Source: Anaerolineae bacterium (GTDB lineage: Bacteria; Chloroflexota; Anaerolineae; Aggregatilineales; Phototrophicaceae). From it: a DNA stretch of 64,000 nucleotides. The notes beneath the pieces are model-generated. The model worked only from the letters and a program-made list of their open reading frames with translations, was not told where the DNA came from and made no database searches. Position 1 is the stretch's first letter; every line of letters starts with the position of its first letter. The DNA is taken from NCBI GenBank assembly GCA_022824365.1, contig JAJEAA010000018.1:248001-312000 (forward strand), given 5' to 3'. The translations under genes and the position numbers were made by a program. Shown here in pieces: positions 1 through 64,000 of this stretch.

Positions 1-382
1 GCTTGTCGATCAATATCAGCTGATCATCACGCGCCAGCGCGCTAAGCGTCGATCGGATGGCGCCTCGCCGCATTTTCTTCGGCATCCGCTTTGTATAGTC
101 CCGGGGTTTTGGGCCATGCGCCAAACCGCCGCCGACGAATATCGGCGCGCTCTGAGCGCCATGACGCGCCCGACCCGTACCCTTTTGCCGATACCATTTC
201 GCGCCGGTCGCGCGGATTTCCCCACGCGAACGCGTGCTATGAGAACCTTGGCGAGCGTTTGCCATCTGCCGGACGAATGCCTGATGCATCAAACCGACAT
301 TGATCTTCGCCTCAAAGATATCGGGCGGCAGGTCAATCTGCGATACTTCTCGACCGGCGCTGTTCAACACTGGTAACTGCAT
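1..382 (-). CDS. rplD: 50S ribosomal protein L4 (C-terminus cut by window edge)
   Basis: Reverse-strand reading from the ATG at 382: MQLPVLNSAGREVSQIDLPPDIFEAKINVGLMHQAFVRQMANARQGSHSTRSRGEIRATGAKWYRQKGTGRARHGAQSAPIFVGGGLAHGPKPRDYTKRMPKKMRR...; L4 hallmark; sits after rplC. Not in the ORF track because it is open at the edge. Confidence 0.95.
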   Translation of the reverse strand, partial: MQLPVLNSAGREVSQIDLPPDIFEAKINVGLMHQAFVRQMANARQGSHSTRSRGEIRATGAKWYRQKGTGRARHGAQSAPIFVGGGLAHGPKPRDYTKRMPKKMRRGAIRSTLSALARDDQLILIDK

Positions 383-412
383 GGCCAACTCTCCTGTCTT
401 CTCCGCCGCCTC

Positions 413-1051
413 TTAAGCGCGCTTCGTGGCCGGGCGAATCATGACGATGCTGCCCCTGGCGCCGGGCACCGACCCCTTGACAGCCAAGAGGTTGTTTTCG
501 GCATCGACAACAACCAGCGGCAGGTTCTGCACGGTCACGCGATCATTGCCCATACGCCCCGCCATCTTCTTGCCCTTAAGCGTCCGGCCGGGCGTCGCGC
601 ACATCCCGATCGAGCCAGGCGAGCGCATACGGTCCGATTGACCGTGCGTCTTCGGTCCACGAGCGAAACCGTGACGCTTGATTGTCCCGGCGTGCCCGCG
701 CCCCTTGCTTGTGCCGATGACATCGACCAACTCGCCACGCTCAAAAACATCAACCTTGATTTCCTGACCCTCTTCAACCGCCAAATCACCGCGCTCCGCC
801 AGGCGAAATTCGCGCAGGTGACGCAGCGCCGGCAAATCGGACCGCTGCAAGTGGCCCAGTTGCCCCTTGGTCAATCTCTTGGGTTTGGCTTCCCCATAGC
901 CGAGCTGAACCGCGACATAACCATCCCGCTCGACATTTCGTATTTGCGTCACGTAGCAAGGTCCCGCTTGAATCACAGTTACCGGAACCACCGTGCCCTG
1001 TTCATCAAACACCTGGGTCATGCCCACTTTTTTGCCTATCATGCCCTTCAT
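413..1051 (-). CDS. rplC: 50S ribosomal protein L3
   Basis: MKGMIGKKVGMTQVFDEQGTVVPVTVIQAGPC...; the ORF track extends 5 codons upstream. Confidence 0.97.
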   Translation of the reverse strand: MKGMIGKKVGMTQVFDEQGTVVPVTVIQAGPCYVTQIRNVERDGYVAVQLGYGEAKPKRLTKGQLGHLQRSDLPALRHLREFRLAERGDLAVEEGQEIKVDVFERGELVDVIGTSKGRGHAGTIKRHGFARGPKTHGQSDRMRSPGSIGMCATPGRTLKGKKMAGRMGNDRVTVQNLPLVVVDAENNLLAVKGSVPGARGSIVMIRPATKRA

Positions 1052-1219
1052 GAGCGTAGCCTCCACTCAAACGCGCTTGCTATTCGTGGCTCGCTTGCGC
1101 GCCCGGTAATACTCGTGACCAGCCACCAAGATGGCTCGCCTCACGCGTCTGCCCTGCGATAGATTGCGGAGAGCAAATCCGCCGGGGCGGCTTCCGCAAA
1201 ACCTGTCGCGCTTGCTTTG

Positions 1220-1528
1220 TTAAATCTTGATCTCGATATCGACGCCCGCTGGCAAATTCAGCCGCATCAAGGTGTCGATGGTCTTGCTGTCCGGCTCCAG
1301 CACATCAATGAGCCGCTTGTGCGTCCGCACCTCGAAATGCTCTTGCGAGTCCTTGTCAATGAACGGCGAACGCCTCACCGTGAAACGTTCAATCCGCGTC
1401 GGCAGGGGCACCGGGCCCACTACCCGCGAACCAGTCCGTTCCGCCGTGTCCACGATTCGCTGCGCTGACTGATCGAGCACCCGATGGTCGTAAGCCTTCA
1501 GCCGGATACGTATCTTGTTCTTTGCCAT
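1220..1528 (-). CDS. rpsJ: 30S ribosomal protein S10
   Basis: [44 protein letters not shown]... Confidence 0.98.
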
Positions 1529-1573
1529 TCCGCCACCTTTAACTCTTCAATCAGGACGCCGATCAGTTAAGAC

Positions 1574-1596
1574 GAGCCGGGCGCTTGACCCGGCTC
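1574..1596 (-). terminator. GC-rich hairpin between tuf and rpsJ (possible terminator/attenuator)
   Basis: Inverted repeat GAGCCGGG-CGCTTGA-CCCGGCTC just downstream of the tuf stop; no clear U-tract. Confidence 0.4.
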
Positions 1597-1620
1597 AGGT
1601 CCTTGCCTTCCCAGACAGAC

Positions 1621-2820
<1,200 letters not shown>

Positions 2821-2902
2821 TTGACAATCCCTCTTGTGAACTTGACGGCTTGAATATAAATGAGCGAACGAATCCTGACGGCCGGGGGCGCCCAGCCTCA
2901 TC

Positions 2903-5002
2903 TCAACGGGAGCCGGCTTTCACTGCCTCGGCAATACTTTCCGGCGCCACCGTATAGGTATCAAACTCCATACTGAAATTGCCGCGACCTTGCGAGTTGT
3001 TGCGCAGGTCATTGGCATAACCGAACATCTCGCCCAGGGGCACTTGCGCATTGATCACCGATATGCCTTCGCTATGCGGCTCCATACCTTGGATCACGCC
3101 CCGGCGCGAAGAAATATCGCCGACAACAGCGCCCGTGTATCCATCGGGCACAACGACTTCGACACTCATGGACGGCTCCAAAATCACCGGCCTGCCCTTC
3201 TGAATGCCTTCCTTCAAACACATCGAACCGGCGATGGTGAAAGCGATTTCGCTGGAATCCACCTCGTGATACGCTCCGTCAACCAACGCCGCTTTGAGGT
3301 TCACCACCGGATAGCCGGCCACCACGCCGCCTTGCATCGCCTGAGCAATACCTTTCCTCACCGCCGGTATATACTCCTTCGGTATTGATCCGCCGCGAAT
3401 CGCATCCACAAAGAGCAATTCGCCATCAGCGTCATCCTTTTCTTCTTCCGGTATCGGCTCGAAGCGAATCGTAACACGGGCATACTGACCCGCCCCGCCC
3501 GTCTGCCGCCTGAAGGTCGTATCGATCTCCACTGTCCGAGTGATTGTTTCTCGGTAAGCAACTCGCGGCCGGCCGACCCTGGCTTCGACGCCGTATTCGC
3601 GCATCAGGCGGTCCACCAAAACTTCCAGGTGCAACTCGCCCATGCCCTTGATCTTGGTCTGGCCCAGTTGGTCGTCTACCTCGATCTGAAAGGTCGGGTC
3701 CTCTTCCGCCAGTTTCCGCAGACCGATGCCCATCCGGTCTTGATCAGCCTTGGTGTTTGGCTCGATCGCGACCTCGACCACCGGATCGGGGAATGAGATA
3801 TTCTCCAGCAGGATCGGCTGGTTCGGCGCGCTCAAAGTATCGCCGGTGAAAGTTTCCTTCATGCCGATAACAGCTGCGATATCGCCCGCATGCACCTCTT
3901 TGACATCTTCGCGCCGGTCAGCGAACATGCGCACGATGCGGCCTATGCGCTCGCGTTGACCGTTAGCCGTATTGACAACCATCGTGCCCGCTTTAAGAAC
4001 GCCGGAATAAACACGGGTGAACGCCAACCTGCCGTAGGGATCGGCAACGATCTTGAAGACAAGCGCCGCCAAGGGCTCCTCGTCATCGGCGCGGCGAACC
4101 AGTTCCTTTCCGTCTTTCGGCCGCTCGCCCCTGACCGGCGGGATATCCAACGGCGATGGCAGCAAAGCCACAACCATATTCAAAAGCGCCTGCACGCCCT
4201 TGTTCTTCAGCGCCGAGCCACACATGACCGGGTGCAACTCGCCAGAAATCGTGCCGGCGCGCAAGCCGGCGAGAATCTCCTCGTCGGTAATCTCCTCTTC
4301 TTCAAGGAATTTCATCATCAAGTACTCATCGTGCTCGACGATCTTTTCAATCATCTCGCCACGACGCGTTTCCGCCATTTCCCTGTGACTCTCGGGAATC
4401 CTGTGATAATTGATATCCGTGCCTTCATCGTTGCCGTAAGTGATCAACTCCATCTTCAGCAGATCGATGATGCCTTCGAAGTTTTCGCCGCTGCCATAGG
4501 GCACTTGAATCACAACAGGATTCGCCTTCAGACGGTCAATCATCATATTGACGCAGCGGTCAAAATCGGCGCCGATACGATCCATCTTGTTGACAAAACA
4601 CATCCGCGGGACATTGTACTGCGATGCCTGCCGCCAGACTGTTTCCGATTGCGGCTCAACCCCGGCCACGCTGTCAAACACCGTCACGCCGCCATCGAGC
4701 ACGCGCAGGCTCCGCTGCACCTCAGCCGTGAAATCCACATGGCCCGGCGTATCAATGATGTTGATCTGATGATCATCCCAACTCGCCGTGACCGCCGCCG
4801 AAGTGATCGTGATGCCGCGTTCCCGCTCCTGCTCCATGTAATCCGTCGTGGCCGAACCCTCGTGCGTTTCGCCGATCTTGTGCACCATGCCCGTGTAATA
4901 GAGAACTCGCTCGGTGACGGTTGTCTTGCCGGCGTCAATATGCGCGATGATTCCGATATTGCGCACTCTGTTGAGATCAAAGCTCGGATTCGTCTTGGCC
5001 AT
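2903..5002 (-). CDS. fusA: Translation elongation factor G
   Basis: [38 protein letters not shown]...; 699 aa. Confidence 0.98.
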
Positions 5003-5041
5003 TTCTCATTCATTTCCCGCCTGTTTCCAGCGGGCTGCAAT

Positions 5042-5509
5042 CTAGCGAAAATGAGCAAAGGCGCGGTTCGCCTCTGCCATGCGATGCGTCTCGTCCTTCC
5101 GGCGGATGGCGCTGCCCTGCCCATTGTAAGCATCGAGCAGTTCATTCGTCAGCTTCTCGGCCATGCTCCGGCCGCTGCGGTCGCGCGCGAACTGAATCAG
5201 CCAGCGCATCGCCAGCGTCACCCCCCGCTCATGCGACACATCTATCGGCACCTGATAGGTCGAGCCGCCAACACGCTTCGGCTTCACCTCGACCGCCGGC
5301 GTCACGTTGCGAATCGCGATCTCGAAGACCTCGATCGGATCCTTCTTCGTCCGCTCGCCCATAGCATCCAGCGATTGATACATGATTCGCGTCGCCAGAC
5401 TCTTCTTGCCGCCACGCATCATGCGATTGATGAACATCGCCACATGCAGATTGCCAAACTTGACATCCGGCGGCGGCATTCGCTTCGGCGGTCGATTTCT
5501 CCTCGGCAT
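5042..5509 (-). CDS. rpsG: 30S ribosomal protein S7
   Basis: MPRRNRPPKRMPPPDVKFGNLHVAMFINRMMRGGKKSLA... Confidence 0.97.
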   Translation of the reverse strand: MPRRNRPPKRMPPPDVKFGNLHVAMFINRMMRGGKKSLATRIMYQSLDAMGERTKKDPIEVFEIAIRNVTPAVEVKPKRVGGSTYQVPIDVSHERGVTLAMRWLIQFARDRSGRSMAEKLTNELLDAYNGQGSAIRRKDETHRMAEANRAFAHFR

Positions 5510-5585
5510 ACCTCAAACTCCTAATCTCGCAACCCATCTTCGCCCGGCAGCGGCAGCGCATAACGCTTGCCCCCCGCCAAGCAAC

Positions 5586-6002
5586 TTACTTGCTGCGCTT
5601 GGTCCCGTATTTGCTGCGTCCCTGCTCGCGGCCGTCAACACCGCTCGTATCCAGCGTGCCCCGCACGATGTGATAGCGAACGCCCGGCAAATCCTTCACG
5701 CGACCGCCGCGCACCAGAACAACGCTGTGCTCTTGCAAGTTGTGGCCCTCGCCGCCGATATACGCCGTCACTTCAATGCCGTTGGTCAAGCGTACGCGGG
5801 CGACCTTGCGCAGCGCCGAATTTGGCTTCTTCGGCGTCATCGTCTTGACTTGCGTGCAGACGCCACGCTTCTGCGGCGCCCCCTTCTGCTGGCGTGACCG
5901 CCGGTTCTTAAGCGCGTTAAAGGTGTACTGAAGCGCGGGCGCTTTATTCTTCTTGCCCTTGCTCCGGCGCCCCTTGCGCACCAACTGATTAATCGTTGGC
6001 AT
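5586..6002 (-). CDS. rpsL: 30S ribosomal protein S12
   Basis: [25 protein letters not shown]...[33 protein letters not shown]... Confidence 0.97.
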
Positions 6003-6189
6003 TTATAACTCCGTCACTCTCTAATTCGGCGCTTCTCTTTTTAGACATGCAAACAGGCGCATCAAAACGCCTATTTCTCATTCTTTATGACGAGCCCCTT
6101 CGCGCAGGCAAAGCGCTTTCGCCATATTCGCTCAGTTCAGCCGGCAGCGCCTCATTCGAGGAGGTTGTCGGCCGGGTGTGCAATCGCGC

Positions 6190-6218
6190 ATCTTATCAAG
6201 TGGATTTTCCGCTGTCAA
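6190..6218 (-). promoter_or_regulatory. Sigma-70-type promoter upstream of rpsL
   Basis: Reverse strand: TTGACA-(17 nt)-TAAGAT, about 190 nt upstream of the rpsL start. Confidence 0.6.
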
Positions 6219-6261
6219 GACAAATTTCATTCATAATAAAATAATCACGTCTTATGTCTTT

Positions 6262-6430
6262 CCCGCCGAGTACACCGAGTCAATTTGAGGGCGCAGCGCT
6301 TATGCTGGACATCTGACCCTCTCTTAACATCCGCAATCGTTGCTGCGCAGGCCGCCATCACAACCAACAGATTATCAAAATGGGCTTTTCTCTGGGTACT
6401 CTCTTTTCCTCTGTGAACTCGGTGGCAAAC
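6262..6430. repeat. MITE-like intergenic repeat, copy 1
   Basis: Imperfect terminal inverted repeats GCCGAGTACACCGAGTCAATTTGAGGGCGCAG ... CCTCTGTGAACTCGGTGGC; shares end sequences with 14433-14593. Confidence 0.6.
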
Positions 6431-6446
6431 CCTTGTTTGCATGAAC

Positions 6447-7631
6447 TTACCGGCCCCGGAACAATTCGCGCACGATGATATTCCGCTGAATCTCGCTCGT
6501 GCCCTCATAGATCTGGAAAATCTTGACATCGCGCAGCAGTTTCTCCACCGGGTACTCTTTCATATAGCCGTAGCCGCCAAAGACCTGCACCGCATCCACC
6601 GCCGCCTTGGTCGCCATATCAGCGGCAAAGGCTTTGGCGTAAGCGGGGATCCTCGGATTGCTGATCCCGGCGTCAACCTGCCAGGCCGCCTGCCAGGTCA
6701 GCAGCCGGGAAGCCTCGTAATTGATCGCCATGTCAGCGATCTTGTGCCCCACCGCCTGATGCTGATAAATCGGCACGCCGAATGCCTCGCGCTCATTGGC
6801 GTACCGGATGCTTTCTTCCAGCGCCCGCCGCTGCAAGCCGCAAGCCGCCGCCGCCACGCCCGGCCGGCTGTAATCGAATACTTTCATCGCGATGTAGAAG
6901 CCCTGACCGACCTCGCCCACGATATTCTCTTCCGGAACCTCAACATCCTCAAATACGATCTCGGCTGTATCCGACGCCCGCTGACCCAGCTTGTCGAACT
7001 TTTTGCCCACGCTGACGCCAGGCGAGTCGCGATCCACGATGAAACAGGTCATGCCCCGATGCCCGGCGGCAAGATCCGTCTTGGCGAAGATCGTGAAGAA
7101 ATGCGCGTGGCTCGCGTTGGTGATGAATGTCTTGCTGCCATTGATGATATAGGCGGCCCCCTTCTTGTCCGCCCGCGTCTGTATGCCCGCCACATTCGAG
7201 CCGGCATTCGCTTCCGTAACGCCATACGAACAGAACTGCCCCTGCTCGCCCGCCCGCTCGCCGAGCCAATACGCCTTCTGCTGCTCATTGCCCGCGACCA
7301 AAATCGGCAGCATCGCCAGCGAATTTACGCCCAGGCTCGAGCTGATGCCCGTGCAGCCATAACCCAGCTCCTCGGAAACCAGCGCCTCTTCAAACGCCGA
7401 CGCGCCGACGCCGCCGTATTCTTCCGGGATCAACATGTTCACGATGCCAAGTTCGCGCGCCTTGTGAAAAATGTCTTCGGGAAAAATCGACTTTTCATCA
7501 TATTCAGCCGCCACCGGGATAATATTGTCCGCCACAAAATCCCGCGCCATCCGCGTCAGCATCTCTTGTTCTTCGCTCAATTGAAATTGCGGACCCGCCA
7601 TAGCTGCCTTCCCTCCACGGTGAATTGACAT
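6447..7631 (-). CDS. Acyl-CoA dehydrogenase
   Basis: FQLSEEQEMLTRMARDFV..., CSYGVTEANAGSNVAG..., QVFGGYGYMKEYPVEKLLRDVKIFQIYEGTSEIQRNIIVREL: ACAD signatures. Confidence 0.95.
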   Translation of the reverse strand: MSIHRGGKAAMAGPQFQLSEEQEMLTRMARDFVADNIIPVAAEYDEKSIFPEDIFHKARELGIVNMLIPEEYGGVGASAFEEALVSEELGYGCTGISSSLGVNSLAMLPILVAGNEQQKAYWLGERAGEQGQFCSYGVTEANAGSNVAGIQTRADKKGAAYIINGSKTFITNASHAHFFTIFAKTDLAAGHRGMTCFIVDRDSPGVSVGKKFDKLGQRASDTAEIVFEDVEVPEENIVGEVGQGFYIAMKVFDYSRPGVAAAACGLQRRALEESIRYANEREAFGVPIYQHQAVGHKIADMAINYEASRLLTWQAAWQVDAGISNPRIPAYAKAFAADMATKAAVDAVQVFGGYGYMKEYPVEKLLRDVKIFQIYEGTSEIQRNIIVRELFRGR

Positions 7632-7660
7632 CCGTCAATTTAATCTAACAGGGATTAGAT

Positions 7661-8431
7661 TTATTTTCCAGCCTCCCGCATCAACCGCAGCGCCGCGTCG
7701 ATAACCTGTCTTTGCTGTTCATCACGGCTGATCCCGGCCGGCTGATCGCCCGCCTGCTCGCCATACCAGCCAAACTGCGCATGATTGCCGCCTTGGACCA
7801 AGACCGTCAGCGCATCGGCCGGCAACTGTTGAAACGAGGCTTCCACTTCGTCAACGGAAGCCAGGCCATCGCGATCGCCATACACTGTCGCAACCGCCAA
7901 CTCTCCTTCCCGGAAATCGATATGCGCTTCCGGGTAAGCAGCCAGCAAAACCAATCCCTCGACCTTGCCCCGATTCTCATGCGCATAGCGAGCCGCCATC
8001 GCGCCGCCCAGGGAATGCCCGCCGATGACCCAGGTCGAAATCTGCGGATTCGCCTCAATGACAGCCGAAGCCGCTTCTATATCAAAAACGGCAAGGTTTA
8101 GCGGCATGGGACTTATGACAGCCAGAAAGCCGGCCTCAGCCACCGCTCGCGCCAAGGGCGCATAAGCCTCGGGCGGAACCCGACCGCCGGGATAGAAGAT
8201 AAGACCGCTTACTGCCTTGGCGGCTCTCGGCCTGAAGACAATCCAGGGCTCGCGGCTGACGCTTACAAACGCATCCGAGTGCAGCGCCGCTTCCGCCTCA
8301 GCCATGACTTCGCCAGCGGGCGCGCTGAAGTAAATCGCCAAGCCGCCCATTAAAATCGCGACAATCGCGGCTACTAAAAGTGTGAGCGCTGCGAAACGCG
8401 AGCGCGGACAGCGCGGCAGCGCAACTCTCAT
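7661..8431 (-). CDS. Alpha/beta hydrolase with N-terminal membrane anchor/signal
   Basis: Hydrophobic N-terminus; GGHSLGGAMAARYA nucleophile elbow (GxSxG). Confidence 0.8.
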   Translation of the reverse strand: MRVALPRCPRSRFAALTLLVAAIVAILMGGLAIYFSAPAGEVMAEAEAALHSDAFVSVSREPWIVFRPRAAKAVSGLIFYPGGRVPPEAYAPLARAVAEAGFLAVISPMPLNLAVFDIEAASAVIEANPQISTWVIGGHSLGGAMAARYAHENRGKVEGLVLLAAYPEAHIDFREGELAVATVYGDRDGLASVDEVEASFQQLPADALTVLVQGGNHAQFGWYGEQAGDQPAGISRDEQQRQVIDAALRLMREAGK

Positions 8432-9471
8432 TTTGTCAGTTCGTCAGCCATCGCGTCGCCGGCCGCGATACCCGACATGAAAGCGCCTTCGACGCGACCT
8501 CGTCCGCCAAAGGCATCGCCGGCGAATACCAGCGGCGGCAGGTCCCGCGCCAGCACGCAATCTTGCGGATGCGTCGTCAACGGCACGGAATAACGCCACT
8601 TCTTGAGTTGCGTATGGTTGATCTTCGCGCCGGCGCTCAAATAAGGCAAGACCGCTGATTCCAGCTCGCGCACAATATCTTCTTCGGAGGCTTCCCAATT
8701 CTGCCGGCTGAATTTCGCGTTGGCGTGGCTGGTGATTACCGTCGACTTCGAGATGCCTTTCGCCTCATTATCCGCCACCCAATAAATGTCGCTCTGGAAA
8801 TTCTGCACCGCGCCCGGCTCCGGCAAATTCGCCTCGCCATCGATCTCGTGGATGCCACAAAGGCAAGGACCGAATCGGATCCGCCGCAGGTCAACCATAT
8901 CCTCATCGTGCAGATAAACCCCGCTCCGCGTCAGCAAAGCCAGCGTCTCCGGCATCGGCGGCGTCATTATCAAGCCAGCAGCCTCATGCGTATCCCCCTC
9001 GCTGTCCTCCAGCGTCCAGCCGTCGACGCTCTTCCGCGCGCTCAAGACCAGGCGACTCAGCCTGACGTCCAGATTCTGCCCCAGATGCTTGGCCAGCTTG
9101 TTCATGCCCCCGCGGGTGGCGTATCTTGGATGCCCATCGCCCGCCGTTCGCTTGACACTGCCATCGGACCAGCCCGTCCCCCAAACATAGACCAGGTCCA
9201 GCGCCAGCCACTCTTCCATCTGTTGCTGCAGCGTCTCGCCGCGCACGGTGAAAAACTGCGCCCCGTGGTCCGCCAAGCCCCCATCGCCGATCCGCCGCGT
9301 CGCCAGTCGCCCGCCGACGCTCCGCCCGCTCTCCAGAAGGCGAACGGATAAACCGCGCGCCTGCAAGGTCCGCGCCGCCATCAAGCCAGACATCCCTGCG
9401 CCAACTATCAAGACATCCACAGAGTCACCTTTCGCCCCTCGCGCGCTCCCTGCCTTCAACAGCGCAATCAT
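8428..9471 (-). CDS. FAD-dependent NAD(P)-binding amine oxidase/renalase-like protein
   Basis: DVLIVGAGMSGLMAARTLQARGLSVRLLESGRSVGGRLATRR Rossmann motif; LVFAGDAFGGRGRVEGAFMSGIAAGDAM C-terminal FAD motif; 4-nt overlap with the downstream hydrolase. Start uncertain. Confidence 0.85.
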   Translation of the reverse strand: MIALLKAGSARGAKGDSVDVLIVGAGMSGLMAARTLQARGLSVRLLESGRSVGGRLATRRIGDGGLADHGAQFFTVRGETLQQQMEEWLALDLVYVWGTGWSDGSVKRTAGDGHPRYATRGGMNKLAKHLGQNLDVRLSRLVLSARKSVDGWTLEDSEGDTHEAAGLIMTPPMPETLALLTRSGVYLHDEDMVDLRRIRFGPCLCGIHEIDGEANLPEPGAVQNFQSDIYWVADNEAKGISKSTVITSHANAKFSRQNWEASEEDIVRELESAVLPYLSAGAKINHTQLKKWRYSVPLTTHPQDCVLARDLPPLVFAGDAFGGRGRVEGAFMSGIAAGDAMADELTK

Positions 9472-9603
9472 ACCGCAATCAACCTGAAATGTTAGGTTCG
9501 CTCGCCCTCCGCTGTCCGGCCCCCTTATAATGCGCTTCTATTCCACGGAGCGGTGATTTTGGTGGATGTGGAACGCTGGCATTGATATCCGGTTTCCGCA
9601 ACT

Positions 9604-9648
9604 ACCCACCCCTCCCCAACGCTTTGGGGAGGGGCCGGGGGTGGGGTT
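9604..9648. repeat. GC-rich REP-like palindromic element
   Basis: ACCCACCCCTCCCC-AACGCTTT-GGGGAGGGGCCGGGGGTGGGGTT; related to 18568-18620 in the opposite orientation. Confidence 0.6.
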
Positions 9649-9780
9649 AGAAAAGGCATATCTACAGAATTCACCACTCCCCTATTCCAATGCCTCTTCA
9701 CAGACCGCTTCATGTATGTTACACTGTGTTTCCCTGGCGATATTAGCCGTATTGGGTCGGCAAACATCGCCAGCCATCAT

Positions 9781-10167
9781 GGGAGCGAACTAGATTCGAC
9801 GTTGGTGGCTGAAACCGCAGGGCAAGCCGTGGCGCCAAGACACGTTAAACTGGCAACGCACATAGGTGCAAAACCCAATTTCCAACCCCTTCCTATGGTT
9901 GCTTAGACAACCGGGATGAGGGTGTAGAGGCGATAGCCCTCTACCGCTCCTGCAGTATCGTCTCCCTTTGCGATCTGCAACGAGTGTCATAAAAAGTTAG
10001 GGTGCCCGCCGTCCACGCCGATAAGACGGCGCCAAGTCCCATCGGCTAGCCTCATGTGTACCGCGCCCGCTGGGACTGCATGACGCGAAACTCTTCAGAG
10101 GGCTAAGCTTGTAGATCTGCGAGATTCGAAACCAGCGGACCCGGGGGGCAGGTCCCCGGCGCTTCCA
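9781..10167 (+). ncRNA. ssrA: tmRNA
   Basis: 5' GGGAGCGAACTAGATTCGACG pairs over 7 bp (one G-U) with 3' CGCTTCC-A; candidate tag reading frame GCA ACG CAC ATA GGT GCA AAA CCC AAT TTC CAA CCC CTT CCT ATG GTT GCT TAG (ATHIGAKPNFQPLPMVA*); TAAGCTTGTAGAT near the 3' end as in other tmRNAs; CCA not encoded. Confidence 0.9.
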
Positions 10168-10231
10168 CTCCGCGCTGCCGCCCAGTCAAGTACAGGGCGG
10201 TTTTGCTTTCATTGGCTATAATCATTCCACT

Positions 10232-11017
10232 ATGATCCTCAAACCCTATCTCATTGTCGCCGTCGCCCTGGCCATTCTCTCCGTTTCTTCGCTCGCCGGC
10301 TGCGCTTCCGGCGCGCCAGAAATGACCGCCACCGCATACAGCCAAGCCCGCTCCGAGATCGATAGCCTGCGCGCGACCGCTACCGTTGTCCGCGCTCGCA
10401 TGAAAACCACCCTCGAATACGCGGGCACGCGCGTCGGACAAGCGGAAGAAGCCGGCGGTTTGCTGCAGCACAGCCTGAGCGGCCTCGGCACCGACACGAA
10501 CTATGTCGAGACCAGCGTAAGCTTGATCAAGAGCGGCCCGACCTTGATTCCGCCGCCGACGCCAATCGACGAGTCCCCGCCGGCCGCCGGCGCCATCACG
10601 CCAATTTCCCGCCCCACCGATATACCGGTCTCAGCCGCCACGGCGACGAATCCGCAGCCCGCGCCAGACGATAACCGCCCCCGCCTCGAAAACATCGTGA
10701 TGGCATCGGGCGTCAACAACTTCGATTGCGCGATCGATAACAATCCCCGCTTCACCCCGCAGTCTGAGGCCATTTACATCGTTGCCGAAGCCCATAACAT
10801 AGCCGCCGGCGCCAGCATTTCTTCGCGCTGGTATCGCCGCGGGACAGAAGTCGCCTACTTCAGCTTTGAAGCCGAGAACGACATCAACGGCAATTGCATC
10901 TGGTTCTTCATCGACCAGACCGATACGACCTTCTTCCCCGGCTCCTGGAGCGTCGAGATACGCGTCGATGATGCCCCCATGTCCACGCCCATAGCCTTCC
11001 AGATCGCGGAAAACTAA
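10232..11017 (+). CDS. Putative lipoprotein of unknown function
   Basis: MILKPYLIVAVALAILSVSSLAGCAS: signal peptide with lipobox LAGC. Confidence 0.75.
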   Translation: MILKPYLIVAVALAILSVSSLAGCASGAPEMTATAYSQARSEIDSLRATATVVRARMKTTLEYAGTRVGQAEEAGGLLQHSLSGLGTDTNYVETSVSLIKSGPTLIPPPTPIDESPPAAGAITPISRPTDIPVSAATATNPQPAPDDNRPRLENIVMASGVNNFDCAIDNNPRFTPQSEAIYIVAEAHNIAAGASISSRWYRRGTEVAYFSFEAENDINGNCIWFFIDQTDTTFFPGSWSVEIRVDDAPMSTPIAFQIAEN

Positions 11018-11151
11018 AGTCGCGCGAACTCGGCATTCTGCTGGCGACCGCGAAACAAGCGCGCCATTTTGAGATTGGCAGCGCCTACAACTGCTGGCAT
11101 AATATTGCGTATATTCTTGAGTGCTCGCGAATGTTTAACAGGAAATGCGAG

Positions 11152-11544
11152 ATGGCAATCGTCACCCGCTGGGACAACAAGAAGAAAACAATCATCCTCC
11201 TCGAGTTCGAATCGGAATGGACTTGGGATGAACTCGAAGAAGCGGTGCGGAAAGCGGACAGCTTGATCGGCAGCGTGCAGCACTTCGTCGATCTCATCAT
11301 CGACCTCGAAGGCGCCGCCATCCCCCGCGATATATTAACCGGCGCAAAGAATCTTCTTGCCAGCGGCGAAGCGCGCCCGAACGAAGGCGCTCGCGTTGTC
11401 GTAGGCGCAAATGGCGCCCTGCGGACGATTTACCAGACCCTGCAGAAGACCCTCAATAACGACGCGGAAGGCCGCGAAGTTCTGTTCGCGCCTAACCTTT
11501 CCGATGCCCGCGCCATCATCCGGGGCTTGGCGCTCGACCGCTAG
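11152..11544 (+). CDS. Hypothetical protein, possibly STAS/SpoIIAA-like
   Basis: ORF 11131-11544; the start at 11152 (MAIVTRWDNKKKTIILLEF...) has a plausible RBS; alternating beta/alpha pattern. Family uncertain. Confidence 0.6.
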   Translation: MAIVTRWDNKKKTIILLEFESEWTWDELEEAVRKADSLIGSVQHFVDLIIDLEGAAIPRDILTGAKNLLASGEARPNEGARVVVGANGALRTIYQTLQKTLNNDAEGREVLFAPNLSDARAIIRGLALDR

Positions 11545-11679
11545 TCCGGCTTGCCCAACAGCATCCGGTCCAACTCGATTCTCATTCCTTGTCTCTTCCC
11601 TGCCTAAAGACCTAACCGAATTGGCAGGTCATTCTCCCTCGCCTTTCCGCTATGTTATAGTCCTGGCAGGAGGGTCCCT

Positions 11680-13620
11680 ATGATGATGAGAGGCGGCGGC
11701 TGGTTCCGCTACTGGCATGGAGCCGACGCAACGACAAAACCGAACGTCACCCGGCGCTTGCTGCTGCGCGTGCTCGCTTATGCCAAACCTTACCGCCTGC
11801 AGATCGCCGGCATGCTTGGCGCAATCCTCTTAACAACCGGCCTCGGCCTGCTGAGCCCGCTCATCTTCCGCGAAATCATAGACTCGGCTCTGCCGGAAAA
11901 AGATCTGGGCAAGCTTAACTTGCTGGTCCTGGGCTTGCTCGCGATCCCCCTCGTCAGTGGCGGCATCCGCATCATTCAGCGCAAGCTCAACGTCTCCATC
12001 GGCGAAGGCGTCATCTACGACCTCCGCGTCTCGCTTTACCATCACCTGCAAAAGATGTCCCTGCGCTTCTTCACCAACACCAAATCCGGCGAGCTCATGA
12101 GCCGCCTCAACAACGATGTGGTCGGCGCCCAAAACGCCATAAGCAATACCATCGTCTCGCTTATCACGAACATCATCACCGTCATCGCCACCCTGGCTGT
12201 GATGATCAGCATGAAGTGGGAGCTGACCATACTCGGCATTCTGGTGCTGCCCCTTTTCATATTCTTCGCCCGCCGCCTGGGCGCTCGACTGAAAGAGATC
12301 GCCCGCGAGCAGATGAGCTATAACGCGCAAATGAACGCCATGATGAACGAGACCCTCGATATCAGCGGCGCGCTTCTCGTCAAGCTCTTCGGCCGCATCG
12401 ACGCCGAAGTCGAGCATTTTGAAAAACGCGCCGCCGATGTCCGCGATTCAGGCATCTTGCGCGCCGTCCTGGGCACGCAATTCTTCGTGCTCATTGGGCT
12501 GGTCAGCGTCGCCGGCACCGCCCTTGTCTACTGGATTGGCGGCATTCTGGTCATCCAGGACCAATTCACCATCGGCGATATCGTCGCCTTCGTCACCTAC
12601 CTCACCCAGCTCTACACGCCGCTGCAAGCCTTGACCAACGCCCCGGTCGATTTTGCCCAGTCCATCGTCAGCTTTGAGCGCGTCTTCGAAATCATCGACC
12701 TGCCGCTTGAGATCGAAGAGAAATCCGATGCCCTTCATCTCAGCGATGTTCGAGGCCAGCTGGCTTTCGCTGATGTCAGCTTCCGCTACGAAATTGACCG
12801 GCGTCAACTGCTCACCGATGTCGAGCGCGTCGGCCGCATGCACAGCGTCGCCGCCACTCGTTCCGGCGATCCTCGACAGCGCGGCAACGGCAACGCCGCC
12901 GGCGCCCCTGTGCATCAAGCGCGCGAATTGGCGCTGGACAAGCTGTCCTTCGAAATAGCTCCCGGGCAGTTGGTCGCCTTGGTCGGTCCCAGCGGCGCCG
13001 GCAAAACCACGCTGACCTACCTCATCCCTCGCCTTTACGACCCCAGCGACGGGCGCATCACCCTGGACGGGCATGACCTGCGCGACCTGACCTTGAGCGC
13101 CATGGCCGAGAACATCGGCATGGTCACGCAAGAGACCTACCTCTTCCATGACACCATCCGCACCAACCTGCTCTACGCCAAGCCCGATGCGACGCAAGCC
13201 GAAATCGAAGCGGCCGCCAAAGTCGCCCATATCCACGACTTCATCGCCGGGCTCCGCGATGGTTACGACTCCATCGTCGGCGAACGCGGTTATCGCTTGA
13301 GCGGCGGCGAAAAACAACGTATGGCGATTGCTCGCGTCGTTTTGAAAGACCCGCGCATCCTCGTCCTGGATGAAGCCACCAGCCACCTCGACAGTCAATC
13401 CGAGGCTCTGATTCAAGACGCCCTCAGCCATATCATGCGCGGCCGCACCAGCATCGTGATCGCCCATCGGCTAAGCACGATCCTCGCCGCCGACCTGATT
13501 CTCGTGCTCGATCGCGGCGCCATCGTCGAACGCGGCGCCCATGCGCAGTTGCTGCAAGAGGGCGGCTTGTACGCCAATCTCTACGAAACACAATTCAGCC
13601 AGCAGCGCCAACCGGCTTGA
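11680..13620 (+). CDS. ABC transporter, fused permease and ATPase (MsbA/MDR-like exporter)
   Basis: Six-TM region followed by Walker A GPSGAGKTT, signature LSGGEKQR, Walker B ILVLDEATSHLD, H-loop IAHRLST. Confidence 0.95.
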   Translation: MMMRGGGWFRYWHGADATTKPNVTRRLLLRVLAYAKPYRLQIAGMLGAILLTTGLGLLSPLIFREIIDSALPEKDLGKLNLLVLGLLAIPLVSGGIRIIQRKLNVSIGEGVIYDLRVSLYHHLQKMSLRFFTNTKSGELMSRLNNDVVGAQNAISNTIVSLITNIITVIATLAVMISMKWELTILGILVLPLFIFFARRLGARLKEIAREQMSYNAQMNAMMNETLDISGALLVKLFGRIDAEVEHFEKRAADVRDSGILRAVLGTQFFVLIGLVSVAGTALVYWIGGILVIQDQFTIGDIVAFVTYLTQLYTPLQALTNAPVDFAQSIVSFERVFEIIDLPLEIEEKSDALHLSDVRGQLAFADVSFRYEIDRRQLLTDVERVGRMHSVAATRSGDPRQRGNGNAAGAPVHQARELALDKLSFEIAPGQLVALVGPSGAGKTTLTYLIPRLYDPSDGRITLDGHDLRDLTLSAMAENIGMVTQETYLFHDTIRTNLLYAKPDATQAEIEAAAKVAHIHDFIAGLRDGYDSIVGERGYRLSGGEKQRMAIARVVLKDPRILVLDEATSHLDSQSEALIQDALSHIMRGRTSIVIAHRLSTILAADLILVLDRGAIVERGAHAQLLQEGGLYANLYETQFSQQRQPA

Positions 13621-13635
13621 TCCGGGATCAGGATC

Positions 13636-14406
13636 ATGCGCGCAACCATCACCCAACTGGACGCCAGCCGACTGGAATCCGAGTGGCGGCGGCTCATTGA
13701 CCACTTGTCCGAGAACAAGTCGCAATTCCTCCTTCTGCCGGAGATGTGCTTTGCGCCCTGGTTCTGCGCCGATCCCAAGCCGAACGAGGCTGTCTGGCAA
13801 GGCGCGGTCGCCGAGCACGAAAACTGGCTCGCCCGGCTGCCTGAACTCCCCGTTGACACAGTTGCTGGCACAGCCCCGCGAAACATCGGCTCCAAGCGCC
13901 ACAACATCGCTTACTTGTGGACGCGCCGCGGCGGACTGCGCTGGGCGCATGCCAAGACCTACCTGCCCAACGACGACGGCTATTGGGAAGCGAATTGGTA
14001 CGATCGCGCGCCGGTCGATTTCCAAGTGACTCAACACAAGCAACTGACGCTCGGCTTCATGATCTGCACCGAGATCTGGTTCTTGCAGCACGCTCGCGAA
14101 TATGCCAAGCGCGGCGCGCATCTGCTGCTCAATCCGCGCAGCACGCCCCGGCACACCAACGCCAAATGGCTGGCATGCGGGCAAACAGCCGCCGTCGTCT
14201 CCGGCGCGTTCTGCCTCTCTTCCAACCACGCCGGCGCCGTGCGCGGCCTGGACTTGGACGGCGCTGGCTGGCTCTGCGACCCCGATGGCGCCCTGCTCGC
14301 CACGACCAGCGATGAGACGCCTTTCGCCACCGTCGATATTGACCTGACCCTCGCCGACGCGGCCAAATCCACCTACCCCCGCTACGTGGACGACAGCCCG
14401 CTCTAA
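13636..14406 (+). CDS. Carbon-nitrogen hydrolase (nitrilase superfamily)
   Basis: LLLPEMCF (Glu), RWAHAKTYLPN (Lys), GFMICTEIWF (Cys): E-K-C catalytic pattern. Confidence 0.85.
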   Translation: MRATITQLDASRLESEWRRLIDHLSENKSQFLLLPEMCFAPWFCADPKPNEAVWQGAVAEHENWLARLPELPVDTVAGTAPRNIGSKRHNIAYLWTRRGGLRWAHAKTYLPNDDGYWEANWYDRAPVDFQVTQHKQLTLGFMICTEIWFLQHAREYAKRGAHLLLNPRSTPRHTNAKWLACGQTAAVVSGAFCLSSNHAGAVRGLDLDGAGWLCDPDGALLATTSDETPFATVDIDLTLADAAKSTYPRYVDDSPL

Positions 14407-14432
14407 GCGCCGTTTTCGGAATAGCCACAGTT

Positions 14433-14593
14433 TTGCCATCGAGTTCACAGAGTCAATTTGAGGGCGCAGAGTCTCCGGAACTTGCCGAGTCTCATCATCA
14501 TGCCGCCGCCCGAATATGGAACACGTCGCTCCCAACCACGTACTAACAGCGTTACTCTGTATACTCATTTCCCTCTGTGTCCTCGGTGGCTAA
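14433..14593. repeat. MITE-like intergenic repeat, copy 2
   Basis: TTGCCATCGAGTTCACAGAGTCAATTTGAGGGCGCAGAG ... CCCTCTGTGTCCTCGGTGGC; same ends as 6262-6430. Confidence 0.6.
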
Positions 14594-14690
14594 TTCTGTC
14601 TCAACTGCTCTGTGAAAGCGCCGCTCTCGCTGGACAATCTTCCCAGCCCTCTGCTACCATACGCTCCAGTCAACAGCAGCCGAGAATCAC

Positions 14691-15734
14691 ATGAGCTCCA
14701 AGCGCTTGATCGTCGGCCTGGGCAATCCTGGGCGGAAATACGAAAAGACCCGCCACAACATCGGCTTCCGCGTCATTGACGAACTGGCGGCGCGCTACAA
14801 GCTCGGCGCGGGCCGCAGCGAGAAACGCGCGCTTACCTGGAGCGGGCAAATCCAGGGCATTCCGATCAAACTCGCCAAGCCCATGACCTATATGAACCGC
14901 AGCGGCGAATCCCTGCGCCAGTTGATGGACTTCTACGACATCGCGCCGTCGAACTTGCTGGTCGTGCATGATGACCTGGACACGCCTTTTGGCATACTGC
15001 GCTTGCGCCAATCCGGCGGGCACGGCGGGCAGAACGGCCTGCGCAGCATCATCCAGCACCTCGGCGGCAAAGACTTCGCCCGCCTGCGTTTTGGCATCGG
15101 CCGGCCGCCCGGCAAGATGGATCCGGTCAATTACGTCCTCCAACCCTTCAAAGGCGACGATCTCATACGCGCCGATGAATTGGCGAGCCGCGCAGCCGAT
15201 GCTGTCGAGGTCTGGTTGAGCGCTGGCATCGAAGAAGCGATGACGCGCTTCAACGGCGATGCCAAGGCGTCGCAGCCCCCGCAGAAACCGCGCGATCTCG
15301 AAGCGCAACTCGCGGTCGCGGTCCGCGCGCAGGAATTGGCGCCCTCCGATCCCAAGCCGCTGATGAAACTCATCGCGCTGCAGAAGAAACTCGGACGCAT
15401 CGACGCCGCCGTCGCCAATCACCTTAAATTGGCGCGTCTGTACAAAAGCGCGGGCAAGCAGGAGCAAGCCATTGTCGAATTGGTGAAGGCGGTGTCCATC
15501 CGTCCCTCCCTGATCGCGGAACAGCGCGAAATCGCCGAATGGTATCTCGCGCGGGAAAATACGAAGCGCGCCGTGAACCGCTACCTCATCCTGGCGCAAC
15601 ACTTCCGCCAAACTGATAACCGGGCGGCGGCGCTGGAAGAAGTGGAGCGAGCGTTGGCGATCAATCCGCAGCATCCCAAAGCCCTGGATATGCGCCGATC
15701 CCTGCAGGAAGCGCTTGCGCCAGCCAAATCCTAA
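14691..15734 (+). CDS. pth: Peptidyl-tRNA hydrolase with C-terminal TPR-like extension
   Basis: RLIVGLGNPGRKYEKTRHNIGFRVIDELA..., KPMTYMNRSGES, VVHDDLDTPFG, GGHGGQNGLRSIIQHLG; followed by ~150 aa of helical TPR-like repeats. Confidence 0.92.
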   Translation: MSSKRLIVGLGNPGRKYEKTRHNIGFRVIDELAARYKLGAGRSEKRALTWSGQIQGIPIKLAKPMTYMNRSGESLRQLMDFYDIAPSNLLVVHDDLDTPFGILRLRQSGGHGGQNGLRSIIQHLGGKDFARLRFGIGRPPGKMDPVNYVLQPFKGDDLIRADELASRAADAVEVWLSAGIEEAMTRFNGDAKASQPPQKPRDLEAQLAVAVRAQELAPSDPKPLMKLIALQKKLGRIDAAVANHLKLARLYKSAGKQEQAIVELVKAVSIRPSLIAEQREIAEWYLARENTKRAVNRYLILAQHFRQTDNRAAALEEVERALAINPQHPKALDMRRSLQEALAPAKS

Positions 15735-15767
15735 TCTACTGATCACAGAAGCAAGCAGGAGCGTCAC

Positions 15768-16976
15768 ATGCAAGTAATCGCGCCCGAAGCCGTCGGCATG
15801 TCGGCTGAACGCCTGAATCGCATCAGCAACCGGCTGGGGGAATACATCGACAAGGACCAGGTCGCCGGCTTTGTCACGCTTGCGGCTCGCGATTCCGAAG
15901 TCGTTCATTTCGAGGCTTGCGGCTACCGCGATGCCGAAGCGCGCCGCCCGATGGAGAAGGATGCGATCTTCCGCATCTATAGCATGACCAAGCCGATCAC
16001 ATCGATCGCTTTGATGATGCTGCACGAAGAAGGCAAGTTCCAGCTTGTCGATCCCGTCAGCCGCTACATTAGCGCCTTCGGCAATACCAAGGTGCTCAGC
16101 GGCTATGACTATATGGGGCAGAAGCTGGTCGCGCAAAACCCGCCTATGAATATCCATCATCTGCTGACGCATACCGCCGGCTTGAGCTACGGCTTCCACT
16201 ATGATTCGCCGATCGACGACATGTATCGCGATTCGATCTTCCGCAGCGAAACCGCCTCCCTGGAAGAGAAGATCATCGGCATGGCGGCGCTTCCCCTGCG
16301 CTTCCAGCCCGGCAGCGCCTGGAATTACAGCATCGCCACCGATGTCTGCGGTTACCTGGTGCAGTTGCTCGCTGACATGCCCTTTGAAGACTTCCTGGCC
16401 GAGCGCATCTTCAAGCCGCTTGGCATGACCGACACCGCTTTCCATGCGCCGGCGGACAAGCTTGACCGCTTCGCCAAACTTTACCAGCACAATATCCAGG
16501 ACGGCAGCTTCCGCGAATACAAGGGCGCGCCGCATATCCCCTGGCATGACTACAGCAAGCCGGCCAGCGCGCCTTCCGGGGGCGGCGGCCTGGTCTCCAC
16601 CATGTCCGATTATTGGCAGTTCGCCAAAATGCTCTTGAACGAGGGCGAGGCGGACGATATCCGCATTATCGGGCGCAAGACCCTGGAATTCATGACGCGC
16701 AATCATATCAAGCCCGAACTCCTCCCCCTCGCGATCGGCTTTGCCCAGATACCGGGCCGGGGCTTCGGTCTGGGCTTCGATGTCATTATCGACGCCGCCC
16801 AGACCCGCGTGCTCAACTCGGATGGCAGCTATGGCTGGAGCGGCGCCGCCGCCACCAACTTCTGGGTCGACCCGCAGGAGCAGCTTGTCGGCATCATCAT
16901 GACGCAGCTGATGGACAACATGCTGTTTTTCCAGCAGGACTTTCGCGCGCTCGTCTATCAGTCGCTGGTGGACTAG
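15768..16976 (+). CDS. Serine hydrolase, class C beta-lactamase/esterase family
   Basis: IYSMTKPITSIALM (SxxK), YGFHYDSP and WNYSIATDV motifs. Confidence 0.88.
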   Translation: MQVIAPEAVGMSAERLNRISNRLGEYIDKDQVAGFVTLAARDSEVVHFEACGYRDAEARRPMEKDAIFRIYSMTKPITSIALMMLHEEGKFQLVDPVSRYISAFGNTKVLSGYDYMGQKLVAQNPPMNIHHLLTHTAGLSYGFHYDSPIDDMYRDSIFRSETASLEEKIIGMAALPLRFQPGSAWNYSIATDVCGYLVQLLADMPFEDFLAERIFKPLGMTDTAFHAPADKLDRFAKLYQHNIQDGSFREYKGAPHIPWHDYSKPASAPSGGGGLVSTMSDYWQFAKMLLNEGEADDIRIIGRKTLEFMTRNHIKPELLPLAIGFAQIPGRGFGLGFDVIIDAAQTRVLNSDGSYGWSGAAATNFWVDPQEQLVGIIMTQLMDNMLFFQQDFRALVYQSLVD

Positions 16977-18181
16977 GGACCGGCGAGCGCCGGAATGAGA
17001 TAGTCCCACAAGAATTGATAAGACTCGGCTTCCGTCGAATAGTCGCGCGGGTTCCCGCCGAAGCCGTGCGTCGTGACCATAACGAACTCAAGCGCTGGAA
17101 TGACGTGCAAGATCTGCCCGCCGGCGCCGAGCGCGGAATACATGTCGTATGTCCCGATGCGGTTGAGCCACCAGTAGTAGCCGTAGCCGGCGTAGTTGTT
17201 GCCGATGTCCACCTGCGGCGTCGTCGAGGCGACCACCCACCAGCCGGGAATCAACTGTTCGCCTTGCCAGTTGCCCTCGTCAAGGAAGAGCTGCCCAAAG
17301 CGCGCCACTTCGCGCGCCGTCATGCTCACGCTGTGCCCGCCGGTGAAATAGCCTTTGGGATCGACGCCCCAGAATTCCGCCTCGATGCCCAGCGGCTCTA
17401 AGAGATAGCGATGCGCGAATTCGCAGGTACTCATACTGGTCGCTTCGGTCAGCGCCGCCGACAGAACATGCGACGCGCCGGTGCTGTAATGAAACAGGGC
17501 GCCAGGCTCGCTGCTCACCGGCAAGCTGAGAATATCCGCCACCCAGTCCGAGCTGCGGTTGAGCAGGCGCTGACTTTCGTTCTCCCGCCAAGCCAAGCCA
17601 TGCGTCATCGTCAGCAGGTGCCGCAAGCGCAGGTCCTGCAGGCGCGGATCCTCGGCAGCCGCGAAATAGGCGGGCAAGTAATCGGCAACATGATCGTCCA
17701 CCGCCAGCATGAAGCCTTCGTTCAGGGCGATGCCGACGAGCGCGGAAAGAAAGCTCTTGGATACGCTGGCGACATTGTTGCTGTCGCTCCGGCTGCTGCC
17801 ATTGAAGTATTGCTCGTAGACGATAAAGCCGTTGCGCATCAGTATGAGCGACCGCCGCGTCGGCGATTCCGCCAACTGAGCCAAGCCCTCAGCCAGGATC
17901 GCCGAATCGAGGCCCTGCGCGTCCAACACCGAGATGCGCCAGAGGTCATCGTCCGTGAGATCGTCTTCGGCGGCGCCCCGCTGGTAAAAGCGCTGCTGGA
18001 TTCTACGGCGGCTCAGGTCGCAGGCGCCGATTTCGTCCGACTCCGATTGGGCAGCGGCGATGCCAAGGGATGTCATAAGCATCAGGCTGGCTAGCGCGGC
18101 GAAACGGCGCAAGTTCATATTCAAGCCTCCTATGCGCCTTCTCCCCTCAATGGATGGAGGAAGCAGTAATCTATAAAACAA
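16973..18181 (-). CDS. Secreted serine hydrolase, beta-lactamase family
   Basis: Signal-like N-terminus; SVSKSFLSALVG (SxxK), FHYSTGASHVLSAAL (YxT-like). Confidence 0.88.
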   Translation of the reverse strand: MFYRLLLPPSIEGRRRIGGLNMNLRRFAALASLMLMTSLGIAAAQSESDEIGACDLSRRRIQQRFYQRGAAEDDLTDDDLWRISVLDAQGLDSAILAEGLAQLAESPTRRSLILMRNGFIVYEQYFNGSSRSDSNNVASVSKSFLSALVGIALNEGFMLAVDDHVADYLPAYFAAAEDPRLQDLRLRHLLTMTHGLAWRENESQRLLNRSSDWVADILSLPVSSEPGALFHYSTGASHVLSAALTEATSMSTCEFAHRYLLEPLGIEAEFWGVDPKGYFTGGHSVSMTAREVARFGQLFLDEGNWQGEQLIPGWWVVASTTPQVDIGNNYAGYGYYWWLNRIGTYDMYSALGAGGQILHVIPALEFVMVTTHGFGGNPRDYSTEAESYQFLWDYLIPALAGP

Positions 18182-18567
18182 CTTAAAATCGATCTATATA
18201 GAACCAAGAAATTGTGATGAACTTGCAGATTTATGTCCAATAGCCAGCTATTATCCAGCCATTTCCCAGCCTTTTTCGTTACTTTGCCGTCTTTTTCCGC
18301 GACGGTTTTGGTCAGGCTGGCGTTGTCCCCAAGCGCTCGCAGCACGCGCTCGCCGCCGGTCATTTGTCGGCAAAACTTTTTTTGGCCATCTGGTCACCTG
18401 CGGCGCTGTCGCGCAGAAGCAAAAGCCAGTAAGTCGCGCGAAAAAGCGAGCCTTGCAAGGGCGGCCGATCTGATCGTCCGCTGCCGCTGCGACTTGTGCT
18501 TTCGGACGGCATAGTATGTCGCCCCTACAAGGCTTGATTGGCAGTGTGCCATGCTGGCGAGCTTTTT

Positions 18568-18620
18568 CTACCCCTCACCCCCCCCCCGGCCCCCTCTCCC
18601 CTTGTGGGAGAGGGGGAGCT
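18568..18620. repeat. GC-rich REP-like element with C10 homopolymer
   Basis: CTACCCCTCACCCCCCCCCCGGCCCCCTCTCCCCTTGTGGGAGAGGGGGAG. Confidence 0.6.
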
Positions 18621-19003
18621 AAACTTGGCGGAATTTGTAGTTTTTGGTTGAGTATCGTAAGGCTCTTGCCTTCAATCAGTTAAGCTGCGGTGATGTTTAG
18701 GTGTGCTTTACGTGAGAACTGCAGTACCTGACAAGCCTTACAGATCGTTGCTTTAGCGAAATTTTCATTCAATCACCGAGTTGCCATGAGCGAGCCTGCG
18801 CCAGCCGGGCGGCAATTCGGGAAGGAAATCAAGGCAGGCATTTTGGTCCTGGTTTCACGCTTGCTATGAGCGTATGCAGCGACTATTGAACGTATGTTCG
18901 CATATTGAAGCGATTCTGTCAAGGGAAGACCAGCCCATCTAGTCCTCTGACCGGCGCTTTGCTATACTGACGCCTTCCTGGTTGAGGGCAGAACAAGGCA
19001 ATC

Positions 19004-22000
19004 ATGTCGCAGAAACTGGCGGGTTTGCTGGACGCGTTACGAGACACAGCAGACTATCAGCGAATGCTGGAAGGGTTCTCGGCGCGGCAATCACATGCGG
19101 GCTTGAGCGTCGCGCGCTCTGCTCGGCCTTTTTTGCTGGCAGCTTTGGCGACGGACTGGCCGGGTCCACTAATCTACCTGACATCGGCCGCTCGCCGCGC
19201 CTACAATGTCAGCGAGCAACTGCCCCTTTGGCTGGACAAGCCTGAGCGGCTCTACCGCTTCGCCGAATCGTCAGCCCTCTTTTATGATCGAGCGCCTTGG
19301 GATCTCAACGTCATTCGCAATCGCATCGCGGCATTGTCCGCGTTGACTGACCCGCAAAAAGCGCATCAGCCAATAGTCGTCGCCTCTATGCGCGCGCTGA
19401 TGCAGAAGACCTTGCCGCTGGCAGATTTCCAACAAGCCACGATTGAAGTTTTGCAGGGCGAGCGGATTCAAATGGAGAGCTTAATCCTGCACTGGATCGG
19501 CATGGGTTATGAGCCGGCGCCACTGGTCATCGAGCCGGGCAGTTTCAGCCGGCGCGGCGGCATCCTCGATATTTTTCCGCTGGCGAGCGAGTATCCCCTG
19601 CGCATCGAATTTTTTGACGACGAGATAGACAGTCTGCGGCGCTTTGATCCGGCGGATCAGCGGAGCATCGGGCATGTGGGCTCGGCGAGGATCTGCCCGG
19701 CTCGCGAGGCGCTGCCGCGCTTGACAACGTCGCTTGGCGCGCGTCTGGAGCAGTGGGCGAAGGCGATAAGCAGCGACCCGGATGATTTGTCCAGCGCCGG
19801 CGCTGATATTGAGTCATTGAAGCAGGGCAGCGCCTTTCCTTGCCTGGAACATTATTTGCCATATCTCTACCAGCCAGCCAGCTTGCTCGATTACGCCGGC
19901 GAAGACGCTCTGATCCTCATTGAAGATCCGCAATTCCTGGAAGAAACAGCGCTGGAATCCGCCAGCGATGCCGAAGCAAATCGCGCCGAAGCCGAATCGA
20001 CCTATCAGATAGCGCCGGAACATCCGCTGCCGTATATGACCTGGTCTGAGTTGAAGACGCAGCTTGAATGTCACAGAACGGCGGCGGTATCCACTTTGAC
20101 CGAGTCTGAGTCTCCAACGCCGTTTAGGCCGGGCGAGCGCTTCGGCGGACAACTGCGCCTGATGCTCAACCACGCGCGGCGACATCTACGCCGTGGCGAC
20201 TCTGTCGTCATCATGACGGAACAGGTCGAGCGCCTGGAGAATCTGTGGTACGAGCAGGACGCTTCCAACATCATTCCGACGGTGAGCGTCATTGACGAGG
20301 TCCCGCAAGCCGGCACGTTGCGCTTCGTCCGCGGGGCGGCGGCGGAAGGCTGGTCGCTGCAGGGCTCGCAGGGTCCGATGCACTTCATCACCGACGCCGA
20401 GATTTTTGGCTGGACGCGTCCCGAGCCGCGACGCCGTCTCGAAAGCGCCGGGAAGGCGCGCGCCAAGCCAGCCGATACCAGCTATACCGACTGGCAAGAA
20501 GGCACTTATGTGGTGCATGTGGATTATGGCATCGGCAGATTCAAAGGCTTGCGCCACCGGAGCGTCAACAGCAGCGAGCGCGAATATCTGCTGGTCGAGT
20601 ACCGCGGCGAGGATACGATCTACGTGCCGATTCACCAAGCCGACCGTCTCTCGCGCTATGTCGGCGCCAAGGACAAAGCGCCCGTTCTGAACCAACTGGG
20701 CAAAGCCGATCAGTGGATCAAAGCGCGAGACAAGGCGCGGCGCAACGCTGAAGAAGAAGCGCGCGAGCTGCTCTCCATCTACAGCCGGCGGGCGTTAGCT
20801 ACTGGTCATGCCTTCAGCGCGGATTCGGCCTGGCAGCACGAGATGGAAGCCGGCTTTCCTTTCGTCGAGACGGAAGACCAACTGCGCGTGATCCAGGAAG
20901 TCAAAGCCGATATGAAGGACCGCAAGCCGATGGATCGCTTGATATGCGGCGATGTCGGTTTCGGCAAAACGGAAGTGGCTTTGCGCGCCGCGTTCAAGGC
21001 GGTGCAAGATGGCATGCAGGTGGCGGTGCTCGTGCCGACTACTGTGCTGGCTCAGCAGCACTATGATATTTTCCGCGGACGCCTGGCGGCTTTTCCCGTC
21101 GAGTTGGAAATGATGTCGCGCTTCCGCAACGCGCCGCAGCAGAAGCAGATCGTGGAGAAACTGGCCTCCGGCGAGATCGATATTGTCATCGGCACGCATC
21201 GTCTGCTGTCCAAAGATATTCGCTTCAAGAAACTTGGGCTGATGATTATCGACGAGGAGCAGCGCTTCGGCGTCAAGCACAAGGAGCATTTCAAGAAGTT
21301 GCGCTCGCGGATTGACATCTTGACGCTGACCGCCACGCCGATCCCGCGGACGCTGTATCTGAGTCTGAGCGGCATCCGCGATATCAGCATGATTCAGACG
21401 CCGCCGGAAGAGCGCTTGCCGGTGATTACGCAGGTCGGCGCTTGGGATGACCGGTTGAGCCGGCGCGCCATCATGCGCGAGTTGGAGCGAGGCGGGCAGG
21501 TCTTCGTGGTGCACAACCGCGTCAAGACCATACATGGCACGCGGGTCAAGCTTGAGCGGATAGTGCCGGAAGCTTCAATCGCGATCGCGCATGGGCAAAT
21601 GTCTCCGCGCGCGCTCGAAGCGGTCATGTCGGAGTTTTCCCGGGGCGAGTATGATATTCTGTTATCGACGTCAATCATAGAGAATGGCATCGATATGCCA
21701 CGGGTCAACACTTTGATCGTTGATCGGGCGGATTACTTCGGGGTGGCGCAGTTGTATCAGCTTCGGGGGCGTGTGGGGCGTTCGGCGCAGCAAGCCTATG
21801 CCTACTTCTTTCACGACCGCGGCACACTCACGAAAGAGGCGCGGACTCGGCTGGAAACCCTGGCGGAGAATACGCAGCTGGGCGGGGGTTTTCAAATCGC
21901 GATCCGTGATCTGGAGATGCGCGGCAGCGGCGATATTCTCAGCATGCGGCAATCCGGTCATATCGCCAGCGTCGGCTTGCATCTCTATAGTGAGATGCTG

Positions 22001-22510
22001 CAGCAGGCGGTTAAGGATCAGCGCGGAGCAGGGACAAACGGGACGGAGCCCGCGCCGGCTTCCGCCCGCGAACGCATTATAATCGATTTGCCGTTGCCAG
22101 CATATTTGCCAACGGACTGGATACCCGAAATGGCGCTGCGACTGCAACTATATCGCCGCATCGGCAATATCCAGAATCTGGAAGAGGTCGAGGCGATGCG
22201 GCAGGAACTGGTCGATCGCTTTGGTCCGCTGCCGGCCGCGGTGGAGGGTTTGTTATACCAAATACGCGTGAAATTGCTGGCGTTGGCGGTGCGGGCGACG
22301 CATGTACGAATGCCGCGAGAGCGCGTCTTGATCAAACTGCCTTATCTGGCGACCGTCCGGCGGGAACTGCTGGCGCTGACGTTGGGAAGAGATATCGAAG
22401 TGACGCGGACGGAGGTGCGCCTGCCCGCCGGGGAGGAGTGGCAGGAGCGGCTGCTGGAGATCCTGGTTAAGCTGGGGGAGCGCGTGAATCTTATGGCGGC
22501 GGCAACGTAG
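19004..22510 (+). CDS. mfd: Transcription-repair coupling factor
   Basis: 1168 aa; [89 protein letters not shown]. Confidence 0.97.
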   Translation: [1168 protein letters not shown]

Positions 22511-22542
22511 GATTCGCGATTCGATTGTGAGGAGTTCGGCCG

Positions 22543-24522
22543 ATGGCAATCGCGAATGGCAGGCCGCGGCAACCTGATACGCTAAGCGCCGCGCGACGGC
22601 ACAAGAGCCTGGCGATTATAGCGGCTGCCGCTCTTGTCCTACTCAATACCTTGCTGCACGCTCAGATTTATGGGGTTCGCGATTACCGCGAAGACGAGAT
22701 CGTTGTCCTCCACATCTCCAATCTGTTTACTCCAACTGAACTGGCGCAGCACATGGCCAGCGATACTCATCCACCGGGCTGGCAACTGTTTATCGAAGTG
22801 TGGATAGAAGCGTTTGGCGACGGCGAAACGCTCACGCGCTGGCTATCGAAACTGATCAACTTGATCACCTTCGCTTTAGTCTATCAGTTCGGCAAACAGA
22901 TCTGCTGCAAACGCGTTGGTCTGTATGCAATTGTTTTGCTGGGCGTTTATGGCTTCGCAAGCAACGCGATGTACGAATTGCGTCCCTATTCAATGCTCAT
23001 CATGCTGGTCACGGCGTTACATCTACTATTTTATCGATGGATGCAGAAGCCGACTTTCAGGCTGATGTTTGCCTATGTCGCCGCGGGCATCGCCGTAATT
23101 TACACACATTTCTTTTCGATATTTATCTTCCCAGCCCATGCCGTTTTGCTGGTTTTGTTGACGCGTTATGAGCGCAAGCTGTGGCTTAAGTCCCTGCTGA
23201 TTTGGCTGTTCATCGGCCTCTCGTTTCTGGGCTGGGTCTTGCCGTTCCTGCAAGCCATCTTCGTGGTCATGCCTGGCGGGATCTATTATGCCATCCCGCC
23301 AGGTTGGGAAGGGATCGAACTATATTACCAAGGCAGCAAGTTTACGCCCGATATTGTATTTCATCTGCTGATGCTGCTTGCGTTGTTTTGTCCCTGGCTG
23401 CTCGGCGCCCTCCGCCGATCCAACAATCGAATGCGGTTCGACCACCGGTTCGTCGTCTTGTATCCCTTGTTTCTCCTGGTCTTGACGATCTCAATTGCCT
23501 ACGCGGCCGATTCTGTGGTCCGAAGTTTTTCACAGCGGAATCTGGTCATGTTCGCGCCCCTTGTCGTCATGTGCATGGCCCTGGGTTTGCGCCTGCTGCC
23601 GAACATCGCGGGGCTGCTGTTGGTCGCTCTTCTTATACTTAATGCGCCTGAGAACATAGATTTACGGACATCCAACGCGCCTTACCGAGAAATCGTTCAG
23701 GAAATGTCAGCCAACTATATGACTGACAGCCTTGTGGTAAGCGAATTCGACTGGGCATGGCGCTGGCTGCTGCCGGCCGCCTATTATCTGATGGATTTCA
23801 CGCCGGACAAGATGTCAAAAACCCGGATGTTCCACCTGGTTGAGCCAAGCGACAGCGCGCATCCGCCCAATTATTCGGATGAACTGATAAACATCCACAA
23901 AGCATTTGATCCCGACAGCTTCGGCAGCCGCTTGCCCGAACACCAACAACTCTGGCGCCTGCAAGAAGGCGGCGGAAACGACCTCGGCGGGGAATTCGAA
24001 AGCTGGCTAAATGGCCGTTACGCACTAATCCGCTCGGTTAGCTGGGAAGAAGGGTACGAGACGACCTACAGCCTGTCCGAGTATGCGCGGGCCCCGGTCC
24101 GTGACGGTCCGTTACTTGAGGCGGGGGCCAGCTTGCGACTGTATACTTGGGAGTTGCGGAGCGACTGGGACGTATCTGCCTGCGAAGCGGTAACGATCGA
24201 AAGCTGGTGGCAGATTCTGGAGCGAGACAGGACGCCCTATACGATCAGCATCATCCTCGCTGATGGGGACGGCAGTCGGCAGCTTGCCATCGCCAACCAG
24301 ATAGCGCTGGCTGACCAGTTCACCAGCGATTGGGCGCCTAAGCGATATTATCGCGACCGCACAAGTATCGTTATTCCATGTGACATCCGCAGCGGGAGTT
24401 ACGACCTGCTGCTGGCGGGCAAAGAATCGCTGTCCGGCGAGCCGCTTAGGTTAGCATATCCGAGCGGAGATATAATTGGCAGAGAGTATTATTTGACGAC
24501 GCTGAATGTCTTGCCGAGTTAG
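22543..24522 (+). CDS. Membrane glycosyltransferase, GT39/ArnT/PMT-like
   Basis: Multi-TM; YREDEIVVLH near the N-terminus (acidic catalytic loop), THPPGWQL, C-terminal soluble domain. Confidence 0.75.
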   Translation: MAIANGRPRQPDTLSAARRHKSLAIIAAAALVLLNTLLHAQIYGVRDYREDEIVVLHISNLFTPTELAQHMASDTHPPGWQLFIEVWIEAFGDGETLTRWLSKLINLITFALVYQFGKQICCKRVGLYAIVLLGVYGFASNAMYELRPYSMLIMLVTALHLLFYRWMQKPTFRLMFAYVAAGIAVIYTHFFSIFIFPAHAVLLVLLTRYERKLWLKSLLIWLFIGLSFLGWVLPFLQAIFVVMPGGIYYAIPPGWEGIELYYQGSKFTPDIVFHLLMLLALFCPWLLGALRRSNNRMRFDHRFVVLYPLFLLVLTISIAYAADSVVRSFSQRNLVMFAPLVVMCMALGLRLLPNIAGLLLVALLILNAPENIDLRTSNAPYREIVQEMSANYMTDSLVVSEFDWAWRWLLPAAYYLMDFTPDKMSKTRMFHLVEPSDSAHPPNYSDELINIHKAFDPDSFGSRLPEHQQLWRLQEGGGNDLGGEFESWLNGRYALIRSVSWEEGYETTYSLSEYARAPVRDGPLLEAGASLRLYTWELRSDWDVSACEAVTIESWWQILERDRTPYTISIILADGDGSRQLAIANQIALADQFTSDWAPKRYYRDRTSIVIPCDIRSGSYDLLLAGKESLSGEPLRLAYPSGDIIGREYYLTTLNVLPS

Positions 24523-24571
24523 GAGGCGTCCGTTTCTCGCGGACGGCGCAGATTTCAGCGTGGGACGATGA

Positions 24572-26659
24572 GTGGGAAGAGCGGCAGCCTGTCATATCGG
24601 TCAGGCTTGGAAACCGCGTCACCCTGGAGACCGTCGTAAAGTGGGCATTGTGCCGGAGGGCTATAGAGCATTGGCGCTGCGAGCTTCGAACCATACTCCT
24701 TTGATTTTGGGCTCGCGACTGTCCGCGCAGGCAATTTCCAGTTTGACGCTTTTTGCCGCCGCTGGCTTGATTCTGTTGAATGCGCTGCTTCATGCCTCGG
24801 TTTACGGCAATCGAAACTATCGCGAGGATGAGGTATTTGTCGTTCATGAAGCGCATGTGTTGTCACCGACCGAGTTGGTGCGTTTTCTGGGAACCTTCAA
24901 TATACATCCGCCCGGTTGGAGGTTGTTAGCGCAAGCTTGGGTAAGGGCTTTTGGATCAAGCGAAGAAATCACACGTTGGCTTTCCAAGCTGACTAATCTG
25001 GTGACATTCGCCGCATTGTTTCAGTTGGGCCGGCAAGTTGGCGGGAGACGAGCAGGCTTGTACGCTGTCGCGCTGCTTGGCGTATATGGCTTCGCCGCCA
25101 ACGCCATGTACGAATTGCGGCCGTACGCCATGCTGCTCATGTTGGTTACAGCGCTGCATCTGGTCTTTTTTCGTTGGCTGCACAAGCCCTCTACCGCGCT
25201 GATGTTCGCCTATATCTTCTTGGGCATTGCGGCTATTTACACACATTTCTTTTCGTTTTTTGTCTTTCCAGCCCACGCCATTTGTATGGTCCTGCTCACT
25301 CGCTACGAGCGGAAGCTTTGGCTGAATGCTTTCCTGATGTGGGTGTACATCGGCCTGTCTTTCTTAGGCTGGCTTTTGCCGTTTGTGCATACCATCACCG
25401 TCTTGATGCCGGGCGGCATCTATTATTCCGTGCCCGGACGCGGAGCCGCCATCTGGATTCTTTACGATGGCAGCAAGTTAAAGCCAGAGCTGGTCTATCA
25501 ATTTCTTATGCTGTTGAGTCCGTTTGCGCCAGCGGCATCGCGTCGATTCGGCGCCTCCAGCGCTCACTGGCGAATAAAGCAAGACTACATCAGCCTTTAT
25601 CCTCTAATTCTCCTCAGCTTGATGATCCTTATTGCTCTGGCTTCCGATGCGGCGGTGCGCAGTTTTTCGTTACGGAACACGGTCATGTTTGCGCCGCTCA
25701 TCGCTACCTGCATGGCTTTGAGCCTCCGCCTGCTCCCGAACAAAGCGGCGCTTGTTCTTGTGGCGCTTATGATTCTCCACGCGCCGCAGAACATCGCTTG
25801 GCAGTCGAGCGAGGGGCCATACCGAGAGATCGTAGAGGAGATGACGAAGAGTTATCAGAACACAAGCATCGTCGTCACGGAGTTTGATTGGGCTTGGCGT
25901 GGACTTCAAGCGGCAGCTTATTACCTTATGGATTTCACGCCGGACAAGATGTCCAAAGATCGGATGTTTCATCTTATAGGTCCATTTGATAGCGCTCATG
26001 GGCCAAACTACTCGGACGAGTTGGTTAACGTCCACTACCAATTCTACGATGCTTTCTTGGGAAGCCCGCCTCCCGAACATCAACAGCTCTGGCACTTGCG
26101 GGAAGGGGGCGGGAACATGCTCGGCGATCCTTTTTCCGCATGGCTCGGTCGGAATTATGTACTGGTCCGCACGGTGAGTTGGGAGGGAGAGTACTTGGAG
26201 GATTACTATCTCTCCGAATATGAACGCGCGCCGACCAACGATGGTCCAATTCTTGAAGTGGGAAACAGTCTGCGATTATACGCTTGGGAATTAAAAGGCG
26301 AGTGGAACGTTTCTCCTTGCCAAACAGTAACGATCGAAAGCTGGTGGCAGATTCTGGAGCAAGACGCGACGCCTTATACGATCAGCATCATCCTCGCTGA
26401 CGCAGACGGGAACAGGCAGCTTGCCATCGCCAACCAGATAGCGCCGGCTGACCGGTTCACCAGCGATTGGACGCCTGAGCGATATTATCGCGACCGCACA
26501 ACAATCGACATTCCATGCGAAATCCGCAGCGGGAGTTACGACCTGCTACTGGCGGGCAAAGAATCGCTGTCCGGCGAGCCACTTAGGTTGGCATATCCGA
26601 GCGGAGACGCAATTGGCAGGGAGTATTACTTGACGACGCTGAATGTCGCGCAGCCTTAG
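24572..26659 (+). CDS. Membrane glycosyltransferase, paralogue of the preceding gene
   Basis: NYREDEVFVVHEAHVLSPTELVRFLGTFNIHPPGW; collinear with 22543-24522. True start probably downstream of 24572. Confidence 0.75.
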   Translation: MGRAAACHIGQAWKPRHPGDRRKVGIVPEGYRALALRASNHTPLILGSRLSAQAISSLTLFAAAGLILLNALLHASVYGNRNYREDEVFVVHEAHVLSPTELVRFLGTFNIHPPGWRLLAQAWVRAFGSSEEITRWLSKLTNLVTFAALFQLGRQVGGRRAGLYAVALLGVYGFAANAMYELRPYAMLLMLVTALHLVFFRWLHKPSTALMFAYIFLGIAAIYTHFFSFFVFPAHAICMVLLTRYERKLWLNAFLMWVYIGLSFLGWLLPFVHTITVLMPGGIYYSVPGRGAAIWILYDGSKLKPELVYQFLMLLSPFAPAASRRFGASSAHWRIKQDYISLYPLILLSLMILIALASDAAVRSFSLRNTVMFAPLIATCMALSLRLLPNKAALVLVALMILHAPQNIAWQSSEGPYREIVEEMTKSYQNTSIVVTEFDWAWRGLQAAAYYLMDFTPDKMSKDRMFHLIGPFDSAHGPNYSDELVNVHYQFYDAFLGSPPPEHQQLWHLREGGGNMLGDPFSAWLGRNYVLVRTVSWEGEYLEDYYLSEYERAPTNDGPILEVGNSLRLYAWELKGEWNVSPCQTVTIESWWQILEQDATPYTISIILADADGNRQLAIANQIAPADRFTSDWTPERYYRDRTTIDIPCEIRSGSYDLLLAGKESLSGEPLRLAYPSGDAIGREYYLTTLNVAQP

Positions 26660-26676
26660 ATGGCGTCGCGCCGGCG

Positions 26677-27195
26677 CTATGCCCGCGCGAGATCGACAAA
26701 TGTTCCATCGGTCACCATGCGCAGGGTTGTCAACTCGATCGGAAAAATCGCATTGGCCGCGCCGCCAGCCGCGTATACCGTCTGGAAGCGCCTCAGCGCG
26801 TCATCCAAATAAACGGCGATGCCACTGCTGCGATGCGCGATCGGCGGTACGCCACCAGGCGCATAACCCAGCAGCTCCAGGCATTGCGCCGCCGTCATCA
26901 TCCGCACTCTTTTGCGCCCGACCGCGAATAGAGCCGCCAACTTACGCTCGTCAATCGTCTGGTCGCCGCTGGCGAGCGCGAGGACCGGCGTCGATTTGTC
27001 GATCATGAAGCCGAGGCTTTTCACGATCTGGCCCAATTGACAGCCAACTCGTTCCGCCGCCTGCTGCGAAGTAGCGGTAGAATCATCGAACTCGAGCACC
27101 TGGGTATCCAGCGCCAGCGCATCCAGCGCCGCCTGAACATCATTCACGCCCATCGCTTGCACAATGACAGCCTCGTGGTTTAGACTTAATGGCAA
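26677..27195 (-). CDS. YbaK/EbsC-type aminoacyl-tRNA deacylase (ProX-like)
   Basis: QIVKSLGFMIDKSTPVLALASGDQTIDERKLA, GYAPGGVPPIAH: editing-domain motifs. Confidence 0.85.
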   Translation of the reverse strand: MPLSLNHEAVIVQAMGVNDVQAALDALALDTQVLEFDDSTATSQQAAERVGCQLGQIVKSLGFMIDKSTPVLALASGDQTIDERKLAALFAVGRKRVRMMTAAQCLELLGYAPGGVPPIAHRSSGIAVYLDDALRRFQTVYAAGGAANAIFPIELTTLRMVTDGTFVDLARA

Positions 27196-27249
27196 AGATT
27201 GTAGGCGAAATTAGAAAAAGCGCAATTCAGCGCGCGGGAGGCCCAAGCC

Positions 27250-28062
27250 ATGCAAGTTGATGTTGAAAGGTTCAGGGAACGCGGCTGCGTCACCGTTTCC
27301 AGTCTGTTCACGGAGGCTGAAGTGGCGAGCTTTCGCCAGCACTATATGGATATGCGCCACAAGGGGACGTATCCGGGCGACTTCGGCGGCATTAACATGG
27401 CTAGCAACGATCCGCTGAAGCGTTACCCGCGGCTCATCCACATGCACCGTTGGGATCAAATCAGCCTCGACTGGATGATTGACCGGCGCTTGGGCGCGGT
27501 ATTCCGGCAACTGCTGGGCAAAGAGCCGCTGGCGGTGCAAACCATGCTGTACTTCAAGCCGGCTGGCGCGCGGGGCCAGGCTTTGCATCAGGATCAATAT
27601 TACTTGCGCGTCCAACCCGGCACTTGCATCGCGGCCTGGATGGCGCTGGATGATTGCGATGAAGAAAATGGTTGCCTGCAAGTGGTGCCGGGCAGCCACG
27701 AGTTGCCGATTCTATGTCCGGTTGACGCCGATACCAGCGAAAGCTTCACCGATGTCACTGTGCCGCTATCGGCCGATATGCAGCCGGAACCAGTGATTAT
27801 GAAAGCGGGCGATGTCTTTTTCTTCAATGGACAGTTGATCCATGGTAGTTTCCCTAACCGTTCCGATTCACGTTTCCGCCGGGCGCTAATCGGACATTAT
27901 ATTGATGCCGATGCGGAGCAGGTCGCGAAGTATTATCATCCGGTCCTGCGCTTTGACGGCAGTATCGTCGACCTCGACATCGCCGAAGGCGGCGGTCAGT
28001 GCGGCGTGTGGGTGGAAGAAGACGGTTCGGAAGTTCTTGAAATGAGCGGACAGTTGGTCTAG
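27250..28062 (+). CDS. Phytanoyl-CoA dioxygenase (PhyH) family protein
   Basis: ALHQDQYYLRVQPGTCIAAWMALDDCDEENGCLQVVPGSHELPI ... IHGSFPNRS: HxD...H Fe/2OG motif. Confidence 0.9.
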   Translation: MQVDVERFRERGCVTVSSLFTEAEVASFRQHYMDMRHKGTYPGDFGGINMASNDPLKRYPRLIHMHRWDQISLDWMIDRRLGAVFRQLLGKEPLAVQTMLYFKPAGARGQALHQDQYYLRVQPGTCIAAWMALDDCDEENGCLQVVPGSHELPILCPVDADTSESFTDVTVPLSADMQPEPVIMKAGDVFFFNGQLIHGSFPNRSDSRFRRALIGHYIDADAEQVAKYYHPVLRFDGSIVDLDIAEGGGQCGVWVEEDGSEVLEMSGQLV

Positions 28063-28610
28063 TCGGCGTATACCCGCCCGCCGACGCGCTCGAAGTTGTC
28101 GCCGGGTTCCGCCAATTCAGTCTGCGGATGTCGCTTCGGCAGGGTACTTAGCAAGATGCGCCGGCCGCCGGCTTCAGCGTAGTAGACGTGCAAAGCTTGC
28201 TCCGGCTTGAGCTTGAGCCGGTCGCCAAGGCGATGGTCAAAGCGGACCGCGTCGCCGGATTTGCTGGTCAATGTGGTCTTGCGCCAGAACTTCCAGCGGG
28301 CCGGCAGTCCTTCCGCGTAGAGCACTCGATATGACAGCCTGAGGCGCGCGAACAACAGCGCTCGCAAGCCCATCGTCAGAACGAATCCAGCCACGATTGC
28401 CAGAACGATCAGCCGCCCCGCCAAGCCATAGCGCCCCACCAGCAAAATCAGCGGCACTGTAAGGAGCAGCAAGGTCGTCAGCGGCTCGGTAATGAGTTGC
28501 AGCCACTGGCGCGATGACAATCTGCCCTCGCGGTTGCGCTTCAGGTCATTGCGCAGTTCTCGCGTCAGTCGTTCGCCGCCGGTCATAGACAACTCTTTAG
28601 CCTGCCTCAT
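28059..28610 (-). CDS. Hypothetical membrane protein
   Basis: Two hydrophobic segments (LLLLTVPLILLVGRYGLAGRLIVLAIVAGFVLTMGLRALL). Confidence 0.6.
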   Translation of the reverse strand: MRQAKELSMTGGERLTRELRNDLKRNREGRLSSRQWLQLITEPLTTLLLLTVPLILLVGRYGLAGRLIVLAIVAGFVLTMGLRALLFARLRLSYRVLYAEGLPARWKFWRKTTLTSKSGDAVRFDHRLGDRLKLKPEQALHVYYAEAGGRRILLSTLPKRHPQTELAEPGDNFERVGGRVYAD

Positions 28611-29514
28611 GCGCGATGCTTACATCGATCCGGTTGCGCGGACGGAATTGCAGCACAATGACGCTGCCGATAATCAGAGCCGCGCCCAGCCATTGTAGCG
28701 CAAATATCGCTTCACCCAATAGAAGCATGGACATGACCATCGAAAGCGGCGGCTCAACGGTGCTTATCAGAGAGGCGCGCGCCGCCCCGATCTTTTGAAT
28801 CGCGAGGTTGATCGCGAAGACCGGAAGCACCGTGCCCAAGGTGGCGATGCCGATGAGCAGCAAAAGCGTCAGCGGATTACCCGGCATTTCCAAGCCGCGA
28901 AGGGGAATCAGCAGCAGCATGACGAGCAGGGTGCCCAGCATCATCCAGGCGCTTGAGCCAGACATGTCAAGCACGCCACTCAGCGCTCGCTTGGAAAGAA
29001 TATAGTAGACGGCGACAATTGCGGCATTGCCCAAGACGAGCGCGACGCCGAACATATCGCCCACATTCAGCCCGGAGAAGTCGGGCACCGTCAGCACGAC
29101 GCCGGTTAAAGCCAGCGCCAGCGCCAGCCAGGCTCGGCTGCCGAGCCGCTCGCCTAGTAATACCGAGAGCAAGACCACCATCGCGGGATAGGTGAAGAAA
29201 AGCACGATATAGGTGCTGGCTGGCAAGCGTTGCAGCGCAAAGAAGGCGGCCAGGACAGCGGCAGACAGCAAAATGCCGATGAGGAAAACTTGCTTCACCG
29301 GCGCGTCGCTCTGCCGCCGGACAGACGCGGACCGCCGACCGGCGATGACCAGCAGCCACATCAAGGGCGCCGCTATTAGAAAGCGCCAGATCGCGATATC
29401 CACCGGTTGAAGCGCGGAGTGCAAATAGGTTATTTTGACCATCGACGGCATCACGGAGAAGCCGGCGGCCGCCAGCAAGATCCAGATGAAGCCTTCGCGT
29501 TCTTGATGTGTCAT
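28597..29514 (-). CDS. EamA/DMT-family transporter
   Basis: Ten hydrophobic segments; FWILLAAAGFSVMPSMVKI..., SLISTVEPPLSMVMSMLLLGE..., LGAALIIGSVI. Confidence 0.88.
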   Translation of the reverse strand: MTHQEREGFIWILLAAAGFSVMPSMVKITYLHSALQPVDIAIWRFLIAAPLMWLLVIAGRRSASVRRQSDAPVKQVFLIGILLSAAVLAAFFALQRLPASTYIVLFFTYPAMVVLLSVLLGERLGSRAWLALALALTGVVLTVPDFSGLNVGDMFGVALVLGNAAIVAVYYILSKRALSGVLDMSGSSAWMMLGTLLVMLLLIPLRGLEMPGNPLTLLLLIGIATLGTVLPVFAINLAIQKIGAARASLISTVEPPLSMVMSMLLLGEAIFALQWLGAALIIGSVIVLQFRPRNRIDVSIAHEAG

Positions 29515-29593
29515 GTCTACTCGGCAGCCCCAACTCTATAGACGCTGCGCAAAGCAACCGCGAATTGTCTCTGCTGCAGCTTGCGGCTGAGAG

Positions 29594-31132
29594 TCAAGCG
29601 ATGCTCACCATGCTGACCAGGTTGGTCGCCAAGGGGTAGAAGATGCCGAAAACCAAGGTACCGGCCAGCGCTATATTGATAGCCCAGCGCAGGTATTGCG
29701 TATCGAGCGGCGGCTGCAACTCGCCTTCGCTATCGCGCAGGTACATATTGACCACCACGCGGATATAGTAGAAGGCGCTGACGACGCTTGTGAGCACGCC
29801 AATGACGGCCAGTCCGAACAAGCCGGCTTGCAGAGCCGCGGAGAAGATCATGAACTTGCCCAGGAAGCCGGCGGTCAAGGGAACGCCGGTCAGGCTGAGC
29901 ATGAAGATCGTCATTGCCATGGCCAGAAGGGGCCGAGACTGCGCCAGGCCGTTGATGTCATCGATATTGCCGCCGCTGCCGTCTTCGCGCTCAATCGTCA
30001 TAACCACGGCGAATGCGCCCAGATTGGTGAACATATAGGCGAGCATGTAGACCAAGGCTCCCTGTGTGGCCGCGTCAATGACGCTGGCGCTGCCAGCCGC
30101 CGCAACCGACACCATGATGTAGCCGGCGTGGGCGATGGATGAATAAGCCAACATGCGTTTGAGGTTGCGCTGCGAGATCGCCACAAAATTGCCGAGGACG
30201 AGGGTGAGGATTGCGATGATTGTAGCGGTCGCTTGCCAAGCCGCCACGTCGCCACCGGCCAATACCAACGCGGAGAGTCCGGTGATGAGGACGCGCAGCA
30301 GCGCCGCGAAGCCGCCGATCTTGGCCGTCACGCTCATGAAAGCGGTAACGGGCGTGGGAGCGCCTTCGTAGACATCGGGCGTCCACATGTGGAAGGGCAC
30401 GACCGCCACCTTAAAGCCCAGCCCTACGATCAGCAGCGCGGTACCCACCAGCAGATAGAATGTCCCGCTCGATGTCCCGCCGACGATGCCGACGGCGATA
30501 TCAAATATCTGCGGGATATTGGTTGTACCGGTCGCGCCATAAACCAGAGCCGCGCCGAAAACCAGAAAGGCGCTGGAAAACGCGCCCAGGATGAAATACT
30601 TCATGCCGCTTTCTTCGGACTTGAGCGCCTGATCGCTGCCGTCGTTTTTTATGGAACGGAAGGCAGCCAGGATGTATAGCGGAATGCTCAGCAATTCGAG
30701 CGAGACAAAGACGGTGATCAAATCGTTTGCGCCGACCATGAACATGGCCCCGGCCGAGGAGATTAGCGCGAGGATATAGTACTCGCCGCGATGGATATCG
30801 GCGCGCTTGAGGTAATCCCAACTCATCAGCACCGCGATCAGCGTGGCGACCAATATCACGAAGTTCAGGAAACCGGTGAACTCATCGGCGATGAACATGC
30901 CGTAAAGCGCCACTTGCTCGCCTTCCGCCGGCGAATAGACAGCGATATTGGCGAGGAAGCTGAAGCCCAAGCCGACGCAAGCCAGAATCGGCGTCCAGTG
31001 CTGACGTTCTTCGTCGGTGAAAAGATCAACGATCACCAGCAGCAGCGTCCAAGCCAGCAAGAGTGTGCCGGGCAGTGTGGATGCCAGGTTGGAATCCGCC
31101 AGAAATTCCGCAATAGACGGCGACTCAAACAT
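29594..31132 (-). CDS. nuoN: NADH-quinone oxidoreductase subunit N
   Basis: NLKRMLAYSSIAHAGYIMV, VVPFHMWTPDVYEGAPTPVTAFMS. Confidence 0.96.
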   Translation of the reverse strand: MFESPSIAEFLADSNLASTLPGTLLLAWTLLLVIVDLFTDEERQHWTPILACVGLGFSFLANIAVYSPAEGEQVALYGMFIADEFTGFLNFVILVATLIAVLMSWDYLKRADIHRGEYYILALISSAGAMFMVGANDLITVFVSLELLSIPLYILAAFRSIKNDGSDQALKSEESGMKYFILGAFSSAFLVFGAALVYGATGTTNIPQIFDIAVGIVGGTSSGTFYLLVGTALLIVGLGFKVAVVPFHMWTPDVYEGAPTPVTAFMSVTAKIGGFAALLRVLITGLSALVLAGGDVAAWQATATIIAILTLVLGNFVAISQRNLKRMLAYSSIAHAGYIMVSVAAAGSASVIDAATQGALVYMLAYMFTNLGAFAVVMTIEREDGSGGNIDDINGLAQSRPLLAMAMTIFMLSLTGVPLTAGFLGKFMIFSAALQAGLFGLAVIGVLTSVVSAFYYIRVVVNMYLRDSEGELQPPLDTQYLRWAINIALAGTLVFGIFYPLATNLVSMVSIA

Positions 31133-31140
31133 GCTCTCTC

Positions 31141-32748
31141 CTAGCCAACGAACATAGCGACGATGTTATCCACCGAAACATCCAGCAAGTTGAAGAATAC
31201 AATCGGCTGCAAGCCCATCCAGAATATCATGATGATGATAGGGATATAGGCCGCTTTTTCATACCAGGTAAGTTTGTAGCCGGCTTCATCCGCCAGCGGT
31301 TTCTTGAGCTCGCCCATGAAGACATGCTGGAACATCTTCAGCAGATAGACCGCCGCCAGGATGACGCCGAGCGTGCCGAAGAGGGTGAAGGCGAAACCGA
31401 GATAATCGCTGCCCAGCGAGCCGAGCAGAATCGTAAATTCGCCGATGAAGCCGTTGAGACCGGGCAAGCCCATGCTGCTCAAGGAGATGACCAGACTGAT
31501 CGCGCCGAAGAGCGGCATGACTTTCCAAATGCCGCCGTAATCCGCCATCTCCTTGGTATGCCAGCGTTCGTACAACATGCCGACGATCAAGAAGAGGCCA
31601 CCCGTGCTGATGCCGTGGTTGACCATTTGCAGGGTCGCGCCTTGCAAGCCTTGCGAATTCAGCGCGAAGATGCCCAGCACGACGAAGCCCAGGTGGCTGA
31701 CCGACGAATAGGCGACCAGCTTCTTGACGTTGTCTTGAGCGTAACTGACCCAAGCGCCGTAGATGATGCCAACTACACCGAGGAAGGCGATAGTCGGCGC
31801 CCAAGCCACCGTCGCTTCCGGGAACAAGTTCAAGTTGAAGCGCACGATGCCATAGGTGCCCATCTTTAGCAACACGCCAGCCAGGATCACCGAGCCGGCA
31901 GTCGGCGCTTGCACGTGCGCATCGGGCAGCCAGCTATGGAAGGGGAAGATCGGCACTTTAATCGCGAAAGCCACCAGGAAGCCGAGGAAGAGGAAGCTCT
32001 CTACCGAATCCAGCAGGAAGCCGGCGTCTTCGCCCTCGCCGTCGGGCCCGAGGGCATCCCAATAGGTGCCCTCGCCATCAAAGTTCTGCACCTTTTCGAT
32101 CACGCCGATATCGCCGCCGGCGCTGTAGGTGCTGAAGGTGCCGGAGCGATTGCCGACATAAAGTATCGCGATCAGCATCAGGATCGAGCCGGCCATCGTG
32201 TAGAGGAAGAATTTGACAGCGGCGTAGATGCGCTCTTCCGCGCCCCAGATACCGATGAGGAAGTACATCGGCACGAGGGTAACTTCCCAGAAGACGTAGA
32301 AGATAATGAGATCGTGCACGACGAAGACGCCGATCATCGACCATTCGAGCAGCATGAGGAAGATGTAGTAGAGTTTTTCGCGTCCGCGCTCTTCAAAGAT
32401 GTTGCTGCCGAAGGAGCCGAGGATCGCTATTGGCATGATGAAGGTCGTCAAGAGGACAAGCAGCATACTGATGCCATCGACGCCGACGAAGTAGCTGACA
32501 TTGATGACAGACTCGCCCAGGGAGACTTCCGCCCAGGTATTGCGCTGCACCATTTGCAACTCGGCCGTGCTCGGGTCAAAGTTAATCCACATCACCACGG
32601 AGGCGACAAAGGTCACCAAGCTCGTGACAAAAGCCACCCACTTCAGGTTGTTCTTCTGCGTTTCGCCATTCATGAAGACCAAAATGGCGAGCCCGATCAA
32701 GGGCAGGAACAGGGTGATGGTAGTAAGCGAAAGTCCAGTTACGTCCAT
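31141..32748 (-). CDS. nuoM: NADH-quinone oxidoreductase subunit M
   Basis: FPFHSWLPDAHVQAPTAGSVILAGVLLKMGTYG, NVKKLVAYSSVSHLGFVVLG. Confidence 0.97.
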   Translation of the reverse strand: MDVTGLSLTTITLFLPLIGLAILVFMNGETQKNNLKWVAFVTSLVTFVASVVMWINFDPSTAELQMVQRNTWAEVSLGESVINVSYFVGVDGISMLLVLLTTFIMPIAILGSFGSNIFEERGREKLYYIFLMLLEWSMIGVFVVHDLIIFYVFWEVTLVPMYFLIGIWGAEERIYAAVKFFLYTMAGSILMLIAILYVGNRSGTFSTYSAGGDIGVIEKVQNFDGEGTYWDALGPDGEGEDAGFLLDSVESFLFLGFLVAFAIKVPIFPFHSWLPDAHVQAPTAGSVILAGVLLKMGTYGIVRFNLNLFPEATVAWAPTIAFLGVVGIIYGAWVSYAQDNVKKLVAYSSVSHLGFVVLGIFALNSQGLQGATLQMVNHGISTGGLFLIVGMLYERWHTKEMADYGGIWKVMPLFGAISLVISLSSMGLPGLNGFIGEFTILLGSLGSDYLGFAFTLFGTLGVILAAVYLLKMFQHVFMGELKKPLADEAGYKLTWYEKAAYIPIIIMIFWMGLQPIVFFNLLDVSVDNIVAMFVG

Positions 32749-32763
32749 GGGAACGCGTTCTCC

Positions 32764-35274
32764 TTAAGCGCCACTTTGGAGCAGAGCCCCAATGAATGGT
32801 ATGAGCATGACCAAGATCACAGCAACAACGCCGATGAATAGAACAACTGCGTAAAGGCGCACATAGCCGGTCTGCGAACGGCGCATCCAGTTGGACGCGC
32901 GCTGCACGAACAGGCCGACGCCATTGACCGCGCCATCAACGATGCCCAGGTCGATGGGTTTGCTTAGAATGTCCCCGATCGTATCAAAGCCGCGCTTGAT
33001 GATCCGATCATGGAAATAATCGTGCAGGAACTCCCAATCGACGCGGTCAGCCAGGAAGTCGGCCAGCCGGTTGAATGGTTTCTCGATGAGGGCGGCGTAG
33101 AATTCGTCCCAATAGAGGCGAGCGTTCGCCAGCTTGAAGAGACCTCGGGATGGCGCGCTCGTCTCCAATTGATCGCGGTTGCCGCTCGCCAAGCCCTTGC
33201 CCTTGTAGACGCGGTGGGCGATGACGATTGAGATGATGCCTAAAGCCAGGGCGATGCCGGCGATCAGCAGATTGAAGTCCAGCGTGTGCCCGCGGGAGAC
33301 GCTGACCAGGCTATGTTCCAGGAAGTGCTTGAATTCGTATGGATGATAGATGCCATCAAATATCGGCGTCGCCTTTGGCACATTAATCAAGCCGATGACG
33401 CAGGTGAATATCGCCAGAATAACCAGGGGCAGCAGCATGGCGCCGCTGCTTTCCGGCGCGCGTTCGGCCGCTTCGCTGCGGGCGTCGTCAAAGAAGACCA
33501 GCACAACCTGACGCCACATATAAAAGGCAGTGAATGCCGCCGCTACCAAGAGCATGCCAAAGGCGATGAAACCGCTCGTTTCGTTCAGCTCAAAGCCTTC
33601 GAACCAGGCATCAGCCAGGATCTCATCCTTCGACCAGAATCCAGCGAAGGGGAAGATCCCCGCCAAGCCCAAGGTGCCAACCAGATATGTGAGATAAGTG
33701 ATGGGCATGCGCTTGCGCAAGCCGCCCATATTGCGCATATCTTGCGGGTCGAAGTCGTCGTGATGACCGTCGTCGTCACCGTGACCGTGATCATGCGCGT
33801 GATGATGCCCATGCTCAACGCCGTGAATGACGGAGCCGCTGCCGAGGAAGAGCAGCGCCTTGAACACAGCATGCGTGACCAGGTGGAACATCGCGGCGAC
33901 GTGAGCGCCGATGCCGACCGCCGCCACCATAAAGCCAAGCTGCGAAATCGTCGAATAAGCCAGCACGCGCTTGATGTCCCATTGCCCCAGCGCGATGAAA
34001 CCGGCGACCAGCGCCGTGCCCGCGCCGACCAAGGTGATGATCAAGCCGAGCACATACCCGGCATGGTTGAGTTCCCACAAAAATACATTCGAGCGCACCA
34101 TCAGGTAGACGCCGGCCGTGACCATCGTGGCGGCGTGAATCAAGGCGCTGACCGGCGTGGGGCCGGCCATCGCGTCGGGCAGCCAGATGAAGAGCGGAAT
34201 CTGGGCGGACTTGCCAGTCACCCCAAGCAGCATGAACAGCGCGATCAAGAAGATCACATCTTCAAAGGCAATCTGGAAGCCGCCAAAGTCAACGGGTTCG
34301 CCTTTGCCGAAGCGCTCGGTGGTCTGACCGAAGACGCCGAGAAGATCGGTATCGAAGCGGTGATTGTCGCAGTAGAGGGCACGGATGTCTTTCGCTAAAG
34401 GATTCGCCTTGCCGTAACCGTCATCACTGTGTTCGTCGGCGGCGTGGTCATCTCCATGGGATTTGGCAGCCGCGGGCACACACTCATACTTGGCGCCGTG
34501 CCCGTCATCGGCATGGTCGTCTTCGCCGGCGGCGGTTTCTTCGCTGTGGACCGCGTCGCTTTCGTGAGGCAGCAGTCCATTGTGCTCGCGCCAGTTGACC
34601 AGGTACTTCGCTTCTGTGTTGGGCAGTTCACCCATCTTGACGAAGTCGAGCGTGCCGAAGGTCCAGAAGATCAAGAACATCGCCATCAGCAAGCCGAAGT
34701 CGCCGATGCGATTGACGATGAATGCCTTACGCGCCGCGTTGCTGTTCTTCCAGCCTTCCGGCGCTTTCTTATCCCACCAGAAGCCGATAAGCAGGAAGGA
34801 GCAAAGCCCAACCCCCTCCCAGCCGACAAAGAGCATGAGGAAATTATTCGCCGTCACCAGGACCAACATGAAGGCGAGGAACATATTCAGATAGGCGAAG
34901 AAGCGCGGATACCACTTGTCGCCGTGCATATAGCCGCGGGCGTACATATGAATCAGCGAGCCGACGCCGGTGACGACCAGCATCATCGTCACGCTGAGCG
35001 AGTCCACCCGCATCTGCCAGGAAATATCCAGGTCGATCGATTCGATGCGGAGCCAGCCATCAAAGAACGGCGGGTTGACCACGGCCGCGCTGCCGTTGGT
35101 ACCCGTCACCCAAGACAGAAGAAATAGAGAAACAATAAAGGCAAGGATGGATGCGAAGCAACCGATATAGCCCGACCACTTCTCCCCGAGGCGCGCGCCA
35201 AAGAAGAAATTGATAATCGCTCCAAGCGCCGGAACGAATATCACCAGGGGAACCAAGAGTGGAAGATTTTCCAT
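32764..35274 (-). CDS. nuoL: NADH-quinone oxidoreductase subunit L with His/Asp-rich insertions
   Basis: GKSAQIPLFIWLPDAMAGPTPVSALIHAATMVTAGVYL; 836 aa. Confidence 0.96.
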   Translation of the reverse strand: MENLPLLVPLVIFVPALGAIINFFFGARLGEKWSGYIGCFASILAFIVSLFLLSWVTGTNGSAAVVNPPFFDGWLRIESIDLDISWQMRVDSLSVTMMLVVTGVGSLIHMYARGYMHGDKWYPRFFAYLNMFLAFMLVLVTANNFLMLFVGWEGVGLCSFLLIGFWWDKKAPEGWKNSNAARKAFIVNRIGDFGLLMAMFLIFWTFGTLDFVKMGELPNTEAKYLVNWREHNGLLPHESDAVHSEETAAGEDDHADDGHGAKYECVPAAAKSHGDDHAADEHSDDGYGKANPLAKDIRALYCDNHRFDTDLLGVFGQTTERFGKGEPVDFGGFQIAFEDVIFLIALFMLLGVTGKSAQIPLFIWLPDAMAGPTPVSALIHAATMVTAGVYLMVRSNVFLWELNHAGYVLGLIITLVGAGTALVAGFIALGQWDIKRVLAYSTISQLGFMVAAVGIGAHVAAMFHLVTHAVFKALLFLGSGSVIHGVEHGHHHAHDHGHGDDDGHHDDFDPQDMRNMGGLRKRMPITYLTYLVGTLGLAGIFPFAGFWSKDEILADAWFEGFELNETSGFIAFGMLLVAAAFTAFYMWRQVVLVFFDDARSEAAERAPESSGAMLLPLVILAIFTCVIGLINVPKATPIFDGIYHPYEFKHFLEHSLVSVSRGHTLDFNLLIAGIALALGIISIVIAHRVYKGKGLASGNRDQLETSAPSRGLFKLANARLYWDEFYAALIEKPFNRLADFLADRVDWEFLHDYFHDRIIKRGFDTIGDILSKPIDLGIVDGAVNGVGLFVQRASNWMRRSQTGYVRLYAVVLFIGVVAVILVMLIPFIGALLQSGA

Positions 35275-35304
35275 ACCGTTAGCGCCTCTTTCGATGGCGG
35301 TCCG

Positions 35305-35613
35305 CTAGCCTTGCATCTGCCGCAATTCGTCAATATTGATGCTTTGGCGTTCGCGGAAAATATTTACGATCAAAGCTAAACCGATGGCGACTTCAGCCGC
35401 CGCCACCGTCATGACAAAGAATACGAAGACGTGGCCATTGACTTGGCCCCATTCGCGCGCGAAAGCCACCAGCGCCAGGTTCGCCGAGTTCAGCATCAAC
35501 TCAACCGACATGAAGAGCAGGATGGCGTTGCGCCGCATAAGGACGCCCAGCGCCCCCATCAGGAATAGCACCATGCTGAGTACGATATAGGGCTCGGTGC
35601 CGATTGGGTTCAT
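35305..35613 (-). CDS. nuoK: NADH-quinone oxidoreductase subunit K
   Basis: [35 protein letters not shown]. Confidence 0.97.
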
Positions 35614-35632
35614 CGCCTAGCCTCTCCCGCAG

Positions 35633-37021
35633 CTACTCGACAGCGCTATCATCTGAGCCGCCGGTCAACTTCGCCATATAGTCGCCGCTTAATACATCCG
35701 AGCCGGTCTGCTGGGAAATCACGCTGACAAGCGGGCGGTTGACGCGTCGACGCCGATTGATCCGGCGGCGTTCGGCTTGCGCCAGGGCATCCGGCCGCGC
35801 CAGGACAATAACGCCGATCAGCGCCACCAGCAGCAATACGCCAACCAGCATCACCGGCAGCACATACTCAATGAACAAGACCTGCCCCACAGCCTCCGGG
35901 CTGCCGAAAGCCGGGGTCGCGATCGCGTTAAAGACGGCGGCGCGATAACTCGGCTGGCTGCCTGGCACACCTGGTTCCCGCACCAAGACGCGCGTTTCAA
36001 TCAGACCGCGTTCGGCGTCATAGTCTGCCAGCGTCCGCAATACAGTATGATCCTGATCGATGAACGCCAGATTGTACGAGCCTTCGTCGAGTTGGAGGCT
36101 GGTCTGCTGGCCGGCTGGCAACTGTTCGATCAGCACACGATGGGGAATCAGCGAACTGCAGGAATCGTCTTCGCAGAGGCTGCGCCGCGCGGTGTACTGA
36201 CCGATGTCGATCAGCGAAACCTGCTTATCTGTCACAGCATTAAAGACAGTAAGCCGCATCTTTCCGACAGCGGGCGCGCTGACATCATCTTCCATCAGCA
36301 CAACGTCAACGATGCCTTCAACATTTTCGTAGAAAACCACAGAATGCGCGGAATCAGCGGTCATGGTTACGGCTTCCGCCAGCAATGGACTTGTGACGAA
36401 TCCGGCGAGCTCAACTCCGGCAATCACGTTATATTCGCCGGCTGGCAATACGGTATAGCGCTGAGTCGCGTCCCGTCCATACTCATAAACGACATCGTCG
36501 AAACGTAGATCTTGCAAGGAGTCGCCGCTGCTGTCGAACAATACACTGCCGCTGACCCTGCCTTCTAGGGTCATTGACTCTCCCAAGTCCCTAATCGTGA
36601 AGGCATCGACATCCCCGCCCGGTATCGCATTGATCACGCGCGCTTGCGACCGCGAATCGGGCTGCTCGACAGTCTCGTTGGCCAGCATGTCTGACGCGAG
36701 GGGGAAGGCAAAGATCAGCAAGAGTATGATGGCGACGGCCGTGCCAGCGAAACCCAGCCAGCGCATGCGCCCGGAGGTATCGGTTGTGGCTTCCGCCCCG
36801 AGCAGCATTATGACGAAAAGGAAAAGGACCATGATGGCGCCGGTGTAGACGGTCACCTGCACCATAGCCAGGAAGGGCGCATCCAGCATCAAATAGAGGA
36901 AGGCGACGCAGCCAAAATTGACAATGAGAAATAGGGCGCTATGTACTGCGTTTTGCCGCGTCAGCATCATGCCAGCCGCCAGGACTGCCACAAAACTCAC
37001 GACCAGAAACAACCATTCCAT
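35633..37021 (-). CDS. nuoJ: NADH-quinone oxidoreductase subunit J with large inserted domain
   Basis: N-terminus MEWLFLVVSFVAVLAAGMMLTRQNAVHSALFLIVNF...YTGAIMVLFLFVIMLLG and C-terminus GQVLFIEYVLPVMLVGVLLLVALIGVIVLAR are NuoJ; ~255 aa intervene. Confidence 0.93.
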   Translation of the reverse strand: MEWLFLVVSFVAVLAAGMMLTRQNAVHSALFLIVNFGCVAFLYLMLDAPFLAMVQVTVYTGAIMVLFLFVIMLLGAEATTDTSGRMRWLGFAGTAVAIILLLIFAFPLASDMLANETVEQPDSRSQARVINAIPGGDVDAFTIRDLGESMTLEGRVSGSVLFDSSGDSLQDLRFDDVVYEYGRDATQRYTVLPAGEYNVIAGVELAGFVTSPLLAEAVTMTADSAHSVVFYENVEGIVDVVLMEDDVSAPAVGKMRLTVFNAVTDKQVSLIDIGQYTARRSLCEDDSCSSLIPHRVLIEQLPAGQQTSLQLDEGSYNLAFIDQDHTVLRTLADYDAERGLIETRVLVREPGVPGSQPSYRAAVFNAIATPAFGSPEAVGQVLFIEYVLPVMLVGVLLLVALIGVIVLARPDALAQAERRRINRRRRVNRPLVSVISQQTGSDVLSGDYMAKLTGGSDDSAVE

Positions 37022-37118
37022 ACGAGCTAATTCCCAGGATAAATGCGATTGCGCACTTTAGCACAAATGGCATCGCCCTTCAATTTACAAAACTTGAATC
37101 GCAACCGATTTGGCGCCA

Positions 37119-37622
37119 CTAGGACGGATCTTCCATATCAGGTATCGATCGATCGAAGCTGCCCGGCTTGACTGCCTGGGGACTGCCCGGCGCGCCTTCC
37201 GCCGGTGGGTCAATCAGCATGTCTTTAACATAGATCGCATCGCGCCGATCTGTAAACGACATCTGGTGTTCATGACCGAGCTGGATCGCTTCGGTCGGGC
37301 AGGCGTCTTCGCAGTAACCGCAGAAGATGCAGCGGAGCATGTTAATCTCATAGGTCTTGGCGTAGCGCTCACCGGGGCTGTAACGCTCGTCGTCGGTGTT
37401 TTCGGCCGCCTCCACCCAAATGGCGTCGGCCGGGCAGGCGGCCGCGCAGAGCGAACAGCCGATGCACTTTTCCAAGCCATTTTCGTAACGGCGAAGATGG
37501 TGCCGTCCTTTGTAACGATCGTGAAATTTTTGCACCTGTTCCGGATATTGTACGGTCACCGCATCGTCCATCAAGTGCTTCAAGGTTGTGGCAAAACCCT
37601 TAACTACATTCATCCTATGCAC
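37119..37622 (-). CDS. nuoI: NADH-quinone oxidoreductase subunit I
   Basis: CIGCSLCAAACPADAI and CIFCGYCEDACPTEAI 4Fe-4S motifs. Confidence 0.97.
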   Translation of the reverse strand: MHRMNVVKGFATTLKHLMDDAVTVQYPEQVQKFHDRYKGRHHLRRYENGLEKCIGCSLCAAACPADAIWVEAAENTDDERYSPGERYAKTYEINMLRCIFCGYCEDACPTEAIQLGHEHQMSFTDRRDAIYVKDMLIDPPAEGAPGSPQAVKPGSFDRSIPDMEDPS

Positions 37623-37665
37623 CCTCTGCTTCCATGTCCTCGGTCAGAAATCTACGAAGGTCACG

Positions 37666-39234
37666 TCAATCGCCCGCTCGCTTGAGCGCTGTCTCGCCGC
37701 TTTCAAGCAAGCGATCTTCTTCCGGCGTCCGCCCGAAGCTCGCCATTCCTTCCAGCGATCTTAGGAGAAAGCGGATGTGAACCAGCGGAATCGCGATTAA
37801 CATGCCGACCAGATGCACCAGCGCCCAGCCCAATCCGCGCCGCTCGCCAGTATACGCCGGGTCGTCTTCCAGCGGGATCGCTTCTTCAATATCTTGGTCG
37901 CGGCTCATACGGCGAAGCGCCAAACCGCCGATGACCAGCACCAGCAGGAATACTGCGCCGGAGATAAGGGGATAAGCATCGCCGCCCATGGCATCGCCCA
38001 CAACTATCGAAACAGCCGTCCAGGCGACGGCCAGCAGCGCCAACGGAATCATGACTTTCCAGCCGAACTGCATCAAGCGGTCATAGCGGATGCGCGGCAG
38101 GGTCGCCCGAATCCAGATCATGCCGCATAGCATCAGGACAACCTTGCCGATGAAAATAACCGGAGCCAGTATCGGCAAGCCATCCATCGGCCAGAGGTGG
38201 TAGCCGCCGAAAAATACCGCCGCCGCCACCAGGCTGACAGCGATCATGCCCAGGTATTCCGCCATCATAAACAGGGCGAATTTCATGCCGCTGTATTCGG
38301 TCATATAACCTTGGGTCAATTCCTGCTCGGCTTCGGTCAAATCAAAGGGGGCGCGGTTGGTCTCCGCCAAGAGCGCCAGAATTAGCACCGCCGCTGCTAG
38401 GGGGTTCTGGAAAACGAACCAATCCCAGATGTTTCGCTGCGCGTCGATGATATCGCCGATAGCCATACTGCCCACGATCATGACGGGCACGGCCAGCGCC
38501 AAGCCCATGCTGAGTTCGTAGCTAATCATCTGCGCCGATGCGCGCAAAGCCCCCAACATGGCGTATTTGTTGTCGCTGGACCAGCCAGCCAATACCACGC
38601 CATAAGTCGCGATGCTGGTAATCGCGATCACCCAAAGGATGCCCACATTAGAATCGACCAAACCTTGCGGCACTTGATACCAGACATCGCCGAGCGAGGG
38701 CGCGAACCAGGGTATCACCAGATCGGGTCCCATCGGTATAACCGCGGCGATCATAAGAATCGGAATCACTTTAATCATGGGCGCCAGGCGGAAAACCCAT
38801 TTGTCCGCGCCGGCCGGCATCAAGTCCTCTTTGAAAACGAGCTTGAGGCCGTCAGCCGCCGGCTGCATGAAACCCAGCGGACCAACACGATTCGGACCGA
38901 CGCGATGCTGCAAGAATGCCAGCAAACGTCGCTCCAGCAAGGTGGTATAGGCAAAGCCGGTGACAATGACAAAGGCGAAGCCAGCGGCAAATATAATCGG
39001 CCAGAGGGCCGAGCAACCGGCATCGTCTTCGCACTGAATCACATTTTGGATGCGCGCTTCCGGGTTTAGCAGCATGCCGATCGCGCCTTGACGCCCGTTG
39101 AGATTGCCGGCGTCATCAAAGCCGATCCAGGCAGCGATCGCGCCAAGATTGGCGAGAACCAGCGCCAGAACGACGACAAGGCCGATCAGAGCGACTATGA
39201 CTACGCCTATGCCGATCTTCACGTTACGGCTCAT
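37666..39234 (-). CDS. nuoH: NADH-quinone oxidoreductase subunit H (extended N- and C-termini)
   Basis: LLERRLLAFLQHRVGPNRVGPLGFMQPAADGLKLVFKED, AETNRAPFDLTEAEQELTQGYMTEYSGMKFA. Confidence 0.97.
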   Translation of the reverse strand: MSRNVKIGIGVVIVALIGLVVVLALVLANLGAIAAWIGFDDAGNLNGRQGAIGMLLNPEARIQNVIQCEDDAGCSALWPIIFAAGFAFVIVTGFAYTTLLERRLLAFLQHRVGPNRVGPLGFMQPAADGLKLVFKEDLMPAGADKWVFRLAPMIKVIPILMIAAVIPMGPDLVIPWFAPSLGDVWYQVPQGLVDSNVGILWVIAITSIATYGVVLAGWSSDNKYAMLGALRASAQMISYELSMGLALAVPVMIVGSMAIGDIIDAQRNIWDWFVFQNPLAAAVLILALLAETNRAPFDLTEAEQELTQGYMTEYSGMKFALFMMAEYLGMIAVSLVAAAVFFGGYHLWPMDGLPILAPVIFIGKVVLMLCGMIWIRATLPRIRYDRLMQFGWKVMIPLALLAVAWTAVSIVVGDAMGGDAYPLISGAVFLLVLVIGGLALRRMSRDQDIEEAIPLEDDPAYTGERRGLGWALVHLVGMLIAIPLVHIRFLLRSLEGMASFGRTPEEDRLLESGETALKRAGD

Positions 39235-39252
39235 ACCTGTCTTCCTCTATTA

Positions 39253-41787
39253 TCAGTCCGCCGAAGCGACCGCTTCCGCCACCCGGCTGATTGTCCCGCT
39301 GCATATCGACAAGGGGGCAGCCGCGTCCGTCATATGTCGCGGAAGCGCCACGGCGCCAGCGGCTATCTCGTCGCTTATTGTCACCCGCGCGCGCACGACC
39401 GAACCTCCGGCTGAAATGTCGATGGCATCGCCCTGAACGACGCCAAGCGCCTGCGCGTCAGCCGGATGGACGATGGCGTAAGGCGCCAGAATCCGCGGCT
39501 CCAGCAACAAGGACGGGCGGAAATTACGCTGCCGATTATAAAGTCGTGTGATCGGCATGATCAATACTTCAGCGTCGGCAGCAGCCACATCGTCGCTCTC
39601 GTCCAGATTAACGGGCTTGAGGGTCTTGCCATCGTCGGCAACCGTCGGGATCTGAATGCCGACGCCGCCGGTATTCGTGTAAGCGGTGCCGCCATAATAC
39701 TGATCGCGGCCGCCGACATCGGGGAACTGCCGCTTGACTTGCGCCAGCGCTTTGTAGCGCATTCCCTCGAAGACATTCACATTCTTGCTGATTTCCAGCA
39801 TCACCGCCGCCGCGGATGGTTTGAGATGGCTCATGCCCATTTCTTGCCGGATGCTGCCGAAGAGCTTCCAGGCCGGCAGCGCCTGCCCGACAGGACCTTG
39901 AGCCAGGTAGAAGCGCTGTACGCGCCGTTCGCCATTGACGTAGCTGCCATCGCGCTCGGCGAAGGTCTGGAGCGGCAGAACAAAATCGGCAAATTCCGAA
40001 ATGCCGTCATCAAAGAAATTGGCGTAAATCACGGTTTCAACCTGGCTGAGCCAAGCGCGCGCGGCCGGATCGTCATCGAGCAACTCGGCTTGCGACACGA
40101 TCAACACTTTGGGCGGGCTGGCCGCGATATCCAGGCTGGCTTGGGGCCTGAAACCCAGATAATGCAGCCCCATGCCGTTTGCGCCCGGCAAGGGCGAGAG
40201 CAAGCCGCTATTCCGCCGGCCGGCATGACCGCTATCGATCAATAAGTTGCGGGCGGCTTGCGCCAGCGCCCGGCTGCCGGATAGGGTCAACCCGTCGGCG
40301 CCAGCAACGATCACAAGATTCTCCGCCGCGCTCAGGCGTTCCGCGATCTCCTTGTGCGACTTCTTGAGGTCGCGCATGACACCGACGGCTTCACCGGCGC
40401 CGTAGCGAATGGCGTCGCCTTCCACAACTCTGTCATTGCGCGCGCCTTGCAGGGCGAAATCTTCCAGCCGCGTATCGCGCGCGTTGGCGACGACCAGGTA
40501 GGCGCCACGATCCTGCGCCTGTTTCAAGCGCAGACGCCAAATCGGCACTTCCTCCTCCAGGTCACAGGCGATTACCAGTATGGCATCGCCTTTGCCCAAC
40601 TGACCCAGGTTCGCGCCGAAGCCTAGACCGACTTCGGCAACCGCTTCCGCGCCGCCATGCGTCGGGGGCCAAGCTCCCAACCGAGAACCGCCGAGCCCTT
40701 CCATCAGCCGACGCAATTCCCACAAGTCTTCGTTCGACATGCCGCTGCCGGCGATCGCGGCCACATCGCCGCCCGCGTCTCGCAAGATCTGGGCGATCTC
40801 AGAAACAGCGCTATCCCAGTTCGAGTCACGCAGAGCATCGCCTGTTCTGACCTGCGGCGCGCCCAGCCGATCCTCGCTACGCGTGAAATGGTGCCCGAAG
40901 CGGGTCTTGTCGCTGATCCAGATTTCGTTGACCAGTTCATTCTGCCGCGGCATCACTCGCTTAATAAGCGCCTTGCCGCCAAAGTCGCGATCCAGGCGCA
41001 TGCTTAACGTGATGTTCTCTCCGGCGGCGTCCCAGGGCGAGATGCTCGGCACGTCTGTCAGTTCCCAGGGCCGCGCGCCAAAGCGAAAATCCGCCGTGGT
41101 CAATGCGCCGACCGGGCATATATCGGTGGTGTTGCCGCTGAAATAGGTATCAAACCCCGGATCGGAATTGGTGATGATTTGCAGCCGCCGTCCACGTTCA
41201 TGGAAAGCCAGCACATCATCCCCGACTATCTCATCCTGGAAGCGAACACAGCGCGCGCATTGAATGCAGCGCTCTTGATCCAGAAAGATGAGGTCGCCGA
41301 GCGGATAATGTTTCTCCAATAATTGCTTGTCTTCAAAATACATTCTTGATGCTTGCGGACCGTGCCGCATCGTCAAGTTCTGCAGCGGACACTCGCCGCC
41401 CTTGTCACAAATGGGACAGTCCAACGGGTGGCTGCTGAGCAGGAACTCCAGCACATCGTTACGCGCGTCAATCACTTGCTGCGTATTCGTCTTGATATGC
41501 ATGCCATCGCTGACGGTCGTGGTGCAAGCCGTCTGCAATTTGGGGAAGTAGCGGATTTGTGGCGAGCCGTCGTCATTGAGCGCAATATCACCGGTGGCGC
41601 GATCTCTCGCCGGTGTGCCCAATTCCACCAGGCACATCCGGCACATGCCCACCGGGTCCATCTTGGGATGATAGCAGAAGACCGGGATGTCGTTGCCGGC
41701 GTGCCACTTCGCGGCATCCACCAGATTCGACCCGGCTGCTACTTCATAATCTGTCCCATCGATGTTGATCTTCACCGTATCGGACAT
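39253..41787 (-). CDS. nuoG: NADH-quinone oxidoreductase subunit G
   Basis: CYHPKMDPVGMCRMCLVE, HPLDCPICDKGGECPLQ, CIQCARCVRFQDEIVG. Confidence 0.96.
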   Translation of the reverse strand: MSDTVKINIDGTDYEVAAGSNLVDAAKWHAGNDIPVFCYHPKMDPVGMCRMCLVELGTPARDRATGDIALNDDGSPQIRYFPKLQTACTTTVSDGMHIKTNTQQVIDARNDVLEFLLSSHPLDCPICDKGGECPLQNLTMRHGPQASRMYFEDKQLLEKHYPLGDLIFLDQERCIQCARCVRFQDEIVGDDVLAFHERGRRLQIITNSDPGFDTYFSGNTTDICPVGALTTADFRFGARPWELTDVPSISPWDAAGENITLSMRLDRDFGGKALIKRVMPRQNELVNEIWISDKTRFGHHFTRSEDRLGAPQVRTGDALRDSNWDSAVSEIAQILRDAGGDVAAIAGSGMSNEDLWELRRLMEGLGGSRLGAWPPTHGGAEAVAEVGLGFGANLGQLGKGDAILVIACDLEEEVPIWRLRLKQAQDRGAYLVVANARDTRLEDFALQGARNDRVVEGDAIRYGAGEAVGVMRDLKKSHKEIAERLSAAENLVIVAGADGLTLSGSRALAQAARNLLIDSGHAGRRNSGLLSPLPGANGMGLHYLGFRPQASLDIAASPPKVLIVSQAELLDDDPAARAWLSQVETVIYANFFDDGISEFADFVLPLQTFAERDGSYVNGERRVQRFYLAQGPVGQALPAWKLFGSIRQEMGMSHLKPSAAAVMLEISKNVNVFEGMRYKALAQVKRQFPDVGGRDQYYGGTAYTNTGGVGIQIPTVADDGKTLKPVNLDESDDVAAADAEVLIMPITRLYNRQRNFRPSLLLEPRILAPYAIVHPADAQALGVVQGDAIDISAGGSVVRARVTISDEIAAGAVALPRHMTDAAAPLSICSGTISRVAEAVASAD

Positions 41788-41828
41788 TCATGCCTCCACA
41801 TTACCATCTCGGCTACTCGACGCCAAAG

Positions 41829-42170
41829 TCAGAGGCGCCGCTGCGCCATTCTCAAGCCATGTAGCGCGCGGTCGCGCATCACTTGCTCTATGATGAGCCA
41901 GCCCTTGGCAGCGTCAAATTTCTCCGCCAGAGCAAGCGCCCCCTCAAAATCCGCTTTCGCCCGCTCGTACTCGCCACGCTCCAGATAAAGCTCGCCGCGC
42001 AAAACCACAGGCGTAATCGAGGCGGGCATTTCGTCAATGGCTGCGCTTACATCGCGGAGCCGGCGATAGAACTCGCGCTCGCGCTCCAAACGCGACCGGA
42101 AGACAGATCGAAGCAGTCGGCTCAAAACGCCAGGTCGGTTCGCGCTTCCGCGTTCAGTCAGATCTTGCAT
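41829..42170 (-). CDS. Small TPR-like protein embedded in the nuo operon
   Basis: 113 aa; ITPVVLRGELYLERGEYERAKADFEGALALAEKFD TPR signature; nuoF stop (42174) and this start are 3 nt apart. Confidence 0.75.
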   Translation of the reverse strand: MQDLTERGSANRPGVLSRLLRSVFRSRLEREREFYRRLRDVSAAIDEMPASITPVVLRGELYLERGEYERAKADFEGALALAEKFDAAKGWLIIEQVMRDRALHGLRMAQRRL

Positions 42171-42173
42171 GCC

Positions 42174-43430
42174 TCAGCCCTGCGCCTGCACATGCTGCGC
42201 AAAATCATCGGGAAAGTGACGGATCGTATGGATGATTGGGTTAGCGGCGAAATCGCCCAAGGCACAGAGCGTCGTGCCAGCCATATTCTCCGCCACATCG
42301 GCGATGCGTTTGACATCATCCGGCGAACCGCGGCCGTCCAATATGCGATCAATCACTTTATCCAGCCAGTAGGTCCCTTCACGGCAAGGCGTACATTTGC
42401 CGCAGCTCTCGTGCTTGAAGAACTTGGTCACTTTGGACGCGACCCAGGTCATATCCACGGTCTCGTCCATAATGATGATGGAGGCCGAGCCGATGATTGT
42501 CCCGATTTTTTCGGCGTCTTCATAGCTCATCGGCGTATCCAGCACTTCGTCGGTCAAGGGCACGATGGGGCCCGACCCGCCGGATGGCAGCATCGCTTTG
42601 AAAGGGCGGTCTTCATGCAGCGGTCCGCCGGCATGTTCGTAAAGCAATTCGCGGAATGTTGTGCCCATCGACAACTCATAATTGCCCGGTTTCTTCACGT
42701 GACCGCTGACACAATAGATTTTGTTGCCGGCGCTCTGCTCCGTGCCGATAGCCTTGAAAGCCTCAGCGCCGTCAGTGAGAATGAAGGGTACATTGGCCAA
42801 GGTCTCGACATTGTTGACGACGGTCGCTTCCTTGTACAAGCCGCCGCCCTTCTGCGCCGGAAAGGGCGGTCGCACGCGCGGTTGCCCCAGGTAGCCTTCC
42901 AAGCTGTTGAGAAGCGCGCTCTCTTCGCCGCAGATATAAGCGCCGGCGCCGAGATGCGTATAAACTTCGCAATCGTAGCCCGAGCCCATGATATTCTTGC
43001 CGACATAACCCTTTTCGCGCAGCGCTTCAATACAGGCATCCAGTTGGTCGCCAATATCCCAGAACTCGCCGCGCAAGTAAATGTAAACCGCCTTCGCCTG
43101 AATCGCGTAAGCGCAGATCAGAGAGCCCTCGATGAGCTGATAGGGATTCTCCTCCATGATCTCGCGATCTTTGAAGGTGCCGGTTTCGCTCTCGTCCGCG
43201 TTGACGGTGACATATTTGATCGGCTCGTGCTGCGGTATAAAGCTCCACTTCACGCCTGTGGGAAAACCCGCGCCGCCCCGGCCGCGCAAGCCAGAGGCTT
43301 TTACGATGTCTATGACTTCAGACGGTTTCAGCGCCAGAGACTTCTTAAGACCAGCGAAGCCGCCATGCGCCTCGTATACATCAAGCTGCTTGATATTGGC
43401 AATTTCGCGTCCGCGCAAGAGAATGTGCAT
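42174..43430 (-). CDS. nuoF: NADH-quinone oxidoreductase subunit F
   Basis: GLRGRGGAGFPTGVKWSFIP, ESCGKCTPCREGTYWL; start set at MHILLRGRE (43430) to avoid overlap with nuoE. Confidence 0.97.
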   Translation of the reverse strand: MHILLRGREIANIKQLDVYEAHGGFAGLKKSLALKPSEVIDIVKASGLRGRGGAGFPTGVKWSFIPQHEPIKYVTVNADESETGTFKDREIMEENPYQLIEGSLICAYAIQAKAVYIYLRGEFWDIGDQLDACIEALREKGYVGKNIMGSGYDCEVYTHLGAGAYICGEESALLNSLEGYLGQPRVRPPFPAQKGGGLYKEATVVNNVETLANVPFILTDGAEAFKAIGTEQSAGNKIYCVSGHVKKPGNYELSMGTTFRELLYEHAGGPLHEDRPFKAMLPSGGSGPIVPLTDEVLDTPMSYEDAEKIGTIIGSASIIIMDETVDMTWVASKVTKFFKHESCGKCTPCREGTYWLDKVIDRILDGRGSPDDVKRIADVAENMAGTTLCALGDFAANPIIHTIRHFPDDFAQHVQAQG

Positions 43431-43477
43431 AATCCCCTTCAGTTCCGTAACCCTCGTCCAAGCGGCGCAACGCCGGC

Positions 43478-43984
43478 TTAACGATGCCCGTTTGAGGCGC
43501 CCGCCGCTTCCTGCCGCCATTTCGACAGCAGGTCGCGCATTTTGTCTTGATCGAGATTCTCAACATAATGAAAGTTGCATTGCAGCATCGGCGCTTTATC
43601 ACAAGCGGCCAGGCACATCACATGTTCAACCGTGAACATGCCATCCGCGCTCGTCCCGCCTTCTTCGACTTGCAACTCTTCTTTAAGCCAGGCGTGAAAT
43701 TCATCCGCGCCTTTTAGGGCGCAGGGCAAATCGGTGCAAACTTGCAGCCAATACTTGCCCTTCGGCTTTTCTGAATACATCGTATAAAAGCCGGCGATCG
43801 ACTTGACTTGCGTCGGATCCAGATTAAGGATCTGCGCGACTTCCTTAATGCCTTCGGGATTCACCCAACCGTATTCTTCCTGCGCGATATACAGCAGGGG
43901 CATGACCGCCGAGCGCTTCGTCTCGTATTTCGCCAGATGATGATTGATGCGCTCTTCGTATTTCGGATTGCCGATTATCGCCAT
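43478..43984 (-). CDS. nuoE: NADH-quinone oxidoreductase subunit E
   Basis: LLYIAQEEYGWVNPEGI, VCTDLPCALKGA, VMCLAACDKAPMLQ. Confidence 0.96.
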   Translation of the reverse strand: MAIIGNPKYEERINHHLAKYETKRSAVMPLLYIAQEEYGWVNPEGIKEVAQILNLDPTQVKSIAGFYTMYSEKPKGKYWLQVCTDLPCALKGADEFHAWLKEELQVEEGGTSADGMFTVEHVMCLAACDKAPMLQCNFHYVENLDQDKMRDLLSKWRQEAAGASNGHR

Positions 43985-44074
43985 TCCTACGTTCCTTCAT
44001 AAACGGATTCCCTGCCCTTCAGCGGGAATCCATCATTCAGCCCAAGATCTGAACCGCCAACATCCGCTTAATGC

Positions 44075-45343
44075 TTATCTATCGCAATCGCCCAAAACAA
44101 TATCAACGCTGCCGATGATCGCCACCATATCAGCCAATAAGTATCCTTTCGCCATCACTGGCAACGCGCTGATGTGGATGAAGGATGGCGTCTTGAAATG
44201 GACGCGCCGCGGTTTGTTCGCGCCGGCGCCGTGAATGTAACAGCCGATTTCGCCGCGGGGGCTCTCGATAGCGTTATAGATTTCCTCATCGGGGGCGTCA
44301 TAACCGTAAGTCCAAAGCTTGAAGTGGTGGATCACCGCCTCCATGCTCTGCCCCAACTCGCTGCGCAAGGGCGGGCAATACTTGCGATTTTCCGAGCGAT
44401 AGGGTCCCTTGACTGTTTCAAGCCGCGCCACCGCTTGATTCAAGATCTTCATGCTTTCGCGGAATTCATGGATGCGAATCAGGTAGCGATCATAAACATC
44501 GCCATGTTCGCCCAGCGGCACATTGAAATCGTATGTCTCATAACCCGAGTAAGGCTGCGCTTTGCGTAAATCCCAGTTTACGCCGCTGCCCCGCAAGGCC
44601 GGTCCGGTCAAGCCATAGGCGAGAGCGACATCCGGCTCGATAACGCCGACGCCTTGCGCCCGGTCTTTCCAAATCGGATTCTGCGTCAATAACGCTTCGT
44701 AGTCATCAACTTTCGCCGGGAAATCATTCAAGAATTGTTTGATCGTCGGCAAGAAGTCGTCCGGCACATCGCGCCAGACGCCACCTGGTCGAATATAGCT
44801 GCTCATCATGCGCTGGCCCGAGAGCATCTCGAACATGCCAAGGATGCGCTCGCGTTCGCGGAAAGCGTAAAGCAAGACGCTCATCGCGCCCATGTCAATG
44901 GCGTGTGTGCCCAGCCATACCAGGTGACTGGCGCAGCGAGCCAGCTCGAGGCAGACCACGCGAATTACCTGCCCCCGCTCCGGCACATCCAAATCCAGCA
45001 GCTTTTCCACCGCCGCCGCATAAGCCATATTGTTCGACATCGGCGAAAGGTAGTCCATGCGGTCCGTCAGCGGCAGCGCTTTCTCGTAGCTTTTGTCCTC
45101 AATCGATTTCTCGATGCCGGTATGGAGGAAGCCGATATCGGGCAAGCAGGAGACAATTTGCTCGCCGTCCAACTCCAGCAGCAGGCGAAGCACACCGTGA
45201 GTGCTCGGGTGATGCGGTCCCATATTGAGCAACATCGTCTCGCCGGTGATCGCGCGTTCGGACACCAGCCCGCGCAACTGATCGAGGCTGCCCTCCCAGC
45301 GGCGCTGCTCTTCTATGGATTGTGGCGCTGTTGCAACTGCCAT
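44075..45343 (-). CDS. nuoD: NADH-quinone oxidoreductase subunit D
   Basis: NMGPHHPSTHGVLRLLLELDGE, IGFLHTGIEKSIE, CYIHGAGANKPRRVHFKTPSF. Confidence 0.97.
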   Translation of the reverse strand: MAVATAPQSIEEQRRWEGSLDQLRGLVSERAITGETMLLNMGPHHPSTHGVLRLLLELDGEQIVSCLPDIGFLHTGIEKSIEDKSYEKALPLTDRMDYLSPMSNNMAYAAAVEKLLDLDVPERGQVIRVVCLELARCASHLVWLGTHAIDMGAMSVLLYAFRERERILGMFEMLSGQRMMSSYIRPGGVWRDVPDDFLPTIKQFLNDFPAKVDDYEALLTQNPIWKDRAQGVGVIEPDVALAYGLTGPALRGSGVNWDLRKAQPYSGYETYDFNVPLGEHGDVYDRYLIRIHEFRESMKILNQAVARLETVKGPYRSENRKYCPPLRSELGQSMEAVIHHFKLWTYGYDAPDEEIYNAIESPRGEIGCYIHGAGANKPRRVHFKTPSFIHISALPVMAKGYLLADMVAIIGSVDIVLGDCDR

Positions 45344-45357
45344 ATCGACCCCGAAAT

Positions 45358-45927
45358 CTAATCTGTGGCGAAGGGCTTGTGCTTGCGGATTTCCGCCTCG
45401 TTAAAAGAAAAGGCGACCGTTTCTTTGCCCAGCGGATAATCGCGCCGGTGCGGATGGCCGTACCAGTTGTCCGGCATCAAGAGCCGGCGTTGATCAGGGT
45501 GCCCTTCAAAGACGATTCCCATCATGTCCGCGATTTCACGCTCGAGCCAATTCGCCGACGGAAAGACCACCGTCGCCGTAGGCAGCCGCGGATCTTCTTC
45601 CTCCGCAAAAACCTTCACCCGCAAGCGGCGATTGTAAAGCATCGACAGAAGATGATATGAGACCGCAAAACGCTCGGGCCGATAATCGCCTGCATCGCCA
45701 GCAAAAAGCTCGCCATAATCGTTGGGATAATAATCGACCGCGCTCACATCCGAGAGCATATTGTAGACAAGCCCGGAACCAGCGCGCAGGAAATCCAGCA
45801 CATCGGTCGAGCGCGCCGCCTCGACAACAACGGTTGTTTCGCCGCGGAATTCCTTGACAAAGAGAATCGCCTCGCCGAAGGATTCGCGTAATACATCAAC
45901 CGGGTTGCGCGCCGCCGGTATTTCCAT
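45358..45927 (-). CDS. nuoC: NADH-quinone oxidoreductase subunit C
   Basis: ANWLEREIADMMGIVFEGHPDQRRLLMPDNWYGHPHRRDYPLG. Confidence 0.96.
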   Translation of the reverse strand: MEIPAARNPVDVLRESFGEAILFVKEFRGETTVVVEAARSTDVLDFLRAGSGLVYNMLSDVSAVDYYPNDYGELFAGDAGDYRPERFAVSYHLLSMLYNRRLRVKVFAEEEDPRLPTATVVFPSANWLEREIADMMGIVFEGHPDQRRLLMPDNWYGHPHRRDYPLGKETVAFSFNEAEIRKHKPFATD

Positions 45928-45970
45928 ACTCTCGCTTACCTCGTTGCCCCTATTCTCGGTCAGTCCAATC

Positions 45971-46453
45971 TTAAGCCCAATCGGCGATGCGTTCGCTCTT
46001 GACCTTTTCGTGCAGCGTCAAGATGCCGTGCAGCAATTGTTCCGGGCGTGGCGGACAACCGGCGATATAGACATCCACCGGGATGATCTCGTCAACCCCT
46101 TGCACAATGGCGTAGTTGTTGTAAACGCCGCCGCAAGAAGCGCAATCGCCCATCGAAATAACCCATTTCGGTTCCGCCATTTGGTCGTAAAGCTGCCGCA
46201 CGACCGGCGCCATTTTGCGCGTCAGGCGGCCCGATACAATCAGCAGATCCGCTTGACGCGGGGTCGCGCGATTCAACTCCATGCCGAAACGCGAAAGATC
46301 GTAACTCGAGGCTTGCGAACTCATGTATTCAATGGCGCAGCAGGCCAATCCAAATAGCAGGGGCCACATCGCGCCGGTTCGGCCCCAATTCACAGCCTGT
46401 TCCAAGGTGGTGGTGACAACACCCAAATTGCCCAGCTTTGAGCTTACTCCCAT
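45971..46453 (-). CDS. nuoB: NADH-quinone oxidoreductase subunit B
   Basis: [73 protein letters not shown]; start at 46453, overlapping nuoA. Confidence 0.96.
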
Positions 46454-46806
46454 TCCAAACCACCTTTCTTCCACTCGTAGACGAAGCCTACGATCAGAAT
46501 CACCGTGAAGACCGCCATGACCGCCAAGCCATAAACACCCAGGTCGCGCATGGATACCGCCCACGGCAAAAAGAAAATGACCTCAATATCGAAGATGATG
46601 AACAGGACGGCGACCAGGTAGAACTTGACCGGCAAACGGCGCGTCGCTGGACCAATCGGCTTCATGCCGCTCTCGTAGGGCACCGACTTGCGATAAGTTG
46701 GCCGCTGCGGACCCATCACTCGCGAGATGTTGGCGATGATAAGCGCGAGAATAGACGCTATGACAAGCAGCGCGGTGACGGGACCGAATTCCAGGATGGT
46801 CGACAT
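46444..46806 (-). CDS. nuoA: NADH-quinone oxidoreductase subunit A
   Basis: [45 protein letters not shown]. Confidence 0.96.
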
Positions 46807-46995
46807 CTGTTCTCAACCATTTGTGCTTTTTGTAACAATCCAAGCTGTAGTGAGACTAGCACACTATTTTGGCAAAATCAAGCAAGCTTGCGCTTGGTTT
46901 TCCGTAAATCTGACATTAAAGGAGCATTGCGCTTGGAACGCCGCATTGAACTCTCGAAGTTGGAAAAGCGAATTGAGACAATATCGATCGTCATA

Positions 46996-47053
46996 TATCA
47001 TAAAAATGATAAAAAAAATACCCTTGAAATTTTTAGACGAGTGGCGATAATAT
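46996..47053 (+). promoter_or_regulatory. Candidate promoter and operator of the three-gene operon
   Basis: Perfect palindrome TATCAT-AAAA-ATGATA (46996-47011), then TTGAAA (47024-47029) and AT-rich -10 options around GATAATAT (47046-47053, spacer 16-18). Confidence 0.45.
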
Positions 47054-47073
47054 CCATAAATATATTTGAGAGT

Positions 47074-47631
47074 ATGGAGCCGAAGATGCGAAAGAATGAA
47101 GATTCTCACTTCAAGAAAGATACCCTTGAAAGTTCGTTGCGCGTAGAGCGTGACAAATTGCAGCAGGAGATTAAGCAACTACGCAAAGAAATCGAGGCGA
47201 AGGAATCTCAGTGCCGAGCCAAAGAAGAGCGACTTGGACATGTACAAGCATTGCTTACCGATGAGCCGTCGGCGAGCAGCGGGCCGCCACCTAGACGACC
47301 CGGCGCAGAGCCGTCTTCGACACCAACGCCGCAGCTCCTGGAAATGGCGGAACAAGTCTTGCGCGAGCGTAAGGGAGAGCCGATGCACTACCGTGATCTA
47401 GCTGATGAAATGATGCAGCGGGGCGCGGTCATCTTGGGACAAGACCCTGCTGGCGCGCTGGTGTCGCGCATGACGCAAGATGACAATCGGCGGGCTGAAG
47501 AGGATAGGCGCTTCATCCGCCCCACCAGCAAGGGTTTCTATGCGCTGCGGGAAGATTATCCGGATGCGCGCAATGTGGGCGCGCGGCGGCATCGGAAGCG
47601 GTCGAACATAGCAACTGAAGGGAGCAAGTAG
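47074..47631 (+). CDS. Coiled-coil + HARE-HTH-like (winged helix) protein
   Basis: MEPKMRKNEDSHF... coiled coil LRVERDKLQQEIKQLRKEIEAKESQCRAKEERL, then LLEMAEQVLRERKGEPMHYRDLADEMMQRGAVILGQDPAGALVSRMTQDDNRRAEEDRRFIRPTSKGFYAL, resembling HARE-HTH. Start may be 47074 or 47086; the track ORF (46438) is over-extended into nuoA. Confidence 0.7.
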   Translation: MEPKMRKNEDSHFKKDTLESSLRVERDKLQQEIKQLRKEIEAKESQCRAKEERLGHVQALLTDEPSASSGPPPRRPGAEPSSTPTPQLLEMAEQVLRERKGEPMHYRDLADEMMQRGAVILGQDPAGALVSRMTQDDNRRAEEDRRFIRPTSKGFYALREDYPDARNVGARRHRKRSNIATEGSK

Positions 47632-47634
47632 GAC

Positions 47635-50244
47635 ATGATTAGAGAAGGTTATCGTTCGCCAGGATGGAGTGCCTCCGGCTACTTGAAGATTTTCGAAGGG
47701 AGTTATGGTGACGGGGAGACCCGGATTCTCGCGCAGGAACCGGTACAAAATGCCAAGGACGCTCGTTCTGGAGACGAAGTCGTGCAAGTGGAATACCGGC
47801 TGATGCAGCGCCTTGCCGACGAAGGTCGTCCCTTTAATATGTTGACCGTCACTGATAGGGGTACAACAGGGCTCTGCGGGAATACCAATCCAAGTGCAGC
47901 TACCCTGAAGCGAGCGACAGATGCCGACCGTGAATACCTGAAATGGTATCACTTTGAGCGACTGTTCGACTCGAATAAGACTCAATTGCAGAATGGTTCA
48001 CGCGGCTGGGGTAAAACAATCTTTCTGAAGTGCTCGCGCATACCTTATATGCAGCGCAGCGCAATGATGATATATGATACGCTGCTTGAGAATAGCGAAT
48101 ATCGCTTCGGCGACATGACCATTTGGGATGATGACTTCGGCGTACGCAAGCAACCGCTTCTGAACGACAAAGCCCGACGGGCAGTGTCTGCCCCCTCCTA
48201 CACGACGCCGGACGGCAACATTAGCCTGCCACTGGCGCTCAAACCTTTGCGCGAGCCTGGCACACGAATCACAGTGCCCTTCCTCTCGGATAGCGCCGCC
48301 AAAGCGCTGCGAGATGGAATGCTGGCGCGCTGGCTGCAATACCTGTGGTGGCGCCCCATTGCTGAGGGCAACTTGAGAATCACGATCGTCGATGACAATG
48401 GGCGGAGCGAATCCGTTGTCGAACCCGAGTGGTGGGGGAACGAGATTTGGTCAAGCGACGCGACCGATCCTGGTCCAATTCACCGGCTCTATACAGGCTG
48501 CCATCTACAGGTCCTTGAGAACGAAAACCTTGGGAGCGGCTGTTTCGTGAAGCGCCTGGCGCTGCTCTACGATACCAATATTCGTGACCAGCACATGACT
48601 TATGATGGGCCCGATTATTCAGGCATACAACTGATCCGCTCCGGGCAATGCATCGAAACATATTGGGATTCGAAATCAGACGGAATTCCGCTAAAAGAAA
48701 AACCAGGGTTCCGTGCTTTTGTAGAATTTGATGAAGAGACCGACAAGGCCTTACGCGATATTGATACTACGGCGCATGACAGGTTTCGCCGAACCGGAAT
48801 AGTCAGGGATCCGATTCTTCCCTATCTGAGGGAAAGATTGCACGAATTTGCTGACAAAATCGGACTGATCAAAAGCCAAAGCCGCGATAATGGCAATGCC
48901 AACGAGAAGTTTCTCCGTACAAGCCAATTTGTTTTCGACCGTCTCTTGTCCAAAGCAATGAGTAAAGTTCCAATCGATCGCCCTGGCGATAATCCTGCGA
49001 ACGAAACCGGGATCCCTTGGGAGGTAGATGTACTACTGTCTTATCCCCATCCGAAATCGACGCGAGCGAATTGGTGCGAGCGCATCACCAATCTTCGCTT
49101 TGTGATCAATTCGCGCCCAGAAAGGCTACGCCCACTGACAAGACTCGCCCTCGAGTGGCAAGCGCCGGGTCAAAAGCCCGAAAAGATTTGGTCGCGGAAA
49201 CCCTTGCGTGACATCGACAGCTTTGACTTCCCGGATCGCGTTCTGACTCGGCAAGAGGTGGATGAACCCCATCTCGTCTGTCCCGAGCCAGGCATATACC
49301 GAATCCGTGCTGTTGTCTTCGAGGGAAACAAGTTGGTGGCCAAGAAAGCGCGTTCAATCCACATCGAGATGGATCCGCCAATACGCGAAGAGAAACCTTA
49401 CGCTGTGAGCATTTCAGTTGAAAACGCCACGAATCTCGGCGAGCTGCGCATTGAAAACGATGATATCTTGCGCCTGCAAATTAACGGTCGCAATCGAACA
49501 CACGAAGACGTGTCAGGCACTCTGCTGCTCAGGATGAGGGAAGGTACGCTTCTCGTATCCGAGCAGCCTTTTTTCATGCCAGGCAAGCCACTTGGCGGAG
49601 ACGAACGGCGACGTAAGCTGCACGAATTGAGCTTGCGCGTTGTTCGAGGCGAAGCGGGTGAATCGAGGCGCGAAAACGGAATGTTGACTTTAGCACTCGA
49701 GCCGGGACGACGTGTTATGCAAGCCTATCTGCTGGACGGAAAAGACGAGCTGGCCTATGGTTCGCATATTCTTCACTTTGAATCTGAGCCCGCGCAAACG
49801 CAAGGTGGATTGCCTTTTGAGGTTTTCCAAGTACACAGTGGGACGCCACCAATGTGGGAGCTTAGAATGGAGGAGAGCAAACTGCACTTCGCTTCTAAAT
49901 ACCCGCTCCATACTGCATTGTTAAAGACTTCGACCCCTGAATCCTTTGAGGGTCACAACCCATTTGAATTGGAGATCAATGTAAACGGCCTCCTCCAATG
50001 GGCGCTGGAACCTCTATTTGAAGACGAAGCAGATCCAACTAGACTGGAATCGTTGCGCGACGCAAAACCAAATCTCGTAGACGACGATGCTTGGGATTGG
50101 TACATGGAGTGTTTATCCGAGCTAGAAGCTGAAATCAAGAATTACAAACAAAGGCAACTCATATCACCAATTGATTTTGCCCTAAAATGGAGGAAGACTG
50201 TCGCTGCCATATATCCAATCTTGATTCCACAGGAGAACGACTAA
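47635..50244 (+). CDS. Large GHKL-type ATPase-domain protein of unknown function
   Basis: ILAQEPVQNAKDAR (N-box, E-x3-N-x2-DA), LTVTDRGTTGL (DxGxxG), GSRGWGKTIFL (G-x-GK), GTRITVPFL; starts 4 nt after the previous stop. Confidence 0.75.
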   Translation: MIREGYRSPGWSASGYLKIFEGSYGDGETRILAQEPVQNAKDARSGDEVVQVEYRLMQRLADEGRPFNMLTVTDRGTTGLCGNTNPSAATLKRATDADREYLKWYHFERLFDSNKTQLQNGSRGWGKTIFLKCSRIPYMQRSAMMIYDTLLENSEYRFGDMTIWDDDFGVRKQPLLNDKARRAVSAPSYTTPDGNISLPLALKPLREPGTRITVPFLSDSAAKALRDGMLARWLQYLWWRPIAEGNLRITIVDDNGRSESVVEPEWWGNEIWSSDATDPGPIHRLYTGCHLQVLENENLGSGCFVKRLALLYDTNIRDQHMTYDGPDYSGIQLIRSGQCIETYWDSKSDGIPLKEKPGFRAFVEFDEETDKALRDIDTTAHDRFRRTGIVRDPILPYLRERLHEFADKIGLIKSQSRDNGNANEKFLRTSQFVFDRLLSKAMSKVPIDRPGDNPANETGIPWEVDVLLSYPHPKSTRANWCERITNLRFVINSRPERLRPLTRLALEWQAPGQKPEKIWSRKPLRDIDSFDFPDRVLTRQEVDEPHLVCPEPGIYRIRAVVFEGNKLVAKKARSIHIEMDPPIREEKPYAVSISVENATNLGELRIENDDILRLQINGRNRTHEDVSGTLLLRMREGTLLVSEQPFFMPGKPLGGDERRRKLHELSLRVVRGEAGESRRENGMLTLALEPGRRVMQAYLLDGKDELAYGSHILHFESEPAQTQGGLPFEVFQVHSGTPPMWELRMEESKLHFASKYPLHTALLKTSTPESFEGHNPFELEINVNGLLQWALEPLFEDEADPTRLESLRDAKPNLVDDDAWDWYMECLSELEAEIKNYKQRQLISPIDFALKWRKTVAAIYPILIPQEND

Positions 50245-51047
50245 TGGCCGTCCTCATCTGGAGCGACCGAGACGGCACGCTCGGCAACTCAATCCGCAGC
50301 GGGCGGCGCGTCGCCCTTAGCGCCGAAGAATACCGTCCCGAAGCCGAAGCGCTTGACCAGCGACTCGACGCCCTGCTTGATATGGCCTGGCATGCGCTGT
50401 CCATCATCACGAAACGCGAAAATGGCAAAGCCCGCTTCAATTCCTTCGAGCAGGTATGGGTATTGGGCCGTGCGGTGCATGTCAGCGAAGTGATGCGTCA
50501 CGAGGCGATGCAAGGCGAAGTTCGCACTTTGCTCTGGCAAGCCCTGGCGCCAAAAGCTTGGTATGGCATCCGGCACGACGCCATCCGCGATCCGCGCTGG
50601 CACGAGCTTATTCCAGCGAGGAAGAATCAATGGCGAACACGTACAAGCGACAAGAGGCTAGACCGAGCATATGATTTTCTTGAGGTCGGCTTCTGGCTGC
50701 GAGAACAGCAATTACAGGATGCCGGCGAGGTATTCAGCTGGGAATTCAGCAACGCTCGCAAGCTGTATGTGCGCCCAACGCTACGTTCGAAAGAGCTGCG
50801 TGAGGCGCTGTTGTACTGGCTGCGACGACAATCTCCAGAAGTCCGCGAATTCGCAAAGATCACCGGGACCGTTGAAGGCTTTATCATCTTTGTTAAGGCG
50901 CTGAGCAAACGCTTCCCAGCCAAGGGTCCCGGCTCGGCGCTTTTGCCGCAGCACTATCCGGAAGATGAATTGCGCACTATCGTTTGCCAAGTGCTAGATG
51001 CTGCGCGCGATGCGCATTTCTCGTTCGAGGCGGAAGAAAACGCCTAA
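50244..51047 (+). CDS. Conserved-looking protein of unknown family
   Basis: 267 aa MAVLIWSDRDGTLGNSIRSGRRVALSAEEY...; start overlaps the upstream stop (TAATG), translationally coupled. Confidence 0.7.
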   Translation: MAVLIWSDRDGTLGNSIRSGRRVALSAEEYRPEAEALDQRLDALLDMAWHALSIITKRENGKARFNSFEQVWVLGRAVHVSEVMRHEAMQGEVRTLLWQALAPKAWYGIRHDAIRDPRWHELIPARKNQWRTRTSDKRLDRAYDFLEVGFWLREQQLQDAGEVFSWEFSNARKLYVRPTLRSKELREALLYWLRRQSPEVREFAKITGTVEGFIIFVKALSKRFPAKGPGSALLPQHYPEDELRTIVCQVLDAARDAHFSFEAEENA

Positions 51048-51053
51048 GAAAAC

Positions 51054-51086
51054 ATAGGGCGCGCCCATGCCTGCGACGCGCCCTAT
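51054..51086. terminator. Hairpin between convergent operon and rpoB (probable bidirectional terminator)
   Basis: 10-bp perfect stem ATAGGGCGCG / CGCGCCCTAT with 13-nt loop, followed by TAAAAT. Confidence 0.6.
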
Positions 51087-51111
51087 TAAAATGTCGTTCG
51101 TTGCGTTGAGC

Positions 51112-55128
<4,017 letters not shown>

Positions 55129-55310
55129 GGCACGGCTCCTTGGAGGAATAGATGACGCGGCTGACCGGACGAAATGAATGCACGACGAACCTCAAGCGCT
55201 CGTCATACAAGCGCTGTGAGGGATAATTAAAGCGCATACAACACGTAATGTGTCTATACCCTCTATCATTTACTCGATAAATTGTGACAGCATGAGGACT
55301 GCAAGCTTGC

Positions 55311-55340
55311 AGTGTACAACAAAAAGAAACGTTCTGTCAA
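55311..55340 (-). promoter_or_regulatory. Sigma-70-type promoter upstream of rpoB
   Basis: Reverse strand: TTGACA-(18 nt)-TACACT, ~180 nt upstream of the rpoB start. Confidence 0.5.
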
Positions 55341-55478
55341 GACTGACCTTTATCTCGACCGTCCTTTGGAGTAACGCTCAATCAGTATATCATGGTTTTC
55401 TCCGATGACAACGCCTAATTGGATTCGCCCGACGCAAGGAGTTGTCACGCTCCGACGCGCCTCAAGCTGAAAGGGACC

Positions 55479-56264
55479 ATGCCGATGCGCGATGTGAGAG
55501 ATCAAGTGCAGCAGCGCTTTAGCGATGTCGCAGCCAATTACCGGACAAGCAAGGTCCACGCCGCCGGCAATGACCTTGACCTCATGGTCGCGTCCTCCGC
55601 CTTCAGGCCCGAAAGTATCGTGCTGGATGCCGGCTGCGGCGCCGGGCATACATCGCTGGCTTTTGCCCCGCGCGTCGGTCGCGTTATCGCCTGCGACTTC
55701 ACCGCGGCCATGCTCGAGCAAGTGGAAACGCTGGCGCGGGAACGCGGCGCGCATAACGTGGAAGCGCAACTCGCCGATGTGGAAAACCTGCCCTTCCCGG
55801 TCGCCAGCTTCGATCTCGTTGTCACACGCTATAGCGCGCACCATTGGCTGCGCCCGGAACAAGCGCTGGCGGAGTTCCGTCGTCTGCTAAAGCCGGGCGG
55901 CGAGCTGCTCATCAGCGACATTATGGCGCCCGAAGACTATGCTCAGGATACTTTTTTGCAAGCGATCGAACTCCTGCGCGACCCATCGCACGTTCGCGAT
56001 TACCGCCTGTCCGAATGGCGAATGATGCTCTCCGACGCCGGCTTTGATACTGGAGTGCTCCTAAGTTTTGACCTGAGCCTGCACTTCGCCACTTGGACCA
56101 AACGCATGGCGACGCCACAGCAAAATCAGCAGATGATACTGACCCTCTTCGACGGCGCCCCCGACGAGATTAAACGCGCCTTTGACCTGCCCAGGCGCAT
56201 CCGCGGTAATGATTTCACGTTTACGATTCCCGGCGCAGTCATCCGCGGATTACCTGCCGCCTAG
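55479..56264 (+). CDS. Class I SAM-dependent methyltransferase
   Basis: VLDAGCGAGHTSLAFAPRVGRVIACDFTAAMLEQ; start at 55479 (MPMRDVRDQVQQRFSDVAANY). Confidence 0.88.
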   Translation: MPMRDVRDQVQQRFSDVAANYRTSKVHAAGNDLDLMVASSAFRPESIVLDAGCGAGHTSLAFAPRVGRVIACDFTAAMLEQVETLARERGAHNVEAQLADVENLPFPVASFDLVVTRYSAHHWLRPEQALAEFRRLLKPGGELLISDIMAPEDYAQDTFLQAIELLRDPSHVRDYRLSEWRMMLSDAGFDTGVLLSFDLSLHFATWTKRMATPQQNQQMILTLFDGAPDEIKRAFDLPRRIRGNDFTFTIPGAVIRGLPAA

Positions 56265-57031
56265 CCAGGCTTGCGCGCGACCAAAATGATGCTCAAGCCA
56301 CAAACAGGACGAACCCGATTCTCTATCATAAAGAAATATGCCCGCAGCAAACGGTTCAGCAAACGCGATGACAGACTAGATGAATATCGAAAGGCATACT
56401 GCCGTCTCGTGTCAACACGTGGCATAAAGCGCTGGCGAAACTTGCGCTCGGCCCAGCCAAGGAAATTCCAATAATGGGTGTCTTGTATGTCAAGCTGCGT
56501 CACCGCTAAGTGGTCCAGCAGCACCGCCAGGTCATATCGGCGAAAATGACCCAGCCGCTCATCACGAATGTCATAAAACTCCTGATGCGCTGGAACAGAC
56601 AGAATCAGACTGCCGCCGGGGGCTAGCAGACTTTCCACTGTCAGCAAAAACCGCTTGGGATCTTCGATATGTTCAAGCACATCAATCATTGTGATAACTT
56701 CAAAGCGCTCCCCCTGCTCTAACAGCGCTTCTATCGTCGTCAGGGATACCAAACAAGGTTTAAGCTCTAAGTGTTTCAAATAGGCTTGGCTGCCCTCGAT
56801 CATATACCGACTGGTGTCTATGCCAATTATCTGCTTGCCGCGCAGGGTAGCCATAGCAACCAGAATGCCAAAACCGCAGCCAATATCGAGGATGCTCTTA
56901 TCCACGTCCTTAATCAGGCTCAAAACCTTTGCCGCCGCCGAAAATGTGCGGAAGTCCTTTGTTTTTCCCGGGTTCATTAGCCTATAGTGATTGTCTAAAT
57001 CTGTTGGCGGAGCCATGGAGTCTGAATCCAA
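56261..57031 (-). CDS. Class I SAM-dependent methyltransferase (UbiG-like)
   Basis: ILDIGCGFGILVAMATLRGKQIIGIDTSRYMIE; ITMIDVLEHIEDPKRFL. Confidence 0.85.
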   Translation of the reverse strand: MDSDSMAPPTDLDNHYRLMNPGKTKDFRTFSAAAKVLSLIKDVDKSILDIGCGFGILVAMATLRGKQIIGIDTSRYMIEGSQAYLKHLELKPCLVSLTTIEALLEQGERFEVITMIDVLEHIEDPKRFLLTVESLLAPGGSLILSVPAHQEFYDIRDERLGHFRRYDLAVLLDHLAVTQLDIQDTHYWNFLGWAERKFRQRFMPRVDTRRQYAFRYSSSLSSRLLNRLLRAYFFMIENRVRPVCGLSIILVARKPG

Positions 57032-57079
57032 AAGTGAGTTAATGTTGGCTGGTGCGAGTGTATCATTCTGAACACAGTC

Positions 57080-57107
57080 ATTATAGTGTAACGAATAAAC
57101 TTGACAA
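57080..57107 (-). promoter_or_regulatory. Promoter candidate for the 56261-57031 methyltransferase
   Basis: Reverse strand: TTGTCA-(16 nt)-TATAAT. Confidence 0.45.
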
Positions 57108-57151
57108 ACGGATATAATATCCTTTCGGTCTCTTGCTCACATCAATGGTCC

Positions 57152-58798
57152 TCAATTTTGGCCAGTCGCCTCAAGATATTCGGTATAGCCGCCCGCATAC
57201 TCCCGCATATTTCCCTCAGCGATCTCCACCACCCGATCGACCGTCTGATCCAGAAAATATCGATCGTGCGATACTATAAGCGCCGTGCCTGCAAATTCAT
57301 CCAGCGCGTCTTCCAGCACCTCTACCGAGGCAATATCGAGGTTGTTGGTCGGCTCATCCAGCAGCAACAAGTTCGGTCCCCGCAGCATGACCAGCGCCAG
57401 TTGCAGGCGGCTTCGTTCCCCGCCGGAGAGCGTCCTTACGGGCTGATGCGCTTGCTCGTAACTGAATGCCATCCGCAGCAGAAAGTTGACCGCGCTTTGC
57501 TCGCTGCTATTCTGCAGGTTGCGGATAAGATCCAGCGGCGTCCGATCCAGCCAATCTTCCAGCGTCTGATGCTCCTGCGAATAGTAACCGATGCGAATGC
57601 TGGGACCCACCTTGACGCGTCCCTCGCTCGCTTCCAGCTCTCCCAGAATCATCCGCAGCAGCACCGTCTTTCCCGCGCCATTGGGTCCGATGACGCCAAC
57701 TCGATCGCCATGCCGCAACAAAAGATTGGCGCCCCGAATCAGCGGTTCATCGTCAAAAGCCAGCGAGACATCAATGAGCTCGAGCGCCTTTTTGCTGCCG
57801 CGCCAACCCTCGACCTTGAAGTCCATCAACTTCGGATCGAAGACCTTTTCGATTATCTCGCCGCGTTCTTCCATTTTCTGCAGCATGCGCCGCCTCTGCC
57901 GCGCCGCCAACATATGCTTGCGGCTTAGCACCTGCTTTGCCCAGCGCTCAAAACGCTCGATCATCGCTTCGATGCGAGCGATCTCTTTCTGCTGCGTCAC
58001 ATATTGCTGCTGCTGTCGCAAGCGCCGCAACTCGCGCTCATTGACATAATACGAGTAATTGCCGTGATAGATGGTGAGCTTGCCACTCTCCAGCTCGACC
58101 GTCTGCATCGCCACTTCGTCCAGCAAATAGCGATCATGCGAGATAATCACAACGCTCTTGCGATAATTGAGGATGAACCGCTCCAACTGATTCTTCCCGC
58201 GCATATCCAGGTGGTTGTCCGGCTCATCAAGCAACAAGATATCGGGCGCGGACACCGCCAACTGCACCAGCGCGACCATCTTTTTCTGGCCGCCGGACAA
58301 GGCGCCTGTGGGCAAGTTGTAGTCGTCAGCGCTGAAGCCCAGCATCGCCAGCAACTCGCGAACGTGGCTAGCGTGGCGGCCGCCGTTCATTTGTTCATAT
58401 TGAGTCAGCACAGCCTCATGCCGCGACAAAGTCTGCGTCAGGCGCTCTTGGTCACCGTAGACCTCGGGATCGGCCAGTTGGCTCTCGATCGCGTTCAAAG
58501 CCGCCTCAGCCTCGGCTAGTTCCGGCGGCTTGATCATCGCCGCTTCAATGAGAGTGGCAGCCGGCGGCAGGCTGATGTCCTGCGGCAGGTAGCCGATGCG
58601 CAGGCCGGGCTGATGGGACAAATGCCCGCGCTCCAGTTCAACCTCGCCTGTCAGCGCCTTGAACAAGGTCGATTTGCCCGCGCCATTGGGTCCCACCAGC
58701 GCGACGCGATCTTTGTCGCCGATGACCCAGGACAAGTCCCGATACAACTCGCGCCCGGCAAAGTTCACCGTGATATTGTTGACACGCAGAATGTGCAT
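57152..58798 (-). CDS. ABC-F family ATPase
   Basis: Two ABC domains (GPNGAGKSTLFKALTGE, LSGGQKKMVALVQLA; GPNGAGKTVLLRMILGE, LSGGERSRLQLALVML), no TM. Confidence 0.93.
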   Translation of the reverse strand: MHILRVNNITVNFAGRELYRDLSWVIGDKDRVALVGPNGAGKSTLFKALTGEVELERGHLSHQPGLRIGYLPQDISLPPAATLIEAAMIKPPELAEAEAALNAIESQLADPEVYGDQERLTQTLSRHEAVLTQYEQMNGGRHASHVRELLAMLGFSADDYNLPTGALSGGQKKMVALVQLAVSAPDILLLDEPDNHLDMRGKNQLERFILNYRKSVVIISHDRYLLDEVAMQTVELESGKLTIYHGNYSYYVNERELRRLRQQQQYVTQQKEIARIEAMIERFERWAKQVLSRKHMLAARQRRRMLQKMEERGEIIEKVFDPKLMDFKVEGWRGSKKALELIDVSLAFDDEPLIRGANLLLRHGDRVGVIGPNGAGKTVLLRMILGELEASEGRVKVGPSIRIGYYSQEHQTLEDWLDRTPLDLIRNLQNSSEQSAVNFLLRMAFSYEQAHQPVRTLSGGERSRLQLALVMLRGPNLLLLDEPTNNLDIASVEVLEDALDEFAGTALIVSHDRYFLDQTVDRVVEIAEGNMREYAGGYTEYLEATGQN

Positions 58799-58972
58799 CG
58801 ATAGCCTCTTGTGCCATAACCCTGAGATGCCATTGCAGAGCTTAGCATAAGCGACTGCGCGCAGACATATCCTTATTCTCGACGCAGCGTTTGCGAATAA
58901 ACTCTACTATCATGACTTTAAGGGGATTCTGGACCGAGTCGCCGCCGAACATGGATATCATGGACCCGTCAA

Positions 58973-60034
58973 ATGATTATCGTTGACGCCCAGCAGAACA
59001 TCGCCTTCAACGCCCAACAACTCCAGCGCGACTTCACGACCTGGGCTTGGGGCCAACGCCAGAACGAACCGAGGCGCGATCTGCCGCCGGCAATGACCAG
59101 CCTGCGCGACAACCTGCTCGGCCGCATCGCCGTCATCTTCGGCAGCTTGAAAGTCATCGCTGAATCTTCGCCGACGCTGCAACCCTGGCAGCGCTATAGC
59201 TATCGCAGCGCTGGCGATGCCCAAGCGCTGGCGCGTTGGCAACTGGATTACTACCGCCGGCTGGCCGACGATAACGAGCGCATTGAACTCATACTCTCCG
59301 CTGCTGACCTGGCGAAGGTGCTGGATTCCTGGCGCGAAGACAAAACGCTGGGGCAGCGTCTGCAAGGCATAGTCCCGCTGATGAAAGGCGCGGAACCCAT
59401 CTCCGAGCCGCAGCAATGCGAACAGTGGCTGGAAGACGGCCTGCGGATCATGGCGCCGGCCTGGCAGCCAAATCGATATGTCGCCGGCTATGATGGCGAA
59501 CTTACCCGGCTCGGCTACGACCTGCTTGAGGTCATGGCCAGCTACAATGTCCTGCTCGATATCTCCGGCTTGTCGGACCGGGCCGCGGCCGATGCCATCG
59601 AGCGCTATGAGGCGCCCATCATCGCCAGCCATGCCAACCCGCGTTACTTTCACAACAGTCCGCGTTGCTTATCTGACGAACTCATCGTAAGGCTCGCCGA
59701 GCGCGATGGGGTCATGGGCATCATGGTGTATAATCGTTACTTGAGGAAGGACTGGCATCCCAGCGACCCAAAACGCCGCGTGACAATTTCGCACTGGGTT
59801 GACGCGGTGGATTATGTGTGCCAGCTTACCGGCTCGGTCAACCACGTTGGACTTGGCAGCAATATCGACGGCGGCTACAACTACGCCAGCCTGCCGGACG
59901 AGATCGACACATCCAGCGACTTGTGGCTCTTACACAAGACTCTGCTGCAACGCGGCTTCAGCGAATCGGATGCGGCGGCAATCCTGGGGGGAAATATGCT
60001 GGGCAGACTTAGGCAATCCTTGCCGGTCGAATAA
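58973..60034 (+). CDS. Membrane dipeptidase family (peptidase M19)
   Basis: VDAQQNIAFNAQ, SRPNRYVAGYDGELTRLGYDLLEVMASYNVLLDISGLSDRAAADAIE, PIIASHANPRYF, HVGLGSNIDGG. Confidence 0.85.
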   Translation: MIIVDAQQNIAFNAQQLQRDFTTWAWGQRQNEPRRDLPPAMTSLRDNLLGRIAVIFGSLKVIAESSPTLQPWQRYSYRSAGDAQALARWQLDYYRRLADDNERIELILSAADLAKVLDSWREDKTLGQRLQGIVPLMKGAEPISEPQQCEQWLEDGLRIMAPAWQPNRYVAGYDGELTRLGYDLLEVMASYNVLLDISGLSDRAAADAIERYEAPIIASHANPRYFHNSPRCLSDELIVRLAERDGVMGIMVYNRYLRKDWHPSDPKRRVTISHWVDAVDYVCQLTGSVNHVGLGSNIDGGYNYASLPDEIDTSSDLWLLHKTLLQRGFSESDAAAILGGNMLGRLRQSLPVE

Positions 60035-60040
60035 ACGATT

Positions 60041-60556
60041 ATGTGGCGGTTCGCGCAGGTTGGCATCGCATTGGGCGCGCTTGGCGCCATGATCTGCTTG
60101 ATGGGCTTGTTTCCCGGCGTCACCGGCGCGGCGCCGACCGCCGGCATCGGCCTGGTTCAGGTGACGATGGTCATTGCCGGCTACAGCCTGCTGATTTTTG
60201 GCGCCATGGTCTACATCAAGTACACCTTTTACCTCGAAGTGCCGGGCACTCTCAGCCAGCAGGTCGGGATACGGCTGGCATTAACCGGATTGCTCTTCGC
60301 CGCGTTGGCGGGCCTGGCGGACATACTGGGTTTCGGGTCTCATATTCGCGATGACGCCGGCGATATTTTCTTCGGCCAGCTGCAAATGATTGGCATCCTC
60401 GCGAGCTTCGGATTATCGTCTTTTGGCGTGCTCGTTTATGTCCTGGCCGGCGCGCGCCTCGCTCGTCACGCGCCGATCGAGGCTCTGAGCGAAACCATAG
60501 CCGGCGTCGACGACACAAGCGAGATTCCGCTGGTGGAAGTCGAAAAAGAGTCATAG
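60041..60556 (+). CDS. Hypothetical four-TM membrane protein
   Basis: Several hydrophobic segments; 7 nt after the dipeptidase stop. Confidence 0.65.
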   Translation: MWRFAQVGIALGALGAMICLMGLFPGVTGAAPTAGIGLVQVTMVIAGYSLLIFGAMVYIKYTFYLEVPGTLSQQVGIRLALTGLLFAALAGLADILGFGSHIRDDAGDIFFGQLQMIGILASFGLSSFGVLVYVLAGARLARHAPIEALSETIAGVDDTSEIPLVEVEKES

Positions 60557-60626
60557 ACGTCGTGTCGGGCGTCGTCGCTGCCGGCGCCGATTCACCCTCG
60601 CGGTCAACTGATCCAAGGGGACATCC

Positions 60627-61784
60627 TTGCGCCAGAAGCCTCCCAAGTTGCTCTACGTTATAAACATCCCGCGCTTCTTCGTCTCCCATCGCTTGCCTCT
60701 GGCTATTGCAGCGCGCGCCGCCGGATTTGACGTCCATATCGCGACATCCGGCGCAGACGCCGCTTCTGTGAACAAGATCATGGAAAACGGCTTCCCTTTC
60801 TATCCACTGCCCCTTAGCCAGCATGGCATGAATCCACTGCGCGAATTGAAGACCTTGCTCGCCCTGCGCAAGCTCTATGCGGATTTGCAGCCTGACCTGC
60901 TGCACCACGTCAGCATCAAGCCTGTGATTTACGGCGGTATCGCCGCCAGATTAACGGGCGGCATTCCAGTCATTCAAGCCATGAGCGGCTTGGGATACCT
61001 GTTCGCCGGCGACGATCTCAAGGCGAAAACCTTGGCTCTGCTCAGTCAGCCAGCGTTCAGGCTTGCGCTGGCGGGCGCTCACACGCGCATGATCTTTCAG
61101 AATCCGGACGACCGGCGGGTCTTTGTGGAGCGCGGCTTGATCAAAGGCGAAAGGACAAGGCTGATCCGCGGCTCCGGGGTTGACGAAACAGAATTCCATC
61201 CCCGCCCTGAGACGCCATCGGACAAGCCGGTTGTCCTCTTCGCCGGGCGACTGCTGTGGCAAAAGGGCGTCGGCGATTTTGTCGAGGTAGCGCGCCGGCT
61301 TCGCAGCAAAGCGCATTTTCGCGTGGTCGGCTACGAAGAAAGCACCAGCCCCCTGAATGTCCCAACGGCGCAACTTGAAGCCTGGCATAATGCCGGCCTG
61401 ATCGAGTGGCAGGGCAAACGCGATGATATGCCCGTCGTATACGCGGAAAGCGATATTGTTTGTCTGCCGTCCACCTATGGCGAAGGCGTACCCAAGGTCC
61501 TCATTGAAGCGGCCGCTTGCGCTCGCGCTTGCGTCGCCACAGACAGTCCCGGCTGCCGGGAAATCGTACTTCACGAAGACAACGGTTTGCTCATCCCGCC
61601 AAGAGACATTAACGCTCTCGCCGCCGCCGTCGAGCGACTGATCGACGATGCGACCCGGCGCCGCGCCATGGGCGTCCGAGGCCGGGAAATCGTACTCGAA
61701 GGATTCACCTTGCGCCATGTCACAGATGCGACGATTGCCCTATACCACATCGCGCTGAACGAAGCGGAAGCAGAAACCGCCTAG
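60627..61784 (+). CDS. Glycosyltransferase family 4-like
   Basis: PVVLFAGRLLWQKGVGDFVEVARRL, DIVCLPSTYGEGVPKVLIEAAACARACVATDSPGCREIV; TTG start likely. Confidence 0.88.
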   Translation: MRQKPPKLLYVINIPRFFVSHRLPLAIAARAAGFDVHIATSGADAASVNKIMENGFPFYPLPLSQHGMNPLRELKTLLALRKLYADLQPDLLHHVSIKPVIYGGIAARLTGGIPVIQAMSGLGYLFAGDDLKAKTLALLSQPAFRLALAGAHTRMIFQNPDDRRVFVERGLIKGERTRLIRGSGVDETEFHPRPETPSDKPVVLFAGRLLWQKGVGDFVEVARRLRSKAHFRVVGYEESTSPLNVPTAQLEAWHNAGLIEWQGKRDDMPVVYAESDIVCLPSTYGEGVPKVLIEAAACARACVATDSPGCREIVLHEDNGLLIPPRDINALAAAVERLIDDATRRRAMGVRGREIVLEGFTLRHVTDATIALYHIALNEAEAETA

Positions 61785-61793
61785 ATTTTGTCT

Positions 61794-63059
61794 TCACGGC
61801 GACGCCGCTTGCCGCGCTCGTAATACCGCGCCGGCGCAAATCGGCGGTCCATCCGGCGGATAACTCCAGGTCTGCGGCAAACCTGCTTCACGCGCCATAT
61901 CCTGGAATTCTCGATAGATCAGGGTTAAGGAGTCGCAATCGCCAATTATCTCCGCCGACTGCCCCTGCAAATACCAGCAATCAAGCTGTCGATCTTGTAT
62001 GGCGACGCCGCCTTCGACTTGCAAGCGGCTGCAACGTCCAAAGGCGGACTTCGCTTGCTCATAATCGCCATCGAGAAAGCGCAGCCGTCCCAAGGCATAC
62101 CAGCCGTCGTCCCAGAGCGGCGCCAGCGCTGTGACCTCCTGGCAATATCGCAGCGCGGCATCGCGTTCCTGCAAACGTTCCGAAAGTTCGCATAACCGCG
62201 TCCGCGCTTTCACGTTGTCAGCGGACATAGCCATGATCGTGAAGTAGGACACGGTAGCTTGGTCAACATCGCCAACTTGCAGCGCGAATAGCGCCTTCTC
62301 GAAATGCAGGGGGATCAGCTTGCCATTGTAAGCAAGCGCCTTGTCAAGTTCCGCCAGCGCAGCCCGATAATTGCCCATATCGCCATATGCCAGCGCCATT
62401 GCGCGATGACTTTCCAGCTCGTACCGGCGCTGCTTTAGCGCAAATTCGAGTCCGGTTTCCGCCTCCCGCAGCGCAGCCTGGGCGATGCCGCGCGCCCCGT
62501 AAGACAGCGAAAGCACGATCCGCGCCAATATATGATCCGGCTCGCGCTCCACAATACGCAGGGCTATGCGACCAGCCTCCTCAGCAGATCCCGTGGCTTG
62601 CAGCGCATAACCGTGTAAAGCCTGCATGTCCAAATCACGCGGCAAGCGCCTTATCGCCTCCCGGCTTGCCTCCAGCGCCTTGGCTCGGTCATCTTCCCGC
62701 CTCACATCGCTGTAACTGCGGTAAATCAAGGCGCGGACGAGCAACTCATACACGGCGACATCCGCGCCATCTCGCTCAAGTAGCTGATGCGCAAATTCTA
62801 CCGCCGACTTGAGATCCCCTTTGTTGAAGGCGGCGAACGCGTCCGGCAAGCTGACCGCGGGCCCAAGGTTGCGATTCTGGTTGAGCCGCAGCCCGATCCA
62901 GTGTCGTCCAAGGACCACAACAGCCATCGTCACCAGCAGCAAGACGAGCAAGGACGCGCAACCGCTCCTGCGCTGCGGCCGCCGGCTAAACAATCTGTAA
63001 CTGTTCCGCTTTACTTTCATTCCCTGTGTCGGATCAAGCGCAAGACAAATGCTAAGCAA
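61794..63059 (-). CDS. Membrane-anchored tetratricopeptide-repeat protein
   Basis: N-terminal TM, repeated helical TPR pattern (NYRAALAELDKALAYNGKLIPLHFEKALFALQVGD...). Start uncertain. Confidence 0.75.
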   Translation of the reverse strand: MLSICLALDPTQGMKVKRNSYRLFSRRPQRRSGCASLLVLLLVTMAVVVLGRHWIGLRLNQNRNLGPAVSLPDAFAAFNKGDLKSAVEFAHQLLERDGADVAVYELLVRALIYRSYSDVRREDDRAKALEASREAIRRLPRDLDMQALHGYALQATGSAEEAGRIALRIVEREPDHILARIVLSLSYGARGIAQAALREAETGLEFALKQRRYELESHRAMALAYGDMGNYRAALAELDKALAYNGKLIPLHFEKALFALQVGDVDQATVSYFTIMAMSADNVKARTRLCELSERLQERDAALRYCQEVTALAPLWDDGWYALGRLRFLDGDYEQAKSAFGRCSRLQVEGGVAIQDRQLDCWYLQGQSAEIIGDCDSLTLIYREFQDMAREAGLPQTWSYPPDGPPICAGAVLRARQAASP

Positions 63060-63146
63060 AGTCTAATACGTAACTATCAAGTTCACCCGAAGCATCCCAC
63101 TGGAATCTCGGGCTCTCGCAGATTTCGCCTAATCAAGACGTGATTG

Positions 63147-63824
63147 CTATGGTTTCATCTCTGCCGCAAGACTGGCCGCCTTATGCGCCGCTCGGATGGG
63201 CTCCGGCAAGCGGTACTTCGTGGTACAAGCCAAGACCAAGGCGACGGCGCTCTCAATCTCGCACAAATGCCCGACCGAGACGTATACCGGCTTTACGCCC
63301 GTCCGCGTCCGCAAGACGATGCCAAGTTGTTCATCACCGTGCATTAAAGGTTGGCGGCCGCCTTTTTCCCGGACAGGCAATTCATATTGGCCGATAAAGT
63401 GCGACTTGCCGCATCCGATAGTAGGGCGCCCCAGCCATAATCCGAGATGCGCCGCGATGCCCAGCTTCCGCGGGTGAATCTGCCCCATGCCGTCAAAGAG
63501 AAAGACATCCGGCTGACGCCTGATACGCTCCAGCGCATCCAATACCACGGGCCCCTCACGAAATGCCAGCAACCCGGGGATGTAAGGATACGTAGATTCT
63601 CGCTGCGCGCTTGCGGTTTCCACAATCACTAAACCGGGATAGCTCATCACCACGACCGCGGCGCGCGTCATGCCGCCTTTGACGCTGACGTCAACTCCGG
63701 CAACAGTTCGGACCTCGTCAAAATCAAGGGGTCGGTCGCTTATCAAGCGCGAAGCCAAGTCGCGTTGCAATGCGATCGCCGCCTTCGGGTTGAGATCCCA
63801 TCTGTGCAGCGGCTCAATATTCAT
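63147..63824 (-). CDS. nfi: Endonuclease V
   Basis: VAGVDVSVKGG, YPYIPGLLAFREGPVVLDALE, DVFLFDGMGQIHPRKLGIAAHLGL. Confidence 0.93.
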   Translation of the reverse strand: MNIEPLHRWDLNPKAAIALQRDLASRLISDRPLDFDEVRTVAGVDVSVKGGMTRAAVVVMSYPGLVIVETASAQRESTYPYIPGLLAFREGPVVLDALERIRRQPDVFLFDGMGQIHPRKLGIAAHLGLWLGRPTIGCGKSHFIGQYELPVREKGGRQPLMHGDEQLGIVLRTRTGVKPVYVSVGHLCEIESAVALVLACTTKYRLPEPIRAAHKAASLAAEMKP

Positions 63825-63856
63825 TTGATATCTCTGCGTTTGCGCTCAGAAAGCAG

Positions 63857-64000
63857 CTACATTTCAAGATAATCGCGCAGTTGTCGTGAACGCGTCGGAT
63901 GGCGCAGCTTACGTAATGCCTTCGCCTCGATCTGTCGGATGCGCTCGCGCGTGACGCCAAAATAGCGCCCGACCTCTTCGAGCGTGTTGTCATACCCGTC
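63857..64000 (-). CDS. RNA polymerase primary sigma factor, C-terminus (N-terminus outside window)
   Basis: Reverse strand: [47 protein letters not shown]: sigma region 4.2. Not in the ORF track (partial). Confidence 0.92.

Follow-up and report, generated by a model that had tools for sequence, protein, structure and literature searches.

Organization of the Operon at the nuoA–rpoB Site

The window, by which we mean the whole 64,000-nucleotide stretch analyzed here, contains a three-gene operon, g1-g2-g3, co-oriented on the + strand and flanked on its left by genes that we take from their sequences to be nuoA–D and on its right by one we take to be rpoB, both on the opposite strand and both highly conserved in sequence among relatives. 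All three genes are real open reading frames, and their lengths, their common orientation, the TAG-GAC-ATG junction between g1 and g2 and the TAATG overlap between g2 and g3 are as described in the initial annotation. The features of the locus are as follows.

46906 to 51111, no strand: segment in the window, absent from the relative G325 (L095), by blastn against empty sites
46973 to 47053, +: promoter-like hexamers TTGAGA-17-TATCAT and TTGAAA-16-GATAAT in an AT-rich stretch, by consensus scan
47074 to 47631, +: g1, 185 aa, predicted coiled coil (about residues 8–64), linker, HARE-HTH winged helix
47338 to 47523, +: HARE-HTH domain of g1, residues 89–150 (PF05066, E 4.9e-11)
47591 to 50230, +: segment most likely replaced, by blastn against nine same-site loci, codon statistics and tree
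47635 to 50244, +: g2, 869 aa, predicted GHKL ATPase, S5/transducer-like domain, Ig-like beta domains and helical C-terminus; divergent allele
47737 to 47763, +: GHKL N-box EPVQNAKDA (E35, N39, D42, A43), conserved in family alignments
47854 to 47871, +: GHKL motif DRGTTG, residues 74–79 (D74, T77 and G79 in at least 90% of the family)
47995 to 48015, +: GHKL motif GSRGWGK, residues 121–127 (G121, R123, G124, G126 and K127 in at least 90% of the family)
48319 to 48729, +: S5/transducer-like domain with GIQLIRSGQCIET, about residues 229–365, from model and family alignment
49018 to 50223, +: Ig-like beta domains (about residues 462–755) and helical C-terminus (757–863), from AlphaFold secondary structure and Foldseek
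50244 to 51047, +: g3, 267 aa, N-terminal beta hairpin and helices; putative effector or adaptor
51054 to 51086, no strand: hairpin, probable terminator between the convergent g3 and rpoB, stronger for the rpoB strand

The initial annotation had also assigned the operon an AT-rich promoter of its own and a bounding hairpin terminator. The promoter-like hexamers are present, but a consensus scan of the region finds them no more often than chance would give (5 found, against 3.1 expected). The hairpin exists, but while it is clearly stable when folded from the - strand (z -3.9), the + strand gives only a weak structure (z -1.8), such that rpoB, which converges on it, is probably served no less than the operon.

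Predicted Proteins and Their Relationship to Known Systems

The HARE-HTH domain of g1 clears the Pfam cut-off (43.3 bits against 25.9), in agreement with the earlier description of this protein as a coiled coil with a HARE-HTH-like winged helix, and is the only HARE-HTH found in the window genome. A profile search of PDB sequences with the g1 alignment returns mainly coiled-coil proteins, at weak E-values. Domains of this type have been proposed to read modified DNA (PMC10853773, PMC11037411), and we consider g1 a putative DNA-binding adaptor.

On the basis of its motifs, its profile homology to PDC-M33A and the match of its predicted structure to topoisomerase VI-B, g2 is, as judged from sequence and model, a GHKL ATPase in which an S5/transducer-like domain precedes Ig-like domains and a helical end. 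This type had already been proposed in the initial annotation, and is upheld here. All four GHKL ATP-site motifs (the N-box E-x3-N-x2-D-A, DxGxxG, GxxGxGK and GT) are found in the family alignment, which retains E35, N39, D42, DxGTTG, GSRGxGK and GT, with the GSRGWGK of the window protein being GSRGQGK in most relatives. Profile–profile comparison of the g2 family (A3) with 14 M33A-type ATPases gives an hhalign probability of 99.2% (E 1e-19) across columns 15–386, that is, for the N-terminal half of g2, and the PADLOC model PDC-M33A is matched at E ≤ 1 by 15 of the 18 family members (best E-value 1.7e-5), with the window g2 itself unmatched. Searches of single-sequence type against Pfam, PADLOC and NCBIfam profiles did not detect the GHKL domain in the window g2 and, extended to the PDB, returned nothing useful for either g2 or g3; likewise, no related PDB sequence was recovered when the g2 and g3 alignments served as profile queries. 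The AlphaFold model of g2 is of moderate confidence only (pLDDT 75, pTM 0.48), and finds its top hit in the PDB in topoisomerase VI-B (E 2e-7, to the GHKL/transducer part), which supports the GHKL fold, with further Foldseek matches to Ig-like beta-sandwich proteins. The GHKL fold type closes as a dimer on ATP, as in topoisomerase VI-B, MutL, Hsp90 and MORC.

The third protein, which we add here as a conserved family with a confident model (pLDDT 87) and no known fold match, finds no match for this model in the PDB or among viral models, and its family (A4) matches no Pfam family and no PDB sequence; DUF6339 is matched by 0 of 18 members. The family alignment contains invariant W, D, R, K and H residues, together with a GPGSA..PxH-type motif, and g3 is the best, albeit putative, candidate for an effector or adaptor.

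The initial annotation had presented the combination as an undescribed system. PADLOC indeed assigns no named system to the window genes, but the ATPase half is of a recognizable PDC-M33A/paraMORC-like kind, and the operon is therefore not wholly undescribed; our best reading is of a PDC-M33/paraMORC-related ATPase system with new partner genes. PDC-M33, a PADLOC phage-defense candidate with genes A, B and C, of which C contains DUF6339, shares with it the homologous GHKL and transducer-like ATPase, as well as a compact three-gene layout with a large ATPase gene. In contrast, nothing detectable in PDC-M33 corresponds to g1, to the Ig-like/helical half of g2 or to g3, and no DUF6339 was found in the operon. 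Specifically, PADLOC matches neither g1 nor g3 to PDC-M33B, for which hhalign gives at most 1.1%, and the hhalign value for g3 against PDC-M33C/DUF6339 is 0.3%. The families are small, however, and absence of a profile match carries little weight for them: the two M33-type subgroups likewise showed no link between their respective B and C families. The identification of g3 as DUF6339, and of the g2 C-terminus as a fused M33B, is unsupported by profile comparison.

The MORC/paraMORC ATPases of bacteria, which occur mostly in restriction-modification operons (Iyer 2008, PMC2292703), resemble g2 in carrying the complete set of ATP motifs on an N-terminal GHKL domain, with an S5-type domain behind it, and the GIQLLRGxQWI stretch of the g2 relatives resembles the MORC S5 motif. 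The corresponding GIQLIRSGQCIET in the S5/transducer-like domain of the window protein resembles this motif without matching it: where the MORC form is GhXhhpXXRhl, the window protein has GIQLIRSGQCI and its relatives have GIQLLRGxQWI, with Gln at the Arg position. The operon further differs in that g2 has Ig-like C-terminal domains and in that, with neighboring genes scanned, it consists of g1–g3 only, with no helicase, methylase or nuclease gene of the sort that paraMORC restriction-modification operons encode. Topoisomerase VI-B, while the best solved-structure match for the GHKL/transducer part of g2, has a different C-terminus, and no gene for its topoisomerase VI-A/Spo11 partner is found in the operon. 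VcSduA, a paraMORC3-type GHKL-nuclease of the Shedu type, likewise uses a GHKL ATPase in phage defense, and its protection requires an ATPase residue (PMC12137116), but it carries a PD-(D/E)XK nuclease domain, and none was detected in g2. Finally, PMC10853773, citing Aravind and Iyer 2012, describes other systems in which restriction nucleases carry a fused HARE-HTH domain. The HARE-HTH is the DNA-binding part there, as in g1, but that of g1 sits on a separate coiled-coil protein with no nuclease.

Distribution, Turnover and Exchange of g2

Scans of genome contigs and viral contigs with the single proteins returned no relatives; these were recovered by a scan with a five-row GHKL alignment (A2), which gave 18 closer relatives of g2 and nine distant ones. 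The closer relatives all come from MAGs labeled as Chloroflexota, its subgroups, or Candidatus Hopanoidivorans (L037), and the distant ones reach Planctomycetes (Fuerstiella), Desulfobacterales and Hydrogenedentota. Among the 18, g1 is present in 17, g3 in 17, and both, in the same gene order, in 16, the exceptions being L037, which has no g1, and L026, where the contig ends before g3. The co-occurrence of the three genes exceeds chance, such that their treatment as a unit in the initial annotation is borne out beyond the window genome; so far, this unit is known only from Chloroflexota bacteria, and searches of phage, plasmid and viral-contig collections recovered no copy. The relatives outside the genus site lie in different places, where those neighbors with a Pfam name mostly look metabolic. 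The only such copy adjoining recognized defense genes is the g2-g3 pair of L037, beside relatives of AbiL and PDC-M32A (L037:3474-7353). A 48-residue frame in a genome from another family of the phylum (L147) matches the last part of g3 only, and is apparently a remnant or contig-end piece.

Within the genus, eleven members, including the window genome, where it is single copy, have the operon between nuoA and rpoB (or adjoining whichever of the two their contig holds), and eleven others have an empty site, with a nuoA–rpoB interval of 0.27–0.45 kb. The latter include the nearest relative, G325, in which the RpoB fragment is 98% identical to that of the window: the flanks of the two are 95–96% identical up to 46905 and from 51112, and in G325 the nuoA and rpoB sides are connected by about 168 bp of different sequence. 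Among the 34 genus genomes, g2 and g3, whether full or partial, are found in an identical set of 13, while g1 is found in eleven of those 13 and in G303, where the contig ends within g1. Two of the copies are remnants, comprising the end of g2 and g3 only, beside a transposase-like ORF, in G312, and a broken g2 end and g3, away from nuoA, in G308; in addition, g2 is interrupted by in-frame stops in G330, G310 and G319. Mapped onto the RpoB tree, presence and absence require at least 10 changes, and the operon behaves like an optional immune module, coming and going at one fixed chromosomal site.

The interval itself is a general site of gene turnover, since an SGNH-hydrolase-like gene occupies it in five genomes (L097, L098, L104, L105 and L109) and stands beside the operon in G310 (L106). 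A different gene is found there in G311, and a short stretch with no clear gene in G317.

The window operon also differs from its same-site relatives in a single gene. While its g1 and g3 are 57–69% and 62–86% identical to theirs, respectively, its g2 is 29–33% identical to every relative, even where g3 reaches 86%, compared with 57–87% among the g2 proteins of the genus relatives. Hypervariability of g2 across all relatives was considered and rejected, as only the window (together with G308) is an outlier. At the DNA level, similarity to the same-site loci stops near 47590 and resumes within 50188–50231, which places the right edge of the swap somewhere in 50188–50230; between these points there is none, bar one 44-bp match to L024, and the flanking g1 and g3 DNA matches at 68–84%. 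Third codon positions of the window and L036 agree at 65% in g1, 72% in g3 and 31% in g2, against 47–68% in g2 for other pairs. Because synonymous sites are thus saturated in g2 and kept in both neighbors, faster protein evolution alone does not account for the difference, and the window g2 has most likely been replaced by a divergent ATPase allele. In the g2 tree, the window protein groups with the G308 (L125) fragment in a deep clade that excludes every other g2, and monophyly of the genus g2 sequences is rejected (p 0.0016, for a tested group partly suggested by the data).

An assembly with 37 contigs, in which g2 alone disagrees with its neighbors, might raise the suspicion of a chimera rather than a true allele exchange. 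We consider this highly improbable, as the G308 fragment, 59–73% identical and of the same divergent type, is joined to a genus-type g3 in a second genome, which speaks against a chimera, and as the window g2 is a complete reading frame that fits tightly against g1 on one side and g3 on the other.

Functional Interpretation

The allele swap and the presence/absence polymorphism are the stronger of our results, and the most informative is the exchange within an operon that comes and goes. We consider the operon an accessory three-gene module with a core ATPase of GHKL DNA-clamp type, the most likely function of which, with about an even chance of this account being correct, is innate immunity against phage or plasmid DNA. 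We infer defense as the best-supported role because related GHKL ATPases occur in restriction-modification operons and because VcSduA protects against phage. Also in its favor are the GHKL fold and motifs, the homology of the ATPase half to PDC-M33A, the proposed reading of modified DNA by HARE-HTH and the immune-like dynamics (g2 and g3 in 13 of 34 genomes, eleven empty sites, two remnants, stops and at least 10 changes), as well as the exchange of g2 with g1 and g3 kept and the recurrence of that allele type in another species (L125). Against the immune reading, no nuclease, toxin or other effector domain was recognized in g1–g3, only L037 lies near recognized defense genes outside the genus site, the phage, plasmid and viral-contig collections searched hold no copy, and a range confined to Chloroflexota is also compatible with a chromosome or stress function specific to the lineage. 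The moderate confidence of the g2 model also counts against this explanation.

In such a module, g1 would bind DNA through its HARE-HTH, possibly reading a base modification, and take the complex to foreign DNA. Upon ATP binding, g2 would dimerize through its GHKL and transducer domains, closing a clamp similar to those of topoisomerase VI-B, MutL and MORC, with its Ig-like and helical C-terminal half recognizing the trigger, and closed g2 would then engage g3, which may be an effector or an adaptor to a host target. Our analyses show the gene content and its conservation, the GHKL fold with its ATP-site motifs intact, the HARE-HTH domain, the presence/absence and decay at a single site and the exchange of the g2 allele, whereas we infer the DNA clamping, the role of g2 as recognition subunit and that of g3 as effector. 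Exchange of the entire g2 alongside a retained g1 and g3 suggests that the part varying with the trigger resides in g2, and that g1 and g3 function with either allele. A tentative but plausible extension is that the operon represents a novel immune type, with a HARE-HTH adaptor and an effector of unmatched fold fixed at the genus site, and a GHKL clamp ATPase that is swapped whole between deeply diverged alleles as the recognition unit.

GHKL ATPases recur in uncharacterized candidate defense operons. This family provides a minimal three-gene case in which natural allele exchange, empty sites and decayed copies are all found within one genus, such that the recognition subunit can be sought through allele swaps, and it links HARE-HTH, a discussed reader of modified DNA, to a clamp ATPase with no recognized nuclease.

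That same architecture, a GHKL/transducer protein with no recognized nuclease, would also suit a module for chromosome maintenance or gene silencing, in which the HARE-HTH recruits a MORC-like clamp to compact or silence DNA, g3 is structural and there is no immune role; the single copy in the window genome and the constant genus site adjoining housekeeping genes fit this as well. We nevertheless regard it as unlikely, as most genus members, the nearest relative among them, lack the operon, as it has been repeatedly inactivated, and as a swap of ATPase alleles is unexpected for a housekeeping clamp. It is similarly conceivable that the operon is a modification-dependent, restriction-like system, where the HARE-HTH reads a modified base, the GHKL domain gates cleavage and g3 is an unrecognized nuclease. 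The clustering of paraMORCs with restriction-modification genes (PMC2292703), the HARE-HTH–nuclease fusions of other systems (PMC10853773), and the invariant acidic, Lys, Arg and His residues of g3 all point in this direction; however, g3 is unlike any nuclease family by sequence or fold, and no methylase was recognized beside the copies examined, which makes this reading doubtful.

The shared ATPase family and three-gene layout, together with superficial similarities such as the GPGSA stretch that g3 and, in some relatives, the third gene both have close to their ends, might instead indicate an ordinary, fast-evolving PDC-M33 member in which the B and C genes have diverged beyond recognition and the B part is fused to g2. 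This is quite improbable given that the C-terminal half of g2, g1 and g3 appear unrelated to M33B/M33C-type families (at most 1.1% probability) and that a scan of M33-type loci turned up no gene of the g1 type.

One distant relative elsewhere in the phylum (L003/L005) matches the PADLOC model PDC-M33A, and others reveal complete PDC-M33 A/B/C loci with a DUF6339 protein as C. In M33 loci, the ATPase adjoins DUF6339 proteins, in L015 accompanied by a C5 cytosine methylase-like gene; as read from sequence, such methylase-like ORFs lie just upstream of PDC-M33-type ATPases at L015:8861-9970 and L045:6737-7927. An A-B-C unit, comprising a GHKL protein, an MxRxFNYTxR-type protein and a DUF6339-like protein, recurs in L040–L048, L005 and L019–L021, across Chloroflexota, Planctomycetes, Desulfobacterales and Hydrogenedentota, and its B and C proteins, where tested (from L019 and L020), were missed by the PADLOC models. 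Lastly, a single ORF on the - strand at L018:4718-6400 combines a DUF6339 (PDC-M33C) domain with a PAPS-reductase/SspD-like domain, which possibly links the PDC-M33 candidate system to enzymes of phosphorothioate-type DNA modification.
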